Source: Anaerolineales bacterium
Lineage (GTDB): Bacteria; Chloroflexota; Anaerolineae; Aggregatilineales; UBA2796
Direction of reading: 5' to 3'
Assembly (NCBI GenBank): GCA_015075625.1
Contig: JABTTZ010000002.1
Span: 992,001 to 1,056,000, forward strand
DNA length: 64,000 bases
Positions 1 to 64,000 of the stretch are shown here, in pieces (positions within the stretch are counted from its first letter, which is position 1; every line of letters starts with the position of its first letter). The notes below the pieces were generated by a model. The model searched no databases, was not told the origin of the DNA, and saw only the letters and a list, made by a program, of their open reading frames with translations. Made by a program: the position numbers and the translations under genes.

Positions 1-516
1 CGCCATGATCGCGTTTTCGGTGGCGGTGACGCTTGCCTCGTCAAGGACAATTTCCGCCCCGCGCAGACCATCGGCGTTCATGCTAAAGCCGCTGCCTGCG
101 TCAATGGACGCGCCAAGTTTTTGGAGGGCAATGACATGTGTATCCAAGCGCCGCCGCCCGATCATATCCCCACCGGGCGGGGCAAGTTCCACCGCCCCCA
201 AACGCCCCAAAAGTGCGCCGGCAAGGACGATAGACGCCCGCATTTTCGCCGCAAGCGCCGGATTCACTTTGTGGGTGTGTAGGTTGTGGGCGTGGATCAG
301 CAGTCGGCGTTCGCCCGTCCAATCGGCGGCTGCCCCTAACCCGCGCAGAATATCGAGCATGACGCGCACATCACCAATGGCGGGGACGTTGGTCAACGTC
401 ATCGGCTCATCGGTCAGCAGACATGCTGCCATCAGCTTGAGGACGGCGTTTTTGTTCCCGCCCACCTCAACCTCGCCGTTCAGGGGGTGTCCCCCCTCTA
501 TGATGAATTGTGCCAT
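1..516 (-). CDS. murA: UDP-N-acetylglucosamine 1-carboxyvinyltransferase, N-terminal part
   Basis: First committed step of peptidoglycan precursor synthesis: transfers enolpyruvate from PEP to UDP-GlcNAc in the cytoplasm. The first 172 codons are in the window; the rest runs off its left edge. The protein starts MAQFIIEGGHPLNGEVEVGG and carries the substrate-binding GGNKNA Lys-Asn pair, the MRAS segment and the loop PPGGDMIGRRRLD. In E. coli MurA the same loop is PGGCTIGARPVD, so the fosfomycin-target Cys115 is Asp here (residue 117), while the loop Arg is kept. Start codon ATG at 516 is the only one giving the family N-terminus. A dispersed repeat lies 28 bp upstream of it. Family assignment is firm; the resistance consequence is inferred from known Cys-to-Asp MurA enzymes. 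Confidence 0.96.
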   Translation of the reverse strand, partial: MAQFIIEGGHPLNGEVEVGGNKNAVLKLMAACLLTDEPMTLTNVPAIGDVRVMLDILRGLGAAADWTGERRLLIHAHNLHTHKVNPALAAKMRASIVLAGALLGRLGAVELAPPGGDMIGRRRLDTHVIALQKLGASIDAGSGFSMNADGLRGAEIVLDEASVTATENAIMA

Positions 517-544
517 GTTCTGCTGCTTGTACGCTCCGTCTTGT

Positions 545-705
545 CTACACCATTTTTCAAGGAGATTGCCCCTTAGTGGTTGGCAGCCCCGCTTATCACG
601 ATATACTTACCGATGGGCTAGGCGGTGGTGATCTAAAGGGTAAACGAACGACGCCCGCCCTTCTTGTAAGAAGGCTGGTTGCAGCCCAACCAGTGAGGGT
701 ACTGC
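545..705 (+). repeat. Dispersed ~161 bp repeat, copy A
   Basis: One of three near-identical copies (others at 20754-20915, inverted, and 61771-61932). It starts with ctaca-catttttcaaggag and ends with gagggtactgca. Two tandem hairpins sit near the right end: CCTTCTT-gt-AAGAAGG and CTGGTTG-cagcc-CAACCAG. It fills most of the gap between the transaldolase gene and murA. It contains no convincing gene: the short frames crossing it encode the same peptide only because the DNA is repeated. Confidence 0.9.
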
Positions 706-786
706 ATGTGAAAAAGAACCCTGCCGCTTCCCCCCACCCCAACAAGGTTGATCAGCTTCCGCCCCGCGCCGCCGTGTAAGGACGTG

Positions 787-1455
787 CTAGGCGTTCTCCC
801 CTTGCGCCAACAGGGGGGCAACTTTTGCCCAGTCATCGAGGAACATCTTCAGCCCAATCTCGGTGAGCGGGTGATCCATCATCTGTCGCAAGATGCTGAG
901 CGGCATGGTCACAATCTGCGAGCCGACCAATAAGCACTCTTGAACTTGCCGAACGGTGCGGATGCTGGCAGAGACAACCTCGGTGTTCCACCCGTAATTC
1001 TTGAAAATCTGGACACAATCGCGCACCAACTGCATCCCATCTTGGCTGATCACGTCCAAGCGGTTGATGAAGGGCGAGACGTAATGCGCCCCCGCCGCCG
1101 CCGCCATATATGCCTGATTGGAGGTAAAAATCAGCGTCGCGTTGATCGTGGCAAACGTTTTGACGACCTTCATCGCCTTCAGCCCCTCAATAATTGTGGG
1201 GATTTTGACGACGACGTGCGGCGACCAGCGGGCGATCTGTTCCGCCTCGCGTACCATCCCTTCCCAATCCGTGCTGACCACTTCGGCGCTCACCGGTCCC
1301 TCTACAAGATCGATGATCCGCAGAATATGATCCCGAAAATTGGTGACACCTGCGTTGGCAATGTGGGTGGGGTTTGTTGTCACCCCGCGCACCACCCCCC
1401 ACGATACGCCTTCTCGAATCTCGTCTAAGTTTGCCGTATCCAGCCACACCTTCAT
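787..1455 (-). CDS. Transaldolase / fructose-6-phosphate aldolase family protein
   Basis: Small class I aldolase of the FSA/TalC type, expected to move a dihydroxyacetone unit between sugar phosphates in the cytoplasm. It starts MKVWLDTANLDEIREG, the usual beginning of this family, and has the Schiff-base lysine in VVVKIPTIIEGLKAMK. At 222 residues it matches the ~215-220 of FSA-type enzymes. A longer frame opens 51 bp upstream but would overlap the end of larA. The chosen ATG at 1455 has AGGA 8 bp before it and leaves a 16 bp gap to larA. It is probably co-transcribed with larA. Transaldolase and F6P aldolase cannot be told apart by eye. Confidence 0.9.
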   Translation of the reverse strand: MKVWLDTANLDEIREGVSWGVVRGVTTNPTHIANAGVTNFRDHILRIIDLVEGPVSAEVVSTDWEGMVREAEQIARWSPHVVVKIPTIIEGLKAMKVVKTFATINATLIFTSNQAYMAAAAGAHYVSPFINRLDVISQDGMQLVRDCVQIFKNYGWNTEVVSASIRTVRQVQECLLVGSQIVTMPLSILRQMMDHPLTEIGLKMFLDDWAKVAPLLAQGENA

Positions 1456-1471
1456 GATCATTGTCCTTTGC

Positions 1472-2719
1472 TTATTTTTGTACGGTTGGAATCGTTGCAT
1501 TGGCATAGGGAATCACTGCGATCCGCTTGCCACAATCGGGGTACACCCGCCGCAGCGCCTCGCGAAGGGTGAGTGTACTCTCCATTAAGTAAAAATCTGG
1601 ATCGGGCAGATCGGTGATCCAAATGACCCGCCGGTTCAGGCTGTCACGGGCAATCTGGTACGCCTTGTGTGGTCCGACACGGTAGCCTTGCGCGGTGAAG
1701 GTGGCGATCACCCGTTCATGGGTGCGGTCTTGGGGGGCAAGCGCGGCAAGGAATGCCTCGTACTTTTTGCTCCCCGACCCCTCTGTACAGGCGGCGGCGA
1801 GGATCACCGCCCCCCCCTCGCGGCTGACCTTCACAGCATGACCAAGCGCCTTCTGCGCCTGATAGATGTTCAGGTCTTTGGGATGCCCGCCCGGGCTGGC
1901 AATGACAATATCAAAGGGCGCGGAGACGGGAAGTTCGTAGACCTGCCGGACGAGGGGAATCGCCATGCGCATGACGCGATCCGGCGTCCCGCAAAAGACC
2001 TGCACGATCTCTTTCTGCCCATTCATGACAACATTCAGGGCAAGGTGAATTCCCACCACCCGACCCATGTCCTCAATATCTTGGCGGACGGGATTCTCGT
2101 CATAAAGACCTAAGCCCGCTTGGGGGTGAGTCATCATCTGATGGTTTTTCGTGATTGTGTCCCATCCGGCAAGCCCGATCACGGCGGATTTCACCCCCCC
2201 GCTGAAGCCGGCGAACTGATGCGGTTCAACATTTCCCACCACAATCTTTAGGTTCGCCTCAAAATAGGCGCGGTTGATGGAGACGACACTTCCGAAGCGC
2301 GTCAGACCAAGCCGGATGATCTTCTCCTCGTCATCGACATTGTGGCTGATGATGCGGTAGCGGCTGTGAATGGCGGCGGGAAGGATCATCCCGTATTCGT
2401 CGGGAGTCATGGGGGGGTGGCTGCCGTTGGCAATGCAAAAGATCACCCGTTCGCGGGGAATGCCGATAGCGTGCAGCTTCTCCAAGAGCGGCGGGAGCAG
2501 CACATCATGCGGGACGGGACGGGTTTTGTCGTTGATAGCGATTGCCGCCGAACGTGCGCCAGTGTGCCGCGCCCAATCCACCGATTCCAGCGCGGCGCGG
2601 ACGGCTTCCGCCGCATCTGGTGCGGGGGGCGTGGCGTGGGGCTGAAGAATCGTCACATCGGCGTCTGGTGGGAGCGCCAGATCAAGATGTGTTTTGCCAT
2701 AGGGGATGGTCATCGTCAT
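1472..2719 (-). CDS. larA: LarA family nickel-dependent lactate racemase-like protein
   Basis: 415 residues, close to the ~425 of LarA. The N-terminal half has INDKTRPVP and a histidine in NGSHPPMT. The central block EPHQFAGFSGGVKSAV contains the lysine that in characterised LarA carries the nickel-pincer nucleotide, followed by a conserved histidine in KNHQMM. Known family members racemise lactate or epimerise related 2-hydroxy acids and need LarB, LarC and LarE to make the cofactor; none of these is in this window. Substrate is therefore unknown. Start ATG at 2719; a second in-frame ATG lies two codons in. It sits between an esterase and a transaldolase on the same strand. Confidence 0.88.
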   Translation of the reverse strand: MTMTIPYGKTHLDLALPPDADVTILQPHATPPAPDAAEAVRAALESVDWARHTGARSAAIAINDKTRPVPHDVLLPPLLEKLHAIGIPRERVIFCIANGSHPPMTPDEYGMILPAAIHSRYRIISHNVDDEEKIIRLGLTRFGSVVSINRAYFEANLKIVVGNVEPHQFAGFSGGVKSAVIGLAGWDTITKNHQMMTHPQAGLGLYDENPVRQDIEDMGRVVGIHLALNVVMNGQKEIVQVFCGTPDRVMRMAIPLVRQVYELPVSAPFDIVIASPGGHPKDLNIYQAQKALGHAVKVSREGGAVILAAACTEGSGSKKYEAFLAALAPQDRTHERVIATFTAQGYRVGPHKAYQIARDSLNRRVIWITDLPDPDFYLMESTLTLREALRRVYPDCGKRIAVIPYANATIPTVQK

Positions 2720-2755
2720 GGTTGTTGTGCTTTCCCTTGCTCGTCCTCTGGTGGT

Positions 2756-3556
2756 TTAGGGTTGGGAGGCTTTCCCTACAAACTGCGCCACTGCCGAATA
2801 AACCTGCTCATATTCAATATCGCTGGTGATGATATGCTTGCTTTCGTGGAGGGTCAGCGTTTCTACGCCCGCGCTTGCCGTCAGCTTGCTTTGGAGGAGC
2901 GCCATGTTCCGAAAAGGAACGGCATCATCCTTTTCAGAGTAAATCAGCAAGGTGGGGCTGCGAATACTGCCGAGCAGCGGCGAGACCGCCTGCCCCAAGC
3001 GCAGCAGTTGGACAATGCCCGCCGCACTGTGCTGGTAGTAGGCAACCCGTCCGGTGGTTGGTTCGCCCCGTTCACGCTGCATCGCCAAAATGCGGTGGTG
3101 CATCGGATCAGCCTCGCGGTCAAACGTGAGGAGTGTTAGCCCAAAGGGGCGGGCAAGGAAGGGCAGCCATGTGGGGCTATCCAAGACGAGTGGCGCGGCA
3201 ATCACCACCAAACGGGCAAGCGCTTGTTCAGCGGCAAGGTGCAGCGCCAACAAGCCGCCCATCGAAAAGCCAACGACAACGACCTGATCGCACAGGCGAC
3301 GGAGCATGTGATAGCCATCCAAGACACCATAGTACCAATCCTGCCAGCGCATCCGTTTTATATCGCGGGGATGGGTGGCGTGTCCGGGGTGGCGTGGGGC
3401 AAACACCGTATGCCCCCCTTTGGCAAGGTGTTCCGCCAACCAGTAGATTTCTTGGGGCGAGGCAGTGATCCCATGCACCACCAAACAGCCTATTCCGCCC
3501 GCCGCCTTGCCGGGGAAAAACACTGATTCGCCGCCGCGTTGTAGTTCAAGTGGCAT
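2756..3556 (-). CDS. Alpha/beta hydrolase, Est30-like carboxylesterase
   Basis: 266 residues of cytoplasmic alpha/beta hydrolase fold. Visible landmarks are the oxyanion segment VHGITASPQE near residue 27, the nucleophile elbow GFSMGG near residue 96, the acid in YSEKDDAVPF, and the histidine in ESKHIITSDIE near the C-terminus, a pattern typical of Est30-type carboxylesterases and monoacylglycerol lipases. Start ATG at 3556 has AAGGAA about 9 bp upstream. It is divergent from the solute-binding protein gene and lies 36 bp upstream of larA on the same strand. The natural ester substrate cannot be inferred. Confidence 0.9.
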   Translation of the reverse strand: MPLELQRGGESVFFPGKAAGGIGCLVVHGITASPQEIYWLAEHLAKGGHTVFAPRHPGHATHPRDIKRMRWQDWYYGVLDGYHMLRRLCDQVVVVGFSMGGLLALHLAAEQALARLVVIAAPLVLDSPTWLPFLARPFGLTLLTFDREADPMHHRILAMQRERGEPTTGRVAYYQHSAAGIVQLLRLGQAVSPLLGSIRSPTLLIYSEKDDAVPFRNMALLQSKLTASAGVETLTLHESKHIITSDIEYEQVYSAVAQFVGKASQP

Positions 3557-3609
3557 AAGATCGTGTTCCTTGCTTGATTCAAGTGTATCATGGAGGGAGT
3601 GATCTCGGC

Positions 3610-4812
3610 ATGAACTGTGAAATTTTTCCTATGATACCCTTCTCTCGCCGCTTACTTTTGATTCTCACCGCGATCAGCCTGACGATGGTTGCCGTTGGCG
3701 TCACAGCACGCCCCGCCTTTGCCCAACGCCTTGTGCGGGTATGGTACACCCTGTCTGATGAGGCGCTCATAGGGGCATGGATCGGCGCTTACGAGACCGC
3801 CCGCGAAGGGCGGGTGAAAATTGAGGCACGCCCGGTACAACTTCATCAGATGGAGGCGCTGCTCCTAAGCGAGACGACCCTCCCTGATGCGCTCATTGCC
3901 CCCTCTGATCTCGCCGGGCGCCTGATTCATGCCCGTTTGCTCACCCAATTGGATATTAAAATCGTCCCCGACTTCCGCGCCCAGATCATCCCTAGCGCAT
4001 GGGAAACGGTCTCTTATGATGCCCGCACGGTGGGGATTCCGCTGCTGATGGAGGGGACGCTTCTTTTCTACAACCGCGCCCTCGTCACCGGCGACCTGCC
4101 CACCACCGATGACGCCTTGTTCGCCGCCGCCAAAACCTATGAGGCGGGAGGGAAAATAGGTCTGGCACTGACGCTTGGCGTCTACCCCACAGCGGGAATC
4201 TACAACGCCTTTGGGGGGATCATTATCAACGACTCAGGGGTGAACCAACTGAGCGTGGGGACGGCATTCCGCGATTACCTCAGCTACCTACGGGCGCTGC
4301 GCGGGGCGGCGGGGATTGCCCTGAACGGCGGGCGCGAGGGATTCAAGGCGGGCAACACCGCCTTTGCACTCGATTCGTCGTGGACGCTTGGGAACTATGC
4401 TGCCGCGTTAGGCGATAGGCTAGGGGTGCTGGCGCTGCCAACGGTGAAGGGGGCGATATGGCGTCCTTTTGTGCGTACCCAAGCGCTTTACGTGCGCTTG
4501 GGTGCGGTGCAGGGTGATGCTGCGCTCGATTTCGCCCGCTTCATTACGGAGCAAGACGCCCAATCGCTGGCGGCGAAAGCGGGTGCTATCCCAGTGAATC
4601 CGGTTGTGGGGAAAGACGATCCGCTGCTTGCGGCAATCCACGCGCAGTTTGAACAGGGGATTTCGCTGCCCAACCGCTATGAGATGAGCGCCTATTGGGC
4701 GCCGCTTGCCGATGCCGTCTCCGATGCCTATTTCGGGGATGATCCCCTGCCAGCGATCTTGGCTCGAACCATCCGCGCCGTTGATGATCGGCTGCTGCAC
4801 CTGCCCCGCTAA
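3610..4812 (+). CDS. Extracellular solute-binding protein (ABC type, sugar-like)
   Basis: Secreted binding protein of about 400 residues. The N-terminus has a charged start, a hydrophobic stretch (LLLILTAISLTMVAVGV) and an AFA-Q signal peptidase I site. The mature part follows the cluster 1 binding-protein pattern: an early VWYTLSDEALIGAWIGAYE, then GIPLLMEGTLLFYNRAL and a late WAPLADAVSDAYFG block. ATG 3610 is preferred over the first in-frame ATG at 3574 because GGAGGG lies upstream of 3610, although the spacing is long. No permease or ATPase gene is adjacent, so its partner transporter must be elsewhere or it works as an orphan receptor. Confidence 0.82.
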   Translation: MNCEIFPMIPFSRRLLLILTAISLTMVAVGVTARPAFAQRLVRVWYTLSDEALIGAWIGAYETAREGRVKIEARPVQLHQMEALLLSETTLPDALIAPSDLAGRLIHARLLTQLDIKIVPDFRAQIIPSAWETVSYDARTVGIPLLMEGTLLFYNRALVTGDLPTTDDALFAAAKTYEAGGKIGLALTLGVYPTAGIYNAFGGIIINDSGVNQLSVGTAFRDYLSYLRALRGAAGIALNGGREGFKAGNTAFALDSSWTLGNYAAALGDRLGVLALPTVKGAIWRPFVRTQALYVRLGAVQGDAALDFARFITEQDAQSLAAKAGAIPVNPVVGKDDPLLAAIHAQFEQGISLPNRYEMSAYWAPLADAVSDAYFGDDPLPAILARTIRAVDDRLLHLPR

Positions 4813-4850
4813 GAGGGAGGGTGAGGGGCAGACGGTGGAGGAAGGCTAAG

Positions 4851-5046
4851 CTGTGTTGACGTTTCTGGTTCAGAACTCCCTATCCTTGTGTACGGGGTGG
4901 CTACTTTCAGCGCAGCGCGGGGTTAAAACGCCCGCGCTAGGAATGATCACCCCGTTGGGGCTTGAATCCACAATGCCGTGCCTTCCAAGCCCCGAAGGGG
5001 TGGTCAGCCTTAGCCCACTGCTTTAGCGGCGTACACTGTTAACATC
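4851..5046. repeat. Composite intergenic repeat block (TGTGTTGAC family)
   Basis: Begins tgtgttgacgtttctggttcag and ends near acactgttaaca. It carries modules seen again elsewhere: tgtgtacgggg, the inverted-repeat piece gcgcggggttaaaacgcccg, aagccccgaaggggtgg and ctgctttagcggcg. Each module is itself a short palindrome. No gene is visible between the binding protein and the FtsX-type permease. Confidence 0.75.
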
Positions 5047-5048
5047 CC

Positions 5049-8000
5049 CTAATCCTCTCCCAAACGGAGGGTTTGCGTCAGCGAGAGCCGTCGCACAAGG
5101 AACAAGCTAAAGACCACAACGCCGAGGATCACCGCCGCCAAGACGCCGCCATACTGTGCCAGTGCCACTGTTTCCACCGCCACGATGAAGGGCGGCGTGA
5201 TCTGCGACCCGCTGGCATCCAGCGCCAGACGCGGCACAACTTGATCGCTTAGCAATATGCCGAGTGCCGCACCCAAGATTACACCCATGCCCACGACAAA
5301 AGCAACCTCGAAGGCAAGCTGCCCAATCACGCCCATCGAGGGCAGCCCCAACGCTCGTAAAATGCCGAACTCGCTTTTTCGGTTTACGGCGGTGAGGGCG
5401 GTATAGGTCGTTAGTCCCACAATGCTGAGCGCCATCGCCAATAGAAAGGCGAGGAGCATCAAGCCCAATAGCCCCCGACTCAGTGGGTCGGTTTGGAGCG
5501 TCACCAGCGCCCCGGAGAGTGTCACCGGATTCAAGAGCGCCGCCGTCCGATCTGCAGGGCGGGCGGCATCGAGAATGCTTTCAGCCTCTACCCCAGGCAG
5601 CGTTTTGATCCACACCTCATCAGCATATAAGGCAGCGCTTGGGCGGCGGTTAAGGGTGTAGAGCAAGGTATCCCGATCTGTGATCAGGAACGCCTGTCGT
5701 TCGGCATCCTCGCGCCAAACGTCTTCTTGTAACGTGGCGTCAAAGAGCGCCGGGTAGTACGCTTGCACCCCTATAAAGCGGAAGGTGATTGCCACCCCTT
5801 CAACATTGCGTGTGGTAAAGCGCTGCCCGGGCTGTAAACGCAGCCGTTCAGCAAGGCTGTGCGAGGCGATCATGGGGAGTTCACGGAGGGGGAGGTAATT
5901 CAATAACACACCCATTCGCGCTGTCGCCGCCGTTTGATCCCACTGGACGACCAAGCTATCGCCGCGATCTTCCCGCGTGTTCACCACTGTCCCTTCGCTG
6001 AACGCGCCGGAATCATAGGCAAACGCCCACCGTTCATCGCGGAACAGATCAAGCGGCTGCCATGCCCCATTTGCCTCCCGCCCGCGCAGTGCGGCTAAGG
6101 TCAGGCGAAGGAAGCGCTCCCCTTGTGCGCTCCGTCCGCGATGCGTCCAATGGATGGAGATCAGGCGCAAGGGGGCGGTGGGTTGGTGTGCCAGTGCCGC
6201 CACATCTGCCACGTAGCGCACCCACCCACTGGTGGTGAAGTCACCGCCGCCGCCCGCCCCAGGTTGGACTGCCCCCGTGCTGACATACTCTGTTTCCACC
6301 AATGTGAGCGGGATGTTCACCCACACACCAGCGGCATCTAAAAAGCGCAGATTTAAGGTGATGCGGTTAAGCAAGCGATCCACATCGGCGGAAAAGCGCC
6401 CCTCGAAGGAGGGCATATCAAACCGCGCCCAAAGGCTTAACTGTGCGGGTGCGAAGGGGAGCAGCACCCCTCGTTCGGGTAGTTCCACCGGCTCTGGAAG
6501 CGCCACCGTGCCGAGGTCGGGACGCCAATGAATGACCTCTCCAAAGTGTGCTGGGTCAACGCCAAAGAGGGTGGCAAAAAGCGCCGCATCGCCCGCGTTG
6601 GGCTGCACATTCAGGTTTGCCCGCCGCCACGAGATCGCCGCCGTCGCCACCCCTGGGAGCGCCTCGTAGCGCTCCAGATCGCGGGCGCGGGCAGCATTCA
6701 GCGTTACATCACGCTCGTTAAAGCGAACATCCGTCCCCACCCGATAGCGTGCCTGATCGCTCTGACTGCGATCCACCGTCGCCCGAAAACTGGTGGCAAA
6801 CCAACCAATGCCCACCGCAAGCGCCAAGAGAAAGGTGATCCGCCCATAATGGAGGGACTCCCGTGCCAACTGCCAGGTTGCCAACGATCCGATCAAGCCG
6901 CGCCCGGCTGCTAAGAATCGCGCCGCACCCGCCGCGATGATCGGAAAGACGCGCAGCAGAATACTCCCCAACCCCAGGAACAGCAACCCAGGCGCAAGGA
7001 GCAAGAAGGGATCACTGGCGCTGCCGCCCGTCGCCGTTCTAAAAAGGGGCGTCTCCCGCCCAACAAGGCGAAGGAGTGCCGCCATGCCCAAAACGGCGAC
7101 GATCACATCGACATAATAGCGCTGCCACCACGCTTGCCGTCCGCTACGCGAGGCAGCCCCGCCCGCTGCAATGAGGGGGAGGCGCAGGACGGGGCGCAAT
7201 GTGCTGATCAGGGCGAGAAATGCTGCTGCCGCCGCCGCCGCGCTGTAGAGGAAGACGGTGGGCGTCAGGGCGAGGGGAAGATTGGGGTAACGGGCGAAAA
7301 AGGGCGTGATGGCAACCAGCAGCCCTTGTGCCAAAAAGGGCGCTGCCACTGCCCCCACTGTGCAGATCAGGAATGCCTCAAAGCCACGCACAACGATCAC
7401 CCCACGATCTGCCGCTCCCCGGCTTTGGAGCATGGCGATCTCGCGCCGTTCCCCCCGTCGAACAAGCGCGGCGGTGACGATCAGAAAGAACAAGACAAGC
7501 GCCCCGATCTGCAATAGCAGCAGCCCAAACGGCGCATCAAGGGAGCGAATCGCCATTTCAAACGCCAAGAGATGCCCAACATCGCGGCTTTCGCCACCCG
7601 TCACCTGATAGTCAATCAGCTTGGTCGCGTAAAGGAAGGCAAGATCAAACTCGCCATCGGCGCTGAGCGCCCCTTTTACGCCATTGAATACGCCCAAAAG
7701 CGCTCGGCGTGCATCGGGCAGCGCCGTGAAGGAGAGCGCCGTTGGGTCAAAGCCAACCCGCCAGCCCGCCCGCGTCGGTGTATCGGGGATGAACTGGGTG
7801 GCGACGCGCTCTAGGTCGGGGCGCGTTGTCAGGACGGGGTATTCAGCAGCGTAATCGCCCTTCAGAGAGGTGTAGCGCGTCGGGGCGGGGGACATGAAAT
7901 AGGGATCGCGCCCGATGGGAGGCGGCTCGGCAACGCCAACGATGCGGGCGCGAATGTTCCGGCTGCTATCCCACCCGCCCCGCGCCCCGCCCTGATCTAA

Positions 8001-8543
8001 AACAATGATGCTCTCAAGGGGGAGGTTCAAATTGTTGTGCGCCTCGAAGGGAATCACAATTTCCACATCGGCAGCGGGGTCGTTAGGTGCTTCGGTGGGG
8101 TAGCGCCCGCTGATCAAGCTGACGCGCTCCGTCCAGCCTTCATAATAGGCAAGGAAGGCGCGGCTAGCGGAGGCATCCTCGGTGGGAGGGATCACATCAA
8201 GGGCGCTTGTTTCGGCGTATGCCGTAATTAGGCTGAGCCAGCCGGGAAAGGGGGTGAAGGCATCCTGAAGAATACCGCGAAAGGTTTGATCATACGCCGG
8301 AAGGCGTTCGCTATAGCCGGATTTGCGGGGGACAAGAGCGACGCTGGCGGTGATGTTGACCTCATTGAGGGGGTGGTTTGCCAGTGCTTCAACCATGCTC
8401 ACTTGGGCAACAGCAGCAGAATAGAGCGGAATCAGCGCCCCCACCCCCGCCGCCAGAACCACACCAGCTATGATCGTCAGCAATGTTCGCCAATTCGCCG
8501 CTAAGCGTCGTGCCGCCAAGCGGATCGCCCAGCCGAGATTCAT
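5049..8543 (-). CDS. Large FtsX-like ABC transporter permease (MacB/LolC type)
   Basis: 1164-residue membrane protein with an N-terminal membrane segment (TLLTIIAGVVLAAGVGALI), a long extracytoplasmic part, a central cluster of helices near residues 350-540, a second extracytoplasmic region of about 450 residues, and a C-terminal FtsX core (MALSIVGLTTYTALTAVNRKSEFGILRALGLPSMGVIG) near residue 1060. The layout is that of the duplicated FtsX-domain permeases that move lipoproteins or lipids or act mechanically. ATG 8543 is chosen because GGGAG lies 9 bp upstream; a GTG three codons earlier has no such site. No ATP-binding gene is next to it. Confidence 0.88.
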   Translation of the reverse strand: MNLGWAIRLAARRLAANWRTLLTIIAGVVLAAGVGALIPLYSAAVAQVSMVEALANHPLNEVNITASVALVPRKSGYSERLPAYDQTFRGILQDAFTPFPGWLSLITAYAETSALDVIPPTEDASASRAFLAYYEGWTERVSLISGRYPTEAPNDPAADVEIVIPFEAHNNLNLPLESIIVLDQGGARGGWDSSRNIRARIVGVAEPPPIGRDPYFMSPAPTRYTSLKGDYAAEYPVLTTRPDLERVATQFIPDTPTRAGWRVGFDPTALSFTALPDARRALLGVFNGVKGALSADGEFDLAFLYATKLIDYQVTGGESRDVGHLLAFEMAIRSLDAPFGLLLLQIGALVLFFLIVTAALVRRGERREIAMLQSRGAADRGVIVVRGFEAFLICTVGAVAAPFLAQGLLVAITPFFARYPNLPLALTPTVFLYSAAAAAAAFLALISTLRPVLRLPLIAAGGAASRSGRQAWWQRYYVDVIVAVLGMAALLRLVGRETPLFRTATGGSASDPFLLLAPGLLFLGLGSILLRVFPIIAAGAARFLAAGRGLIGSLATWQLARESLHYGRITFLLALAVGIGWFATSFRATVDRSQSDQARYRVGTDVRFNERDVTLNAARARDLERYEALPGVATAAISWRRANLNVQPNAGDAALFATLFGVDPAHFGEVIHWRPDLGTVALPEPVELPERGVLLPFAPAQLSLWARFDMPSFEGRFSADVDRLLNRITLNLRFLDAAGVWVNIPLTLVETEYVSTGAVQPGAGGGGDFTTSGWVRYVADVAALAHQPTAPLRLISIHWTHRGRSAQGERFLRLTLAALRGREANGAWQPLDLFRDERWAFAYDSGAFSEGTVVNTREDRGDSLVVQWDQTAATARMGVLLNYLPLRELPMIASHSLAERLRLQPGQRFTTRNVEGVAITFRFIGVQAYYPALFDATLQEDVWREDAERQAFLITDRDTLLYTLNRRPSAALYADEVWIKTLPGVEAESILDAARPADRTAALLNPVTLSGALVTLQTDPLSRGLLGLMLLAFLLAMALSIVGLTTYTALTAVNRKSEFGILRALGLPSMGVIGQLAFEVAFVVGMGVILGAALGILLSDQVVPRLALDASGSQITPPFIVAVETVALAQYGGVLAAVILGVVVFSLFLVRRLSLTQTLRLGED

Positions 8544-8578
8544 GAAAGGCACTCCCTCAGAAAATGAATGATAAGCAC

Positions 8579-8600
8579 AAAAAACCCGCTATCGGCGGGC
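8579..8600 (-). terminator. Intrinsic terminator after infA
   Basis: Read on the minus strand: stem CCCGC, loop cgata, stem GCGGG, then six T. It lies 42 bp after the infA stop codon and before the FtsX-type permease start, so it should separate the two transcripts. Confidence 0.75.
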
Positions 8601-8641
8601 AAGGTGTGGGAAAATCCCTATTTTCGCGGCGTATCCGCCTT

Positions 8642-8899
8642 TTAAGGCTGCTGGTCGTCTTGACTTGGACCGCGCCGCATGAAGCGGAAGGTGATCCGCC
8701 CGCGTGTCACGTCATACTCACTGAGTTCGACGCGCACCCGATCCCCTAGCAAGATGCGGATGTAATTTTTGCGCATCTTCCCCGAAAGGTACGCCAAGAG
8801 TTCGTGACCGTTCTCCAACTTCACCTTGAAGTGGGCGTTAGGAAGGGTTTCAATGACGGTCCCTTCAACTTCTATCTTGCTATCATCGTTTTTCGGCAT
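8642..8899 (-). CDS. infA: Translation initiation factor IF-1
   Basis: 85-residue OB-fold protein that binds the 30S A site with IF-2 and IF-3. The core [41 protein letters not shown] and [23 protein letters not shown] match IF-1 throughout. It is slightly longer than the usual 72 residues because of a 7-residue polar N-terminal extension and a polar SQDDQQP tail. Here infA sits with rpsU and rpsA rather than in the common secY-adk-infA-rpmJ setting, with its own flanking hairpins. Confidence 0.97.
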
Positions 8900-8961
8900 A
8901 CTGCTCCTATCATATCACTCCTAATCCCCTCGTGGGGGGTTATCCACCCTCGTTCCCTGTT

Positions 8962-8986
8962 GCGCCCGTGTTTAAGGCACGGGCGC
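8962..8986 (-). terminator. Hairpin between rpsU and infA
   Basis: Perfect 9 bp stem (GCGCCCGTG / CACGGGCGC) with a 7-nt loop, 16 bp after the rpsU stop on the minus strand. It has no following T tract, so it may stabilise a processed 3' end or terminate only weakly. Confidence 0.5.
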
Positions 8987-9002
8987 CGGGGTGAGGGATG
9001 AC

Positions 9003-9200
9003 CTACCCGTAGGTACGTTGTTGTTTACGACGCGCCCGACGGATCGCCTTCTTCTTCTGGATGCGACGCAGTTCGCTTTTGGACACATGCCAACGCTTGC
9101 GACGCACCGTGCTGAGGATACCGCTCTTCGCCACCGATTTACGGAAGCGCTTTAAGAGTTGTTCCTGCGACTCGTTCGAGCGGAGGACGACTTTCGCCAT
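9003..9200 (-). CDS. rpsU: 30S ribosomal protein S21
   Basis: 65-residue basic ribosomal protein. It starts MAKVVLRSNESQEQLLKRFRKSVAKSG and ends in the Arg/Lys-rich KKKAIRRARRKQQRT tail typical of S21. The ATG at 9200 gives the family N-terminus; another ATG two codons upstream adds only MH. It is flanked by hairpins on both sides, so it can be expressed separately from rpsA and infA. Confidence 0.97.
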   Translation of the reverse strand: MAKVVLRSNESQEQLLKRFRKSVAKSGILSTVRRKRWHVSKSELRRIQKKKAIRRARRKQQRTYG

Positions 9201-9233
9201 ATGCATTCACCCCCTCTCATAGTGGGTTTCCCT

Positions 9234-9266
9234 AAAACGTGAAAGCGGACGCACGCGCCCGCTTTC
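9234..9266 (-). terminator. Terminator-like hairpin after rpsA
   Basis: On the minus strand the stem GAAAGCGG / CCGCTTTC (8 bp, 10-nt loop) is followed by acgtttt. It lies 55 bp past the rpsA stop and 34 bp before the rpsU start. Confidence 0.55.
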
Positions 9267-9321
9267 GCCGTGTATGTGCCAGAAATCTTATTCTACAGGA
9301 CTCTGGAGAGTCACGCTAGAC

Positions 9322-10539
9322 TCAGACGCTCTCCGATTCAACGGGGGACAGTTCGTCTGGGGTTTCTATATTGGGGATATCTTGCTGCCCTGCCTCAGGT
9401 TCATCAACACCGCCGCCCGCCGCCCACCGTTCGCGTTCCTCGTCCGTAACGTCTTTCAGGCTTAAGCCCAAACGCTGACGGTGGCTTTCAATGCTGATCA
9501 CGCGCATCAACAGCTTTTCGCCATCACGGAGGTGAAGGGTGGGGTCTTCGGGGGCGGGGTCGGTAATCTGGTTGGCATGAAGCAGCGCCTCAATGCCCGG
9601 CTCTAGGCTGACAAACGCCCCAAACTGGGCAACACGGCTGACCGTTCCTTCAACAACCTGCCCAACATGGTAAAGCGTATCGACCAACGACCAGGGGTTC
9701 GGTTGCAGACGCTTCAGCGACAGCCCAATCCGTTTTGTGTCCTGATCCAGCCGGAGGATGTAAACATCGATCTCATCGCCCACATTCAACACTTCGCGGG
9801 GGTGCTTCACGCGGCACCACGCCAACTCGCTGATGTGAATCAAGCCATCCGCCCCGCCCAGATCAACGAACGCGCCAAAATCGCGCAGCCCGCTGACGCG
9901 CCCACGCCGAACTTCGCCTTCTTTAAGGTTTTCCAACAGCGATTCCTTGCTGCTGTCGCGGCGTTCGCGGGCGGCGTCGCGCTGGCTCATCACCAAGCGG
10001 CGGCGTTTGCGGCTCACTTCAATAATTTTGACGATAATGGGCTTGCCAATGAACGACATCATGAAGTCTTTGCGATTTTCATCATCCAAACCACGCGGCA
10101 GATCGGCAACATGGCTGGCGGGAATAAACCCCCGCAAGTTGCCAAAGGGGACGATCAGACCGCCCCGGTTGGCATCGGCAACGATGCTTTCGTGGATTTC
10201 CCCGGCGTTCATCAGCGCCTCTGCCCGCACCCAGTCTTCGCCTGCCCGCGCCTGCGAAACGGATACGACCATGTTCCCATCCTGATCTTCGTGATGAATC
10301 ACGACGACCTGAATTTCCTGCCCCACCTCGAAGGTCATTCCTTCCAAGCGGTCCAGATCGTTGCGCGAGACAACGGCATCGCGCTTCATCCGCACATCAA
10401 TGATCATCCCTATATCATCAATTGCCCGGATTGTCCCGGTGATCATGTCGCCCCGGTCTGGCTGCTCAAATTGAGAATATTCCTCCAAGAGCGCCAAAAA
10501 CTCAGAGTCCGCATTCCCTACAGGATTGGTGACAACCAT
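9322..10539 (-). CDS. rpsA: 30S ribosomal protein S1 (four S1 domains)
   Basis: 405-residue RNA-binding protein with four S1 domains at about residues 30-100, 115-190, 208-278 and 292-365. Domain 3 is canonical (GEVRRGRVSGLRDFGAFVDLGGADGLIHISEL), as is domain 4 (GQVVEGTVSRVAQFGAFVSLEPGIEALLH). The tail is acidic. S1 of Proteobacteria has six domains; shorter versions such as this are normal in many Gram-positive and Chloroflexota genomes. A strong promoter lies about 250 bp upstream, leaving a long untranslated leader that could serve autogenous control, as known for S1 in E. coli. Confidence 0.95.
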   Translation of the reverse strand: MVVTNPVGNADSEFLALLEEYSQFEQPDRGDMITGTIRAIDDIGMIIDVRMKRDAVVSRNDLDRLEGMTFEVGQEIQVVVIHHEDQDGNMVVSVSQARAGEDWVRAEALMNAGEIHESIVADANRGGLIVPFGNLRGFIPASHVADLPRGLDDENRKDFMMSFIGKPIIVKIIEVSRKRRRLVMSQRDAARERRDSSKESLLENLKEGEVRRGRVSGLRDFGAFVDLGGADGLIHISELAWCRVKHPREVLNVGDEIDVYILRLDQDTKRIGLSLKRLQPNPWSLVDTLYHVGQVVEGTVSRVAQFGAFVSLEPGIEALLHANQITDPAPEDPTLHLRDGEKLLMRVISIESHRQRLGLSLKDVTDEERERWAAGGGVDEPEAGQQDIPNIETPDELSPVESESV

Positions 10540-10785
10540 AACGAATTCTAAATCCCCCTATTGGGTAGTGTTTTGATTTGAGTGGAGGCAAGGCGCGGGG
10601 CAAGACAAATAGACCGTTCAGACAGTCCCTAAAAGGCAAATTCAAGACGCCGGAGCGATGAACAACTGTGAACACCAGCGATAGCGCTATAGGCAAGCTC
10701 GGGCGTGTTTGGTGAAGGCGACGTTCTGAAGCCAAGAACCATAAACGCCGTGTGGCGCGTTTCCCCCTAATCAAATCAGAAAATG
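10540..10785 (-). other. Long rpsA 5' leader region
   Basis: About 240 bp between the proposed rpsA promoter and the rpsA start codon. No gene is credible here: the only minus-strand frame runs into rpsA in another phase and resembles nothing. The length would allow a structured, regulated leader, but no known motif was recognised. Confidence 0.35.
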
Positions 10786-10815
10786 AGTATATCCTTAACA
10801 ATCGCCCTTTGTCAA
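10786..10815 (-). promoter_or_regulatory. Sigma-70-type promoter for rpsA
   Basis: On the minus strand: TTGACA (10815-10810), an 18 bp spacer, then TATACT (10791-10786). The -35 is a full consensus match and the -10 matches five of six positions. Confidence 0.75.
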
Positions 10816-10888
10816 CCATTTTCAAACAAAAGCAAAACGACTCACCCTAACATGGTGTGCGTTTTCCCACCTCTAAGCCGTGTGTGCC

Positions 10889-10917
10889 TTGCATCGACGG
10901 GGAAAGTCGAGTACAGT
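10889..10917 (+). promoter_or_regulatory. Possible promoter of the cyclase gene
   Basis: TTGCAT, 17 bp, TACAGT, placed 45 bp before the ATG of the cyclase gene. Both hexamers are partial matches, so this is tentative. Confidence 0.35.
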
Positions 10918-10962
10918 GAAGGGATGATCTCGCGCCAATGTTGCTAGTTGGGGGTACTGTTC

Positions 10963-12576
10963 ATGCCAGACCGAACGCCTCTTTTGCCTTCTCATAACGT
11001 ACCCGAATCGCCGCCGCTTATGGCGCCGGCATCCGATGAGGTGCGCCCCCCAACCCTGTCGGAGTTAGAGCCAAAGCTGCGCAGCCTGCTGCCGGCTAAG
11101 CTCTATGCCGAAGTCTGGATTGATCCAGCGGCAAAAACGGTGGAGAAAGTCTTTAACCATCTGCGGACGCTGCAAACGATCCTTTATGACTATCTCCCTC
11201 GCCAAGTGGCAGAAACACCCCCCAAACCCGGGCGAGTCGACCATGCTTGGCAAGAGGGAACGCTTATGTTCACCGACCTTGCCGGGTTTACGCCGCTGAT
11301 GGAAGCGAATGCCTCCCTCGGAAAGACGGGCGCGGAAAGCCTTAAAACGACCTTGAACGATTACTTCAGTACGATGATTGACATCATCGGAAAATCAAGC
11401 GGCAACCTCTTAGAATTTACGGGCGATGCCATGCTGATCCAATTTCCGATGGTGCGTAATGGACGTGACACGGCGCAGGCAGTGCGTGCCGCCCTACGGA
11501 TGCAGCGGGCAATGGCAAAATACGGCATCATTCAAACGGCGAATGGCGTACTTTCGCTAGGGATGCGGATCGGGATTCACTTTGGACGCTTTTTTACGGC
11601 AGAAATTGGCACGCCCTTCCGCATGGAGCATGTGCTGCTTGGTGGCAACGTCCAAAAGACAAAACATGCCGAAGGCGCCGGCATTGTAGGGCGCGTCAAC
11701 CTCACCGACGATGCCTATGAGCGGGTCAAAGATCGCTTTCATATTGAAGATGGGCAGCCCGGTCATAAGCTGATTATTGATGATATTCAGGATTTGGATG
11801 AATATGAATTTGCCACCCCGCCAAGACGCCTTTCGCGGGCAGTTTTAATAGATCGCGGCGCGGACGCCCTCCTTTTGGAAATCAGTCGCGTCTTAACCAT
11901 CATCGAACCCCTTGCCAGCTACCTTCCGCGCCAAATCTTAAACCTCCTTGTAGAAACAGCCGGCAACCGCGAAATTTACCCTGATTTCACCACGCCGACG
12001 GTGGTCTTTGTGAATCTGATTGGCTTGCCTGAATCGGTGGATCACGTTCAGCCAGATGAGGAAGAAGGGCTGGCAAACAGTTTCTCCCGCGTTTTTGGGC
12101 AGATCAATGCCGAAATTGAGGCAAAAGGCGGCGTCTTGAAAAAGGTGACCTGCCACCTCTCCGGCTCAGACATTATGATTTTCTTCGGCGTCCCAAGCGC
12201 CCACACCGATGATACGCTGCGTGCCTGTAAAGGGGCGCTCAAAATCCGTGCGATCATCGAGGAAATCAACGAAAATCCACCCATTGTAGATGGCAAACCG
12301 ATCAGCGCGTACTGCCAGATTGGGATTGCAAAGGGGGCGGTCTTTGCCGCCGAAATTGGTGATAAACGCGGGCGGCGCGAGTTCAACGTTCTCGGTGATG
12401 CCGTGAACACCGCCGCCCGCCTGATGGGAAAAGCAGCCCGCAACCAAATCCTCATGACGCCTGCTGTCTATGCCGAGGTATCCAATCACCTTGAGACGGA
12501 GTACATTGGCGAGATTTCCCTAAAGGGGAAAGCCACCGCAATGGCACTTTACAGCTTGAAGGCGCGGAAAGATTAG
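10963..12576 (+). CDS. Tandem adenylate/guanylate cyclase-domain protein
   Basis: 537-residue soluble protein with two class III cyclase domains. Domain 1 (about residues 98-270) has MFTDLAGFT and LEFTGDAML, giving both metal-binding aspartates, but its later half reads HVLLGGNVQKTKHAE in place of the usual GD-VN-AAR segment. Domain 2 (about 345-500) has VVFVNLIGLPE where the first metal aspartate should be, yet keeps a perfect NVLGDAVNTAARLM with the transition-state Asn and Arg. The two halves therefore supply one complete site between them, like C1 and C2 of animal adenylate cyclases. ATG 10963 is preferred to a TTG five codons upstream. cAMP versus cGMP is not decided. Confidence 0.88.
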   Translation: MPDRTPLLPSHNVPESPPLMAPASDEVRPPTLSELEPKLRSLLPAKLYAEVWIDPAAKTVEKVFNHLRTLQTILYDYLPRQVAETPPKPGRVDHAWQEGTLMFTDLAGFTPLMEANASLGKTGAESLKTTLNDYFSTMIDIIGKSSGNLLEFTGDAMLIQFPMVRNGRDTAQAVRAALRMQRAMAKYGIIQTANGVLSLGMRIGIHFGRFFTAEIGTPFRMEHVLLGGNVQKTKHAEGAGIVGRVNLTDDAYERVKDRFHIEDGQPGHKLIIDDIQDLDEYEFATPPRRLSRAVLIDRGADALLLEISRVLTIIEPLASYLPRQILNLLVETAGNREIYPDFTTPTVVFVNLIGLPESVDHVQPDEEEGLANSFSRVFGQINAEIEAKGGVLKKVTCHLSGSDIMIFFGVPSAHTDDTLRACKGALKIRAIIEEINENPPIVDGKPISAYCQIGIAKGAVFAAEIGDKRGRREFNVLGDAVNTAARLMGKAARNQILMTPAVYAEVSNHLETEYIGEISLKGKATAMALYSLKARKD

Positions 12577-12579
12577 AAT

Positions 12580-13158
12580 TTAGTTCAGAACCCCCATCCC
12601 CCCCGTCCCCTTTCCCTGTCTACGGGGAAAGGAGGCGAGAGTCCCTCTGTCTGTTATGGGGGGGCAAGCCCCGAAGGGGTGGTTACTCCTAGCCCGCTGC
12701 TTTAGCGGCGAGCGCGCACGGACGGCAGCAGCACTATGGCGGACGTGCCTAGCGCGGGGTTAAAACGCCCGCGCTAGGATTGATCGTCCCTGCGGGGCTT
12801 GGAAAGACAAATCGCCCTGTGATGTCGTCCCCTTTAGGGGCGGGCGATCCGGCGCAACGCACGGGCGCAGCACAATGTATGGGGGGTGCGGGGGAAAAAG
12901 GATGCGGGGAGGCACGGGGCTAAAGCCCGCGTGCTGAAAGCAGGTTTTTCGCCTTCTCTTGTTTTCAGCCCCGTCCTTTAGGGCGAGGTGCTTACCCATA
13001 GCCCGGTGGGTTGCCGTCGGGCGCAAACGGACGCCCCAGGGGGCGTCCCTACGAGGGTGCGGCGAGGGTATGGGACGCCTTTCAAGCCCCGAAGGGGTGG
13101 TTACTCTCAGCCCGTCCCCTTTAGGAGCGGGCGCTCACTCTCAACAGACCCTAGTTCC
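12580..13158. repeat. Composite intergenic repeat block, largest copy
   Basis: About 580 bp of stacked short palindromic modules with no gene. It opens with tttagttcagaacccccatcc and closes with ctctcaacagaccctag. Within it are cctgtctacggggaaagg, aagccccgaaggggtggttac (twice, near 12670 and 13086), gctgctttagcggcg, gcgcggggttaaaacgcccg, ggggctaaagcccgcgtg and acgccccagggggcgtcc. Related blocks lie at 4851-5046, 19079-19280 and, in part, 23834-23932 and 36631-36660. Confidence 0.75.
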
Positions 13159-13290
13159 CGGACAAACCTTTTAGCGCAGGGACAACGCCCCTATGTGCTT
13201 AACAAAACACTGGGCGATGTCATACGCATCATGCGCAGATGCACCCCAAGCGGCATCCACCGCGCTACCTCCCCTTCCCTCCGCATCGTG

Positions 13291-13299
13291 TGGTATAGT
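13291..13299 (+). promoter_or_regulatory. Extended -10 element before the UXS gene
   Basis: TGG-TATAGT, an extended -10 sequence, lies about 50 bp before the GTG start. No good -35 is present, which is usual for extended -10 promoters. Confidence 0.45.
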
Positions 13300-13347
13300 T
13301 TTCCCCACAACACGAGTTCAACAACCAGACAAGAATGAGGTTCAACG

Positions 13348-14301
13348 GTGCGTGTTCTGATCACTGGCGGGGCAGGGTTTCTTGGCTCACATCTAGCAGA
13401 TCGGTTTCTTGCCGAAGGGCATACTGTCCTTGCCATGGACAACCTTCTCACGGGAAGTACCGATAACATTGCGCATCTTATAGCACACCCCCAGTTCACC
13501 TATATTCAACACGATATTTCCGAGTCGATTCCCATTGAGGGGACACTGGATGCCGTCCTGAACTTTGCCAGCCCCGCCAGCCCGATTGATTATTTGAAGT
13601 TTCCCATCGAAACCCTCAAAGTAGGCTCGCACGGGACGCTGAACGGGCTTGAGGTGGCAAAAAAGCATGGGGCGCGGTTTCTGATGGCGTCCACCTCGGA
13701 AATCTACGGCGATCCACTCGTCCACCCCCAAACGGAAGATTATTGGGGCAATGTCAGCACCATCGGTCCGCGTGGCTGCTATGACGAGGCAAAACGCTAC
13801 GCCGAGTCGCTGGTCATGGCGTACCACCGCACGCATGGGGTGGATACACGTATCGTGCGCATCTTCAATACCTATGGGGAGCGGATGCGCCTTGATGATG
13901 GGCGTGTCGTCCCCAATTTTGTCGGGCAGGCTATCCGCCAAGAGCCGCTCACCATCTATGGCGACGGGATGCAGACACGCAGTTTTTGCTATGTCAGCGA
14001 CCTGATCGATGGTATTTACCGCTTGCTGATGCTCGAACGCTCCGGTGAATCGATGTACCCAGTCAATATTGGCAACCCGGTTGAACTCTCAATCTTAGAG
14101 TTTGCTAAGGTCGTGAACATGATTACGGATAATCCCGGCGGAGTCGTGTTCAAACACCAAGAGCGCATCGAAGGCGACCCCCAAACGCGCAAGCCAGACA
14201 TCAGCCGCGCCCGACGCCTTCTTGGTTGGGAGCCAAACGTCCTTCTTCCCGAAGGGTTAGAGCGGACGATTCGCTATTTTGAGACGCGGGTAAACCCTTA
14301 A
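13348..14301 (+). CDS. UDP-glucuronate decarboxylase-like NAD-dependent epimerase
   Basis: 317-residue extended SDR enzyme. It has the NAD-binding [10 protein letters not shown] at residue 7, the NFASPASP segment, STSEIYGDP and the catalytic [11 protein letters not shown] (Tyr-x3-Lys), then [10 protein letters not shown] and [15 protein letters not shown], which together match UDP-glucuronate decarboxylase/UDP-xylose synthase. The product would be a sugar nucleotide for surface polysaccharide. GTG at 13348 has GAGG 7 bp upstream. The following ThrE-like gene begins 4 bp after its stop and a HAD-family gene follows that, forming a likely three-gene operon. Confidence 0.93.
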
Positions 14302-14305
14302 CGCC

Positions 14306-15160
14306 ATGCCAGCGACACAGCCCGACACGAAATCGGCAATCACCGCACCAGCAGCGACGCAGCCCCCCCTCAACGCGCAAGAGCTTGCCGAGGTGCTGCG
14401 GGTCTCCATGTGTTTTGGGCTGCTCATGCTTGGCAACGGGGCATCCAGCCACCGCACCGAACAAACGATGCGGCGCGTTGCGGAGATCATGGGGGCGGCT
14501 GCCATTGAACCTTATGTCACGCCGACAGGGATCATCGCCTCCATTTACAGCGGCGAAAACCACCGCACGATGATCCGCCGTGTGCTGACCCTTGCCGTAG
14601 ACATGAACAAGGTTGCCGCGCTGGAATCGCTTTCCCGAAACATGCCCCCCAACCCCACGACGACAGCGATCAGCGCCAAACTGGATGCCATTGAAGCGCT
14701 GACCCATCAGTTTTCGCGCCGCCAAATCATCCTTGCCGTTGCCCTTGCTTGTGGCGCGTTTGCCATTCTGATCGGCGGCGGGGCGTTTGAATTTATCGCG
14801 GCGGCAGCGGGGGCGGCGGTGGCTCAGCGGGGGCGCTTTTGGATGGCCTCCCTCCACTTTACGCCCATCCCTACAACGATTGTCTGTGCCGCCCTTGCCA
14901 CCCTCGTCGCCCAGATCGTCATTGATTTATTGATTCCACTCGCCCCTGCCTTTGGCGTCACGGTGGTCCCCGCCTTTGCCGTCATTGCCTCTGTGCTGCT
15001 GCTTGTGCCGGGCGTCCCGCTGGTGACTGCCGTCCTTGACCTCACCTATTTCGATCTCGTTTCAGGGATTGTGCGGGCAACATGGGCGGCGCTGCTGTTT
15101 GGGAGCATTGCCATTGGGATGCTCACCATCCTTGTCTGGACAGGGTTGAGGATTATCTAG
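14306..15160 (+). CDS. Threonine/serine exporter family (ThrE-like) membrane protein
   Basis: 284 residues. A cytoplasmic N-terminal part (residues 25-140, with GLLMLGNGASSHRTEQTMRR, the conserved start of this family) is followed by five or so membrane helices, the segment VVPAFAVIASVLLLVPGVPLVTAVLDL being the family signature. It corresponds to the ThrE N-terminal half (DUF1212); the separate C-terminal ThrE half is not in the window. Likely role is export of small amino acids, though this is by family only. It is tightly spaced between the UXS and HAD genes. Confidence 0.85.
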   Translation: MPATQPDTKSAITAPAATQPPLNAQELAEVLRVSMCFGLLMLGNGASSHRTEQTMRRVAEIMGAAAIEPYVTPTGIIASIYSGENHRTMIRRVLTLAVDMNKVAALESLSRNMPPNPTTTAISAKLDAIEALTHQFSRRQIILAVALACGAFAILIGGGAFEFIAAAAGAAVAQRGRFWMASLHFTPIPTTIVCAALATLVAQIVIDLLIPLAPAFGVTVVPAFAVIASVLLLVPGVPLVTAVLDLTYFDLVSGIVRATWAALLFGSIAIGMLTILVWTGLRII

Positions 15161-15162
15161 GC

Positions 15163-17079
15163 GTGCTGCCTGATCTCGCTCCCTATAGCATTCTCTCTTT
15201 GGATGTCTTTGATACCGCCCTGTGGCGGCGCGTACTTTCCCCAACGGATGTGTTTCCCCTTGCCGCCGAACGTGCCAACCTCCCCGGAGTAGCCCCCACG
15301 CGCTTTCGAGCGGCACGCATCGCGGCAGAGGCGGAAGCCCGTCGGCGGGCTTCCGATGAGATCACCTTGGATGCGATCTATGCCGTTTTGGGCGACGCTC
15401 TGCACCTTTCGCTACAGACGCTCAACACGCTGAAGGCAGCCGAAATTGAGACAGAACGCGCCCTCAGCCGCCCCAACCCGACGATCCTTGCCTTTTACGA
15501 ACAGGCAAAACGGATGAGCAAACGGGTGATCTTCCTCTCCGATATGTACCTTCCAGAGTCGGTCATTGCCGATCTTCTGGCGCGGGCAGGCTATGACGGT
15601 TACGAGCGCTTGATTGTCTCTAGCGCGGTGGGCAAAACCAAACACAGTGGGGCGCTTTTTCACCACACCGCCCAAACGCTCAATATCCTGCCGAGGACGA
15701 TCCTTCATCTTGGGGACGACCCGCACAGCGACCACCACCAAGCGTGGGCGGCGGGATGGAACGCCCACCTAATCCCCAAAATTAGCGCTCACACAGTCAG
15801 CCCGTTACCGCTGCCAACCCCGCCCGAAGCGAACCGCAGCAGCGCCGAATCACAGGCGTTGGCGTTGATCCATCAGGACTACGCCCCTACTGAGGAAGGA
15901 GCATCCTTTTGGGAGGCTCTGGGCTGGCGGTGCGCCGGGCTGCTCTATTATGGGTTTGCCGTGTGGCTGCTGCGCCGTGTTCAAGAGGATAAGGTAAGGC
16001 GGTTGTTTTTCCTCAGCCGCGATGGGTACATCCTTCGCCAAGCATTTCAGCTTGTCGTGGCGGCGGCGGGCGTCGATCTTCCCTCAACCTACCTCTACGC
16101 CTCGCGTCGGGCGCTGAATGTGCCAGCGATCCACGATTTGAGCCGCGACGACCTCGATTTTTTAGTCGGTGGGTTGGGAAATGTCCCTCTGCGGATGTAC
16201 CTCACACGCATCGGGCTTGACCCGACAGCGCCCGCCGTTCGTTGGGCGATCCAGCGGGCGGGCTTCCCTGACGATGCGCACCGCATCACGGCGACAGATC
16301 ATGTCCGGCTGCGGGCGCTGTTCACAATCCTAGAAACGGCGATTCGTGCGCTTGCCGATGCCGAACGTCCGCTTGCCGTGCGCTATTTGAAGGAAAACGG
16401 CTTCTATGATGGAGGTGATCCCCTCGGGGTGGTCGATGTGGGCTGGCATGGGTCGATGCAAGGGGCGTTAGGGGTACTCTGGCGCTGGCAGATGGGGAAA
16501 AACGCCGCTCCCCTTCGCGGCTATTACGTGGGGACGTTTGATACCGCCCGCTACCTTCCTGTGCGCGGCTACCTTTGCGCGGACGGGAAGCCAAGCAGTA
16601 CACAGGCAGTCCTTCGGCAAGGGGTGGAGATCATCGAATTCTTGTTGGATGCCCCGCATGGCAGCGTTTTGGGCTACCGTGAGGGAGAAGGGGCGGCACA
16701 GCCTATCTTCAGCAAGGCGCTGTCCGCACCACGACACGCGGCGGCAGAGGTAGTGCACGCGGCGGGGTTGGCGTTCGTCCGTCAGATGCTTGAGGCGCAC
16801 GGCGTCGTTGATCTTCCGGCGGAGGCGGCGTTTCGCCCCTTAGCGGCGTTGATCAGTACGCCAACACCCCTTGCCGCCCAACGGCTAGGGGTGTTGCCCC
16901 ATACTGATAGCTTTGGGGAAGGATATCTTCGTCCCATAGCGCAACCCATAACACCCTTACGGGCAAGGCTTTTTCCCATGGACGATGTGGGGGCGTATCA
17001 GGCTGCTTTTTGGCGCCCGGGTTACCTTGCCCAAATCTCGCCCCGCCGTCGGCGCTTTTTAGAGCGTTACGGCGGGTGA
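15163..17079 (+). CDS. HAD-superfamily polysaccharide-cluster protein (COG5610-like)
   Basis: 638-residue protein. The first ~230 residues form a HAD fold: LSLDVFDTALW (motif I, residue ~14), IFLSDMYLP (motif II, ~123), a Lys in SSAVGKTKHSG (motif III) and ILHLGDDPHSD (motif IV, ~181). The rest, from FFLSRDGYILRQAFQ onward, is the large C-terminal region that accompanies such HAD domains in capsule and O-antigen loci; its function is not established. An in-frame ATG lies at 15082 inside the ThrE gene; GTG 15163, 3 bp past that gene's stop and behind GAGG, is preferred. The context suggests a surface-sugar role. Confidence 0.7.
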   Translation: MLPDLAPYSILSLDVFDTALWRRVLSPTDVFPLAAERANLPGVAPTRFRAARIAAEAEARRRASDEITLDAIYAVLGDALHLSLQTLNTLKAAEIETERALSRPNPTILAFYEQAKRMSKRVIFLSDMYLPESVIADLLARAGYDGYERLIVSSAVGKTKHSGALFHHTAQTLNILPRTILHLGDDPHSDHHQAWAAGWNAHLIPKISAHTVSPLPLPTPPEANRSSAESQALALIHQDYAPTEEGASFWEALGWRCAGLLYYGFAVWLLRRVQEDKVRRLFFLSRDGYILRQAFQLVVAAAGVDLPSTYLYASRRALNVPAIHDLSRDDLDFLVGGLGNVPLRMYLTRIGLDPTAPAVRWAIQRAGFPDDAHRITATDHVRLRALFTILETAIRALADAERPLAVRYLKENGFYDGGDPLGVVDVGWHGSMQGALGVLWRWQMGKNAAPLRGYYVGTFDTARYLPVRGYLCADGKPSSTQAVLRQGVEIIEFLLDAPHGSVLGYREGEGAAQPIFSKALSAPRHAAAEVVHAAGLAFVRQMLEAHGVVDLPAEAAFRPLAALISTPTPLAAQRLGVLPHTDSFGEGYLRPIAQPITPLRARLFPMDDVGAYQAAFWRPGYLAQISPRRRRFLERYGG

Positions 17080-17106
17080 GAGGAGACTCTTCATCCGATT
17101 GCGGGG

Positions 17107-18933
17107 TTAAGCGTCTGGCGGTGGGACATCATCCCCCCCACGACGGCGGACGACTTGGGGCAGCGCCGGGACGGGGCGTTCACCGGGTGGCTGTGGGGGC
17201 AGCGCCGCTTGTCCCGGACGCGGCGCATAGGCGTAACTGTTGTAGCCATAGTAGCCGTAGTAGTAGTACCCGCCGTAGCCCGCATCAACGTCACGCGGGT
17301 GCAGACGGTTCAAAATGACGCCCGTCACCGGTGAGCCAAGCGATTGCAACTGCTGCACAGCACGGGCGGCACTTGCCCGTCGCGTCCGTCCGGCATGAAC
17401 AACAACGACCACCTCACCACCGGTGATGTTGGCGAGGATGCTTGTATCCGAGACGGTCAAGGTTGGCGGTGTGTCGAAGATGACCACATCATATTTAATG
17501 TCCTCGGTCAACGCACGGACAAGCGTCTGCATCTGCACCGTGCCGAGGAGTTCCGCCGGATTGTTGGGGGAGGGTCCCGATGGGATCAGGTCCAAACCTG
17601 GGATCGGCGTTTTGCGGGCAAGGTTGCTGACCAAAACGCGAATGTATTCGGGGTCAATCTCCATGTTTTGCCCGACGCCGTTAGGGTTCTCGCTCCCCTT
17701 GCCATCCCCTAGCTTGCCCAAACTGGAACTGGTCAAAATGTTTGACAAGCCCAAGTTGTTATTCGCTAAATCAAAGATGAGGTGCTGCGTGGGGCGGCGC
17801 AGGTCGGCATCGATGAGGAGGACTTGCATCCCCGTGCTGGCGAAGGTGACGGCAAGGTTTGCCGTCGTCACGCTTTTGCCCTCGGAAGGGCTTGGGCTAG
17901 TGACCATATAGACATGGCGCATTTGCCCATCTTCATCGCGGGCTTGGTGCATCAAATTGACGCGAACGGCGCGGTATGCCTCGGCAATGGTAGAGCGCGG
18001 CTGCGTCCAGACAATGAGCTTGTCGTTATAGATATTGCGCTTACCAAAGGGGGCAATCGTGCCGAGAAGGTTGACCCCCAATAGCGGCGTGACTTCCGAG
18101 GGGGAGCGCAAACTGTCATTGAAATATTCAATGACCACCGCCGCTGACGCCGCCAAGATTGCGCCGACCACCGCCGCCAGAAAGGTGACGGTGAAGGTGT
18201 TTGTCCCTAAGGGAGAGAGCGGCACAGTTGCCCGTTCCACAATAGAGAGAACGTTCACATCGCTGCGGACGCGAAGTCCGGCAAGCGTTTGCGAGAAGTT
18301 GCTGAGCAGCGCCTGAAGTTTTTGCTCGCGGTCTTGCAAGGCAGTGCGCCGCGTCTCTAATTCGGTGCGGGCTTCTGCGGTGAGTGTCGGTGCGCCCAAG
18401 CCATCGTTGATTCGGGCTAACTCTGCCCGAATGTCTGCTAACTGCGTCCGCAGGGTGTCAATCTCCGATTGGACAGTGCGTTCTTGCTCTTGTTGGGCAA
18501 TCGTCGTGTTCGTTGGGCTGTTGGCGATCAACTGCTCGGCAAGGGTGTTCGCCACATCTGCCGCCAGAATCGGCTCGGTGGTCGTGACAGTGAGGACAAG
18601 CAGCGAGGTGTTGGAGACCAACCCAGTGGTGAACATGCCCCGCACTTCTTCGGGAGACATGGGCAAGTTTAAACTGTCTACCGTCCCTTTTAGGACTGGG
18701 TAGGTCTTGACAATCTCGGCGTAGTTTTGGGCAAGCTGAACGCCCGTCTGAATAACGGCAATGCTCGGATCGGTCATGTTGAGGAACGACCCAACCATGA
18801 GCATTGAGGAGGCTTGATAGCGCAGGGGTTGGGTCCGGCTTTGGTTATAGGCAAAGGCGCCCGCCACCACTGCCGCTAGAGCAATGAGCCATAACCAGCG
18901 CCGAAACAATCGAAGGTATGCACGTATTTCCAT
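17107..18933 (-). CDS. Polysaccharide co-polymerase fused to BY-type tyrosine kinase
   Basis: 608-residue inner-membrane protein controlling exopolysaccharide export. Residues 1-300 are a Wzz-type chain-length domain with membrane helices near 14-30 and 255-280 and a coiled coil between (about 150-215). The kinase part has Walker A in SPSPSEGKSVTTANLA (~348), Walker A' in VLLIDADLRRP (~373) and Walker B in VVIFDTPP (~486). The C-terminus holds a tyrosine cluster (GYGGYYYYGYYGYNSYAY), the expected autophosphorylation site, followed by a Pro-rich tail. It converges on the UXS-ThrE-HAD operon, which fits a shared surface-polysaccharide function. Confidence 0.93.
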   Translation of the reverse strand: MEIRAYLRLFRRWLWLIALAAVVAGAFAYNQSRTQPLRYQASSMLMVGSFLNMTDPSIAVIQTGVQLAQNYAEIVKTYPVLKGTVDSLNLPMSPEEVRGMFTTGLVSNTSLLVLTVTTTEPILAADVANTLAEQLIANSPTNTTIAQQEQERTVQSEIDTLRTQLADIRAELARINDGLGAPTLTAEARTELETRRTALQDREQKLQALLSNFSQTLAGLRVRSDVNVLSIVERATVPLSPLGTNTFTVTFLAAVVGAILAASAAVVIEYFNDSLRSPSEVTPLLGVNLLGTIAPFGKRNIYNDKLIVWTQPRSTIAEAYRAVRVNLMHQARDEDGQMRHVYMVTSPSPSEGKSVTTANLAVTFASTGMQVLLIDADLRRPTQHLIFDLANNNLGLSNILTSSSLGKLGDGKGSENPNGVGQNMEIDPEYIRVLVSNLARKTPIPGLDLIPSGPSPNNPAELLGTVQMQTLVRALTEDIKYDVVIFDTPPTLTVSDTSILANITGGEVVVVVHAGRTRRASAARAVQQLQSLGSPVTGVILNRLHPRDVDAGYGGYYYYGYYGYNSYAYAPRPGQAALPPQPPGERPVPALPQVVRRRGGDDVPPPDA

Positions 18934-19078
18934 GTGGAGAGAATGATCGCCTTCCTGATAAGTCTACGTGGATCGTAGAACGTCCCCCGTCAAGAGTCAA
19001 GCCCGCATTTCAGGGTGCGCTCAGCGCCGCCCTTCCCTAGTAGTCCATCAAGAAGGTAAGCATAGAATGAGGTAGCTC

Positions 19079-19280
19079 GCATCCCCCTTCTCCCACAGGG
19101 AGAAGGGGGATGCACGTTTTTGAGGGGGCTTCCCCCTCACCCCCTCGCCCGCAGCATTTCTCCCCTTTCCCTGTTTACGGGGTTAGAGGTTAGGGTTTCC
19201 AAGCCCCGAAGGGGTGGGTGCTTTCAGCCTGCTGCTTTAGCGACAGGATCACTGGGATTACACTGTCAACACAACCTAGT
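19079..19280. repeat. Composite intergenic repeat block with 16 bp perfect hairpin
   Basis: Begins with a perfect inverted repeat, GCATCCCCCTTCTCCC and its complement around a 3-nt loop (19079-19113), followed by acgttttt. It continues with ttccctgtttacgggg, aagccccgaaggggtggg, ctgctttagcg and ends actgtcaacacaacctag. The 145 bp before it (18934-19078) hold only the kinase upstream region, with nothing recognisable. Confidence 0.7.
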
Positions 19281-20124
19281 GCTGTCTTTCATGGGCTTGT
19301 GCGGCTGCCCCCCCCACAAGGATCAAGACGAGTGTGAGCGCCACACCCGGCGCGGCTGCTACCCAGGGGGCGGCGCGGTAAACACTGCGGGCATCCGCCA
19401 ACATCGCCCCCCATTCGAGGGCAGCCGGATCGCCCCCCAACCCCAGGAAGTTCAACGCTGCCGCATTCAACAGCGCCCACACCAAAATAACGAATGCCTC
19501 GGCAAGCAGCACCCCGCGCACATTGGGCAAGATATGGCGGCACAAAACCCCCCACCAACCCACCCCAAGCCCTACGGCTGCCTCGATATAGGGGGCATGA
19601 CGGACGCCCCGTGCTGCCGCCCGCACCACTCGCGCATAGACGGGTAAGAGCGCCGCCCCCGCCGCCAATGCCACCTGCCCTGGTCCTCGCCCCACAACGG
19701 CAATCCAAGCAAGGGCAAGGACGATTCCCGGAATGGCGAGCAAGGCATCAAGGATGATCGTCAACAGGCTATCGACAACGTACCCCAGATAGCCCGCCAA
19801 AAGACCGATCACCCCACCGGGAAGGACTGCGGCAACAAGGGCAATGAGGGCGATTTGGAGGGTGTGCCTTCCCCCATACAGCGTGCGCGACCATACATCG
19901 CGCCCAACAAGGTCTGTTCCCAGAAGGTGTGCGGGGGAAGGCGCTTCTAAACTTGCTCCCACCTCGCCCAGTGGGTCATAGGGAGCAGCCAACGGGGCAA
20001 AAAGAACGATCATAATGAGTGTGGCAAGTGCCACCCACAACAGCACACCCTTTCGCTGTGCGCTGTGTTTCCCTTGCCACTGGCTGCCCTGCCCCTGTGC
20101 CAGAGCATCAGCACTTATGCGCAC
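19276..20124 (-). CDS. DppC/OppC-type ABC transporter permease
   Basis: 282-residue permease for peptides, nickel or similar substrates. After a cytoplasmic N-terminus there is a helix (LLWVALATLIMIVLFAPLAAPYDP), the family segment HLLGTDLVGRDVWSRTLYGGRHTL near residue 68, four further helices and an EAA-like loop (YIEAAVGLGVGWWGVLCRHILPN). The usual partner DppB permease, binding protein and ATPases are absent; the only neighbour is a GbsR-type regulator 3 bp upstream. Start GTG 20124. The last 5 bp of the gene coincide with the edge of a repeat block. Confidence 0.82.
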   Translation of the reverse strand: MRISADALAQGQGSQWQGKHSAQRKGVLLWVALATLIMIVLFAPLAAPYDPLGEVGASLEAPSPAHLLGTDLVGRDVWSRTLYGGRHTLQIALIALVAAVLPGGVIGLLAGYLGYVVDSLLTIILDALLAIPGIVLALAWIAVVGRGPGQVALAAGAALLPVYARVVRAAARGVRHAPYIEAAVGLGVGWWGVLCRHILPNVRGVLLAEAFVILVWALLNAAALNFLGLGGDPAALEWGAMLADARSVYRAAPWVAAAPGVALTLVLILVGGAAAQAHERQH

Positions 20125-20127
20125 GAC

Positions 20128-20736
20128 TCATCCAATGTCGATCCGTTTTACGTCGCTGATGTTGATTTTCTTGTTCCGCTCAAGGAGTGTCGTGAGAATC
20201 AGCTTGGCAAACCGAAAGAAGTCGCCCATTTGGTCAATCTGTGCCGTGTAATGGGCGGCAAGGCGCTGTTCGTTGGCGGTCATGGCGGGAACGGCTTCGC
20301 GCAGATCAGCGATGTTCGCCTCAATCACCTCCAGGGCTTGGTTCACATCACGCATCTCGCGGCTGCCTAAGACGTTTGTCAAAATCTTCCAGAAATCGGA
20401 CTCTGCCTCGTAATATTTTTTACGATCCCCGCGCACCCACACCTCGCGGACAATGCCCAGATTCTCCAACATCCGCATGTTCATGCTCACACTCGCCTTC
20501 GAGACATCAAGGTGTTCCATCATGTCATCAAGGCTCATGGCGCGGGGGCTAAGCAAAAGCGCCCCATACATTTTTCCCATCACTTTGTTATAGCCAAAAT
20601 AATCGGCAAGCTGCCCCAAGCCCTCTAACATACTCTCGTTCACGGCGCGAAGCGTAGGGTTGGTGGTTACCCGATGGAGTTCTGCGGCGGCATCGTCGGC
20701 GGCATCATCAAGGGGCGTCGGATCGGGATTCGTCAT
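20128..20736 (-). CDS. GbsR/MarR-type winged-helix transcriptional regulator
   Basis: 202-residue DNA-binding protein. The winged helix lies at about residues 40-120: GYNKVMGKMYGALLLSPRAMSLDDMMEHLDVSKASVSMNMRMLENLGIVREVWVRGDRKKYYEAE, the pattern of GbsR-like repressors. The C-terminal part is helical and probably dimerises. ATG 20736 has GGA 7 bp before it and is preferred to the ATG four codons upstream, which has no ribosome site. The gene starts 18 bp from repeat copy B and is followed after 3 bp by the DppC-like permease, which it probably controls. Confidence 0.85.
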   Translation of the reverse strand: MTNPDPTPLDDAADDAAAELHRVTTNPTLRAVNESMLEGLGQLADYFGYNKVMGKMYGALLLSPRAMSLDDMMEHLDVSKASVSMNMRMLENLGIVREVWVRGDRKKYYEAESDFWKILTNVLGSREMRDVNQALEVIEANIADLREAVPAMTANEQRLAAHYTAQIDQMGDFFRFAKLILTTLLERNKKINISDVKRIDIG

Positions 20737-20753
20737 GAAAACGTCCATTCGTG

Positions 20754-20915
20754 TGCAGTACCCTCACTGGTTGGGCTGCAACCAGCCTTCTTACAAGAAG
20801 GGCGGGCGTCGTTCGTTTACCCCTTGCTCACCACCGCCTAGCCCATCGGCAAGTATATCCTGATAAGCGAGGCTGTCAACCACTAAGGGGTCAATCTCCT
20901 TGAAAAATGCTGTAG
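20754..20915 (-). repeat. Dispersed ~161 bp repeat, copy B
   Basis: Inverted copy of the element at 545-705 and 61771-61932, with the two tandem hairpins at the end next to the GbsR-type gene. Differences from the other copies are scattered single bases. Confidence 0.9.
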
Positions 20916-20933
20916 GCAATCTGCATCAACCCC

Positions 20934-20962
20934 TTGCACAGTTCCCACCCCTTCGGTAAAAT
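20934..20962 (+). promoter_or_regulatory. Promoter of the JAMM-gene leader
   Basis: TTGCAC, 17 bp, TAAAAT. Immediately downstream is an interrupted inverted repeat atgac-tcatatg-gtcat (20961-20977) that could be an operator near the start of transcription. The promoter is about 200 bp ahead of the coding region. Confidence 0.6.
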
Positions 20963-20968
20963 GACTCA

Positions 20969-21141
20969 TATGGTCATAATTTGTCCCTCCCCACTGCGAA
21001 ATACAACGCCAACCATGACAGACTGTCTGTGTTGGTTGGATTCATGTTGTATGGATTCAACGTGGCGTTCGGGACGGCAGGTGCGTTAACCCCACAAGGT
21101 GCGTATGCGGAAAGCCGGCTCGAACACGAGTCGGCTTTTTT
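20969..21141 (+). ncRNA. Structured leader RNA ending in an intrinsic terminator (candidate attenuator or riboswitch)
   Basis: Downstream of a good promoter lie two strong structures. The first (21001-21052) is one long stem of three nested arms, ATACAAC/GTTGTAT, CCAACCA/TGGTTGG and ACAGAC/GTCTGT, with small internal loops. The second (21111-21141) is a terminator: AAAGCCGGCTCG paired with CGAGTCGGCTTT (one G-U), loop AACA, then a run of T. Between them is a GC-rich stretch with two copies of GGTGCGT. The JAMM gene starts 28 bp after the terminator. It matches no riboswitch class I can recall; it could also be a short independent RNA. Confidence 0.55.
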
Positions 21142-21169
21142 GTTGCGCCCAACACACGAGGAGGTGTGG

Positions 21170-21595
21170 TTGAGTCTCACATTAAGTGCGGCGCTGCGGG
21201 CGGAGATCGTGGCGCAGTTAGAGGGGAACTACCCCGATGAAGGGGGGGGCTTTTTGCTTGGCACGCTGGAGGCAAACGCGGTGACCGTCCGTGAGGTGCG
21301 TCCGGTGGTGAACACCGCCCCCAGTGAGGAAGCGTATCACCGCTACTTCATGACCCCCATGGATTGGGCAATGCTGGAAGATGAGGCGGATGCTGCTGGC
21401 TTAAGCGTGGTTGGCTATTACCACTCTCACCCAGATAGCCCCGCTATCCCCTCCGACTATGACCGGACGCACGCCCTCCCCAATTTTCGCTACCTGATCA
21501 CGTCCGTTCGCGGCAGACAGGCGGCTGAGATGCGGGCGTGGCTTTTGAACGAAGATCGCGGCGCGTTTGTCGAAGTTCCTGTTCAGATTAGCTAA
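21170..21595 (+). CDS. JAMM/MPN+ domain metalloprotease (M67-type)
   Basis: 141-residue zinc isopeptidase of the bacterial JAMM group. It has the catalytic glutamate in PDEGGGFLLG (residue ~24) and the zinc motif YYHSHPDSPAIPSDYD (His-x-His, Ser, Asp). Known small bacterial relatives cleave the C-terminal extension from ubiquitin-like sulfur carriers such as CysO/ThiS. The reading frame is open much farther upstream, through the leader terminator, but TTG 21170 has AGGAGG 5 bp before it and begins the conserved fold. The next gene is a sulfurtransferase, which fits a sulfur-transfer role. No carrier-protein gene is visible nearby. Confidence 0.85.
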   Translation: MSLTLSAALRAEIVAQLEGNYPDEGGGFLLGTLEANAVTVREVRPVVNTAPSEEAYHRYFMTPMDWAMLEDEADAAGLSVVGYYHSHPDSPAIPSDYDRTHALPNFRYLITSVRGRQAAEMRAWLLNEDRGAFVEVPVQIS

Positions 21596-21656
21596 ATTAG
21601 CCATCTATTCAACACGAAGTCAGAGTGCAGTTCAACATCAAAAAGGTTCACGAATC

Positions 21657-22496
21657 ATGTCAACATCGCTTTTGGTCAGCACCGAATGGGCATTGGAACA
21701 CCTCAATGACGCCGACAAGCGGTTCATTGAGGTGGACGTCGATACAACACAATATGCGTTGGGGCATCTCGCCGGTGCGGTAGCCTTCAATTGGCAGACC
21801 CAACTTCAAGATCAGGTTGCCCGTGACATCATCCCCCAAGAGCAGCTTGAAGCGTTGCTTTCCGAGGCGGGTGTCACCCCCCAGACGACGCTTGTCCTCT
21901 ATGGCGATAACAACAACTGGTTTGCCGCCTATGCCCTCTGGATTTTGAAGTATTACGGGCATGAAAATGTCCTTCTCATCGACGGCGGGCGGAAGAAGCT
22001 CGTTGCCGAAGAACGCCCCCTGACGACAGATGTTCCCACTTATCTCAAAACCGCCTACAAAATCAGCACCATCAATACAGAGATTCGCGCAGACCGTGAC
22101 TTTGTGAAGGCACGCCTGAACAAGGGCGATTTCGCCCTCATCGATGTCCGCTCACCCGCCGAATTCGTGGGCGATATTATCGCCCCCCCAGGTATGACCG
22201 AAACGGCGCAGCGGGCGGGTCACATCCCAGGCGCAAAGAGTGTCCCCTGGGGGACGGCAGTGCGCGAAGATGGTACGTTCAAGTCCGTTGAAGAACTGAG
22301 CCAAATCTATGGCGCAAAGGGTGTCAACGCCGAGAAGAAGGATGTTGTTGCCTACTGCCGGATTGGGGAGCGTTCGTCGCACACATGGTTTGTGCTGAAG
22401 TATCTGCTCGGCGTCGAAAACGTCCGCAACTACGACGGCTCGTGGACGGAATGGGGCAACCTGATCGGCGCTCCTATCGTCAAAGGTGGCGAATAA
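21657..22496 (+). CDS. Two-domain thiosulfate/3-mercaptopyruvate sulfurtransferase
   Basis: 279 residues with two rhodanese domains. The N-terminal one (residues 5-120) is non-catalytic; the C-terminal one (140-275) starts with the family segment DFALIDVRSPAEFVGD, has GHIPGAKSVPWGTAV, and carries the catalytic cysteine in AYCRIGERSSHTW. It ends in YDGSWTEWGN, the usual signature. It moves sulfane sulfur from a donor to cyanide or a thiol. ATG 21657 is chosen since upstream codons are not conserved and AAAGG lies about 10 bp ahead. It lies 61 bp after the JAMM gene, possibly in one transcript. Confidence 0.95.
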   Translation: MSTSLLVSTEWALEHLNDADKRFIEVDVDTTQYALGHLAGAVAFNWQTQLQDQVARDIIPQEQLEALLSEAGVTPQTTLVLYGDNNNWFAAYALWILKYYGHENVLLIDGGRKKLVAEERPLTTDVPTYLKTAYKISTINTEIRADRDFVKARLNKGDFALIDVRSPAEFVGDIIAPPGMTETAQRAGHIPGAKSVPWGTAVREDGTFKSVEELSQIYGAKGVNAEKKDVVAYCRIGERSSHTWFVLKYLLGVENVRNYDGSWTEWGNLIGAPIVKGGE

Positions 22497-22535
22497 CCTA
22501 ACCCGTTCCCTTCATCCTTTGCCCCTATCGTTCGC

Positions 22536-22570
22536 CGTGCTGATTTCACCTACATGATGAAATCAGCACG
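22536..22570. terminator. Convergent 12 bp hairpin
   Basis: Perfect stem CGTGCTGATTTC / GAAATCAGCACG with an 11-nt loop, placed between the convergent sulfurtransferase and CpaF-like genes. No T tract follows on either strand, so termination would be weak or factor-aided. Confidence 0.5.
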
Positions 22571-22590
22571 GGTGCGAGTCAGACCACGCC

Positions 22591-23811
22591 TCAGTGTGGG
22601 TCGCCCCGTTTCCAGAGTGTCTGCAACCGTAGTGAATCCCCGTCAACAACCCATTCCCCAATCAAGACGACGCCCATGCCCTTCGTGCTAAAGGGATTAT
22701 TGTCAGAGGGGCTGCCGCCCAAACGCCCCATGAGGGCAACACAGGGCAGCCGACTGTGCAGGGCATCGTTTAACAAGGCTTGCTCAATTCCTTGTTGGCT
22801 GCGGCGGATTGCCATGTTGAACGCCGTGCGCAGCCGCAGCGGATCGGTTGCCCCCTGAAAACAGGCGATCAGATGGGGCTGTTGGGGATCGCTGAGCGCC
22901 GCCCACAGCGCCGCTGATTCATCAAAACGAACTTCATCTAGGATCAGCCTTTTCAGATTCGCCTCGCCTAAGGACGCGCTCAGCACCTCAGGGAAATCCC
23001 GTCCGGGCGTCTCGCGCCCCGGCGGGATTGCCGTCAGGCGGCGGACGCCATCGGAAAGGCGCAGTTCTGCCGCCCGCTCCACACACACCATCCCTGTGGA
23101 GTCGGCAATGAGCGGCAAAAGCGCTTGGAGAAGGGTTGTTTTCCCAGAGGCGGCATCGCCAGCAATCATCAGCCCGCGTCGTTGAGCGAGAAGCGCTTGA
23201 AGTACCCCTACTGCCTCATGGGTGATTACCCCAGAGCGCTCAAGATCGGTCAGCCCATGTGGGATGAGCGGGTGTAGGCGAATGTTCACCGTCAGGATTG
23301 GGCTAATCGGGGCGCCAGTTACCGTCAGGCGGGCGGGGCGATCTGCAAGGCGCACCCCCACCTCTACAAAGGGCAGCGCCAGTTTGAGCGATGTCCCCGC
23401 CAGCGCCAAAAGCCGATCTGTAAACCGCTCCACTTGAGAGGCGTCCTGAAAGAGGGTGGGCATTGGTTTCATATCCCCCATTCCAGTCCGCACAGAAAGG
23501 CGATCATAGCCCTGAATGAGTATCTCGGTAATACCCCAATCATTGACCAAGCCATCGAGCGGGGCAAAGCCAAACAGATCGCGGTACGCCTGTTCCAAGA
23601 CGGCAAGACGATCTTCTTTGGAGAGCTTGATCCCGCTGGTGGTCATGATGTAATTGGCAATATCGCTGATCAGGGTGCGGCGCGACGCTTCATCGGGGAT
23701 CAGGTCAGGGCGATCTATCGTCTCGGCGTTGAATTCTTCCTCAATTTGTTCCAGCAGCCCCGCCCACGAGACGGCTCGCCCTCCCCGAAACAGAAATGGA
23801 TCGTCGCTCAT
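22591..23811 (-). CDS. CpaF/TadA-like type II/IV secretion ATPase
   Basis: 406-residue ATPase. The N-terminal half is the CpaF-type region (YRDLFGFAPLDGLVNDWGITEILIQGYDRLSV). The P-loop is AGDAASGKTTLLQ (residue ~218), followed by the Walker B-like LKRLILDEVRFDES. In complete Tad systems this hexamer powers assembly of Flp pili. No TadB, TadC, RcpA or prepilin peptidase gene is adjacent, but a Flp pilin gene (36415-36561) and a pilin-fused giant protein (55927-61572) are in the window. ATG 23811 begins MSDDPFLFRGG; the longer frame upstream lies in a repeat. Confidence 0.8.
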   Translation of the reverse strand: MSDDPFLFRGGRAVSWAGLLEQIEEEFNAETIDRPDLIPDEASRRTLISDIANYIMTTSGIKLSKEDRLAVLEQAYRDLFGFAPLDGLVNDWGITEILIQGYDRLSVRTGMGDMKPMPTLFQDASQVERFTDRLLALAGTSLKLALPFVEVGVRLADRPARLTVTGAPISPILTVNIRLHPLIPHGLTDLERSGVITHEAVGVLQALLAQRRGLMIAGDAASGKTTLLQALLPLIADSTGMVCVERAAELRLSDGVRRLTAIPPGRETPGRDFPEVLSASLGEANLKRLILDEVRFDESAALWAALSDPQQPHLIACFQGATDPLRLRTAFNMAIRRSQQGIEQALLNDALHSRLPCVALMGRLGGSPSDNNPFSTKGMGVVLIGEWVVDGDSLRLQTLWKRGDPH

Positions 23812-23833
23812 AGCGCTGTGTCCTTTTCCAGAC

Positions 23834-23925
23834 TGTGTTGACGTTTTTGGTTCAGAACCCCTATCCTCCCTACACATGGCTGAGGGGATCAATCCCTCAT
23901 GGGGACGCTCCCTGGGAGCGTCCCC
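23834..23925. repeat. Partial TGTGTTGAC-family repeat with palindromes
   Basis: Starts tgtgttgacgtttttggttcag like the block at 4851. It contains two palindromes: TGAGGG...CCCTCA (23881-23899) and a perfect 12 bp inverted repeat GGGGACGCTCCC with a 1-nt centre (23901-23925). It lies just downstream of the amino-acid permease gene, where the hairpin could act as its terminator. Confidence 0.6.
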
Positions 23926-23932
23926 GCCTGCC

Positions 23933-25537
23933 CTATTTCGGCAGCGCCGTGCGGCTTTCCACCACGCGCACTACGAAGGAGAGCGTCACCGTCATCACAA
24001 GGTACAGCACGGCAATCGTGATGTACGCCTCGAAGGGACGAATCGTATCCGCCGCGAAGATACGCGCCCGCTGCGTCATCTCGGCAATCGCCAAAATCGT
24101 GATCAGCGAGGAATCTTTCAGCAGGGCGATGAAATCGTTTCCCAACGGCGGCAAGACGACGCGGAACGCCTGTGGCAAGATCACTTGGCGCATCGCCTGT
24201 ACATAGGTCATGCCCAAGCTGCGGGCGGCTTCCATCTGCCCCTTGCCGATGCTCTGAATCCCCGCCCGGAATAACTCGGCAAGGAATGCCCCGTAGCCAA
24301 TTGCCAAGCCAAAGACGCCGCCCACCTCGTTAGGGAAATCGCTATTTTGGCGCGTTAGCCCGGTATTGGGGTCTACATAGCTGCCGCCGAGCAGCCCCAA
24401 GAAGGCGATAATCACAACGGCAATGATCGCCGCCGTCAGCGCCGGACGCAGGATTTCGCCCGGATAGACCTTGAACAGCGGCAGGTTGCGATAGGCGGTG
24501 AGGGCAATAAAAATCGCCGCAAGAATGCCCACCCCAAGCTGAATCCGCCCCACCGTAAGGGGAAATTCATCGCGCAGCCAGGGGCGAATGGCAAAGCCCA
24601 CTAAGAGGATGATCACCAGCATCGGAATCCCGCGCATCACCTCCACATAGACAGTGGAGAAGTGGTAGAGAATCGGGTTTTTAGAGATGCGCATCAAGCC
24701 CACGCCCAAACCAAGCAGACAGGCAAAGACGAAGGCGACAAGCGTGACCCCAAGCGTGAGGAAAATCCCCTCGTTGCAGCCGGAGAGGTTGTTCAAGGCA
24801 CACTGTCCAGGGATATAGCGCAACGTGCGGGCAATTCCCGTGCGCGGTAGCGTCTCGATGATCGGTGGGACGGTTTGAATGACGAGCGTCCCGCCGATGG
24901 ATTCGGTCACTGTCCCGCTCAGGCGGTTTTCAGCGGCGCCGGGGAGCAGCGGCAGTTGGGCAAAACAGGTGGCGTTTGGGTTGGCAATGCAGTTCTCCGG
25001 CGTGCGCTGGATTGCCGCCTGATCCACCGTGAACTTGCGAACATCCACCGTCGTCCCGTCGGCAAGGCGCAGTTGGTACTTCCCCAAATCTTCTAAGAGC
25101 AGGTAGCCCTCAATTTTTGTCCGTAGAACGCTGACCGACGCGCCCACGCCACAGGCATCCCCCGCGCCCGCCGCACAGGTCAGCCCCGCCGCATCGTAAT
25201 CTTCACCGGGTAGACGTACCAATACCTCGGCTTGGGTCATCACCGAAACCATCGCCTCATCTTGGGCAATGAGAATACCGCTCACTCGCCGCCCGTCGCT
25301 GAGGTCATAGGCAACCTCGGCATAGCGCGTTGTGGTGATCGCCGGATCATCGGTGACGAAGCGCAGCGCCCGACGGTAAAGATCGTTGTTGAGAAAGGAT
25401 AAAAATGCTAACAGCAGCCCAATCCCAATGATGATTATCCACCAGGGGAGCGCCCCTAAACGGGCGGCAAGTGCCTCCAGCGCGGGAGGGATGGGCAAGC
25501 GATTGCGGGTCAGCATGGGGCGGGGTTCGGTGGTCAT
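23933..25537 (-). CDS. Amino-acid ABC transporter permease with large extracytoplasmic insert
   Basis: 534-residue permease of the His/Glu/Gln family. A first helix near residues 33-50 is followed by about 200 residues outside the membrane, containing four cysteines or more (LTCAAGAGDACG, ENCIANPNATCF, GQCALNNLSGCN). The transport core occupies about 258-530, with GIFLTLGVTLVAFVFACLLGLGVGLMR, VMRGIPMLVIILLV, FGLAIGYGAFLAELFRAGIQSIGKGQMEAARSLGM (EAA loop) and NDFIALLKDSSLITILAI. Most family members are 220-400 residues. No binding protein or ATPase gene is beside it. Start ATG 25537. Confidence 0.9.
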   Translation of the reverse strand: MTTEPRPMLTRNRLPIPPALEALAARLGALPWWIIIIGIGLLLAFLSFLNNDLYRRALRFVTDDPAITTTRYAEVAYDLSDGRRVSGILIAQDEAMVSVMTQAEVLVRLPGEDYDAAGLTCAAGAGDACGVGASVSVLRTKIEGYLLLEDLGKYQLRLADGTTVDVRKFTVDQAAIQRTPENCIANPNATCFAQLPLLPGAAENRLSGTVTESIGGTLVIQTVPPIIETLPRTGIARTLRYIPGQCALNNLSGCNEGIFLTLGVTLVAFVFACLLGLGVGLMRISKNPILYHFSTVYVEVMRGIPMLVIILLVGFAIRPWLRDEFPLTVGRIQLGVGILAAIFIALTAYRNLPLFKVYPGEILRPALTAAIIAVVIIAFLGLLGGSYVDPNTGLTRQNSDFPNEVGGVFGLAIGYGAFLAELFRAGIQSIGKGQMEAARSLGMTYVQAMRQVILPQAFRVVLPPLGNDFIALLKDSSLITILAIAEMTQRARIFAADTIRPFEAYITIAVLYLVMTVTLSFVVRVVESRTALPK

Positions 25538-25663
25538 AATGCGTAACCTTCTTGGCGTGCGTAATGGATGTTAAACGATGTTAAGTTGGCAAGTGTCTAT
25601 AAAGATACCGAGTTGCGTGCCAAGACGGTAGGGGAAGGTCGGAACTACTCAAGCAAGAGCGAT

Positions 25664-25927
25664 CTCCCGCATAGCGCTAGGCATTACCCACATCGTGGGG
25701 AGGGTGAGAAAGAGACCACGTATACGCAATATCTTGGAGGCGAGACCAGCCGCGCCAGAGGACGTTGACGCCGGGATTCCCCTCCCCTTTGCGTCCCATA
25801 AAACTGCTCCGCTAACCGCTTGGCAGGTGCCCTTTGACCCCATTTCCCTACGCCCTTTTTGCACTAGCCTACCCCATCTTTTGCACCCCCCCCCGATTTG
25901 TGGGTAATGCATAGCGCGTAGCGGGAG
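25664..25927. mobile_element. 264 bp element with ~30 bp terminal inverted repeats (MITE-like)
   Basis: Left end CTCCCGC-atagcgctag-GCATTACCCACA and the complement of the right end CTCCCGC-tacgcgctat-GCATTACCCACA match over about 30 bp with few differences, each followed inward by a C/G-rich run. The interior has no gene; its longest frame shows nothing familiar. It is a candidate non-autonomous element. No clear target duplication is seen. The remaining parts of this gap (25538-25663 and 25928-25994) show nothing else. Confidence 0.65.
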
Positions 25928-25994
25928 AGGGGCGAGGGAGTGATGTGAATCTGTGTGGTTGACGATGAGCCGCCTATCTGTGCATCATTCGGGT

Positions 25995-27200
25995 CTACCC
26001 CTGACGGCGGCTGTACCACCCCTTTAGGCGGCTGATCGCCTCGTCCAAACGATCATCGCTAACGCCGATACTGAAGCGGAGGTAGCCGCGTCCTGCCTCG
26101 CCATACATCGTCCCAGGTGTGATCGAGACGAGGGCGTTTTCGAGGGCATCATTGGTATATGCCTGATCGTCACCATCCTTCACGCGCACCCACACATACA
26201 GCGAGGCTGGCGTTTTGAACGGCTCTAGCCCAATCTCTGGGCAAACGGCAAGCAGTTTATCCCGCCGTGCCTGATAGATCGCATTGCGCTCGTTAACCCA
26301 CGATTCCGGGGTGTGGTTGAGCGCCGCCGCCCCCGCATCATAAATCGGACGGAAATGCCCGCTGTCGATGTTGCTTTTGATCACCAAAAGGGCATCAATG
26401 GCTTCTTTGTTCCCCACACAAGCGCCCAAGCGCCACCCCGCCATGTTGTGAAACTTCGAGAGCGACATAAATTCCACTGTACAGCTTTTGTCGGGGTCGG
26501 CTTGTAAAGCACTCACTGCACGGTAGCCATCAAAGACGACTTCGGCATAGGGGTTATCCGAACAGAGTAAGAGGTGATGTTCGCGGCAAAAGGCGACTAA
26601 TTCCTGATACACGCTGAGATCGGCAACTGCGCCCGTTGGGTTGTTGGGGTAATTCACCCACAGCACCTTTGCCTTAGAAAGGTTTGGGTTTCTCCGTAGC
26701 GCATCCAGATCGGGGAGGTAGCCCCGCGCCGGATCAAGCCGCATCAGGATAACATCCCCCCCTGCCATGATCGTCCCCATGCTGTAGGCGGGGTAGTTCA
26801 GGTCGGGGACAATGGCATAGTCGCCATGATCAACGTAGGCAAGGGTCAGGTTGATGATTCCCTCTTTCGAGCCGATCAGCGGCAGTATCTCAGTATATTC
26901 GTTAAGGGTGATCCCAAAGCGGCGCTGATAGTAATTTGCCACCGCTTCCCGAAAGACCTTATGCCCCCGATAGCTGCCATAACCATGTTTTGTCGGGTCT
27001 TGAACCGCCTCGCGGAGCGCCTCAATAACATGCGGTGGGGGGGGCATATCGGGGCTGCCTATGTCCACGCGGATCACATCTTTGCCGCTGGTGGTCATCT
27101 CGGCAATCTTTTGCCCCAAAATAGCGAAGCCATAAGGGGGCAAACGTCGCAGCCGGTCTGCAACAGGCGGAAGGGTACGAGTAGGGGTTGAGGAGGTCAT
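25995..27200 (-). CDS. PLP-dependent aminotransferase, LL-diaminopimelate aminotransferase-like
   Basis: 401-residue class I/II aminotransferase. It has [18 protein letters not shown] near residue 46, GSKEGI, the [11 protein letters not shown] segment, CSDNPYAEV, the PLP-binding lysine in [14 protein letters not shown] and the C-terminal arginine in YLRFSIGV. In Chloroflexota and plants close relatives act as LL-diaminopimelate aminotransferase in lysine and cell-wall synthesis; other members use aromatic or branched substrates, so the substrate is not certain. Its ATG overlaps the trmFO stop (ATGA), so the two are translationally coupled. Confidence 0.88.
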
Positions 27201-28534
27201 ACAAATGTCCTTAAACCTTTCAAAAGAGTCTCTAAATCGTCCATTGCCCGCGCCGTATAAGCGGCAGCGCGTTCACGTTTGCCGCGTGGCGGGTTTGCCA
27301 ACGGCGGTAGGATGCCATAATTCGCCTTCATCGGCTGGAAATCGTCCGGGACGGCGTGCGTCACGTAATGACAAAGCGCCCCCAACATTGTCGTTGGCGG
27401 CAGGACAAGTGGGGCGTCGCCATGCAGCACCCGCGCCGCATTGATCCCCGCCAACAGTCCCGTGCCGATGTTCCCAACGTAGCCTTCGATTCCCGTAATT
27501 TGTCCGGCGAAGAACAAATCGTCTCGCGTCTTGTATTGGAGCGTCGGGCGCAGCAGGGTGGGTGCGTTGATGAATGTGTTGCGATGCATCTGCCCATGAC
27601 GCAAAATCTCGGCGTTTTCTAAACCGGGGATCAGCCTGAAAACGCGCTCTTGTTCGCCCCACTTCAGGTTGGTTTGGAAACCAACTATATTGTAGAGCGA
27701 TCCACTCAGGTTATCTTGCCGTAATTGGACAATGGCGTAGGGGCGTTTTCCCGTGCGCGGATCGCACAGTCCAACAGGGCGCATCGGACCAAAAGCGAGT
27801 GAATCGCGTCCACGCTTAGCGATTTGCTCTATAGGCAAGCACCCCTCGAAAAATTTAGGGTCTTCCCGCTCAAAATCATGCAAGGGATAGGTTTCTGCCC
27901 CCAAAAGGGCATCAACAAACGTTTCGTACTCTCCCCTTGTCAGCGCACAGTTGATATAATCACCATCCTCAGCACTTCCCCGATCATAACGGCTGGCGCG
28001 GAAGGCGATGCGTAGGTCGATACTCTCCAATGCCACAATGGGCGAGAGTGCATCGTAGAAATACAGGTATTCTTGCCCAATCAGCCGCGCAATATCCGCC
28101 GCCAGCGTTTCCGCCGTCAGCGGACCAGAGGCAATCACACAGGGACTCGTCGGAATCGCCAGCACTTCCTCCCGCCGAATGGTGATGTTCGGGTGGGTTT
28201 CTAGTGCGGCGAGGACACCTGCTGCAAATACCTCGCGGTCAACGGCTAAGGCGCCTCCCGCTGGTACAGAGGCATCCGCCGCACAGCGTAACAGCAGCGA
28301 GTCAAACGCCCGCAGTTCGTTCTTCAGCAAACCGGGGGCGCGATCCGGCAGATCAGAGCCAAGTGAGTTGGAACAGACCAGTTCGGCAAGGTCGCCCGTG
28401 CGATGGGCGGGGGTCGTTTTCACCGGACGCATTTCGTAAAGCGTCACGCGGACGCCCCGTTGGGCAGCTTGGTAGGCGGCTTCTGTGCCAGCCAGCCCCC
28501 CACCAACAACGATCAATTCAGGTAGAACAGGCAT
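27197..28534 (-). CDS. trmFO: Folate/FAD-dependent tRNA (uracil-54-C5)-methyltransferase
   Basis: 445-residue flavoprotein that methylates U54 in the T loop of tRNA, using methylene-tetrahydrofolate. It starts with the dinucleotide fold [19 protein letters not shown], has [10 protein letters not shown] and [12 protein letters not shown] near residue 50, the [19 protein letters not shown] block near 260, [24 protein letters not shown], and the FAD-binding [28 protein letters not shown] near 345. These are all TrmFO features. Divergent from asnB and overlapping the aminotransferase gene by 4 bp. Confidence 0.97.
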
Positions 28535-28599
28535 GGATTTTGTGCATTGTGAACAACAGGTAAGTCATTGTAGCCCGCTTGCGGGAGGATTTCTAGATC

Positions 28600-30558
28600 A
28601 TGTGCGGCATTTTTGGACATCTCAGCCCCTCTGGGGGAGATGTGGCGCTTGTCGAACGCATGGCGGCTGCCCTTGCCCATCGGGGACCGGACGGCTTTAG
28701 CACCCACCATGATAGGGAACTCGCCTTTGGCGCTGGACGCTTAGCAATCATTGACCTCAGCGCTCCATCGGGTGTCCTTTTTAATGAGGATTGTCAGGTC
28801 GCTGTCGTTTTTAACGGGGAAATCTATAACCACAAAACGCTACGCCAGCGCCTTGTGGCAGAAGGGCATCACTTCACCACCCAAACGGATACCGAGGTGA
28901 TTGTTCATGGTTACGAAGAATGGGGTGTGCGCATCCTTGACGAACTGCACGGGATGTTTGCCATTGGCGTTTGGGATGGGCGGGCGCGACGCTTGCTTTT
29001 GGCGCGGGATCGCTTAGGCGAGAAGCCGCTCTATTATGCCCAACATGGCGAGGACTTTCTCTTTGCCTCGGAGATTAAGGCGATCCTTGAACAGCCTACC
29101 TTCCCTCGCCGTGTAAATCACACAAGTCTTCCTGTCCTCTTGGCACTAGGGTATGTCCCCCCACCAGAAACTATGTTTGAGGGGGTGAAGAAGCTCGCCC
29201 CAGGCGAGTGGCTGACCTGGCAGGCAGGCACGATTGAAACAGGGCGCTATTTCATTCCCACAATGACTCTGAATCCCCCCCCTCAACAGGCGTATCCCCA
29301 TGCGGTGAACGCCCTCCGCCAAGACCTGTTTCGTGCTGTTGAATCGCGCTTGATGTCCGATGTGCCTTTGGGGGCGTTTCTCAGTGGGGGGGTCGATTCG
29401 ACGGCGGTGGTCGGGATCATGGCAAAGCTCACTGGGCAGCCTGTCAAAACCTTCACCGTTGGCTATGGCGCTTTGGCGGGCGCGGCGGATAACGCCAAAC
29501 TAGACGCCAAATTCAACGCCGATGCCCGCTATGCAGCAGCGGCGGCGGCACACTACAAAACCGATCACGAGACGATTCAGATTCGCCAAGATGATCACCT
29601 TGCCTGGCTTTTGCCGCGCCTTGTTTATGCTATGGACGAACCGCTGGCGCAGCCTGGGATCATCCTGACCGCATATGTGGCGGCTCTGGCACGGCAGCGC
29701 GGCGTTCCTGTGCTGCTCTCAGGCGATGCGGGTGATGAACTCTTTGCCGGCTATCCCTCCTACCGTGCCGATCAGCTTTTGGGGCGCTACCTACGCATTC
29801 CGGCATTTCTTCGCAATCGAATTCTGAATCCGCTCTTCAAACGTCTCCCAAAGCGTTTTGAGTTGCTCCGCAAGGTGGCGGCGAAAGCATCGGCAAGTGA
29901 TCCGCTCTCTCGGTTTCTTGCTTGGAATCGAAACATCGACCCTGCACGCTTTCCCGACTTGCTTAGTGACCCCTCTGCTACAGCACGGGCAACCACCGCC
30001 TTGAGAGACATCTTGCTGCCGATTCTAAATACCCCCCAAACGCCCTATTTTACAGATCGCCTTGCCTATGCCGGGCTGCGTCTGTGGCTGGCGGAAGATA
30101 GCAATATGCGCGTGGATAAAATGGCGATGGCGATGTCCATAGAGGCACGCGCCCCGCTGGAAGACCACCGCCTACTGGCAGGCGCCTTCCAACTCCCGCT
30201 CTCCTACAAACTGCGGGGGGGAGATTTTAAGCGCGTTTTCAAAGATGCTGTGCGCGATCTCGTCCCAGAATCGATCCTGACACGCAGCAAGTTTGGCTTT
30301 TTCCCACCGGCGTCTGAGTGGCTGCGGACGATCCTTCGCCCCCTCGTGGAGCGTTGGCTTTCGCCCGACTATGTCCGGGCGGCAGGGATGGTTGACCCCG
30401 ATGCAGTGGCGCGAATTGTCCGTGCGCATGTGGAGGATCGCCACTACGAACTATGGGCGGTGTGGACTCTGCTGGTGCTGCATCTTTGGCACGCTTTGTA
30501 CATCAGCGGGGCGCTGACACTCACGGGGAAACTTTCGGCGGCGGATGTGACTGCCTGA
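28600..30558 (+). CDS. asnB: Asparagine synthase (glutamine-hydrolysing)
   Basis: 652-residue two-domain amidotransferase. The glutaminase domain (1-210) starts MCGIFGH, so Cys2 is the nucleophile after Met removal; RGPDG and FNGEIYNH follow. The synthetase domain has the ATP pyrophosphatase loop FLSGGVDSTAVVG (~262), VLLSGDAGDELFAGY (~372) and KMAMAMSIEARAPLEDH (~508). Lengths fit AsnB type enzymes, some of which act on peptides or cell-wall glutamate instead of free aspartate. GGAGG precedes the ATG by 11 bp. Confidence 0.95.
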   Translation: MCGIFGHLSPSGGDVALVERMAAALAHRGPDGFSTHHDRELAFGAGRLAIIDLSAPSGVLFNEDCQVAVVFNGEIYNHKTLRQRLVAEGHHFTTQTDTEVIVHGYEEWGVRILDELHGMFAIGVWDGRARRLLLARDRLGEKPLYYAQHGEDFLFASEIKAILEQPTFPRRVNHTSLPVLLALGYVPPPETMFEGVKKLAPGEWLTWQAGTIETGRYFIPTMTLNPPPQQAYPHAVNALRQDLFRAVESRLMSDVPLGAFLSGGVDSTAVVGIMAKLTGQPVKTFTVGYGALAGAADNAKLDAKFNADARYAAAAAAHYKTDHETIQIRQDDHLAWLLPRLVYAMDEPLAQPGIILTAYVAALARQRGVPVLLSGDAGDELFAGYPSYRADQLLGRYLRIPAFLRNRILNPLFKRLPKRFELLRKVAAKASASDPLSRFLAWNRNIDPARFPDLLSDPSATARATTALRDILLPILNTPQTPYFTDRLAYAGLRLWLAEDSNMRVDKMAMAMSIEARAPLEDHRLLAGAFQLPLSYKLRGGDFKRVFKDAVRDLVPESILTRSKFGFFPPASEWLRTILRPLVERWLSPDYVRAAGMVDPDAVARIVRAHVEDRHYELWAVWTLLVLHLWHALYISGALTLTGKLSAADVTA

Positions 30559-30660
30559 AACGCTGTAGGAATGATTTATAACGTACCTACAAATTCGGGG
30601 TTAGCTTGTAATCAAGGCATTGAGGACAAACACACCTTGCTTGGCAACGATGTCTTTTCC

Positions 30661-30725
30661 TAAGGGTTGCCCCTAAGGGCAACACCCCCAGAAATGCGTG
30701 GGGCGCACCGGTTTGGCACGCCCCA
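30661..30725. terminator. Two hairpins between asnB and the RND gene
   Basis: GTTGCCC/GGGCAAC (30666-30683) and TGGGGCG/CGCCCCA (30699-30725) lie between the convergent ends of asnB and the RND gene. Neither is followed by a T tract. They may serve as a shared transcription boundary. Confidence 0.4.
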
Positions 30726-30740
30726 ACAAAACCAGCGCGG

Positions 30741-33700
30741 TTAATCCCCAGCCGGAGCAGGTGCGGGTTTTTCTTTCCCACCACCCAACAGCCGCTGTTG
30801 GAAACCACTAAACAGGCTGTACAACACCGGAATGACGACAAGGGTCAGTAGGGTTGAACTGAACAACCCACCAATGACCACCGTCCCCAGTTCGGCAGCG
30901 ATGATCGCCCCTTCCGATAAGCCAATCGCCAATGGCAGCAAGGCAAACATGGTGGCAATCGCCGTCATGAGAATCGGGCGCAGACGAGTCCGCGCCCCTT
31001 CGATCAGCGCCTCGCGCAGGGGAAGGTGTTTTTCCTTCCGGTTTTGCTGAACGCGATCAATCATCACGATGGCATTTGTCACGACGATGCCGATCAGCAT
31101 CAGCAAGCCGATCAGCGCCGAGATGCCGACGACTCGATTGGTCACCCACAAGCCCACCGCCGCACCCACCACCGCTAACGGCAGGGTGAACAGGATGGTG
31201 AAGGGGTGAATGAGCGACCCAAAGGTCAAAACCATAACGATATATACGGCGGCAATGGCAACGCCCATCGCTGAGAATGTCTGGACAAAGCCTTCCGTCT
31301 GTTGGCGGCTTTGGAAGCCCTGATCGACAGTGATCGTCTCTGGCAGGTTGGGGATGTCCTTCGCCGCTTTGATGGCAAGGGCAGTCACGCCGAGCGTGTC
31401 GGTCACTTCCAACTCAGCGGTGTATTTTGCCGCCGCCTTGCGCTCAATGCGCAGGTAGGAGGTGGCATCGCCCACAAGGTCGAGGGTGCTGCTGACATTG
31501 GCTAAGCCCGGCACGGCGGCAAGTGTCGCCTTGATCGTCTCGTTGACCGCCTTCAAATCGGCTTCGGGACCACTGGCGACAACATTGAACCCGCCAAAGC
31601 CTTGTTCGCTGATTGAGGCGCGAGAGACGGTGACATTTTTCTCACCGAAAATCGCCGCCGCCTTTTCGCGGACTTCTCTCGTCAACAGGTCGAGTTCTTC
31701 GCCCTTCGCCTCAATTGCCAAAACCATTTGCCCGGCTGAGCCGTTCACCGACGATGCGCCGCCGAGAAGGGCTGCAATATCGCCAAACCCGCCGCCCGAA
31801 CCAATCGTCGTTTGGTAGCGGGTGATGCCTCCACCGGAGTTTATTTTTTCAGCGATGAAGGCTTCCATTTCACGGGTGAGGGCATCCGTCTCGGCAATTT
31901 GCGTGCCGGGCGGCATGGCAATGGTGATGCTGATTTGCGGCTCACCAAAGGAGGGGAGGAACGTCTGCGGGCGGCTAGCAAAAATCGCCATACCCACGAC
32001 GAAGGTCACTGCCGCCACAGCCAAGACAAGCGCCCGCTTGTTCAGCGCCCATTCCAGCACTCCGTGATAGAGCGATTCGAGCCGTCCCTCTTTTTCCTCT
32101 GGAAGTTTATTGGGCGGGATAAAGAGGTAAGCGAGGACGGGGATCAAGGTGATCGCCACGATGAACGACGCGGCAAGGGAGTAGGTCACTGCCAACCCAA
32201 AGGGGAGGAAGAACTCTCCAACAATGCCCCCTGTCAAGCCGATAGGCAAGAAGACGACAATCGTTGTCAGGGTTGCAGCGAAGATCGCCACGCTGACATC
32301 CCGCGTCCCTTTGATCACGGCTTCCTTGCGATCCATCCCTTTTTGCAACTGACGGTAGATGTTTTCCAACACGACAATCGAGTCGTCCACGACGCGCCCA
32401 ATTGCTACCGTCAAGCCCGAAAGGGTCATGATGTTCAGCGTGATCCCGTTGGGGAACAGGCGCAAGAGGAACGTCCGAATTCCCTCTGGAAGCGTACTCT
32501 GGGTGAGCAGATTATGGGCGCTCCCCGGCAAGTAGCGCATGAGGATGAAGGCGATTGCCAACGAGGTTGGGATGGAGACTGCCGTCACAATCGTTGAGCG
32601 GACGCTGAAGTTCAGGAAGATCAGGATCACAATGACTGCCATGATCCCGCCTAAGCCACCCTCACGGGCGACACCGCTGATTGATTCTTCAATGAAACTC
32701 GCCTGTTCAAAAGTCGGCGTGATCTTGATCTCAGGATTCGCCGCCATGAGTTTTTTGAAGACTTCATCTGCCGCGTGGAAGACGCGCACAGTGTTCGCCT
32801 CGGTCTCTTTGGACACGGAGATGATCAGGCTGGTGTTCCCATTGGCGCGAGTGACGTTGTTCGTCGCCGTGTAGACCGGTCCGCCGTTCACACGGGCGCG
32901 TACTGCTGCCGGAAGCTGCTCAATAACCTCTGGAGCAAGGAGCGCCAGTGTTGATGTGCCGAGCGTCTCGAAAAACTTCGGGTCGCGGTTGTTCAGATAG
33001 AGCAGCAAATCGGCGGGCAAGTCCTTCATGAGCGATGCCGCACCCGGGGAGGCAGCCGCTTGGTTGAAGAACGCGCCAGGGTTGCCAAAAGGCGGCTTAA
33101 AGAGGTCGTTGGCTGATTTGATCTTGAAGCCGAAACTAGTCAGGGCGATGACCCAACTTTCCGGCATGTCCGGCGCGTTGGGATCATCAGCAATAACGGG
33201 GGTATTTCCCGCTTGGGAGGCAGCCAACGCCTCGGCTGCGGTGGGCGTTTCGCCCTTCGCAATCTTCGTCAGGGCGTCTGCCTGATCAGTTGGGTAGTTG
33301 GCGGCTGTTGCCAGAAGCGTGGGGCGTGAGAAAAACGCCCACCATGCGGGATTGAGTGTTTTTAGAAAGGTTGGCTCAAGCGTTTCGATATAGGCAATCG
33401 ATTCGGGCAGAAGGCTGTCACCGAGGCGCGTCAAGAAGGGACGCCATGACTCCGATGCCCCTAACCCCTCATAAGTTTTGTTCAAGAAGGACGCAACACC
33501 ACCAATGCCTTCTGCTGTGGTGAAATCGCTGAAGGTTTTGATATTCAGCGCCCTGATTGCCTCTTGCCCCAAGAGGGGAGTCCATGCGCCTTGACTCAGG
33601 ATGGACGAGCCGACCAATTTCAATGCCTCTGGGGAAAGCGACTTGGTAAAGTCGGGCTGCGCCGCCCGCACATAGGTTGACACCTCAACGGGCAGGCTGA

Positions 33701-34931
33701 GCAGTTCAGGGGAATTTGGGTTCAGTTCAGCGATCTGATTCAGCAGGGTGGCGGCGGAAAGGGTTTCACCCTTCTCGTTCGTCGCGGACAGAAGATCGTT
33801 GGCGTCGTCAAATTTCGCCACCGTCGCGAATTTATCTTTCAATTGAACGGGGAGCGGGTTGATCAGCGAAAGCGGACCAATGCCCACCCGCCGCCAATTC
33901 ATGGGCAGCTCGGGAGCGGTTCTTGCCGGGTCTGTGCCGCCGCTGGTCGTGCCACCCTCTGAACCAGAGGGGACAGGCGTTGGCGGGGTTGTCTTTCCGG
34001 GTGTTTCTCCCGCTGCCCGCTCAGCAGCAATCGCTTTCATGGCAGCGGCGATCACTTCATCAGGGATGGACTCGCCACCGCTGACGCCGATATTTGCCAC
34101 TCCGTCTTTTGCCTTGAGTTCAGGGACAAGTTGTTCGTTGACAAATGTACGGAGGTCTTCGGTGGAGAGTGTGCTGCTAGAAACGCTGGCAGTGACGACG
34201 GGCAGGGCGCTCAGGTTAAAGGTGAGCAAACGCGGCACGCCGACCAAATTCCCTTGCGCGTCCTTCTCCCCAAGTCGCCACGCATCGGGAAGTTCAACAG
34301 CGGCACGGGTGGTTGTTTTTCCCAAAACATTACCACTGATCGCCTCAACCGCAAGGGCATCCAGCGTCACAAAGTCCACTACCCCGCCCGCCTTTAGGTA
34401 CAGGTCAAGTCCGGCTTGGCGAACAGCAGGGTTCATGGCAAGCAAATGAGCGCTCTCAAAGTGTTTGAACATGGAAGGCGCACGTCCAACGACCTTTGTC
34501 ATGATTTCAAGAGTCAGATCGTCTGTCGTTTTCAAACCGAGCGGCACGCCATCCGCCACCACCTTATCAATTGCCGCTTGAATCCCCTCGCGGACAGCGT
34601 TTTGGTTAGGGGTGTATTCATTTTGAGCGGTGATGAAAGCAATCGGTGAGACGGTGGTTGATTCCAAACCGGCAGCAAAAATGTGCGGAATCTTGACGAT
34701 TTCGTCTTCTAAGGGGATGGTGACGAGATCGCGCAGGTCTTCGCTGCTGGCGCCGGGGCGTACGGTAATGATAAAGGTTTGAGGGAATTCGATGTTGGGC
34801 AGCAGTTCTTGGTTAAGCTGTGCGGCGGCATAAACCCCTAAGACCAAAAAGGCAATAGTGAAGGCTATCGTAATCCACTGGAAACGAATCGATAGCCGAG
34901 TGATGGCGGTGAAAAATCGGCGGAGAATCAA
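30741..34931 (-). CDS. RND-superfamily efflux transporter with a repeat-bearing insert
   Basis: 1396 residues against ~1050 for AcrB-type pumps. TM1 is near residues 18-40, TM2 only near 760, so the first extracytoplasmic loop is about 720 residues instead of ~300. The loop has a Thr/Pro/Ser/Gly linker at ~307-337, then ~350 extra residues with three related units (LP-x5-Y-x5-6-P-F-x3-L). After it the porter sequence resumes at VYTATNNVTRANGNTSLIISVSKETEANT. TM4 retains the proton-relay pair in GRVVDDSIVVLENI. No adaptor or outer-membrane channel gene is present. The start is TTG with AGGAGG 7 bp upstream. The transported substrate is unknown. Confidence 0.92.
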   Translation of the reverse strand: MILRRFFTAITRLSIRFQWITIAFTIAFLVLGVYAAAQLNQELLPNIEFPQTFIITVRPGASSEDLRDLVTIPLEDEIVKIPHIFAAGLESTTVSPIAFITAQNEYTPNQNAVREGIQAAIDKVVADGVPLGLKTTDDLTLEIMTKVVGRAPSMFKHFESAHLLAMNPAVRQAGLDLYLKAGGVVDFVTLDALAVEAISGNVLGKTTTRAAVELPDAWRLGEKDAQGNLVGVPRLLTFNLSALPVVTASVSSSTLSTEDLRTFVNEQLVPELKAKDGVANIGVSGGESIPDEVIAAAMKAIAAERAAGETPGKTTPPTPVPSGSEGGTTSGGTDPARTAPELPMNWRRVGIGPLSLINPLPVQLKDKFATVAKFDDANDLLSATNEKGETLSAATLLNQIAELNPNSPELLSLPVEVSTYVRAAQPDFTKSLSPEALKLVGSSILSQGAWTPLLGQEAIRALNIKTFSDFTTAEGIGGVASFLNKTYEGLGASESWRPFLTRLGDSLLPESIAYIETLEPTFLKTLNPAWWAFFSRPTLLATAANYPTDQADALTKIAKGETPTAAEALAASQAGNTPVIADDPNAPDMPESWVIALTSFGFKIKSANDLFKPPFGNPGAFFNQAAASPGAASLMKDLPADLLLYLNNRDPKFFETLGTSTLALLAPEVIEQLPAAVRARVNGGPVYTATNNVTRANGNTSLIISVSKETEANTVRVFHAADEVFKKLMAANPEIKITPTFEQASFIEESISGVAREGGLGGIMAVIVILIFLNFSVRSTIVTAVSIPTSLAIAFILMRYLPGSAHNLLTQSTLPEGIRTFLLRLFPNGITLNIMTLSGLTVAIGRVVDDSIVVLENIYRQLQKGMDRKEAVIKGTRDVSVAIFAATLTTIVVFLPIGLTGGIVGEFFLPFGLAVTYSLAASFIVAITLIPVLAYLFIPPNKLPEEKEGRLESLYHGVLEWALNKRALVLAVAAVTFVVGMAIFASRPQTFLPSFGEPQISITIAMPPGTQIAETDALTREMEAFIAEKINSGGGITRYQTTIGSGGGFGDIAALLGGASSVNGSAGQMVLAIEAKGEELDLLTREVREKAAAIFGEKNVTVSRASISEQGFGGFNVVASGPEADLKAVNETIKATLAAVPGLANVSSTLDLVGDATSYLRIERKAAAKYTAELEVTDTLGVTALAIKAAKDIPNLPETITVDQGFQSRQQTEGFVQTFSAMGVAIAAVYIVMVLTFGSLIHPFTILFTLPLAVVGAAVGLWVTNRVVGISALIGLLMLIGIVVTNAIVMIDRVQQNRKEKHLPLREALIEGARTRLRPILMTAIATMFALLPLAIGLSEGAIIAAELGTVVIGGLFSSTLLTLVVIPVLYSLFSGFQQRLLGGGKEKPAPAPAGD

Positions 34932-35048
34932 GGAACGTCCTCCTGTATGGTCAGGGCAATGGTGAGACAGTGTTCTGTACGCAGAAAATCAAGAAATGGT
35001 TGCGAAAAGAACGCAACAAGTCCATTTTAGGGGTGTTGGGCGATTGTG

Positions 35049-35546
35049 TCAACTATCACAAACGAGGTGGGGAGGGGCAGTCCATCGCAAATAGATCACA
35101 GGTTCTGCGCCTTGCCCTAGATCGAGGTCAATAAGGCGATCATCGACAAACCCCAAGCGGCGGTAAAGGGCTAACGCGCCACTGTTATGCAGCACTGCCC
35201 CGATTTCAATGATCACCTCGTCCCACTCCTGAGCAATGGCAAGAAGGTGGCGGATCATCGCCGTGCCAATGCCCTGCCGACGGTAGGCTTCAGCGACAAT
35301 CAGATCGCTGATCTCGGCAACCCGCGCCCAACCGAGCAGTTGCCCATAGCCAACAACATGCCCATCAACACAAGCAGCAACGGCATAGCCCCGCCCCCTT
35401 CCCGAAAAGCGTGCCACACGCTGGAGCATCTCGCCAACCTTGTGGATGCTCCAAGACGACCAACACCTTTCTTGAAGTGCCTCGGCATCACCGGGCGTGG
35501 CGGGGCGGAGGCTTAGGACGCCAACGGTCTGCGGTAAAGCGGACAT
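35049..35546 (-). CDS. GNAT family N-acetyltransferase
   Basis: 165-residue acyltransferase. The acetyl-CoA site is visible in ISDLIVAEAYRRQGIGTAMIRHLLAIAQEW (motif A, R-x2-G-x-G/A) near residue 87, followed by the IEIGAVLHNSGALALYRRLGFVDD motif near 115. The substrate cannot be told. ATG 35546 is chosen because it lies just past the lepB stop and begins the conserved N-terminus; upstream in-frame ATGs would overlap lepB. It is probably the last gene of a flp-lepB-GNAT run. Confidence 0.88.
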   Translation of the reverse strand: MSALPQTVGVLSLRPATPGDAEALQERCWSSWSIHKVGEMLQRVARFSGRGRGYAVAACVDGHVVGYGQLLGWARVAEISDLIVAEAYRRQGIGTAMIRHLLAIAQEWDEVIIEIGAVLHNSGALALYRRLGFVDDRLIDLDLGQGAEPVIYLRWTAPPHLVCDS

Positions 35547-35553
35547 GAGACTC

Positions 35554-36252
35554 TCATCCGTTGAAATCATCGGGGATGCGTAGATCGTCGGGTAGGGGTG
35601 TGGGCGACCCAAACGGCGGGCGGGGTAAGATGGTGGGGGAAGGCATCGGCGTGTACTCTTTGTTCACAGGGATGTTCCCATAACCTGGGTGGTGAAAGAT
35701 GGTGAACTTTTGAAGTGGGAAGTAACGTACCCACGCCTGCCCAACAATCAACGTTCGCTTCACCGGACCGAAATTATGAGAATCATAACTGTTGCTGCGG
35801 TTGTCACCGAGGATGAAGTATTCATCATCTTTCAGAATCCACGTCCCGTTGCACTGGCAAAAATTATTAACGTAGGGTTCTTCAAGGATTGTCCCATTGA
35901 TATAGACGCGCCCATCACGGATTTCGACAATTTCACTGGGCAAGCCAATGACACGCTTGATCAGATCGTCACTGCTGCTGCTGCGGGGGTTATGGAGGAC
36001 GATTACATCCCCTCGCTGCGGGCTGTTGAAAAAATATGCCGCCCGATTCACAATGACCAAATCGCCCGTATAGAAATTGGGCTGCATACTTGGTCCATCT
36101 ACAACAGCACGCGCAGTCATCAGGTTAATCGGGGTGTAGGTGATCACGATCAAGAGGATAATCTCCACAACATCCCGCAGCAAACGGCGCTTGCTCAAAA
36201 GGCGCGGGCGCTTGGACGCAGGTGGAATGGAAGATTCGGGTGTCATATCCAT
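35554..36252 (-). CDS. lepB: Signal peptidase I
   Basis: 232-residue membrane serine protease that removes signal peptides at the outer face of the membrane. One helix (DVVEIILLIVITYTPINLMTA, residues ~27-47) anchors it. The catalytic Ser lies in VDGPSMQPNFYTGD, the general-base Lys in DDLIKRVIGLPSE, and the conserved GDNRSNSYDSHNFG follows at ~147. The C-terminal ~35 residues are a Pro-rich tail (PSPTILPRPPFGSPTPLPDD), which is longer than usual. It follows a Flp pilin gene on the same strand. Confidence 0.96.
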   Translation of the reverse strand: MDMTPESSIPPASKRPRLLSKRRLLRDVVEIILLIVITYTPINLMTARAVVDGPSMQPNFYTGDLVIVNRAAYFFNSPQRGDVIVLHNPRSSSSDDLIKRVIGLPSEIVEIRDGRVYINGTILEEPYVNNFCQCNGTWILKDDEYFILGDNRSNSYDSHNFGPVKRTLIVGQAWVRYFPLQKFTIFHHPGYGNIPVNKEYTPMPSPTILPRPPFGSPTPLPDDLRIPDDFNG

Positions 36253-36360
36253 GAGATGCTAGGTGTCCTTCCCTGTGTGACTGAAAGCGATTTTATCACT
36301 GGGTGGGGTTCTACCGTAGGGTGGATTCAGCGAGGTCTCATGTCGGGGAGAAAAATACCC

Positions 36361-36390
36361 AAAATGACAACGCCCGCGAAAGCGGGCGTC
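36361..36390 (-). terminator. Terminator-like hairpin after the flp gene
   Basis: On the minus strand GACGCCCGC, loop tttc, GCGGGCGTT, then gtcatttt. It is 25 bp past the pilin stop and may let the highly expressed pilin mRNA end before lepB. Confidence 0.6.
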
Positions 36391-36414
36391 GCCATAAGTG
36401 CAGGATACGAAGGA

Positions 36415-36561
36415 CTAGAGAGCATTAACGATGTTCGAGAACACGTTAGCTATCGCCGGGCCCAACAGCGCCAAGATGATGATCACAACGATGGCGACCA
36501 AGACGAGGATGAGAGCATATTCGACGAGACCCTGACCTTCTTCACGAGGAAGATACAACAT
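36415..36561 (-). CDS. Flp/Fap-type pilin
   Basis: 48-residue pilin precursor. After the short leader MLYLPREEGQG comes LVEYALILVLVAIVVIIILALLG, one continuous hydrophobic helix, then PAIANVFSNIVNAL. The G/Q-x-L-VEYAL start of the helix is the Flp prepilin processing motif (Glu5 and Tyr6 of the mature form). ATG 36561 has AAAGGAG 8 bp before it. The same pilin segment, with GPAI-NVFSN, begins the giant protein at 55927. The CpaF-like ATPase at 22591-23811 is a plausible assembly motor. No CpaA-type peptidase is in the window. Confidence 0.88.
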   Translation of the reverse strand: MLYLPREEGQGLVEYALILVLVAIVVIIILALLGPAIANVFSNIVNAL

Positions 36562-36939
36562 GATAACTACTCCTTTTAAAGGTGATGTTCTACTATAAAC
36601 ATATCATATCATAGATTTTCAAATAACTAGAGTGTGTTGACGTTTTTAGTCGCGCCCCCCTGTTTTCAGCGCTCTAATTTGTGATCCGTTTTTCGCCTAC
36701 AGCGCAAGCACCCGACCCACAGGCGCGTTCTTGCTGCCGGAGATACTCATCTGCCGCCCCTTTCTTCTTGCGGGAAAAGCGGGTAGCGGATGAGGGCAGC
36801 GGCGTAACCTTTATCTCTTTCGGGATAAGGTGCTGGCAAGAAGAAATGCCAATAATCATGACTTTGTTACGCGCTGCGGAACAGGGAGGGGCTATTATCA
36901 AAACAATCCTACCCGCTGTCTTCTGTAGGAACGCATCGT
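36562..36939. other. Gene-free gap before the VWA gene
   Basis: 378 bp. It holds a stub of the TGTGTTGAC repeat family at 36631-36660 and a few short imperfect palindromes near 36760-36835. A minus-strand frame (36674-36994) has a Cys-rich end but no ribosome site and overlaps the VWA start, so no gene is called. Confidence 0.5.
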
Positions 36940-37482
36940 ATGCGCCCACTGAGCAGCATCCCGAACAAATCACAGACACAGATGCCACCTTCAAATACTG
37001 TTCACCTCTACCTTTTGATGGATACCTCTGCCTCGATGACTGGCGCAGGGTTGGAAGCGCTGAAACAAGGGGTACGCCTGCTCAGTTCCACCTTCAGCGG
37101 GCGCGGTGGACACCCCATCCTGTGCGCCGGAATCACCTATGACAGCACGGCGCGGATTGCCTTCCCGCTGACGCCCATCGACGCCCTTCACCCCCCCAAT
37201 GATCTCGATTCGGGAGGGACATCGGCGTTGGGGGCGGCGCTGGGGCTGCTGAAGGATCATTTCGCCCCCCGCCGCCCTGCCCTCGTCTACATTTTTAGCG
37301 ATGGCGAACCGACGGATGATTGGCAGCGCCCGCTGGCGGCGCTCCGTCCGCATGTGACGCGCATCATCGGCTTAGCCTGTGGGTTAGCCGTAAATGATGA
37401 CGCCTTCGCGTCCTTCACCGATGAGGCACATTGGCTTAGCGACCTGACCCCAGAGGCGCTGCGCCGCACGCTGACACTGTGA
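36940..37482 (+). CDS. VWA-domain protein (TerY-like)
   Basis: 180-residue von Willebrand factor A domain without signal peptide. All MIDAS elements are present: DTSASM (residue 28), a Thr in SGGTSALGAALG (~92) and the Asp in FSDGEPTDDW (~125). The short, single-domain form and the LLMDTSASMTG start resemble TerY proteins, which accompany tellurite-resistance-type phosphoprotein systems, but no ter genes are near. ATG 36940 has AGGA about 9 bp upstream; a later ATG at 36982 is possible. Function beyond metal-dependent protein binding is unknown. Confidence 0.85.
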   Translation: MRPLSSIPNKSQTQMPPSNTVHLYLLMDTSASMTGAGLEALKQGVRLLSSTFSGRGGHPILCAGITYDSTARIAFPLTPIDALHPPNDLDSGGTSALGAALGLLKDHFAPRRPALVYIFSDGEPTDDWQRPLAALRPHVTRIIGLACGLAVNDDAFASFTDEAHWLSDLTPEALRRTLTL

Positions 37483-37704
37483 ATAATGCCCCCTATTCCT
37501 TCCCATGTGTACGGCTTAGGGGGCGACGCTCTCGGATCGATGAGGACAACAGCCCTCTCATCCCCCTTGCTCCCTTTGCCCGCATATGGAAGAAGCGGGT
37601 ACACGCCGAACGTGGATCGCAGGGGGATGAGGGTAACCAATGCCTGTACACCCTACTGTCGCCCCCTCAGTCTGTATACGGGGGGATATGCGCTGTGGGC
37701 GTCC

Positions 37705-38979
37705 CTACTCCCGCCGAAAGACCGCCACCGCCTCAATATGGTAGGTCTGGGGGAACATATCGACAGGCTGTACCTCCGCCAGCCGATAGCCCTTCCCTTT
37801 CAGCCGCTTGGCATCCCGCGCCAATGTTGCCATATCGCACGAGACATAGGCGATCACCTTTGGCTGACGCGCCACCAGCGCATCAAGCGCCTCGCCTTCC
37901 ATCCCGGCGCGGGGCGGGTCAACAACGGCACACTCGTAGCGCTCGGTGCTTTCAGCGAGGACATCTTCCACCGCCCCTTCGATCAAGGTGACGTTCTCGT
38001 AGGCACTCAGGTTATGATCAGCGTCGTTCACGGCGGCGGGGAAGGTTTCAATTGCCGTGACCAGCCTCGCCCGTTCTGCCAAAAATGCGGTGAATAAGCC
38101 TACCCCACTGTAGAGATCAAGGACGCGCTCTGTCCCTTTTAGGTCAAGCGCGGCGAGGACAAGATCGACCAATCGCCCCGCTTGCGGTAGATTCACCTGA
38201 AAGAAACTTCCCGCTGTGACGCGAAAGTGTTTGTCATGGATGGTGTAGTGAACATGCCCCAAGCCAATCAGCGGATGGGCGATTTCGTCCCCATCCAAAA
38301 AGGCGACGGTGGCGGGGAGTTCAAGGGCGATGAACGGTTCTTCGTCATCCGTCGTCGTCAGGGCGATCAGTAGATCGTCGGGGGCGCTGCCCACCTGAAA
38401 CCGCACCCGATCTAGGTTGGGATTTGTTTCAAGGTCAACCTCAAAGGATTCAAAAAGGGCGAGCAGTTCAGGGCGCATGAGGTGACATTCGTCAATCCCA
38501 ATCACTGTCTGACCATCGGTGCTGACGAAGCCAAGCCGCCCCTCTGGGGTAATCTGCATCGTCATGTGCGAGCGATATGCCCATACGTCGGGGCTTGCCA
38601 ACACTGGATGGACAAGCGGATCGGCAATCCCGCCAATGCGTGCCAACTGGTCGATCACAATTTGGCGTTTGAAATCGAGTTGGGCGGGGTAATCAATGTG
38701 CTGCCATTGGCAGCCGCCGCACCGTTTCGGTCCAAAGTGCGGACATTCGGGGTAAATGCGGGAATCCGCCGGATCAAGCAGGGTGATGCCCTCGGCAAAA
38801 GCAAAGCGCCCTTTGTCCTCGGTGATCCGGGCGGTGATCACCTCCCCGGAAATGGCGTAGGGGACGAAGATTGCCCGCCCCTCGTGCCGCCCGACAGCGC
38901 TCCCGCCGTGCGCCATGCCCGTCAGGGTTAGTTCAAAATCATCGGTCTGTGTTGAATCGGAGTGCGTGGTATCGCTCAT
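37705..38979 (-). CDS. rlmD: 23S rRNA (uracil-C5)-methyltransferase, RlmD/RumA family
   Basis: 424-residue SAM-dependent RNA methyltransferase. An N-terminal TRAM domain (FELTLTGMAHGGSAVGRHEGRAIFVPYAISGE) is followed by an iron-sulfur cysteine set in CPHFGPKRCGGCQWQH, the SAM site VLDLYSGVGLFTAFLA (~288), VDPPRAGME (~352) and the catalytic Cys in AYVSCDMATLARD (~383). FFQVN is also present. Whether it acts on U1939, U747 or tRNA cannot be decided by eye. Its start codon overlaps that of the divergent membrane-protein gene. Confidence 0.92.
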   Translation of the reverse strand: MSDTTHSDSTQTDDFELTLTGMAHGGSAVGRHEGRAIFVPYAISGEVITARITEDKGRFAFAEGITLLDPADSRIYPECPHFGPKRCGGCQWQHIDYPAQLDFKRQIVIDQLARIGGIADPLVHPVLASPDVWAYRSHMTMQITPEGRLGFVSTDGQTVIGIDECHLMRPELLALFESFEVDLETNPNLDRVRFQVGSAPDDLLIALTTTDDEEPFIALELPATVAFLDGDEIAHPLIGLGHVHYTIHDKHFRVTAGSFFQVNLPQAGRLVDLVLAALDLKGTERVLDLYSGVGLFTAFLAERARLVTAIETFPAAVNDADHNLSAYENVTLIEGAVEDVLAESTERYECAVVDPPRAGMEGEALDALVARQPKVIAYVSCDMATLARDAKRLKGKGYRLAEVQPVDMFPQTYHIEAVAVFRRE

Positions 38980-39514
38980 GGTTGAATCCCATCACATCTT
39001 CGCCCATCCCCGCCCCCGTTTGCGGCGGGCAGCGCGTGCGCTCACGGCATTTGGGCTGATTGTGGCAGGTATGGCGATCATTGCGCAACTTCTCGTTGGC
39101 GTTTTTTGGGGTGGGGCGGGTGTCTTGTTTTTCGGGGGGGCATTTTTCGCCGCCGTGCTAAGCCTCCCGCTGATCATGCTCACCGCCATGTTTCCAGCGG
39201 TGGCAGTTGATGCCGAGGGGTTGACGCTCAGCCCTATGCTTGGGGGGCGTAGCCGCATCCTGTGGGCGCAGATTGCCGAGGTGCGCCCGCACCCCTTGCT
39301 GTACGATAACGAATCGGCGGGGCGGCTGATGCACGGGCGGGGTTACCAACCTCGGCGTGGGGTGATCGTTCTCGTTCAGCGAGAGGCACGTTTACCCTTG
39401 CCCTACCATCTTGTGGGGCGTGTCTGTGGGTCGCCGCTGGCGGGGTTCGGCATCTCCACCAGCGCCCATACGGGGTACGATCAGCTTGTGAGGCTCATTG
39501 AGGAACGACTATGA
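38978..39514 (+). CDS. Small membrane protein with PH-like cytoplasmic domain
   Basis: 178-residue unrecognised protein. Two hydrophobic helices (ALTAFGLIVAGMAIIAQLLVG and VLFFGGAFFAAVLSLPLIMLTAMF) are followed by a beta-rich domain (VAVDAEGLTLSPMLGGRSRILWAQIAEVRPHPLL) that resembles bacterial PH domains of the YdbS/YdbT kind. ATG 38978 overlaps the divergent rlmD start by two bases, which is unusual, so the true start may be internal. Its stop overlaps the next gene by 4 bp (ATGA), so it is co-expressed with the AlkZ-like gene. Confidence 0.6.
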   Translation: MVESHHIFAHPRPRLRRAARALTAFGLIVAGMAIIAQLLVGVFWGGAGVLFFGGAFFAAVLSLPLIMLTAMFPAVAVDAEGLTLSPMLGGRSRILWAQIAEVRPHPLLYDNESAGRLMHGRGYQPRRGVIVLVQREARLPLPYHLVGRVCGSPLAGFGISTSAHTGYDQLVRLIEERL

Positions 39515-40623
39515 CTGATCATCCGCTCACCCTCCGCGCCCTGAATCGGGCAACCCTTGCCCGTCAAATGCTTTTGGAACGGGCGACGCGCTCGATCTCC
39601 GAAGGTATTGAGCATCTCGTTGGCTTGCAGGCGCAGTACCCCGCCTCACCGTACATTGGCTTGTGGTCGCGCTTGGCGGGGTTCACCCGCGCCGATCTGG
39701 ATGCGCTGATTGACAGCCGGCGCGTGGTGCGGGCAACCTTCCAGCGGGCGACGCTCCACCTCCTCACCGCTGCCGATTACCTTCGCTTTCGGGGGACGAT
39801 TCAAACTGTATTGGACAGCGCCCAAGAATCAATCGCCAAACAGCGCATTAAGGACGGCAGCGCCCCCTTTGATCGGGATGCCCTGCTCGCCGCCGCCCGA
39901 ACCTTCCTGAACGATCAGCCGCGCACCTTTGCCGAGATCACTACTTACTTTGGAGAACGCCTGCCTGATGTTGACGCGGGCATCATCCGGTACACCATTC
40001 GGACGCAGATTCCGCTCGTCCAAGTGCCAACGAACAGCACATGGCGCTATCCGGGCAGCCCCGCCTTCACCCTTGCCGAGACGTGGCTAGGGACGCCCAT
40101 CCCCACCGAACCGGATGTGAAAGGACTCATCCGGCGCTACCTTGCCGCTTTCGGACCCGCCACCCTCAGCGATATCCAAACGTGGTCGGGCTTGGCAAAG
40201 CTCAACGCGGAGGAGGCGGCGCTCAGCGCCGACCTGCGCACCTATCGCGGCGAGGGCAAAATAACCTACCTCGACCTTCCCGATGCGCCGCTCCCCGACG
40301 CCGAAACGCCGGCGCCGGTGCGCTTCCTCCCAGAGTTTGACAACCTGCTTTTGGCGCACACCAAGCGCACCCGCGTGATTGCCGACGTCCATCGCAAGAA
40401 GGTCTTTTTGCCTGGTTTGCGCGTGGCGGCAACCTTCTTGATCGATGGTTTTGTGGCGGGCGTCTGGACGACGGCGGTCAAAAAAGGCGAGGCGACGCTC
40501 ACCTTAGAGCCGTTCGTGCCTCTGACCAAGCTGACTTATACTGCACTCAGCGAAGAAGGCGAACGCCTGATCCGCCTTGTGGCGGCGGAGGCGAAAACCT
40601 TCGCTGTCCGCATTTCAGAGTAG
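39511..40623 (+). CDS. AlkZ-like winged-helix DNA glycosylase family protein
   Basis: 370 residues of the winged-helix domain-42 family (COG3214). Residues 30-45 read EHLVGLQAQYPASPY, which contains the Gln-x-Gln motif that is catalytic in AlkZ/AZL, the bacterial glycosylase that unhooks DNA interstrand crosslinks; R-AT-LHLLTAADY follows at ~78. The C-terminal part has FLPEFDNLLLAHTKRTRV and FLIDGFVAGVW, also conserved in the family. Crosslink-specific or simple alkyl-base activity cannot be separated here. Translationally coupled to the preceding membrane-protein gene. Confidence 0.82.
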   Translation: MTDHPLTLRALNRATLARQMLLERATRSISEGIEHLVGLQAQYPASPYIGLWSRLAGFTRADLDALIDSRRVVRATFQRATLHLLTAADYLRFRGTIQTVLDSAQESIAKQRIKDGSAPFDRDALLAAARTFLNDQPRTFAEITTYFGERLPDVDAGIIRYTIRTQIPLVQVPTNSTWRYPGSPAFTLAETWLGTPIPTEPDVKGLIRRYLAAFGPATLSDIQTWSGLAKLNAEEAALSADLRTYRGEGKITYLDLPDAPLPDAETPAPVRFLPEFDNLLLAHTKRTRVIADVHRKKVFLPGLRVAATFLIDGFVAGVWTTAVKKGEATLTLEPFVPLTKLTYTALSEEGERLIRLVAAEAKTFAVRISE

Positions 40624-40652
40624 AATGAACGAAGTCAAAAAGGATAGTCATC

Positions 40653-42131
40653 ATGCCAGCCCGTATGTTACCTACTGTGTTGTTTGTACCTAATCGCTTT
40701 TTATGGATTACCATACTATGTATCGCCCTGCTCAGCATGGGAATAGCCCTCCCTACGGCAGCCGCCGAGGATGCGCCCGTCTTTGAACCGACGGACTGCC
40801 TGCTGATCACCCATGACGTAGAAACAACCTGCGGCTATGTAACCGTCCCCGAAAACCGCGAAAACCCGACGAAAAATACCATTCGGCTGTATGTCGTGAT
40901 CATCCCCAACAGCAGCGGGATTGAGAACGCCCCCGGCATTGTCTATCTGGCGGGGGGGCCGGGCGGGTCAGGGACGCTAGACGTTGATAGTTGGGCGGGC
41001 TTTCCGCTCTTGGACACGCACGATTTCATCCTCTTTGACCAGCGTGGCACAGGGCTTAGCCAACCAAGCCTGAACTGCCCCGAAGTGGAGTCCGAAGAGA
41101 GCGATGACCCCCTGAGCGCCTGTCGGGATCGCCTGATCGCCGAAGGGATTGACCTCTCCAGCTACACCAGTGCGGAGAACGCTGCCGATGTAGACGCGGT
41201 ACGACAGGCATTGGGCTACAAGGTATGGGCGCTCTACGGCGTGTCGTATGGGACAAAGCTGGCGCTGACGACGATGCGCGATTACCCCGATGGCATTTCC
41301 GCCGTGATTCTCGATGCGGTGTACCCCCCCAATGTCAACTCCACCGAGACGGAGGGACCGTTAGGCGTTCGGGCAATCGAGCGTATGCTGGATGCGTGTG
41401 CGGCGGATGCCAACTGCGGCGCTGCTTTCCCCGACCTAAAGGCGAACTATTACACTTGGCTGGAAGGGCTGAACAATGCGCCGCTCAATGTTAGCGAGGT
41501 TGATTACGATGCCTCGTCCATCTATGAATTGATCTTTCAGGCGATGTACGACAGCGAGGCGATCAAAGGGCTGCCCCTTGCCATTGCCCAAGCCATTGAT
41601 GGCGATCTGTCCGCCCTGATTGAGATGGGCGGCGGGGAAGGCTTGGGCAAGCAAGACCCCAATGACCCTGATACACTCGCTAGCCTTGACACCGCCGAGG
41701 GAATGCAGTTTTCCGTGGAATGTGCCGAGGAAACGCCCTTTGCCGACCAAGCAGTGGCGGTTGCCAACGCCGAAAAGACGCCCGCCGCCCTTCGGGAGGC
41801 GCTCATTGCCCAAGTGGAAAAAGCCTTTGCCGAGTGTGCCTTGTGGGATGTTCGGGAGGCGCACGCCATCGAAAATGAAGCCGTTGTCAGCGATATTCCC
41901 ACCCTTGTGTTCAATGGCGAGCTTGACCCAATCACCCCACCCGAATGGGGGGAATTGGCGGCGAAAACACTCTCTCGAAGCTATCTGTTCACCTTCCCTG
42001 GCTTGGGTCATGGGGCATTCGGGACGGCGGAATGTCCCACCGAGATCGGGCGGGCGTTTATCGCCAACCCGATGGAAGAACCGGATGGGGCGTGCCTTGA
42101 CCAGATGAGCCCTGAGTTTTACACGGAGTAA
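40653..42131 (+). CDS. Secreted alpha/beta hydrolase, S33 (tripeptidyl/prolyl aminopeptidase) type
   Basis: 492 residues with a signal peptide (FLWITILCIALLSMGIALPTAAA, cleavage near residue 37). The fold is the S33 peptidase type: GTVYLAGGPGGSG-like oxyanion loop near residue 105, FDQRGTGLSQPSLNCPE, nucleophile elbow YGVSYGTKLAL near 197, the acid in FNGELDPITPP near 428 and the histidine in GLGHGAFGT near 452. It has a cysteine-rich lid region (CAADANCGAAF). Likely releases N-terminal peptides outside the cell. AAAGGAT precedes the ATG. The next gene follows after 14 bp. Confidence 0.88.
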   Translation: MPARMLPTVLFVPNRFLWITILCIALLSMGIALPTAAAEDAPVFEPTDCLLITHDVETTCGYVTVPENRENPTKNTIRLYVVIIPNSSGIENAPGIVYLAGGPGGSGTLDVDSWAGFPLLDTHDFILFDQRGTGLSQPSLNCPEVESEESDDPLSACRDRLIAEGIDLSSYTSAENAADVDAVRQALGYKVWALYGVSYGTKLALTTMRDYPDGISAVILDAVYPPNVNSTETEGPLGVRAIERMLDACAADANCGAAFPDLKANYYTWLEGLNNAPLNVSEVDYDASSIYELIFQAMYDSEAIKGLPLAIAQAIDGDLSALIEMGGGEGLGKQDPNDPDTLASLDTAEGMQFSVECAEETPFADQAVAVANAEKTPAALREALIAQVEKAFAECALWDVREAHAIENEAVVSDIPTLVFNGELDPITPPEWGELAAKTLSRSYLFTFPGLGHGAFGTAECPTEIGRAFIANPMEEPDGACLDQMSPEFYTE

Positions 42132-42145
42132 GGGCGCATCCCTCC

Positions 42146-44527
42146 ATGTCCTTTTTCCGCGCCCTCGGCGTCTTTGTCATTCTGGCGGCGGTCTACCTAC
42201 TGACCTTCAACGGGCAGCCCGTCAGCACCGATGAACTGATGCTCTTTGATGGGGCGCGGAGTTTCGCCCGTAACGGTTCGCTGGAACTCGCCCTGACGAA
42301 CGAACTGATCCCCTACAGCACACCAGCGGGGGATCAGCCCGTCCCCTCACTCACTGTTGAGCCGTTGGCGGTTTATGCCGCTGCTGCCTTGATCCGGGCG
42401 GCGATAGTCATTCCGGGCGTCGGTGTTCTGCACACGGCATGGCTGCTGAACCTGATTGCCACCGCCCTAACGGGGGCGATCCTCTATGGGCTGGTCGCCC
42501 GCCTCGGCTACGGCGAACGGACGGCAGTTCTCACCGCACTGATTTACGGGGTGGGGACAATCGCCTTCCCCTATGCCATGCTCTTTTTCCGTGAGCCGCT
42601 ACTCACCCTGTGCGGCGTTGCTGGCGCGTATGCCGCCCTCGCCCTCCGGCAGAATATCGCGAGAGGAAGGCGGCGGCGCGGCGCTCTTTGGGGGGCTGTC
42701 CTCGCCCTTGCTTTGTATGGGGCAGCGCTGAGCAAAGACGCTGGGTTGCTGCTTGCGCCGGCAATGGTCATTTATGCCCTGCCCGGCGTGGGTTTCCGCC
42801 CCGTTCGCCGCCTTACCAAACGGACAGCGCTTCTCGTACTAGGCGCCGGCGGGATAATCCTTCTTATAGCAGCGCTCATCCTCATTTGGCGTGCGCCCGA
42901 CCTGCTGGCGCGGCTTTCCGATGGGCGCTTAGGCGAGAGTCTGCGCTACACGCCGGAAGCGTTGGCGGGCTACCTGATCAGTCCAGGGTTCAGCCTGTGG
43001 ACATTCTCGCCTGTGCTGTTGGCGGGCATTGGTGGCGCGTTTCTGCTGATGCGTGAGCGGCGCTGGCGAGAGGCGATCAGCCCGCTGGTGGCGCTGCTGC
43101 CGCTTGCCGTTGGCTATGCCGTGCTGCACGGCGCCTATTGGTATGGCGGGTTGGGTTGGGGGGCGCGGTTTCTGGTCCCCGCGGTGCCGTTTCTCACCCT
43201 TTGGACTGCCCCCATCATTGAGTGGATCATCACCTACAGTAAGCGAGAAAGGAAGCCGCGCCGGATGTCCCCTTGGGCGATCCTCTTTGGCGGTCTTATC
43301 GCGCTCAGTGTAGGGGTGCAGCTTTTGGGGACGCTCTACCCGATCACCACCTTTTCCCGCGCACTGAGTGAAGAATCACGCCAAACGGGGCGCGAGATTT
43401 TACCCTGGCGGGAGGGAGTGTGGACTCTGGCATACATCCCGCCCATCGTCACCCTGCGGGAAGCGGCTATAACGCACCCCGCACCAGCGTGGGCGCATAT
43501 CGGTGGGACATTGCCGGCGGTGACGGTGGGGGTTGGTGTCGTCCTTGGACTTGGCATCCTCGCGCTGTGGGGTAGGTCAGCGGTGGGATTTATCGCCGTG
43601 ATGAGCCTTGCCCTTTTGACGTTCCTCACCCTGCGGGCATATTATCCCGATCCCCGCTATGGGGGGGATGATCCGCAGTTGGCGGCAACCTTTCACGCCC
43701 TTTCCGCGGCGATCCGTCCAGGCGATACGGTGATCCTCGAAAACCGCACCTACCGCCCCTATGTGATGAACTACGACAAAGGGGCGAATCCGATTTATGC
43801 CCTGCCCTATGCACAAGGGGAACGGCAAAACCCCGCGGAGCCGCCGTTTGTTCAAAGCGAGGATATGGAAGAACGCGCTGAGCCATTTTTCCAGATCGTC
43901 TTTGCCCGTCTTGCGGGACGGGCAAGCGCCGGGGCGCAGTGGTGGTTTATCACCGAAAACACGCCTTTCACACCGGATCGCTACCGCGTGACGGAACATT
44001 ACCTTGCCCGCCACTATTTCCCCATTCGCGTCTTGGAGAGCGACCCACCAACATGGGTGATTGCCTATGCGCCTATTCCCGCCCCGCCGCTCTTCGTGCC
44101 ACCCAATCCGGCGCGGCTGCTGAACGCCGATTTCGGCGGGATCGTCCTCAGCGGGGTTGATCTCCCACGCGGGGAGACTTTGGCAGCGGGGGATGTGTTT
44201 CCGATCTCGCTGTTGTGGCGCTTTGACGGTTTTGCAGAGGGCGTTGAGCCATTCGATTACAGCGTGAACGTCTCGTTGGTGGATAGCGCGGGGGTCGTCC
44301 GGGCGCAACGGGCAGAGACTCCGCTAGGGAGTTTTGGGCAGATGACGACATGGGTGCGCGGCGGCTATTACCGCGATAACCATGCCCTCGCCCTTCCCGC
44401 CACCCTTCCAGCGGGCGAGTATGAGGTATGGGTGTTGGTCTTTGATTGGCGAACGGGGGGAAACCTTCCTCTGCGGGGGGATGAGGCGGGCGAGTATATC
44501 ATTGCGGGGCGTGTGCGCGTGCTGTAG
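42146..44527 (+). CDS. GT-C-like multi-pass membrane protein
   Basis: 793 residues with about ten helices in the first 480 and a C-terminal extracytoplasmic part of about 290. The first loop has STDELMLFDGARSFARNG, an acidic pair placed as in ArnT/PMT-type GT-C glycosyltransferases that use polyprenyl-phosphate sugars. The C-terminal region (from ~500) begins with a soluble stretch and ends in a beta-rich domain (LSGVDLPRGETLAAGDVFPISLLWRFDG). No donor or acceptor can be named. It lies 14 bp after the S33 gene, probably one transcript. Confidence 0.72.
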   Translation: MSFFRALGVFVILAAVYLLTFNGQPVSTDELMLFDGARSFARNGSLELALTNELIPYSTPAGDQPVPSLTVEPLAVYAAAALIRAAIVIPGVGVLHTAWLLNLIATALTGAILYGLVARLGYGERTAVLTALIYGVGTIAFPYAMLFFREPLLTLCGVAGAYAALALRQNIARGRRRRGALWGAVLALALYGAALSKDAGLLLAPAMVIYALPGVGFRPVRRLTKRTALLVLGAGGIILLIAALILIWRAPDLLARLSDGRLGESLRYTPEALAGYLISPGFSLWTFSPVLLAGIGGAFLLMRERRWREAISPLVALLPLAVGYAVLHGAYWYGGLGWGARFLVPAVPFLTLWTAPIIEWIITYSKRERKPRRMSPWAILFGGLIALSVGVQLLGTLYPITTFSRALSEESRQTGREILPWREGVWTLAYIPPIVTLREAAITHPAPAWAHIGGTLPAVTVGVGVVLGLGILALWGRSAVGFIAVMSLALLTFLTLRAYYPDPRYGGDDPQLAATFHALSAAIRPGDTVILENRTYRPYVMNYDKGANPIYALPYAQGERQNPAEPPFVQSEDMEERAEPFFQIVFARLAGRASAGAQWWFITENTPFTPDRYRVTEHYLARHYFPIRVLESDPPTWVIAYAPIPAPPLFVPPNPARLLNADFGGIVLSGVDLPRGETLAAGDVFPISLLWRFDGFAEGVEPFDYSVNVSLVDSAGVVRAQRAETPLGSFGQMTTWVRGGYYRDNHALALPATLPAGEYEVWVLVFDWRTGGNLPLRGDEAGEYIIAGRVRVL

Positions 44528-44689
44528 CGGTGGGTCTCACCTGCTTCCCATCCGATGAGATGAGACGGCGCGAGGCTGAACCCCTCGTGCCATTCTCCGC
44601 GTACCCCGTAGGGAGGTACCATCTACATCTATAGTTACTTCCCTGGTGAACCACTAGTTTCTATTTTCTACAGAGATACCTTCCCTCTC

Positions 44690-44698
44690 TGCTATAAT
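44690..44698 (+). promoter_or_regulatory. Extended -10 promoter of lipA
   Basis: TGC-TATAAT: a perfect -10 hexamer with an upstream TG, 36 bp before the lipA GTG. The best -35 (TACAGA, 18 bp upstream) is weak. Confidence 0.6.
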
Positions 44699-44733
44699 TT
44701 CCCACAAAAGAGTTTGCAGCGAAAGGACAACCC

Positions 44734-45720
44734 GTGTCCGAGACCTTGATTCCGCTTGACTCCATCCCGCTCATCCCCACCGAAACCACCCGAGATCGCA
44801 CGGATGCAACGCCCAACGCACCCAAACCCCTTCGCCGCCCACCTTGGATCAAGGTGCGTGCGCCAAGCGGTGAAACCTATGAAACGGTGCGAACGCTGAT
44901 GCGTGGCAAAGCGCTGCATACCGTTTGTGAGGAGGCGATGTGTCCCAACATTGGCGAATGTTGGGGGGCGGGGACGGCTACCTTCCTCATGATGGGCGAT
45001 ACCTGTACACGCTCGTGCGGATTCTGCGATATTAAAACGGGGCGACCCTCGCCGCTGGATTGGCTAGAACCAAATCGCGTGGCAGATGCGGTAAAAGCGA
45101 TGAACCTACGCCATGTGGTGATCACCAGCGTGAACCGCGACGAACGTCCTGATGGTGGCGCTCCCATTTTTGCCCTCGTCATTCGCCGCATCCGAGAGAT
45201 TCATAAAGGGTGCAGCATCGAAGTGCTGATTCCCGATTTTAAAGGCAAAGTGGACGCTTTGAAGATCGTCATGGATGCCCAACCGGAAATCCTGAACCAC
45301 AACGTGGAAACAGTCCCGCGCTTATTCCGCAAGGTACAGCCGCAAGATAAGTACGAATGGGCGATGACGACTCTCCGCAGCGCGAAGGAACTTGATCCGC
45401 TGGTGTTGACGAAAAGTGGAATCATGCTCGGTCTTGGCGAAACCTTCGAGGAGGTTGTAGAGGTTATGGGCGACCTCGTTGGGCAAGGCGTCGATATTCT
45501 CACACTAGGGCAGTACCTCCAACCAAGCAAACAGCACCTCCCTATTGAACGATATTACACCCCGGAGGAGTTCATCGAACTCAAACGGATCGGCTTGGAG
45601 ATGGGCTTCAAGTGGGTGGAAAGTGGACCGCTCGTGCGCAGTTCATACCGTGCCGAACAACAAGTGCGCGAACTCTCAAAGTTGAATTTCATCCATCTGC
45701 GCGGTGAGGCAAACGCCTAA
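44734..45720 (+). CDS. lipA: Lipoyl synthase
   Basis: 328-residue radical SAM enzyme that inserts two sulfur atoms into protein-bound octanoate. Both iron-sulfur cysteine sets are present: [12 protein letters not shown] (auxiliary cluster, residue ~69) and [11 protein letters not shown] (CX3CX2C, ~90). Near the C-terminus [13 protein letters not shown] matches the conserved RSSY cluster ligand. Start GTG 44734 has AGGA 6 bp before it. The N-terminal ~35 residues are a variable polar extension. No lipB gene is adjacent. Confidence 0.97.
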
Positions 45721-45775
45721 CCCTGTCCCTCCCCGCCCATGAATGGCAAAATGGGCGGGGGGTGAACGATACCCT

Positions 45776-46642
45776 ATGACTACGAATCCTTCTGAGCCTC
45801 TGCTTTCCGTCGTCATTGTCAATTACAAAACACGGGCGCTCACCCTCGATATGCTGGCGTCCATTTACCAAACGACACTCCCCACCAATGCCCTTGAAGT
45901 GATCGTTATTGATAATGCCTCTGGCGATGGCAGCGCCGAGGCAATCCAACACGCCTACCCACAGGCGCGGGTGATCGCCAACGCCGAGAATCGCTATTTT
46001 TCAGCGGGTTATACACAAGGCATTCGCCTGGCACATGGGCAGTATGTGATTGCCTTGAATTCCGATATGCGTGTGCAGGGCGATAGCTTGGTAACATTGG
46101 TACAGCGTTTATCGGATAACCCTCATATTGGTGCGGCGACCACCACGATGCATTTCCCCGATGGTCGCCTTCAGCGCAACTGCGCCCGACTGACGCCCTT
46201 TTGGTATCTCATCCTAAACTACACCATTTTGGCAAAACTTTTCCCCCGCCGCTTAGCACAAGCGAACGACTGGTTATGGTATGCCGAGTGGGATCGGACA
46301 ACCTCTCGTCCGGTGGAATCGCTGCCGGGAAGCTGCATCATTGCCCGTCGCGATGTGTGGCAAAGCGTGGGAGGGTTTGACGCCCGAATGAAAATGTATT
46401 TCAGCGATGATTACCTTTCGCGGCGGGTGACGGCGCTTGGCTTAGAGATTCATTACCTCACCAGCGAGGGGATCATCCATTACGAAGGGGCGTCAGCAAA
46501 ACAGATGAGCCGTTGGGCGCTGCGCATCTATCTGCGCGATCTGCTCGTCTATATACACCTTGTCTATGGGCGCTTGGCGCAGATCATCCTCGCCATTCTA
46601 CTGCTCCCAACCTATGCTGTCCAGTGGCTGCGGGCGCGGTAA
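45776..46642 (+). CDS. Glycosyltransferase family 2 (rhamnosyltransferase-like)
   Basis: 288 residues. The GT-A nucleotide fold is clear: LSVVIVNYKTRALTLDMLASIY, VIVIDNASGDGSAEAIQ, ANAENRYFSAGYTQGIRLAHGQYVIALNSDMRV (the DxD-like acidic site), then a later acidic loop FSDDYLSRRV. A C-terminal hydrophobic stretch (IILAILLLPTYAVQWL) may attach it to the membrane. Such enzymes add rhamnose or similar sugars to surface polymers. ATG 45776 is chosen; the upstream 11 codons add a non-conserved stretch. Confidence 0.9.
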   Translation: MTTNPSEPLLSVVIVNYKTRALTLDMLASIYQTTLPTNALEVIVIDNASGDGSAEAIQHAYPQARVIANAENRYFSAGYTQGIRLAHGQYVIALNSDMRVQGDSLVTLVQRLSDNPHIGAATTTMHFPDGRLQRNCARLTPFWYLILNYTILAKLFPRRLAQANDWLWYAEWDRTTSRPVESLPGSCIIARRDVWQSVGGFDARMKMYFSDDYLSRRVTALGLEIHYLTSEGIIHYEGASAKQMSRWALRIYLRDLLVYIHLVYGRLAQIILAILLLPTYAVQWLRAR

Positions 46643-46701
46643 TCCCGCTGGCAAGATACTGCCTGCTCCATCCTTTTTTGTGCATGTTTCTACGCTATAG
46701 G

Positions 46702-46737
46702 TTGCTTATTTCTCAATTTATGCATTAAAATGCATAA
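46702..46737 (+). promoter_or_regulatory. Promoter with ArsR-type palindromic operator
   Basis: TTGCTT (46702-46707), 18 bp, TAAAAT (46726-46731). Over the -10 lies a 20 bp palindrome, TTATGCATT-aa-AATGCATAA (46718-46737), with perfect 9 bp arms. It lies 44 bp before the ArsR-domain gene and is placed to repress that gene when bound. Confidence 0.65.
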
Positions 46738-46781
46738 TAGATAACATTGCGCTTAGGAAACCATGAAGGAGGACACCCCCA

Positions 46782-47897
46782 ATGACAGACCGGATAGATG
46801 CTGCGATTGTGCTTGCCCCGCAGGTAGTAACCGTCGATTTTGATCTTGCTCCCACCCTGAATATTGTTGACAGCATGGTGAGCCTGATCCGCGTCGAACA
46901 TCAGGCAAGTTTTTCAGAATGGGTGGTAAAAACTGCCGCTGCCTTTAGCCCTGAACAACGATATACCCACAAATTAATTTTTTGGGGATTGGCGAATCTT
47001 TTTTATGAAACAGACCCCCGCGCCTTCCCGAACTTTCCCGCGTTTTTAGACCACTGGCGCACTTTAGACCCGGTTACCATGCGCGATGATTTGGTGGCGA
47101 AAATTATTAGTTATCAGGCGAAACTTGCCGATATGGGCATTGATGCCACCCCACCCACCGCCGAGGCGCTCATTGCTGATCGTGCAGTGTATCTTGATTG
47201 GGTGCGCCATTTTTACCAAGAGGAGGAGATGGACGTTGCCTACGAAACGGATTTGCACGCTCTCCTTGCCAACCCGCAAAAGATGCACAAACTGATGGTC
47301 GATCACATGACGCTGATGTGGGAAACAGTGATGCGCCCTGAGTGGGAGAGGGTAGAGCCTTCCCTGCGAGCGACGATTAGCGCCTTTGAAAAACTCGATT
47401 TCACAGGGATGACCGCCCAAGAAGCGATCCGCGTGGTCACTGGGCGGGAAGTCCCCTTTAAATGGGGAGACAAATTGAATCATGTGGAGCGGATCACCTT
47501 CATCCCCTCCCCCCATTTGGGACCCTTTCTCGTCATTTTTGCCTCGCAAGACCCCCATGTGCGGATACTGTTTGGCGCACGAATGCCAAAAGAAAACCTG
47601 ACGCCCCCTTCGGCATTGGGGCGCTCCGAACTGCTGGTTCGGCTCAACGCCCTTGCCGATGACACACGCCTGCGCATTTTGGAACTGCTCACCCAAGAAC
47701 AGGAAATCTGCGCCCAAGATATTATCAGCCGCCTTGACCTCAGCCAGTCAAGCGCCTCGCGCCACCTTAGCCAATTGGCGGCAACGGGGTACATTACCGA
47801 GCGGCGGCGGGATGTGGCAAAGTGCTACAGCCTGAATGGGGAGCGCATCGAAGAAACGAATTCAGCGTTAGCAGCGTTTTTACGGCGGCGCTATTAG
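46782..47897 (+). CDS. ArsR-family regulator with a large N-terminal domain
   Basis: 371 residues. The C-terminal ~85 are an ArsR/SmtB winged helix: RLNALADDTRLRILELLTQEQEICAQDIISRLDLSQSSASRHLSQLAATGYITERRRDVAKCYSLN. The ~280-residue N-terminal part is unrecognised by name, mostly helical, and resembles the sensor-like halves of other long ArsR proteins. The classical metal-binding CxC in the recognition helix is missing, so a small-molecule or protein signal is more likely. A perfect palindrome overlaps its promoter, which suggests autoregulation. Confidence 0.85.
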   Translation: MTDRIDAAIVLAPQVVTVDFDLAPTLNIVDSMVSLIRVEHQASFSEWVVKTAAAFSPEQRYTHKLIFWGLANLFYETDPRAFPNFPAFLDHWRTLDPVTMRDDLVAKIISYQAKLADMGIDATPPTAEALIADRAVYLDWVRHFYQEEEMDVAYETDLHALLANPQKMHKLMVDHMTLMWETVMRPEWERVEPSLRATISAFEKLDFTGMTAQEAIRVVTGREVPFKWGDKLNHVERITFIPSPHLGPFLVIFASQDPHVRILFGARMPKENLTPPSALGRSELLVRLNALADDTRLRILELLTQEQEICAQDIISRLDLSQSSASRHLSQLAATGYITERRRDVAKCYSLNGERIEETNSALAAFLRRRY

Positions 47898-47997
47898 AAG
47901 CTCCTTCAGGAGTGATTCCCCCTCTCCACAAGGTTGAGGGGGGGTAAAGAAGTGAGAAGTCAGCGCACCACATGAAAAGTAGGTATTATTGACGCTG

Positions 47998-49383
47998 ATG
48001 ACTCTCTTTTTGCGGCGCGTTGCCTGTTGTGTTCCCCTCATCTTGGTGATCGGTCTGATCGCCGTGCCCGTCCGCGCCCAAGACCCGCCGCCCATCCCTG
48101 ACCCCGCCACCATTCCCCCTCACCTCGGTTATGGCATTCATTACGCGCCCAACACGAATGTAAACGCCGATGCGCTTGTCACCCAGCTTGGCTTTGATTG
48201 GGTGAAAATCTACGAATTGGCGAATGCTGGACGCTTTCCGGGGAAGAAAATCCTCTTGCGCATCGATATGCGCTGGCAAGATAACTGGGATCAGTTCAAG
48301 GCGAACCTGACGGCGTATATGCGTGCCGTCGCCACGTCGCCGGTGGACGCCGTAGAAATCCACAACGAGCCAAACCTAAGCCACGAATGGAGCGGCAAGC
48401 CGAATGCTTGGCAATACACCCAAATCTTGCGCGTCACCTATACGGTGGTCAAACAGGTCAAGCCAAGCCTGATCGTCGTCTCTGGGGGGCTTGCCCCAAC
48501 GATCACGACGGCGGATCGCGCTGCGGTGGATGACCTTGAATTTGCCCGCGAGATGTTTGAGAACGGTGCGGGTCAGTGGTTCGATGCCTTTGGCTACCAC
48601 CCTTACGGCTACAATATGCCCCCAGAGGCAGACCCCTACGGCAGCCAACCGCTCGTTTTCCGCCGGACAGAGCGTATTCGGGCGCTAATGGAAGAATACG
48701 GGATTTACAAACAAGTTTGGCTCACCGAGTTCGGCTGGCTGCGCGACCCAAGCGAGGAAGGCGTTGGCTGTTCAGACTCCAACCCCGATTTTCAGGGTTT
48801 TGCCTGGATGCGTGTCAGCGGGGCGCAGCAGGGCGATTATCTGGTGCGGGCGTTTGAGTATGCCCACCTTTATTGGGCTTGGGCGGGTCCGATGTTTGTT
48901 TGGAACTTGAATTGGCAGCAGCAGGAGGGAACGCCCATATGCAGCCATATGCGTTGGTTTGCCTTGCTGCGCCCGAATGGGGAAGTCACCAGCGCCTTCC
49001 GCCGCCTCGCCGCCATGCGCCGCTATGTGAGCGATTACCAACCGCGTATTGAACTGCGCGGCGATCCGGTGCAGGGGACGCTTTCGCTACGCTGTCCAGC
49101 GCGGACAGAAATCGGGCGCTTTACAGTGGAAAACATCGGGTACCCCGCCAACCTGATCTTCGATGTGGCGCCGATCAATGTGGGTGCGCCTTACCTTGAG
49201 GTACAGCCCGTTCGCGCCCGCGCCGGAGAACCGATCACCATCTACGCCGACCCCGCCGGAGCAACGACATCGGGAGCATACCCCGTGTTCATCAACATTC
49301 GGGCGAACTATACGGGGCGTCCGCTCTCCCAAAGCCTGAGTGGAACGGTAAATCTTTGGTACAGTGAGGAGAATTGTCCGTGA
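47998..49383 (+). CDS. Secreted glycoside hydrolase of the GH-A (TIM-barrel) type
   Basis: 461 residues. The signal peptide is VACCVPLILVIGLIAVPVRAQ, cleavage after ARAQ-type at ~26. The barrel has the acid/base Glu in VEIHNEPNLSHEW (~120) and the nucleophile Glu in VWLTEFGWLRDP (~243), the two strands expected in clan GH-A (GH5/GH39-like); FDAFGYHPYGY lies between. A beta-sandwich follows from residue ~355. The sugar substrate cannot be assigned. ATG 47998 is taken instead of a TTG three codons before. It overlaps the next gene by 4 bp. Confidence 0.78.
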   Translation: MTLFLRRVACCVPLILVIGLIAVPVRAQDPPPIPDPATIPPHLGYGIHYAPNTNVNADALVTQLGFDWVKIYELANAGRFPGKKILLRIDMRWQDNWDQFKANLTAYMRAVATSPVDAVEIHNEPNLSHEWSGKPNAWQYTQILRVTYTVVKQVKPSLIVVSGGLAPTITTADRAAVDDLEFAREMFENGAGQWFDAFGYHPYGYNMPPEADPYGSQPLVFRRTERIRALMEEYGIYKQVWLTEFGWLRDPSEEGVGCSDSNPDFQGFAWMRVSGAQQGDYLVRAFEYAHLYWAWAGPMFVWNLNWQQQEGTPICSHMRWFALLRPNGEVTSAFRRLAAMRRYVSDYQPRIELRGDPVQGTLSLRCPARTEIGRFTVENIGYPANLIFDVAPINVGAPYLEVQPVRARAGEPITIYADPAGATTSGAYPVFINIRANYTGRPLSQSLSGTVNLWYSEENCP

Positions 49384-49904
49384 CGACGCATTTATCGGAT
49401 CATGATCATCATCACACACCCACCGACCATCCCTTGCAAGATATTTGGCATAACGGCACCTGCTATGGCTGCGGACCCGCCAATCCGCATGGGTTGCAGA
49501 TCAAAAGCTATTGGTCGGAGACGGAAAATGCCGCGCTTTGCACCTTTCAAGGGCAGCCTTACCACAACGCTGGGTTCGATAACGTTATGTATGGGGGGTT
49601 AGTCGCCTCACTATGCGACTGCCACTCCATTTGGGCGGCAATCGCCGTCACCTATCGGCACGAGGGGCGGGATTATGGATCAGCCCCTTCGATCAGCTAT
49701 GTCACAGGAAATCTAAATGTCAGTTTCCGTGCGCCAACACCGCTTGATCGGGCAATTGTCTTGAAGGCGCACGTCCAAAAGGTAGAAGGGCGTAAGGCAC
49801 TGATCCACACGGTTGTGCTGGCGGGGGAGACAATCACCGCCGAGGCGCAGGTACTGGCGATCCGCATTCCTTTGGATAAGGCGTTGGGGGCAACGATGGG
49901 CTGA
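49380..49904 (+). CDS. PaaI-type hot-dog thioesterase
   Basis: 174-residue hot-dog-fold protein of the PaaI/YbgC group. It begins with a His-rich segment (HLSDHDHHHTP), then CYGCGPANPHGLQIKSY, PYHNAGFDNVMYGGLVASLCDCHSIWAA (the helix with the substrate-binding residues) and LNVSFRAPTPLDRAIVLKAHVQKVEGRKALIHTVVLAGE. GTG 49380 has GAGGAG 8 bp upstream; a TTG two codons before is too close to that site. Expected to hydrolyse an acyl-CoA, which one is open. GTGA overlap with the glycoside hydrolase stop. Confidence 0.88.
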   Translation: MTTHLSDHDHHHTPTDHPLQDIWHNGTCYGCGPANPHGLQIKSYWSETENAALCTFQGQPYHNAGFDNVMYGGLVASLCDCHSIWAAIAVTYRHEGRDYGSAPSISYVTGNLNVSFRAPTPLDRAIVLKAHVQKVEGRKALIHTVVLAGETITAEAQVLAIRIPLDKALGATMG

Positions 49905-49918
49905 GAGCAGAACTGGTT

Positions 49919-51283
49919 TTACCCCAAACCCGCCCGCCGCAGGGCTTCGCGGTAATCTTCGGGGGTGTCAATATCGCGGAGGATGTTCTCATTGTCTGTT
50001 TCGATGTAGTAGGTATCCTCGCCATGCGCATTGATCACATCGCGGGGAGCGCCTTCTTTGGGAAGGTTTAAAATTTCCCCCCACAGGGAACGATCAATCA
50101 GAATTGGATGTCCGCGCCTCCCTTTGTAACTAGGGGCAATGATCTTTCCCCGTCCCTCGTAATAGGCGATCAGGATACGGGAGACGATGCGTGGGTCGAT
50201 CTGGGGCTGGTCACCGAGGGCGACTAAACACGCACTGATCGTTGGTGGCAGTGCTTTCAACCCCGTCTTTAACGAGGACAACATATCGCCTTTTTGGTAA
50301 TCGGCATTGTGGGCAAAGCGGGCGGAGTCCCGCTCCAAAACAGCACGGACTTGCCCCGCCTGATGCCCGGTGACAATGACAATATCATCCAAGCGCATCC
50401 GGTTCAGCCGCTCCACAATCGCCTTGATAATCGGACGCCCATCCCATGCCAGAAGGACTTTCGAGGTTTCCGGTTGATTCATGCGGCGCGACATGCCCGC
50501 CGCCAAAACCACCGCGCCCACCCGCCGGTGGACTTCTAAGATAGGATCGGCGTCTTGCACCGATCCAAACGCCACCGCGCTGATCAGCCGTTCGCGAAGG
50601 ATCAGACGGGCGATCAACCGTGCCGCGCTGCGTCCAATGCCCGTTGTTGGGGCGCGATTGATCATGCCCACAATACGAGCCGTTGGCGGGACACCCTTCA
50701 AGCCTAGTTCGGGGTCACGCATCACAGAGGCAATCCAAGGGTAACGCACCCGTTCACCACCCGGATAACCGTATTGGGCGATGATCGCCTCTGGGTTGTA
50801 GACATGCTCGGCATCCAGCGGCACGCCGAGGGCATTCAAACCGACCACCGGCACATGGAGAGTCGTCCCTGAGGGAATAACGGGTTCGTGTGTATAGGGG
50901 GCTTTGAAGGGTAAGCGCCGGGCGCCATCTGCCTCAACGAGGATCACATCAGAGTCGACCGCATCGATCAGTTCGTTGATTGTTGTTGGCTCAAGTCCAA
51001 TCACCTTGCTATTTTGAACATCCCGATAGAGAAAGATAAATCCGTGTTGGTTCAGGGCGCGGGAAACCGCCGCCGGACGAAGGGAATCGCCCCCTAACGT
51101 CACCGCGCCGGGGATGCTGGTTAATTCGTCAACAGCAATTCGCGTCGTCGTAGCCGCAATCACCCGCCACCCGGCGTCGATCAACTCACGTCCCGCCGTC
51201 AGCAGGCTGCTGGTCTTTCCGCCTGCTCCGGTAAAGGCGACGACATCGCCCCGTGTGATGCCCAGTGCCTCTGACAGCCGCAT
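49919..51283 (-). CDS. YqeC-MocA fusion: selenium-dependent molybdenum-cofactor maturation
   Basis: 454 residues. Residues 1-215 are YqeC: LGITRGDVVAFTGAGGKTSSLLTAG with a P-loop-like GAGGKTS, ATTTRIAVDE, LVEADGARRLPFKAP and a VTLGG segment. Residues 222-450 are a MobA/MocA-like nucleotidyltransferase: VGAVVLAAGMSRRMNQPETSKVLLAWDGRPII (the GTP/CTP-binding start), VALGDQPQIDP (catalytic Asp), GRRGHPILID and DIDTPEDY. These two functions are separate genes in most selenium-dependent molybdenum hydroxylase loci. It is the last gene of the hydroxylase operon. Confidence 0.9.
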   Translation of the reverse strand: MRLSEALGITRGDVVAFTGAGGKTSSLLTAGRELIDAGWRVIAATTTRIAVDELTSIPGAVTLGGDSLRPAAVSRALNQHGFIFLYRDVQNSKVIGLEPTTINELIDAVDSDVILVEADGARRLPFKAPYTHEPVIPSGTTLHVPVVGLNALGVPLDAEHVYNPEAIIAQYGYPGGERVRYPWIASVMRDPELGLKGVPPTARIVGMINRAPTTGIGRSAARLIARLILRERLISAVAFGSVQDADPILEVHRRVGAVVLAAGMSRRMNQPETSKVLLAWDGRPIIKAIVERLNRMRLDDIVIVTGHQAGQVRAVLERDSARFAHNADYQKGDMLSSLKTGLKALPPTISACLVALGDQPQIDPRIVSRILIAYYEGRGKIIAPSYKGRRGHPILIDRSLWGEILNLPKEGAPRDVINAHGEDTYYIETDNENILRDIDTPEDYREALRRAGLG

Positions 51284-51301
51284 GACCGCTCCAGAATACG
51301 C

Positions 51302-51547
51302 CTATTTTTTCGGATTTCGCTCCAAAATACGAATGATTTCAAACCCCACAAAGATGATGATCAGTACGACGGGTATCAGCAGCACATAGCGCCAATTGAT
51401 TGGATCCTCCCCAATGAAGGTTGTGCCATCGAAGGCGATGAAGGGAGGGAAGCGGATACCGCCGGAAAATTCCAAGGGGAGCAGCAGTAGATAGACAATC
51501 AAGGCAAAGACGATGACAAGCAGTCTAGGCAGCCAACCATTACGCAT
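51302..51547 (-). CDS. Small two-helix membrane protein
   Basis: 81-residue unrecognised protein. It has an N-terminal helix (LLVIVFALIVYLLLLPL, ~10-26), a short outside stretch (EFSGGIRFPPFIAFDGTTFIGEDPINW) and a second helix (YVLLIPVVLIIIFVGFEII, ~55-73), ending RILERNPKK. ATG 51547 overlaps the yqeB stop by 8 bp, which favours coupled translation and a role tied to the hydroxylase system. Longer upstream codons belong to yqeB in another frame. Confidence 0.62.
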   Translation of the reverse strand: MRNGWLPRLLVIVFALIVYLLLLPLEFSGGIRFPPFIAFDGTTFIGEDPINWRYVLLIPVVLIIIFVGFEIIRILERNPKK

Positions 51548-52457
51548 CGAACACGTCCTTTTTGGGTTTCCCCTGAACGAAATGCCCCTGAAGCATACGG
51601 CGTACCGATGGCGCAGCGAGAATCGCCTCCACCACGCCTGCGCCCACCGCGAGGGATTTGTCGGAGATGGTGAAGCAGTATTCCCGACGGGCGCGAGGAT
51701 CAAGATCGCCGATCTTGAGTCCTATTGTCACGTATGTCTCATCATCAATCAAGCCCCTCACCACCCCATCAAAGGGTGCAGCAAGAGAAACATCCCCCAC
51801 CCGCGCTAAACGATCTCCCTGGCGGGCGCGATTGCCTATGACCATCAACTGTACCATATGCCCCTCTGATGGCGCACGCAGGACCCGATCATGGCGAATG
51901 CCGCCCACTGTGGCGGGCGCTCCTGTATCTGCCTCGGCGCTCCCCGTCCAATAGACACGCCCCAAATGGTGTCCACGATTCGTCTCAATTACAGCATGGC
52001 AATCGATACCTGCCGTGAAACCAGGACCAAGCGCGGCGACAAAGGGCGCATCATGGATTGTCGTGTCGATATTGTGCTTGGCAACACGCCCATCAACAAC
52101 AGCAATGGGCTGCAAAGCAGAGAGGGACGCCCCCTCTGGATCAACAAAAACGGGGATAACGCCCTCTGCCAACCATGCCCATGCCTGATCTAGATGTGCC
52201 AATGATGCTCGCCGCGCCATGATCCCCTCGATAATGACTGTTTCGTTGCGGATGCAACTGCTGAAACAGACGGGCAAGCGCACGGCAGTGGGTACGGGTA
52301 GTTCTGTCATGGCGACGGGAAAACCCGCTCGCGCTAAGCGCCAGGCGGCGCCTGTAGCTAAATCGCCCGCACCACGAATCAGGATTAGCGTATCTGACGG
52401 GGGGAAAAGCGGCAGGCGGGTGCGCCCATCCAGTCCGGCGTGTTCATACGAACCCAT
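51540..52457 (-). CDS. yqeB: YqeB/EF2563-family selenium-dependent molybdenum-hydroxylase protein
   Basis: 305 residues. A Rossmann-like start DTLILIRGAGDLATGAAWRLARAGFPVAMTELPVPTAVRLPVCFS is the YqeB hallmark; DCHAVIETNRGHHLGRVYW follows at ~170. The C-terminal third (SEGHMVQLMVIGNRARQGDRLARVGDVSLAAPFDGVVRGL) resembles a biotinyl/lipoyl-like hammerhead. YqeB and YqeC mark genomes with selenium-dependent molybdenum hydroxylases. Its ATG overlaps the end of the molybdopterin subunit gene by 14 bp. Confidence 0.9.
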   Translation of the reverse strand: MGSYEHAGLDGRTRLPLFPPSDTLILIRGAGDLATGAAWRLARAGFPVAMTELPVPTAVRLPVCFSSCIRNETVIIEGIMARRASLAHLDQAWAWLAEGVIPVFVDPEGASLSALQPIAVVDGRVAKHNIDTTIHDAPFVAALGPGFTAGIDCHAVIETNRGHHLGRVYWTGSAEADTGAPATVGGIRHDRVLRAPSEGHMVQLMVIGNRARQGDRLARVGDVSLAAPFDGVVRGLIDDETYVTIGLKIGDLDPRARREYCFTISDKSLAVGAGVVEAILAAPSVRRMLQGHFVQGKPKKDVFDA

Positions 52458-54690
52458 GCCGAACCCCCGCTTCGTTTAGCGCCTTCACCACACGCTCTGG
52501 GGTGAGCGGAATAGCGTCCATCCAAACACCGGTTGCCTCGTGCAAGGCGGCACAGATTGCCGGCGCAATGCCGAGGTAGGGCATTTCAGCGACGCCCCGT
52601 GCGCCCCATGGTCCAATGGGGTCGGGAATTTCGAGGATCACGCTCTGCACCTCATGGGGAATATCCCACACTGTTGGGATCAGATAGGTGGAGAGAAAGG
52701 GGTTTTGGATTACCCCCTCGCGGCTGATCAGGTTTTCATAAAGGGCGTAACCTTGCGCCTGTACCACCGCACCTTCCACCTGCCCTCGAACAAGTTCGGG
52801 GTTCACCGCTTTGCCCACGTCATGAGCAGAGGTCACCTTAATCACCTCGATCTGCCCTGTTTCCATATCTACTTCAAGTTCTACAGCTTGGGCAACATAA
52901 CCATAGGCAAAGTTAGGGTTCGCCCGCCCGGTCTGTGGATCATAGCTTGTTGTGGGCGGTGGGCGGTATTGGAACGTCCCCACAGCGGGGCGTTCTTCGT
53001 TTGCCCACGCTGCCAGAGCAAGGGCTGCCGCCCCGCGAATGGCGTTCCCCGCCATGAAGGTAATCCGCGAGGCAGAGGCGCTGCCGGCATCATCAGCGTG
53101 TGCCGTGTCATGAGTTAGCAAGCGCACCCACTCTAGGGGAACGCCCACCGCCTCCGCCGCCATCTGGACGATCACTGTATGCGCACCCTGCCCCACCTCA
53201 GCGCTCGATTGACGGACGATGACCTTCTCAATTGCCGTCTTTCCGTGTAGTTCAATTGTTGCCCACGCCCGTTCGGGAAAGCCGAAGCTGAAGCCAACAT
53301 TCTTAAAGCCACAGGCAAAGCCCACCCCGCGCCGTTTGTGAGGGGCGCTAGGCGGGGCGGTAGGGTTGCGCTGAAATCCCTTCGGTGTTTCTTCCCACTG
53401 CCCACCTTCACGGGCGCAGCGTTCTACCACCTCGGCAATCGTCACCCCGGGGGGGAGTGGTGTCCCCACCGAGAGCAAATCCCCTTCGCGAAGGACATTC
53501 CGGCGGCGTATCTCAACGGGGTCTATGCCCAACGCCTCTGCCAAACGGTTCATCATCCCCTCAGCGGCAAACGCCCCTTGCGGACCGCCAAACCCCCGAA
53601 ACGCCCCCGACGGGATGTTGTTTGTGTAAACACCATAGGTATCAAGCTGAATGTTCGGGATCGTGTACGGACCCGTCGCCATCAGGTTGGCATTTCCCAT
53701 CACCTTCGTCGTCGTGTAGGCATAGGCGCCGCCATCACCGACAACGCGCCCCTCGGCGGCAACGACCTTGCCCTCCCGTGTGGCGCCCCACCTTGCCGAA
53801 ATGGTAATCGGGTGGCGTTTGTGATGGGCAAGGATCGACTCGCTGCGACTCCAAATGATCTTGACAGGGCGTTGTAGTTTTTGCGCAGCAAGGGCAAGGA
53901 TGATCTGGACGGACATATCTTCACGCCCACCGAACGCCCCGCCGATTGCCGGATAAATGACGCGCACCTGTTCGGGAGGAAGTGCTAGCGCGTGGGCAAT
54001 CTGTGCCTGATCCTCGTGCGTCCACTGCCCGGCGACAACGACGGTGACGCGCCCTTCCTCATCCAGATAGCCAAGACCTGCTTCGGGTTGAAGATAGGCA
54101 TGTTCTTGCCAGCCGGTGTGAAACATGCCCTCCACAACGACATCTGCCGCCGCCCACCCCGCCGCCATCTCCCCTTTTCGAATCCGGTAATGGCAGAGAA
54201 TGTTATTGGGGTACTCGGCGTGTAGTTGTGGCGCACCCTCCAACATAGCCGCTTCGGGGTCGGTGACGATGGGTAAATCTTCGTAAGTGATCTCGATTAG
54301 GTCGCGTCCGGCAGCGGCGGCTTCTTCATCCTCAGCGACGACGAACGCCACATAATCGGCACGACAGCGAACGACATCCGCCCCGGCTTTGGTAGAGCCT
54401 ACGCCGCACAAGACAGGCTGATCGTAGTGGACTAAGCCGTACTCGTTGCAGGGGACATCGGCGGCAGTAAAGATGGCGACAACACCCGGCTGTGCCTGTG
54501 CTTTGGTGGTATCTACCGCCACAATACGGGCATGGGTGCGATCTGCAAAACGAATCTTGCCCCAAAGCTGCCCGGGCAGATCGATATCGCCAGGATAGGC
54601 GGTTTCGCCAGTGACTTTCCCGCGCCCATCGACGCGATGAATCGACTGCCCAACGGTGAAGGTGTTGAGGCGTGGGGGGTGTGTGGTCAT
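52444..54690 (-). CDS. Xanthine dehydrogenase family molybdopterin-binding subunit
   Basis: 748 residues, the size of XdhA/CoxL-type catalytic subunits. VTGETAYPGDIDLPGQLWGKI starts the fold; IYPAIGGAFGGRED (~245) and SGAFRGFGGPQG (~358) are cofactor loops; GARGVAEMP near the C-terminus (~705) has the catalytic glutamate. No FAD or [2Fe-2S] subunit lies beside it, so partners must be encoded elsewhere. Neighbouring YqeB and YqeC suggest a labile selenium ligand on the molybdenum. ATG 54690 is preferred to the GTG at 54714, which would overlap the previous gene. Substrate: an N-heterocycle or aldehyde, not decided. Confidence 0.9.
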   Translation of the reverse strand: MTTHPPRLNTFTVGQSIHRVDGRGKVTGETAYPGDIDLPGQLWGKIRFADRTHARIVAVDTTKAQAQPGVVAIFTAADVPCNEYGLVHYDQPVLCGVGSTKAGADVVRCRADYVAFVVAEDEEAAAAGRDLIEITYEDLPIVTDPEAAMLEGAPQLHAEYPNNILCHYRIRKGEMAAGWAAADVVVEGMFHTGWQEHAYLQPEAGLGYLDEEGRVTVVVAGQWTHEDQAQIAHALALPPEQVRVIYPAIGGAFGGREDMSVQIILALAAQKLQRPVKIIWSRSESILAHHKRHPITISARWGATREGKVVAAEGRVVGDGGAYAYTTTKVMGNANLMATGPYTIPNIQLDTYGVYTNNIPSGAFRGFGGPQGAFAAEGMMNRLAEALGIDPVEIRRRNVLREGDLLSVGTPLPPGVTIAEVVERCAREGGQWEETPKGFQRNPTAPPSAPHKRRGVGFACGFKNVGFSFGFPERAWATIELHGKTAIEKVIVRQSSAEVGQGAHTVIVQMAAEAVGVPLEWVRLLTHDTAHADDAGSASASRITFMAGNAIRGAAALALAAWANEERPAVGTFQYRPPPTTSYDPQTGRANPNFAYGYVAQAVELEVDMETGQIEVIKVTSAHDVGKAVNPELVRGQVEGAVVQAQGYALYENLISREGVIQNPFLSTYLIPTVWDIPHEVQSVILEIPDPIGPWGARGVAEMPYLGIAPAICAALHEATGVWMDAIPLTPERVVKALNEAGVRHGFV

Positions 54691-54700
54691 GCCGTTTCGC

Positions 54701-55033
54701 TTATTTCCAGTCACGCTGCTTCTTTTTTGCCTTGCGGAGCGGTGTCACCTCAATCTTGGGGGAATCGTCTGGGTCGCGTCCGGCTGCCACTGCCACCACA
54801 AAATAGGCAATAGCAATGAACACCAGCCAAATCCCAAAGGCAATGCCAATGGTTGCCGTCCAGCGATTGGGGCTTGCCTTAAAAGTCATCAGTTGGGCGA
54901 TTTTGCCTATTTCGCCTTGCACCAATCCGTTAGCAATGAGGAGGGCGAAGAAAAATAACCCCCCCGCCAAGATGAGGGCAAAAATAGGCAGTAATGGATT
55001 CTTCTTAACCTGTTTTTCCGCTTGCTTGACCAT
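54701..55033 (-). CDS. Small two-helix membrane protein at the head of the hydroxylase operon
   Basis: 110-residue unrecognised protein. A basic start (MVKQAEKQVKKNP) is followed by helix one (LLPIFALILAGGLFFFALLIA), a loop with GEIGKIAQLMTFKASPNRW, helix two (TATIGIAFGIWLVFIAIAYFVVAVAA) and a charged tail ending in KKKQRDWK. The hydroxylase gene starts 10 bp after its stop. A role in membrane attachment of the enzyme is only a guess from position. Confidence 0.6.
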   Translation of the reverse strand: MVKQAEKQVKKNPLLPIFALILAGGLFFFALLIANGLVQGEIGKIAQLMTFKASPNRWTATIGIAFGIWLVFIAIAYFVVAVAAGRDPDDSPKIEVTPLRKAKKKQRDWK

Positions 55034-55205
55034 GTGGCAAATGCCTCCTGCGGCTGTGTTGCTTTCTAAAGAGTTTACCGCAAGCGAAAGTATTTGGGGA
55101 TAAGGAGAACTCCTACATAAGGCAATTCTAGTCGCTGAGGTGGGCTAAAAGGGGGTGTTTGCCGCGTTTGTGCTTGCCGGGGCGCGAGAGGCTGCGCCCC
55201 AGCAT

Positions 55206-55634
55206 CTAGGTCGCATCGCGGTAGCTGCGCCGTCCGTGACGGTTGATCAATTGGCGGACACCCGGGTTGATGTTTCCCGTGTCAATATCCGAAAGCAGTT
55301 CACGGATAAGCAGCGGGCTAGAGGGTTTCACCATAAAGATATTACTGCCAGCGTTCATCGCCTCTCGAATCACATCAGAGTCGTCGTCCATGGAAACCAT
55401 GACAACGACAGATTCGGGCGATTGGCTGCGGGCAAGCGCGATCACCTCGCTTCCCCGTCCGTCGGGGAGGTGGTAATCAATGAGGTATAGGGAAATATCT
55501 GAGGCGACCTGTTCCGTACCGCTGGTGCGGTCCGCTGCGGTAAGGACATCATAGCCGTGATCGGTCAGCATCAAATCCCAGATCGAGCGGTTGGCATAAT
55601 CGTCATCAACAATGAGCGCACGCTTTACCGTCAT
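55206..55634 (-). CDS. Stand-alone response-regulator receiver protein
   Basis: 142 residues, one CheY-like receiver: ALIVDDDYANRSI (acidic pocket), phosphoacceptor Asp in YLIDYHLPDGRGSEVI (~52), Ser/Thr in VVVMVSMDDDSDV and the conserved Lys in IFMVKPSSPLLIREL (~108). A ~25-residue basic tail follows; there is no output domain. No histidine kinase is nearby. ATG 55634 begins MTVKRALIVDDD; the upstream codons are not conserved. It is divergent from the pilin-fused giant gene. Confidence 0.92.
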   Translation of the reverse strand: MTVKRALIVDDDYANRSIWDLMLTDHGYDVLTAADRTSGTEQVASDISLYLIDYHLPDGRGSEVIALARSQSPESVVVMVSMDDDSDVIREAMNAGSNIFMVKPSSPLLIRELLSDIDTGNINPGVRQLINRHGRRSYRDAT

Positions 55635-55926
55635 GAAGTTCCGCCTTTCAAGCACAACTCTGATTGTAGCGAGATTGCCATACGGCGTCAACATCCCTTG
55701 ATCCAAATTGTCTCCCTAATTTTTTGTGCAACTTTTTTCTGCCCCTTATTCCAAGAGGCATTTTGTCCAACAATTCCGACAAATCGTACACAAACCTAAA
55801 CCGTAAAATGCGCAGAGTCGTGTATTCTATATGTAGTAGTCTTAGGCAAACGCAGCCCATTGCCATGGCAACGGCGATTCTCGTGGGTTTTAGGCTGAGT
55901 GAAAGCCATTTTGGAGGATGAAGTTT
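55635..55926 (+). promoter_or_regulatory. Leader of the giant pilin-fused gene
   Basis: 292 bp AT-richer gap between the divergent receiver gene and the giant gene. No hairpin terminator or gene is seen. GGAGG at 55913-55917 gives a 9 bp spacing to the ATG at 55927 and none to the ATG at 55918, which decides the start. No clear promoter hexamers were found. Confidence 0.4.
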
Positions 55927-58900
55927 ATGTTTAGCCGCAAGCAGTTCGCCCAAAAGCGCGGCACACGGGGGGCAGCAGGACAAGCACTCGTTGAGTATGT
56001 CTTGATTGTGACCCTGGTTGTCTTCGCCCTTGTCGCCATTCTGACCGTCACCGGTCCGGCGATTGGGAACGTCTTCAGCAATACGGTTTACAATATCCTA
56101 AACCAGACCACCACCCCGCGTGAGCCGTTCGGGGATGCCACCTTCTGGCAATATGCAACGGCTGTGGCGTCTTATACGCCAGCGCCCTTTGAAGTGAAAA
56201 CAAACACCCCGGTGGGGCAAGACCCCAACCAAAACAACCCTCCCATTGCCCGCCCGGACGCTTATACGTTCGATACGGCAGGCAAGACAGTGTTCACCTT
56301 TAATGTGACCGGTTCGCCCTTCCCCTTATTGCTGGCGAATGACGAAGCCCCCGCATTGGATACGACCCTGCGCGGCGACACCATCACACTCTCCAGTTGC
56401 AGCGCCGTCGTCGCCATCACCCCCGTTGTTCCCAATGTGGCAACTGTATCCTGTTTGCCCAATGGCGAGTTCACCTTTGTCCTCACCAACACCACCTTTG
56501 AAGGCTATGTGTCCTTCACCTATCAAATTATTGACTCGGAGGGCTTAACCGCCTCGGCGGGTGTAACCATCGGCATTGATGCGCTCGGTCCGCCGCCGCC
56601 CTCCAAGACACCCACGCCGCAGCCTTCGGCAACGCCCGCCGATATGTCGCACAGCTTCCCCTTCTATGACAGCGGCGATAGTTCGACGAATTGGCATATC
56701 AACTTCTCGAACGTCGTTCACGGTCCATGGGATGTGCAGTACTACAACAGCACGAACTTCACCAACCCCGTTGGAACGGTGGGATCACTGTTCTGGCGTC
56801 CGACGCGGCAAACCCTGAACGAAGATTGGGGTGGGGGCGTCCCCTCGGCACTGCTGCCCAATCCTGATGCCTACAGCGTCCGTTGGTCGGTGGCAAGCAC
56901 GCCGATGCAATCGCGCCTCTATGAAGTGCGTCTGACGGCAAACGGGGCGGCAACCTTCCGCATCAACGGGACGATCATCGCCCAGATTGCCGCTGATAAC
57001 GGGACAGCCCAAACAGTAACAGGGCTGTATAATGGCACGGCTGGTAATGTCAGCATGTCGCTGGACTTTGCCGAGACGATGGGCGATGCGTCGGTGATCC
57101 TCACCTTCAATGTCCTTGCCGATCAGGGCAACTGCCGTTGGGCGCCTGCTGGCGCACCGTACCACACGGCTAGTTCCTCGTGGCACGATAGCCCCGGTTC
57201 GGCGTCCTACGGGGTGGACTCGACGTGCAGTTTGCGCTTGCGCGGCTACATCGACATCCCCGCTACCCGCGCCGATACAACGCCCACGCAGCCGATCCTC
57301 TCGTTCTGGGAAACCTATGCCCTGAACACGAATGACAAACTTCAGATTGGTGTCCGCGATTACGATGCACCCGATAACTGGTCGTGGTTCGATGTCCATA
57401 CCTCGGCTGATGCGGATAATCTGAACTGGAAACAGCAAACCTACAGCCTGACGAACTTCATGGGGAACAACTTCCGCGGCAAGAAGATTGAGGTCGCCTT
57501 CCGGGTGATCAGTGTCGATGGAAATGTTGCCAACGGTTGGTTTGTCGATGATATTCGCGTCGAAGATTCCAACCCGCGCCTGTATGTCTTGGGTTGGGGC
57601 GATAATGTGGATAACGATGGTCCCTCGCCAAACTCGAACGATCACTTCCTAAACGAGTGCAATTGGCAGCGGGTCACCGCCGTCAAGAAAAGCGGCACCC
57701 ACGCTTGGCACGATAGCCCAGGCGCGGGTGTAGAATACCCGAATGGGTCGGATTGTTCGCTGACCTTGAATGGGTTGGTCGATCTCTCCCCCAACGCTGC
57801 CGAGGTTGAGCCAATTGAACTTACCTTCTGGAGCAAGAGCGATCTGAACACGGCGACAGACCAAGCCATTGTTCAGTACCGCTTAGAATCAGAGATCAAC
57901 AACCCGCTTGGGTGGGTCACTTTGTCCCCCACAGGCAGCCCCTATAGTTGGATTGCCAAAGCCCCCACGAGCAATACGTGGACACAAGTCTACGTTGACC
58001 TCTCGGCGTTGAAGGGGCAGAAGTTCCAACTTCGCTTCCGCCTGACTGCCGATACCGATAATAACCAAGCCGATGGCTGGTATCTTGACGATATTCTGAT
58101 TCGCCGCCGTCCGCAAGAATTCGTCGGTATCCCCTTCTACGAGCCGTTTGATAGCGCTGCCCGCTGGACAATGACCGGCACCTGGGGCGTCACGACGGAT
58201 ACCGTCACCCCGCCCATCAGCGGACCGACAGCCCTCACCGACAGCCCCGGTGTCGGCGTGAACTATGCGCCAACCTCGAACAGCTATGCCGAGCTTGTGC
58301 CGCAGATTGACCTTGCGGGGACGATCAAACCGATCCTCACCTTCTGGTCGTTCTGGGAAGCGCCTGACCCGAATTTGTTGTTGGAGGTCTCCACCGATAA
58401 CGGGGCGACCTGGAGCGGGACACCGCTGTGGCAAAAACCAGGGGCGCAGCCTGTCCAACGGGCATGGTATCGCCATCGGGTTGATTTGACATCCTTCATT
58501 GGACAGCGGATCAAGCTGCGTTTCCGCTTGCAAGTGGCAGCAGCAACGGGCTATGACGGCTGGTACATTGATGATTTGTTGGTTGAAGAGGAAGGGACAG
58601 CCGCCCGGAAACTGACCGACGGCACGATCATCTATAACCTTGACGGGACGAACCCGAAAGATGATTGGTATGCTGGCGGGGCATGGACGGTAACACCCAG
58701 TGTTGGTGTGGGGAATACGTCTGCCTTCTCAGACAGCCCAGCGGACTACCTCAAACCGGCGATCAGCATTCTTGAACCCAAGACACGCTTTGATCTGGTC
58801 GGGTCCGTCTCGCCAACACTCTACTTCTGGACCAAGTTTGAAACGGCAGATGTTGCCGACAAACTCCATGTAGATATTTCCGAGAACAACGGCGCTACGT

Positions 58901-61572
58901 GGTCAACACCCGTCTGGACGAACCCCGAACCAGCCAACTTGGGCTGGCACCGGGTGGCGATCAACCTTGACGCTTATAAAACAAAGGTGATCAACATCCG
59001 CTTCCGCTTCCAAGCGATGACAACAACCACCTCAGGGGATGGTTGGTACATCGACAATGTGACCGTCTATGATCGCACGAACATGGCAAACCTTGGCGTG
59101 ACGATGAATGATGAATTCAACGACCTCAGCAAGTGGGTTGCCGAAGGCGCATGGACTGCTGTTCCCACCATGTGGAGCGGTTGGTCGTACCGCCCGGAGA
59201 CACTCGTCCCCACGAATGTGACCTATGGCGGCACGGTGACAACCTCGAACTGGGTTGCCGATTACTGGCACATTGCCCCTTCGGATACGGGCATTTGGAC
59301 GGCGGGTGGGGTTGTGTTCCCCGGCAACGCGCCCAATGTAGAGTTGGATACTTCGGTGGCTGAAATCAACTTCAACTACCAAGCGGATACCAGCACTCGC
59401 CCCTTCTCTCCGGCGGTGACACAGTGGCAAGTATCCGGCGTCGCCAACCATGAGTACTACCTTATGAAATGGCGGCGCAGTTACCAAGTCCTCTCTGGCG
59501 GCGGCACCTACCGTCTACGCCTGACGATGGCCGGTGGGGCGCAGCTTTACGTGAACGGCAATCTGACCGGTCCAAGTATGAGTTTGGAAAAACCCTTCCA
59601 GACTGTCAGCGGGATGAACAGCAACCCCTGGGTAACCGACTCGCGCCTGCGGACGTACTACTATGAGATCACCGTAAGCGGCACGTTTACCCTTGAGTTG
59701 CAGTACCACCACAAGACACTGGCAGACTCCGGTCCCGGACAGATCGAGCTTGCCTTTGCCGAGCGCTCCAGCGTCGCCCGCACCTCGGACGGGACAGCGG
59801 CGACGAACACCTACCCGAACATGTACCGCACCAGCCTGATTTTGAACGGCTACCTGACGATCCAAGCAGGTAAAGTGGCGAATATCGGCTATCAAGAGCG
59901 CTGGTCGCTGACCGATACCGACTACGGGAAGGTCTACTATTCCTACGATGATGGCTTCACCTGGACAGAGGTAACAAGCGTCCAAAGGAGCATGAACAAC
60001 CCGCAAGGCGGTGGCTGGTCGGCTGGCTCAACGCAAGATTGGGTCAACACATCCTTTGTCCTGAAAGACCCCATCACAGGGAACACCCATACGGTGAACC
60101 GCAAGGTGATCCTGAAGTTCGAGTTGGACTCGAAGATCAACACCGCTGTTGACGAGGGCTGGCTGATCGACAACTTCCAGTTTGTCCTCGGTGATAACGT
60201 GGCGAATATCGCCCCGCTCAGTTCAACAATCACCATCCAAACGGTGACGAACAGCCAAAACAGCGCCGTGCCAACCATCGTGGATACCCCCGGTGATACG
60301 CACACGCTCAGTATCATCGCTCAACCCTTCCGGGGGACGGTGGCGGTGGTCGGCAACCAGATCCGCTACACCCCACCCGCAGAGTGGACGGGGGCAACGA
60401 CCTTTGTCTACCGGGTAACCGATCAGGGCAGCTTGACGGTAGATGCCGTTGGCTATGCCTATGTTGAACCCTACTTCTATCGAGGTGTAAACGTTGGCGA
60501 TACCAGCGGAGCAGACATAGCCCCCTCTGTAGTCATTGATGGCAACACATGGGACGCGTGGGGAACGAACACTAGCAGCAGCAACACTGGAAGCAACTAC
60601 ATCACCGCGAGTTTGTCCCCCCCTGTAACTGGCGATATGGCGACAATGCTAAGCACCGGACGACGCCGCAACACAACCGATAACTGGGCGGAGTCGCGGG
60701 TAACGATGTCCAATGTTCAAGCCGGCGTTTACACAGCTTATATCTATGTGACAACACGCACGACCACCACGGTCCCCTATGACATCATGTGGAAGAGCAT
60801 GTGGAGTATGCGTATTGTCAACGATGCCAATCCTGGTCCTACAGTTGGGAATTGGCGGCGGTACGGCCCTTACACACTCCATCAGCAATCTACGGGCAAT
60901 TTCAACTTCTACCAACACACCGCAAATGGGGTGGGGATGATCGCGGGCATTGAATTGTGGCGCGGAGGAGATTATCTCGACTGGACTTCGATGGACATTG
61001 GCGATAACGATTTCAATGACGAAGGCACAACGACAGGTGGCGGCAGCACAGTTACCCTCACCGGTGGCGGCTGGGACATCTGGACAAGTGGGTCTCAGTA
61101 CGACGAATTCCGGTATGCCTACAAGATAGAAACCGGAAGTGTTCGCATCACCGCACAGGTACGGTGGCCTACATCACCTGTCCATGAGTGGTCCTTTGCG
61201 GGGCTGATGTTGCGCTCCGAGGAATGGGAAGGATCGCCGCAGGTGACGATGGGTATCACCCGCGATCATGGACGCAATTGGGTGCGTCGTCAGACATGGA
61301 ATGGTAGCTCTGTTGATCAAAACGAAGGGACAGTGGCGACTGGGACAAGCTGGTATTGGGTGCGGGTGGAATTCCGCCACGACCTGAACCGGGCGCAGGC
61401 GTTCGTCTCCACAGACGGGGTAAACTGGACACAGTATGGCTCGAATCAGACGATCAACCTTCCCAACCGCTATATGGTTGGGTTGGCGGCCACCTCTCTG
61501 GTCGAAGGAACATCGGTGACAGCAGAATTCCGTAATGTGACGATTGAGCAAATCTCACCACAGAAACCGTAA
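55927..61572 (+). CDS. Giant secreted adhesin with an N-terminal Flp-pilin segment
   Basis: 1881 residues. The first ~57 are a Flp prepilin: charged leader, GQALVEYVLIVTLVVFALVAILTVTGPAIGNVFSN-type helix. Then come an Ig-like domain (102-218), a Pro/Thr linker, a PA14-like domain (241-398, with YSVRW and RLYEVRLTANG), four jelly-roll repeats each ending DGWY/F-hDD (398-548, 576-728, 736-888, 900-1050), a fifth split by a second PA14-like unit (1055-1421), a second Ig-like domain (1431-1514), a malectin/CBM-like part (1518-1681) and a DUF1349-like sandwich (1688-1878). No C-terminal anchor is seen, so the pilin helix should hold it in the membrane or a pilus. Functions are inferred from domain type. 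Confidence 0.85.
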   Translation: MFSRKQFAQKRGTRGAAGQALVEYVLIVTLVVFALVAILTVTGPAIGNVFSNTVYNILNQTTTPREPFGDATFWQYATAVASYTPAPFEVKTNTPVGQDPNQNNPPIARPDAYTFDTAGKTVFTFNVTGSPFPLLLANDEAPALDTTLRGDTITLSSCSAVVAITPVVPNVATVSCLPNGEFTFVLTNTTFEGYVSFTYQIIDSEGLTASAGVTIGIDALGPPPPSKTPTPQPSATPADMSHSFPFYDSGDSSTNWHINFSNVVHGPWDVQYYNSTNFTNPVGTVGSLFWRPTRQTLNEDWGGGVPSALLPNPDAYSVRWSVASTPMQSRLYEVRLTANGAATFRINGTIIAQIAADNGTAQTVTGLYNGTAGNVSMSLDFAETMGDASVILTFNVLADQGNCRWAPAGAPYHTASSSWHDSPGSASYGVDSTCSLRLRGYIDIPATRADTTPTQPILSFWETYALNTNDKLQIGVRDYDAPDNWSWFDVHTSADADNLNWKQQTYSLTNFMGNNFRGKKIEVAFRVISVDGNVANGWFVDDIRVEDSNPRLYVLGWGDNVDNDGPSPNSNDHFLNECNWQRVTAVKKSGTHAWHDSPGAGVEYPNGSDCSLTLNGLVDLSPNAAEVEPIELTFWSKSDLNTATDQAIVQYRLESEINNPLGWVTLSPTGSPYSWIAKAPTSNTWTQVYVDLSALKGQKFQLRFRLTADTDNNQADGWYLDDILIRRRPQEFVGIPFYEPFDSAARWTMTGTWGVTTDTVTPPISGPTALTDSPGVGVNYAPTSNSYAELVPQIDLAGTIKPILTFWSFWEAPDPNLLLEVSTDNGATWSGTPLWQKPGAQPVQRAWYRHRVDLTSFIGQRIKLRFRLQVAAATGYDGWYIDDLLVEEEGTAARKLTDGTIIYNLDGTNPKDDWYAGGAWTVTPSVGVGNTSAFSDSPADYLKPAISILEPKTRFDLVGSVSPTLYFWTKFETADVADKLHVDISENNGATWSTPVWTNPEPANLGWHRVAINLDAYKTKVINIRFRFQAMTTTTSGDGWYIDNVTVYDRTNMANLGVTMNDEFNDLSKWVAEGAWTAVPTMWSGWSYRPETLVPTNVTYGGTVTTSNWVADYWHIAPSDTGIWTAGGVVFPGNAPNVELDTSVAEINFNYQADTSTRPFSPAVTQWQVSGVANHEYYLMKWRRSYQVLSGGGTYRLRLTMAGGAQLYVNGNLTGPSMSLEKPFQTVSGMNSNPWVTDSRLRTYYYEITVSGTFTLELQYHHKTLADSGPGQIELAFAERSSVARTSDGTAATNTYPNMYRTSLILNGYLTIQAGKVANIGYQERWSLTDTDYGKVYYSYDDGFTWTEVTSVQRSMNNPQGGGWSAGSTQDWVNTSFVLKDPITGNTHTVNRKVILKFELDSKINTAVDEGWLIDNFQFVLGDNVANIAPLSSTITIQTVTNSQNSAVPTIVDTPGDTHTLSIIAQPFRGTVAVVGNQIRYTPPAEWTGATTFVYRVTDQGSLTVDAVGYAYVEPYFYRGVNVGDTSGADIAPSVVIDGNTWDAWGTNTSSSNTGSNYITASLSPPVTGDMATMLSTGRRRNTTDNWAESRVTMSNVQAGVYTAYIYVTTRTTTTVPYDIMWKSMWSMRIVNDANPGPTVGNWRRYGPYTLHQQSTGNFNFYQHTANGVGMIAGIELWRGGDYLDWTSMDIGDNDFNDEGTTTGGGSTVTLTGGGWDIWTSGSQYDEFRYAYKIETGSVRITAQVRWPTSPVHEWSFAGLMLRSEEWEGSPQVTMGITRDHGRNWVRRQTWNGSSVDQNEGTVATGTSWYWVRVEFRHDLNRAQAFVSTDGVNWTQYGSNQTINLPNRYMVGLAATSLVEGTSVTAEFRNVTIEQISPQKP

Positions 61573-61581
61573 GAATAGTAA

Positions 61582-61607
61582 GAAGGGGGGGGCGCAAGCC
61601 CCCCTTC
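61582..61607 (+). terminator. GC-rich hairpin after the giant gene
   Basis: GAAGGGGGGGGC, loop gcaa, GCCCCCCTTC, 10 bp after the stop codon. It is followed by a mixed T/C run, not a T tract. Confidence 0.55.
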
Positions 61608-61631
61608 CTTCCAAGCTTAGGGTAACCCGCC

Positions 61632-61724
61632 TTGCCGAAAGCTGTGGGTTCAAGATTGTGCGGATTGTCACGCCGGAATACGAGCGCTTGGAGGCATATG
61701 ACGCCCACCCCAGCCCTGAATAGA
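61632..61724 (+). pseudogene. Possible C-terminal fragment of a lost gene
   Basis: A frame ending in TAG reads RLAESCGFKIVRIVTPEYER LEAYDAHPSPE, about 31 residues with protein-like composition but no start codon or ribosome site. It lies in the gap between the giant gene's terminator and repeat copy C. It could be a gene remnant or chance; the family is not recognised. Confidence 0.3.
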
Positions 61725-61770
61725 TGATCGTCGTTGGGGGGGGAGGGGGATGAGGGCAAGTGCATCACCC

Positions 61771-61932
61771 CTACAGCATTTTTCAAGGAGATTGACCCCT
61801 TAGTGGTTGACAGCCCCGCTTATCACGATACACTTACCGATGGGCTAGGGGGTGGTGATCAAGGGGTAAACGAACGACGCCCGCCCTTCTTGTAAGAAGG
61901 CTGGTTGCCGCCCAACCAGTGAGGGTACTGCA
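61771..61932 (+). repeat. Dispersed ~161 bp repeat, copy C
   Basis: Same element as 545-705 and 20754-20915, in the orientation of copy A, with both tandem hairpins near its right end. It fills part of the 531 bp gap before the oxidoreductase gene; the rest (61933-62103) holds only that gene's upstream region. Confidence 0.9.
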
Positions 61933-62103
61933 AAATATAAAGAACTTTCCCCCATTCACCCCCAAAACGCCCCGCAAAGAGTAAACTCTTTCCCTCAATG
62001 TCAAACCACTGAGATTGATCCTCCCAATGCCCCGCTATAAGTTGGGGAGGGACTAGCGCAGCATGGCAAGGATAACAACTCCCCACCAAAGGAATATCAC
62101 ACC

Positions 62104-63147
62104 ATGAACACACGGAAAGTCCTCTTTTGCGGACTCGGCTCGATTGGGCAGCGCCACTTACGCAATCTACGGGCGCTTTACGGCGATTCCGTCGAGGTGA
62201 TCGCCTATCGCGGACGCAATGCCAGCCCCGTCCTCAACCCCGATATGACCGTTCGCCCCGGCGCCGTACTGGAGACCACCTATAACCTCACCAGCGTTGA
62301 CCGCCTAGACGATGCTCTTGCCCTGAAACCGGACGCTGCCTTCATCACGAACCCAAACAGCCTTCACCTCCCCACCGCATTGGCAGCAGCCGAGGCGGGG
62401 TGTCACCTCTTTATTGAAAAACCCGTCTCTCACAGTATGGCGGGGATGGCAGACCTTGTGCGGGTTGTCGAAGCGAAGCGCCTGACGACCTTCGTCGCCT
62501 ATCAATTCCGCTTTCACCCAGGTTTGGCGACGATCAAACGGCTGATTGACCAGGGACGCTTGGGGCAGATCATCAGCGCCCACATTGTGAACGGCGAACA
62601 CCTTCCCGACTGGCATCCTTACGAGGACTACCGAACAACCCATCCCGCCCGCGCCGATTTGGGTGGCGGTTCGCTGAGCATCCAAACGCACGAACTCGAT
62701 TATGCCCTGTGGTTTTTCGGCTTGCCGCGCCGTGCCTTTGCCCTCGGCGGACACCTCAGTCGTTTGGAGGTGGATGTTGAAGACTCGGTGGATGTTTTGC
62801 TAGAGTGTGACTGGCAAGGGAAAACACTTCCCGTACACATTCATCTTGATTATGTTCAGCGTCCGCCGCAGCGCGTGTGCGAGGTCATTGGCGATGCGGG
62901 TAAGGTGCGCTATGACTACTACGCCGGAGAGGTCATTTTTGATGATCTCGTCACCCGCAATCAAGAGGTGTTTCGCTTTCCCCAGTTTGACCGCAATCAG
63001 ATGTTCCTCGGTGAGTTGCGCCACTTTTTTGCCTGTATCGAAGGGCGGGAACCCTCCCAGATCGATCTTGCCGAAGGGATTCGGAGTATGCGCATCGGCA
63101 TTGCGGCAAAGGAATCCCTTCGCACGGGGCTGCCCGTTTCGGTCTGA
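62104..63147 (+). CDS. Gfo/Idh/MocA-family oxidoreductase
   Basis: 347 residues. The N-terminal Rossmann domain has KVLFCGLGSIGQRHLRNLRALYG and the family EKP motif in HLFIEKPVSHS (~105). The C-terminal part has FRFHPGLATIKRLIDQGRLGQIISAHI and the Asp/His pair GGGSLSIQTHELDYALWFFG (~190), which places catalytic residues on the sugar. Expected to oxidise or epimerise a sugar or sugar nucleotide with NAD(P). AAAGGA precedes the ATG by about 10 bp. No pathway neighbours are present in the window. Confidence 0.92.
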   Translation: MNTRKVLFCGLGSIGQRHLRNLRALYGDSVEVIAYRGRNASPVLNPDMTVRPGAVLETTYNLTSVDRLDDALALKPDAAFITNPNSLHLPTALAAAEAGCHLFIEKPVSHSMAGMADLVRVVEAKRLTTFVAYQFRFHPGLATIKRLIDQGRLGQIISAHIVNGEHLPDWHPYEDYRTTHPARADLGGGSLSIQTHELDYALWFFGLPRRAFALGGHLSRLEVDVEDSVDVLLECDWQGKTLPVHIHLDYVQRPPQRVCEVIGDAGKVRYDYYAGEVIFDDLVTRNQEVFRFPQFDRNQMFLGELRHFFACIEGREPSQIDLAEGIRSMRIGIAAKESLRTGLPVSV

Positions 63148-63212
63148 TGTGTCCTTCCTTCTTAGACCCTGCGAGGGCAAAAGGGGAGGGGATTTCCCTC
63201 CCTCTTTCCGTG

Positions 63213-64000
63213 CTACAGCGCCCCAACCGCCAGCGCCATCGCCCGCCGAACTGATGGGGCGTTGAATTCTGCCCACACGCTCGGAACAGCCTGGCGCAGG
63301 CGGCTCATCTCCTCGTAACAGAAAGTGAGGAATGTTCGCACTACGCTTGCCTCTGCGCTAAAGATGGTCTCCTCGCTGAAGGCGCTCTCTAGGTAGCCGT
63401 TGGCGTAGTCCACTGCCACCCGTGTATCTTGCAATTCTCCGACGGAGTCTTGAAACACTTTCGTCGCCTTAATAACGATGCTTGCTTCTTCACCGAGGAC
63501 GGGGGCGAACGCCTCTAAGCTATAGCGCAGGCGTTTTACCTCAATGCGCAGCGCGTGCAGCCCATCTAAGGTGAGCCGTTCAAGGTGTTCCTCATAGGCA
63601 CGAACGGCGGCGCTCTGCTCGTAAATCAAGATCGGCACGACATCACAGATGCGAGACGGTTTGGGAGACAGTAAATATGTCGTTTTCGGGGGAGGAACTT
63701 CCTCCAAAAATGCCTTAAATCGATCCTGAAACGCCTCAAAATAGGCGCTATCAAGGGTCTGGTGAAGGGGGACAAGGGCAGCGCTGCGCTGCTCATCAAA
63801 GTAGGTTAGCATTGCCCGCAGCGCGGCGGTTTCAGCGGGGGGGCGGGTTTGCGCATAGGCTTGCAGCATCAGGCGAAAGACATCTAAATCGCGCACAACA
63901 CCAAGCGCTGAGGCAATCTCCCGCAGTGTCCGATTTAAAGGGCGGACAGATTCCTTCGGAAAATAGGGCTTGAACAGCGCAAACATGCTCCGCAAGCGGC
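63213..64000 (-). CDS. CHAD-domain protein, C-terminal part
   Basis: About 262 codons of a CHAD protein whose beginning lies beyond the right edge: the frame is open to the last base and starts RLRSMFALFKPYFPKE, the middle of the first conserved helix. A second half (LHALRIEVKRLRYSLEAFAPVLG near 155 and LQDTRVAVDYANG) shows the His/Arg/Lys-rich pair of helices that bind polyphosphate in CHAD proteins. It may carry a CYTH triphosphatase upstream, which the window cannot show. Confidence 0.88.
   Translation of the reverse strand, partial: RLRSMFALFKPYFPKESVRPLNRTLREIASALGVVRDLDVFRLMLQAYAQTRPPAETAALRAMLTYFDEQRSAALVPLHQTLDSAYFEAFQDRFKAFLEEVPPPKTTYLLSPKPSRICDVVPILIYEQSAAVRAYEEHLERLTLDGLHALRIEVKRLRYSLEAFAPVLGEEASIVIKATKVFQDSVGELQDTRVAVDYANGYLESAFSEETIFSAEASVVRTFLTFCYEEMSRLRQAVPSVWAEFNAPSVRRAMALAVGAL

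Follow-up and report, generated by a model that had tools for sequence, protein, structure and literature searches.

Modular pilins, in which a pilin module is followed by grafted domains, are known among T4aP; they comprise more than 1,200 proteins, PA14 is among their modules and the longest multi-domain case has 860 aa (PMC8179133). Streptococcus sanguinis PilB and PilC combine a class III leader and a pilin segment with an adhesion module (PMC8179133, PMC9934059). In Tad systems, the large pilins CpaL (Caulobacter), KilN and TadG have been proposed to occupy the pilus tip; this placement comes from modelling and, for Kil, also from genetics (PMC12607857, PMC12075869). Flp-type minor pilins such as KilO are functionally tied to tip complexes; they are short (KilO has 59 aa), all-helical and devoid of added domains. 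Flp major pilins (PF04964; Caulobacter PilA, 8u1k) are solitary proteins of about 50–60 residues, with a leader, E+5/Y+6, a hydrophobic helix and a mature part of about 40–45 residues. In the Caulobacter Tad filament, Glu +5 forms hydrogen bonds with adjacent pilins, to their backbone at +3 and at Tyr +6, and the C-termini of the pilins face outward (PMC11067988).

The window analysed here, a stretch of 64,000 nucleotides from the genome of an Anaerolineales bacterium, encodes a protein in which an N-terminal pilin module is joined to domains that are not pilus-specific. With a probability of roughly two in three, it is a type IVc (Tad/Flp) modular pilin, which would be processed and incorporated as a pilin and would allow the Tad system to display an adhesive arm of about 1,800 residues. 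The protein resembles PilB and PilC in general plan, but these are T4aP pilins (IPR012902), whereas its own head is of the Tad/Flp type and has no globular pilin domain; the array of about 1,800 aa also far exceeds the 860-residue extreme among the T4aP modular pilins. A Tad pilin-like N-terminus followed by a large C-terminal part is shared with CpaL, TadG and KilN, which, however, have a pilin-like fold with vWA or unknown domains and possess neither a Flp-type head nor a MAM/PA14 array. The leader, E+5/Y+6 and hydrophobic helix are those of Flp major pilins, but since the protein has 1,881 aa with globular domains, it is a modular derivative and not a plain Flp pilin.

The ORF is located at 55927–61572 on the plus strand and contains no stop inside the frame. 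An alternative in-frame start is present at ATG 55918, with the same stop at 61572; ATG 55927 is the likelier start, because a Shine–Dalgarno sequence, GGAGG (55913–55917, plus strand), lies 9 nt upstream of it. The flanking genes are unrelated, a divergent response regulator gene (55206–55706) on one side and a Gfo/Idh/MocA oxidoreductase gene (62104–63147) on the other. The fused gene is present in a single copy in its genome and lies outside the tad cluster; it is also away from the site between folD and a guanylate kinase paralogue (gmk) used by most orthologues. Among 55 named loci containing the fused gene, folD was found upstream in divergent orientation in 36 of the 50 whose flank was long enough; downstream, gmk was found in 34 of 43. 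An assembly or frame artefact was ruled out, as orthologues of similar size occur in more than 50 MAGs, mostly at this one conserved site.

The head comprises a basic leader, the QALVEY motif, one hydrophobic helix and TGPAIGNVFSNTVYNIL. The prepilin leader (residues 1–18, 55927–55980, plus strand) is basic and Gly-terminated, and the class III pattern G/xxxxE[YF] with a basic n-region is present as MFSRKQFAQKRGTRGAAG/QALVEY, the slash marking a cleavage position predicted from Flp pilins. It is followed by the mature pilin module (residues 19–60, 55981–56106, plus strand) with E+5, Y+6 and GPAIGNVFSN, and then by a conserved linker (residues 61–102, TPR..F...FWQYATAVASYTP....TNTP, 56107–56232, plus strand). 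In a genome-wide search, the N-terminus GQALVEYVLIVTLVVFALVAILTVTGPAIGNVFSNTVYNIL showed 52–56% identity to three solitary Flp pilins of its own genome (E 2e-8 to 7e-8). A 48-aa pilin encoded in the window at 36415–36561 (minus strand; Flp_Fap 31.0 bits, E 2.2e-7) is a likely major pilin for the filament of the fused protein, and two further near-identical solitary copies are found elsewhere in the genome. AlphaFold modelling with 21 family sequences gave helices at residues 19–41 and 45–58, a short helix at 70–81 in the linker and β domains thereafter; moderate confidence applies to the first helix only, with a pLDDT of about 72 versus 43–49 around the second. G(−1), E(+5) and Y(+6) are invariant in all 28 readable orthologues of a profile-selected set, on which the comparison was repeated because the invariance of E and Y in a motif-picked set is partly due to selection. 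No part of the protein is better conserved than the pilin segment, which has a mean pairwise identity of 59% versus 26–35% for the core array domains.

With Pfam models, the head scored 13.9 bits (E 0.047) against Flp_Fap (PF04964), not reaching the cut-off of 32.2, and 12.5 bits against TadE, below the cut-off of 22.9. The plain Flp pilin of the same genome, at 31.0 bits, is itself just under the Flp_Fap cut-off, so the low score of the head reflects a limit of the Pfam model. A class-specific Flp profile was derived from 20 solitary Flp pilins belonging to Anaerolineae orders other than that of the window. It gave 50.1 bits (E 9e-15) for the head and 24–58 bits for 24 orthologous heads; five TadE N-termini gave 6–18 bits (maximum 17.9). 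A TadE-type head (PF07811/PF13400) was rejected on these scores, which support the assignment of the head to the Flp type. In a search of the whole PDB with the head profile, the top two sequence matches were the Tad pilins 8u1k and 8u2b, with weak E values (0.14 and 0.24). The Flp-like N-terminus described in the earlier note is thus upheld by the identity to the genome's own pilins and by the class-specific profile, though not by Pfam; the 48-residue pilin gene and its match to the head were also borne out, with the strand corrected to minus.

TadA was searched for in the same 396 genomes of the class as the head profile. Within the window's order, the fused gene was found in 35 of 40 TadA-positive genomes and in none of the 24 TadA-negative ones (Fisher 5e-13, a value that ignores kinship). 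As only three genera, all from a single family, contribute the TadA-negative genomes, tadA and the fused gene were lost together in one to a few events. In the TadA-less genomes whose site was read directly (L202, L205, L209 and L211), folD and gmk are adjacent and the fused gene is gone. Five genomes have TadA and no fused gene (G011, G012, G019, G014 and G021), and in G011 the folD–gmk site is empty (L210); the Tad system, then, does not need the fused gene. The co-occurrence with TadA and the empty sites support the dependence of the fused protein on the Tad machine that the earlier note proposed.

The window's own genome encodes CpaB, a TadZ-like protein, TadA, TadB and TadC in a first tad cluster, TadE-like proteins and a vWA Tad protein in a second cluster, and two A24 prepilin peptidases. 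Export through a T4aP or T2SS machine was rejected, TadA being the single clear T2SSE ATPase. Another ATPase, of 433 aa, is encoded in the window at 22591–23892 (minus strand) and matches T2SSE only weakly and in part (26 bits, 102 positions). Short orphan Flp-like peptides occur in the genus g31 (for example, L213:6890–7099, minus strand), in genomes with no detectable TadA.

In the modular-pilin reading, the Flp segment would bring the prepilin into the membrane, and an A24 prepilin peptidase would cleave it behind Gly18. The processed subunit would then be accepted by the Tad machine (TadA/TadB/TadC with CpaB and TadZ), its Flp helices packing among ordinary Flp pilins. A C-terminal array is sterically conceivable because the C-terminus of Tad pilins faces outward (PMC11067988). 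The Ig, PA14, MAM/jelly-roll and CBM-like domains, a chain of about 1,800 residues, would be held outside the cell as an adhesive arm which, judging by its folds, could bind other cells or a polysaccharide matrix. The arm would most likely be placed at the pilus tip or on rare shaft subunits; overall, the array protein may be located at the tip, sparsely in the shaft or in the membrane only. Insertion in the shaft is a display option absent from the earlier note, and for the tip, the TadE/TadG-like proteins of the same genome are competing candidates and the usual ones.

A rather unlikely alternative is that the Flp head is only a cleavable insertion or anchoring device, the protein being held in the membrane or expelled once by a short Tad pseudopilus and acting as a wall-spanning adhesin outside the filament. 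A single gene copy distant from the tad cluster, an array of about 40 times the mass of a pilin and the lack of any other anchor would all suit such a device, and type IV systems normally keep a membrane pool of pilins. However, the filament-packing residues E+5 and Y+6 lie, together with GPA.GNVFSN, in its best-conserved region and exceed what a plain anchor needs, and the fused gene is absent wherever genomes of the order have no TadA.

The array, assigned by Pfam, AlphaFold and fold comparison and encoded throughout on the plus strand, comprises, in order, a Big_9 domain, a PA14-like domain, four MAM/InhA/reelin-like jelly-rolls, a second PA14-like domain, a fifth jelly-roll, a second Big_9 domain, a CBM-like domain and a DUF1349/GH43_C2-like domain. 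The first Ig-like domain (Big_9, residues 103–215, 56233–56571; Pfam 5.4e-10) is lineage-specific. PA14-like domain 1 (residues 243–398, 56653–57120) has a Pfam E of 0.002 and, for residues 265–398, VIA-align Z scores of 13–16 to PA14 structures of the PDB. The first jelly-roll/MAM-like domain (residues 400–552, 57124–57582; Pfam and fold comparison) contains Cys403 and Cys434, unchanged across 24 orthologues; the second (residues 556–731, 57592–58119) and third (residues 736–890, 58132–58596) match InhA-like_MAM with 2.4e-6 and 5.5e-8, respectively, and the fourth (residues 893–1056, 58603–59094) matches Reelin_subrepeat-B with 4.1e-6. PA14-like domain 2 (residues 1060–1285, 59104–59781) is predicted from the alignment to relatives and from AlphaFold strands, as is jelly-roll 5 (residues 1286–1425, 59782–60201). 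The three remaining domains are lineage-specific, namely the second Ig-like domain (Big_9, residues 1430–1512, 60214–60462; Pfam 1.9e-7), a predicted CBM-like β-sandwich (residues 1515–1680, 60469–60966; AlphaFold strands, model only) and a concanavalin-type domain similar to DUF1349, GH43_C2 and CBM66 (residues 1682–1877, 60970–61557). The last has a GH43_C2 match of 3.9e-4, under the cut-off, and in fold comparison reaches Z scores of 16–22 (21.7 to 3mep and 16 to CBM66).

Two Ig-like, two PA14-like, five jelly-roll and two sugar-binding-like domains had been counted in the earlier note, and this count is right, with PA14-like domain 2 and the CBM-like domain placed by alignment and model as described; of the profile types named there, Big_9 matched twice and InhA-like_MAM also matched, while the PA14 and DUF1349-type assignments have the values given above. 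Across the 24 orthologues compared, the core of PA14, four MAM, PA14 and jelly-roll 5 is general, whereas Big_9 domain 1 and the three C-terminal domains are largely restricted to the window's lineage. The protein contains no anchor-length hydrophobic segment other than the head, and a C-terminal membrane anchor was ruled out, the top hydrophobic window outside the head being 1.67. In its PA14, MAM-like folds and long extracellular build, the array is similar to RTX adhesins (MpAFP) and to the MAM proteins immune inhibitor A, reelin and meprin, which use other export routes and have no pilin head.

The term ‘adhesin’ is, at this stage, a guess from the domains. The array could instead serve the pilus as a spacer, as a mechanosensor or for cross-linking the matrix, similar to the surface sensing proposed for CpaL, although this appears improbable. 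MAM-like domains frequently have structural roles or mediate dimerisation, and the lectin-like C-terminal domains are confined to the window's lineage. The Asp-Asp (SDDG) calcium/sugar site is also absent from both PA14-like domains of the window protein, the second having AGGA where the PA14 domain of most relatives has SDDG.R, and this Asp-Asp is missing in the window's lineage. On the other hand, carbohydrate binding and cell contact are typical functions of the PA14, CBM66/DUF1349 and MAM-like folds, and an SDDG.R-type motif is retained in 16 of 24 relatives. It is highly improbable that the Flp likeness is due to chance or to a general hydrophobic signal anchor on an otherwise ordinary secreted or surface protein, since, despite the missed Pfam cut-off, the independent Flp profile gives 50 bits, the head shares 52–56% identity with the genome's own Flp pilins and it is conserved in orthologues of several families.

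Searches were made with the whole protein against 151 relatives and with a head profile (an 86-column module) against the 396 class genomes. Giant ORFs of 968–1,995 aa, matching the whole 86-column module with 68–139 bits, were found in the window's order only; two giants fall in the lower score range (G068 and G055). The head profile found no fused gene in the 332 class genomes from other orders, where, as throughout the class, solitary short Flp pilins (mostly 49–110 aa) scored at most 66 bits. In a phylum-wide sample of 400 genomes, the fused profile matched only the window's own genome and one solitary Flp pilin. In a scan of named genomes, almost all matches were Chloroflexota/Anaerolineae MAGs, with one record labelled Bacteroidetes. 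The Flp head is kept in orthologues from several families of the order, and no orthologue was found to start as an ordinary signal-peptide protein; a pair in family f5 starts with a TadE head. We lean towards regarding the Flp-headed arm of about 1,000–2,000 residues on the Tad pili of this order as a dedicated, vertically inherited adhesin, lost together with Tad and representing a Flp class of modular pilins parallel to that of T4aP.

In the literature searched, no description was found of a Flp-type head on an array of about 1,800 residues. The statement in the earlier note that this layout was not known holds for the exact layout and is too strong in principle, as modular pilins (PMC8179133) and large Tad tip pilins (PMC12607857, PMC12075869) are known. 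The fused gene suggests that the modular-pilin strategy reaches the Flp head, although this head lacks a globular domain and exposes its C-terminus on the outside of the filament. How the Tad machine would let through a subunit with about 40 times the mass of the adjacent pilins is a question that follows from it.

Tad pili occur very widely. Expression of Tad genes and aggregation are both known from Anaerolineae, and for those living in sludge and biofilms Tad pili are the proposed means by which cells aggregate (PMC4877987, PMC10746286); Tad-like pili were observed on Litorilinea (PMC13319060). No report naming the Tad component responsible for sticking in Anaerolineae was found in the literature searched; the fused gene is a concrete, testable candidate for it.

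Several other large or composite pilin-like proteins were encountered. Family f5 has a comparable array (about 1,850 aa) behind a TadE-type head (L050:1428–7058 and L051:8771–14317), and in one genome another TadE-like gene adjoins the array gene. On contig C2 of the window's own genome (L049:1–2483, minus strand), a TadE head is joined to long TPSRT-type repeats in a protein exceeding 820 aa, encoded beside a 917-aa vWA/Tad protein. A 189-aa protein with a Flp-like segment, GQGMAEYALTLALVSLGAIVVLALVGAAV (G000 C2:31435; L048:6322–6891), is possibly another small modular pilin. A second Flp-headed giant, with 2,470 aa, is encoded in genome G016 (L184:2769–10181, minus strand); it is unrelated and contains Cys-rich repeats. 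Another Flp-headed giant is found at L140 (ORF of 2,053+ aa). In genome G074, a 558-aa protein (L185:2822–4498, plus strand) has a Flp head, a long (STGT)n linker and Ig-like and LamG-like stretches recognised by eye; from its sequence, it is a predicted small Flp-type modular pilin.
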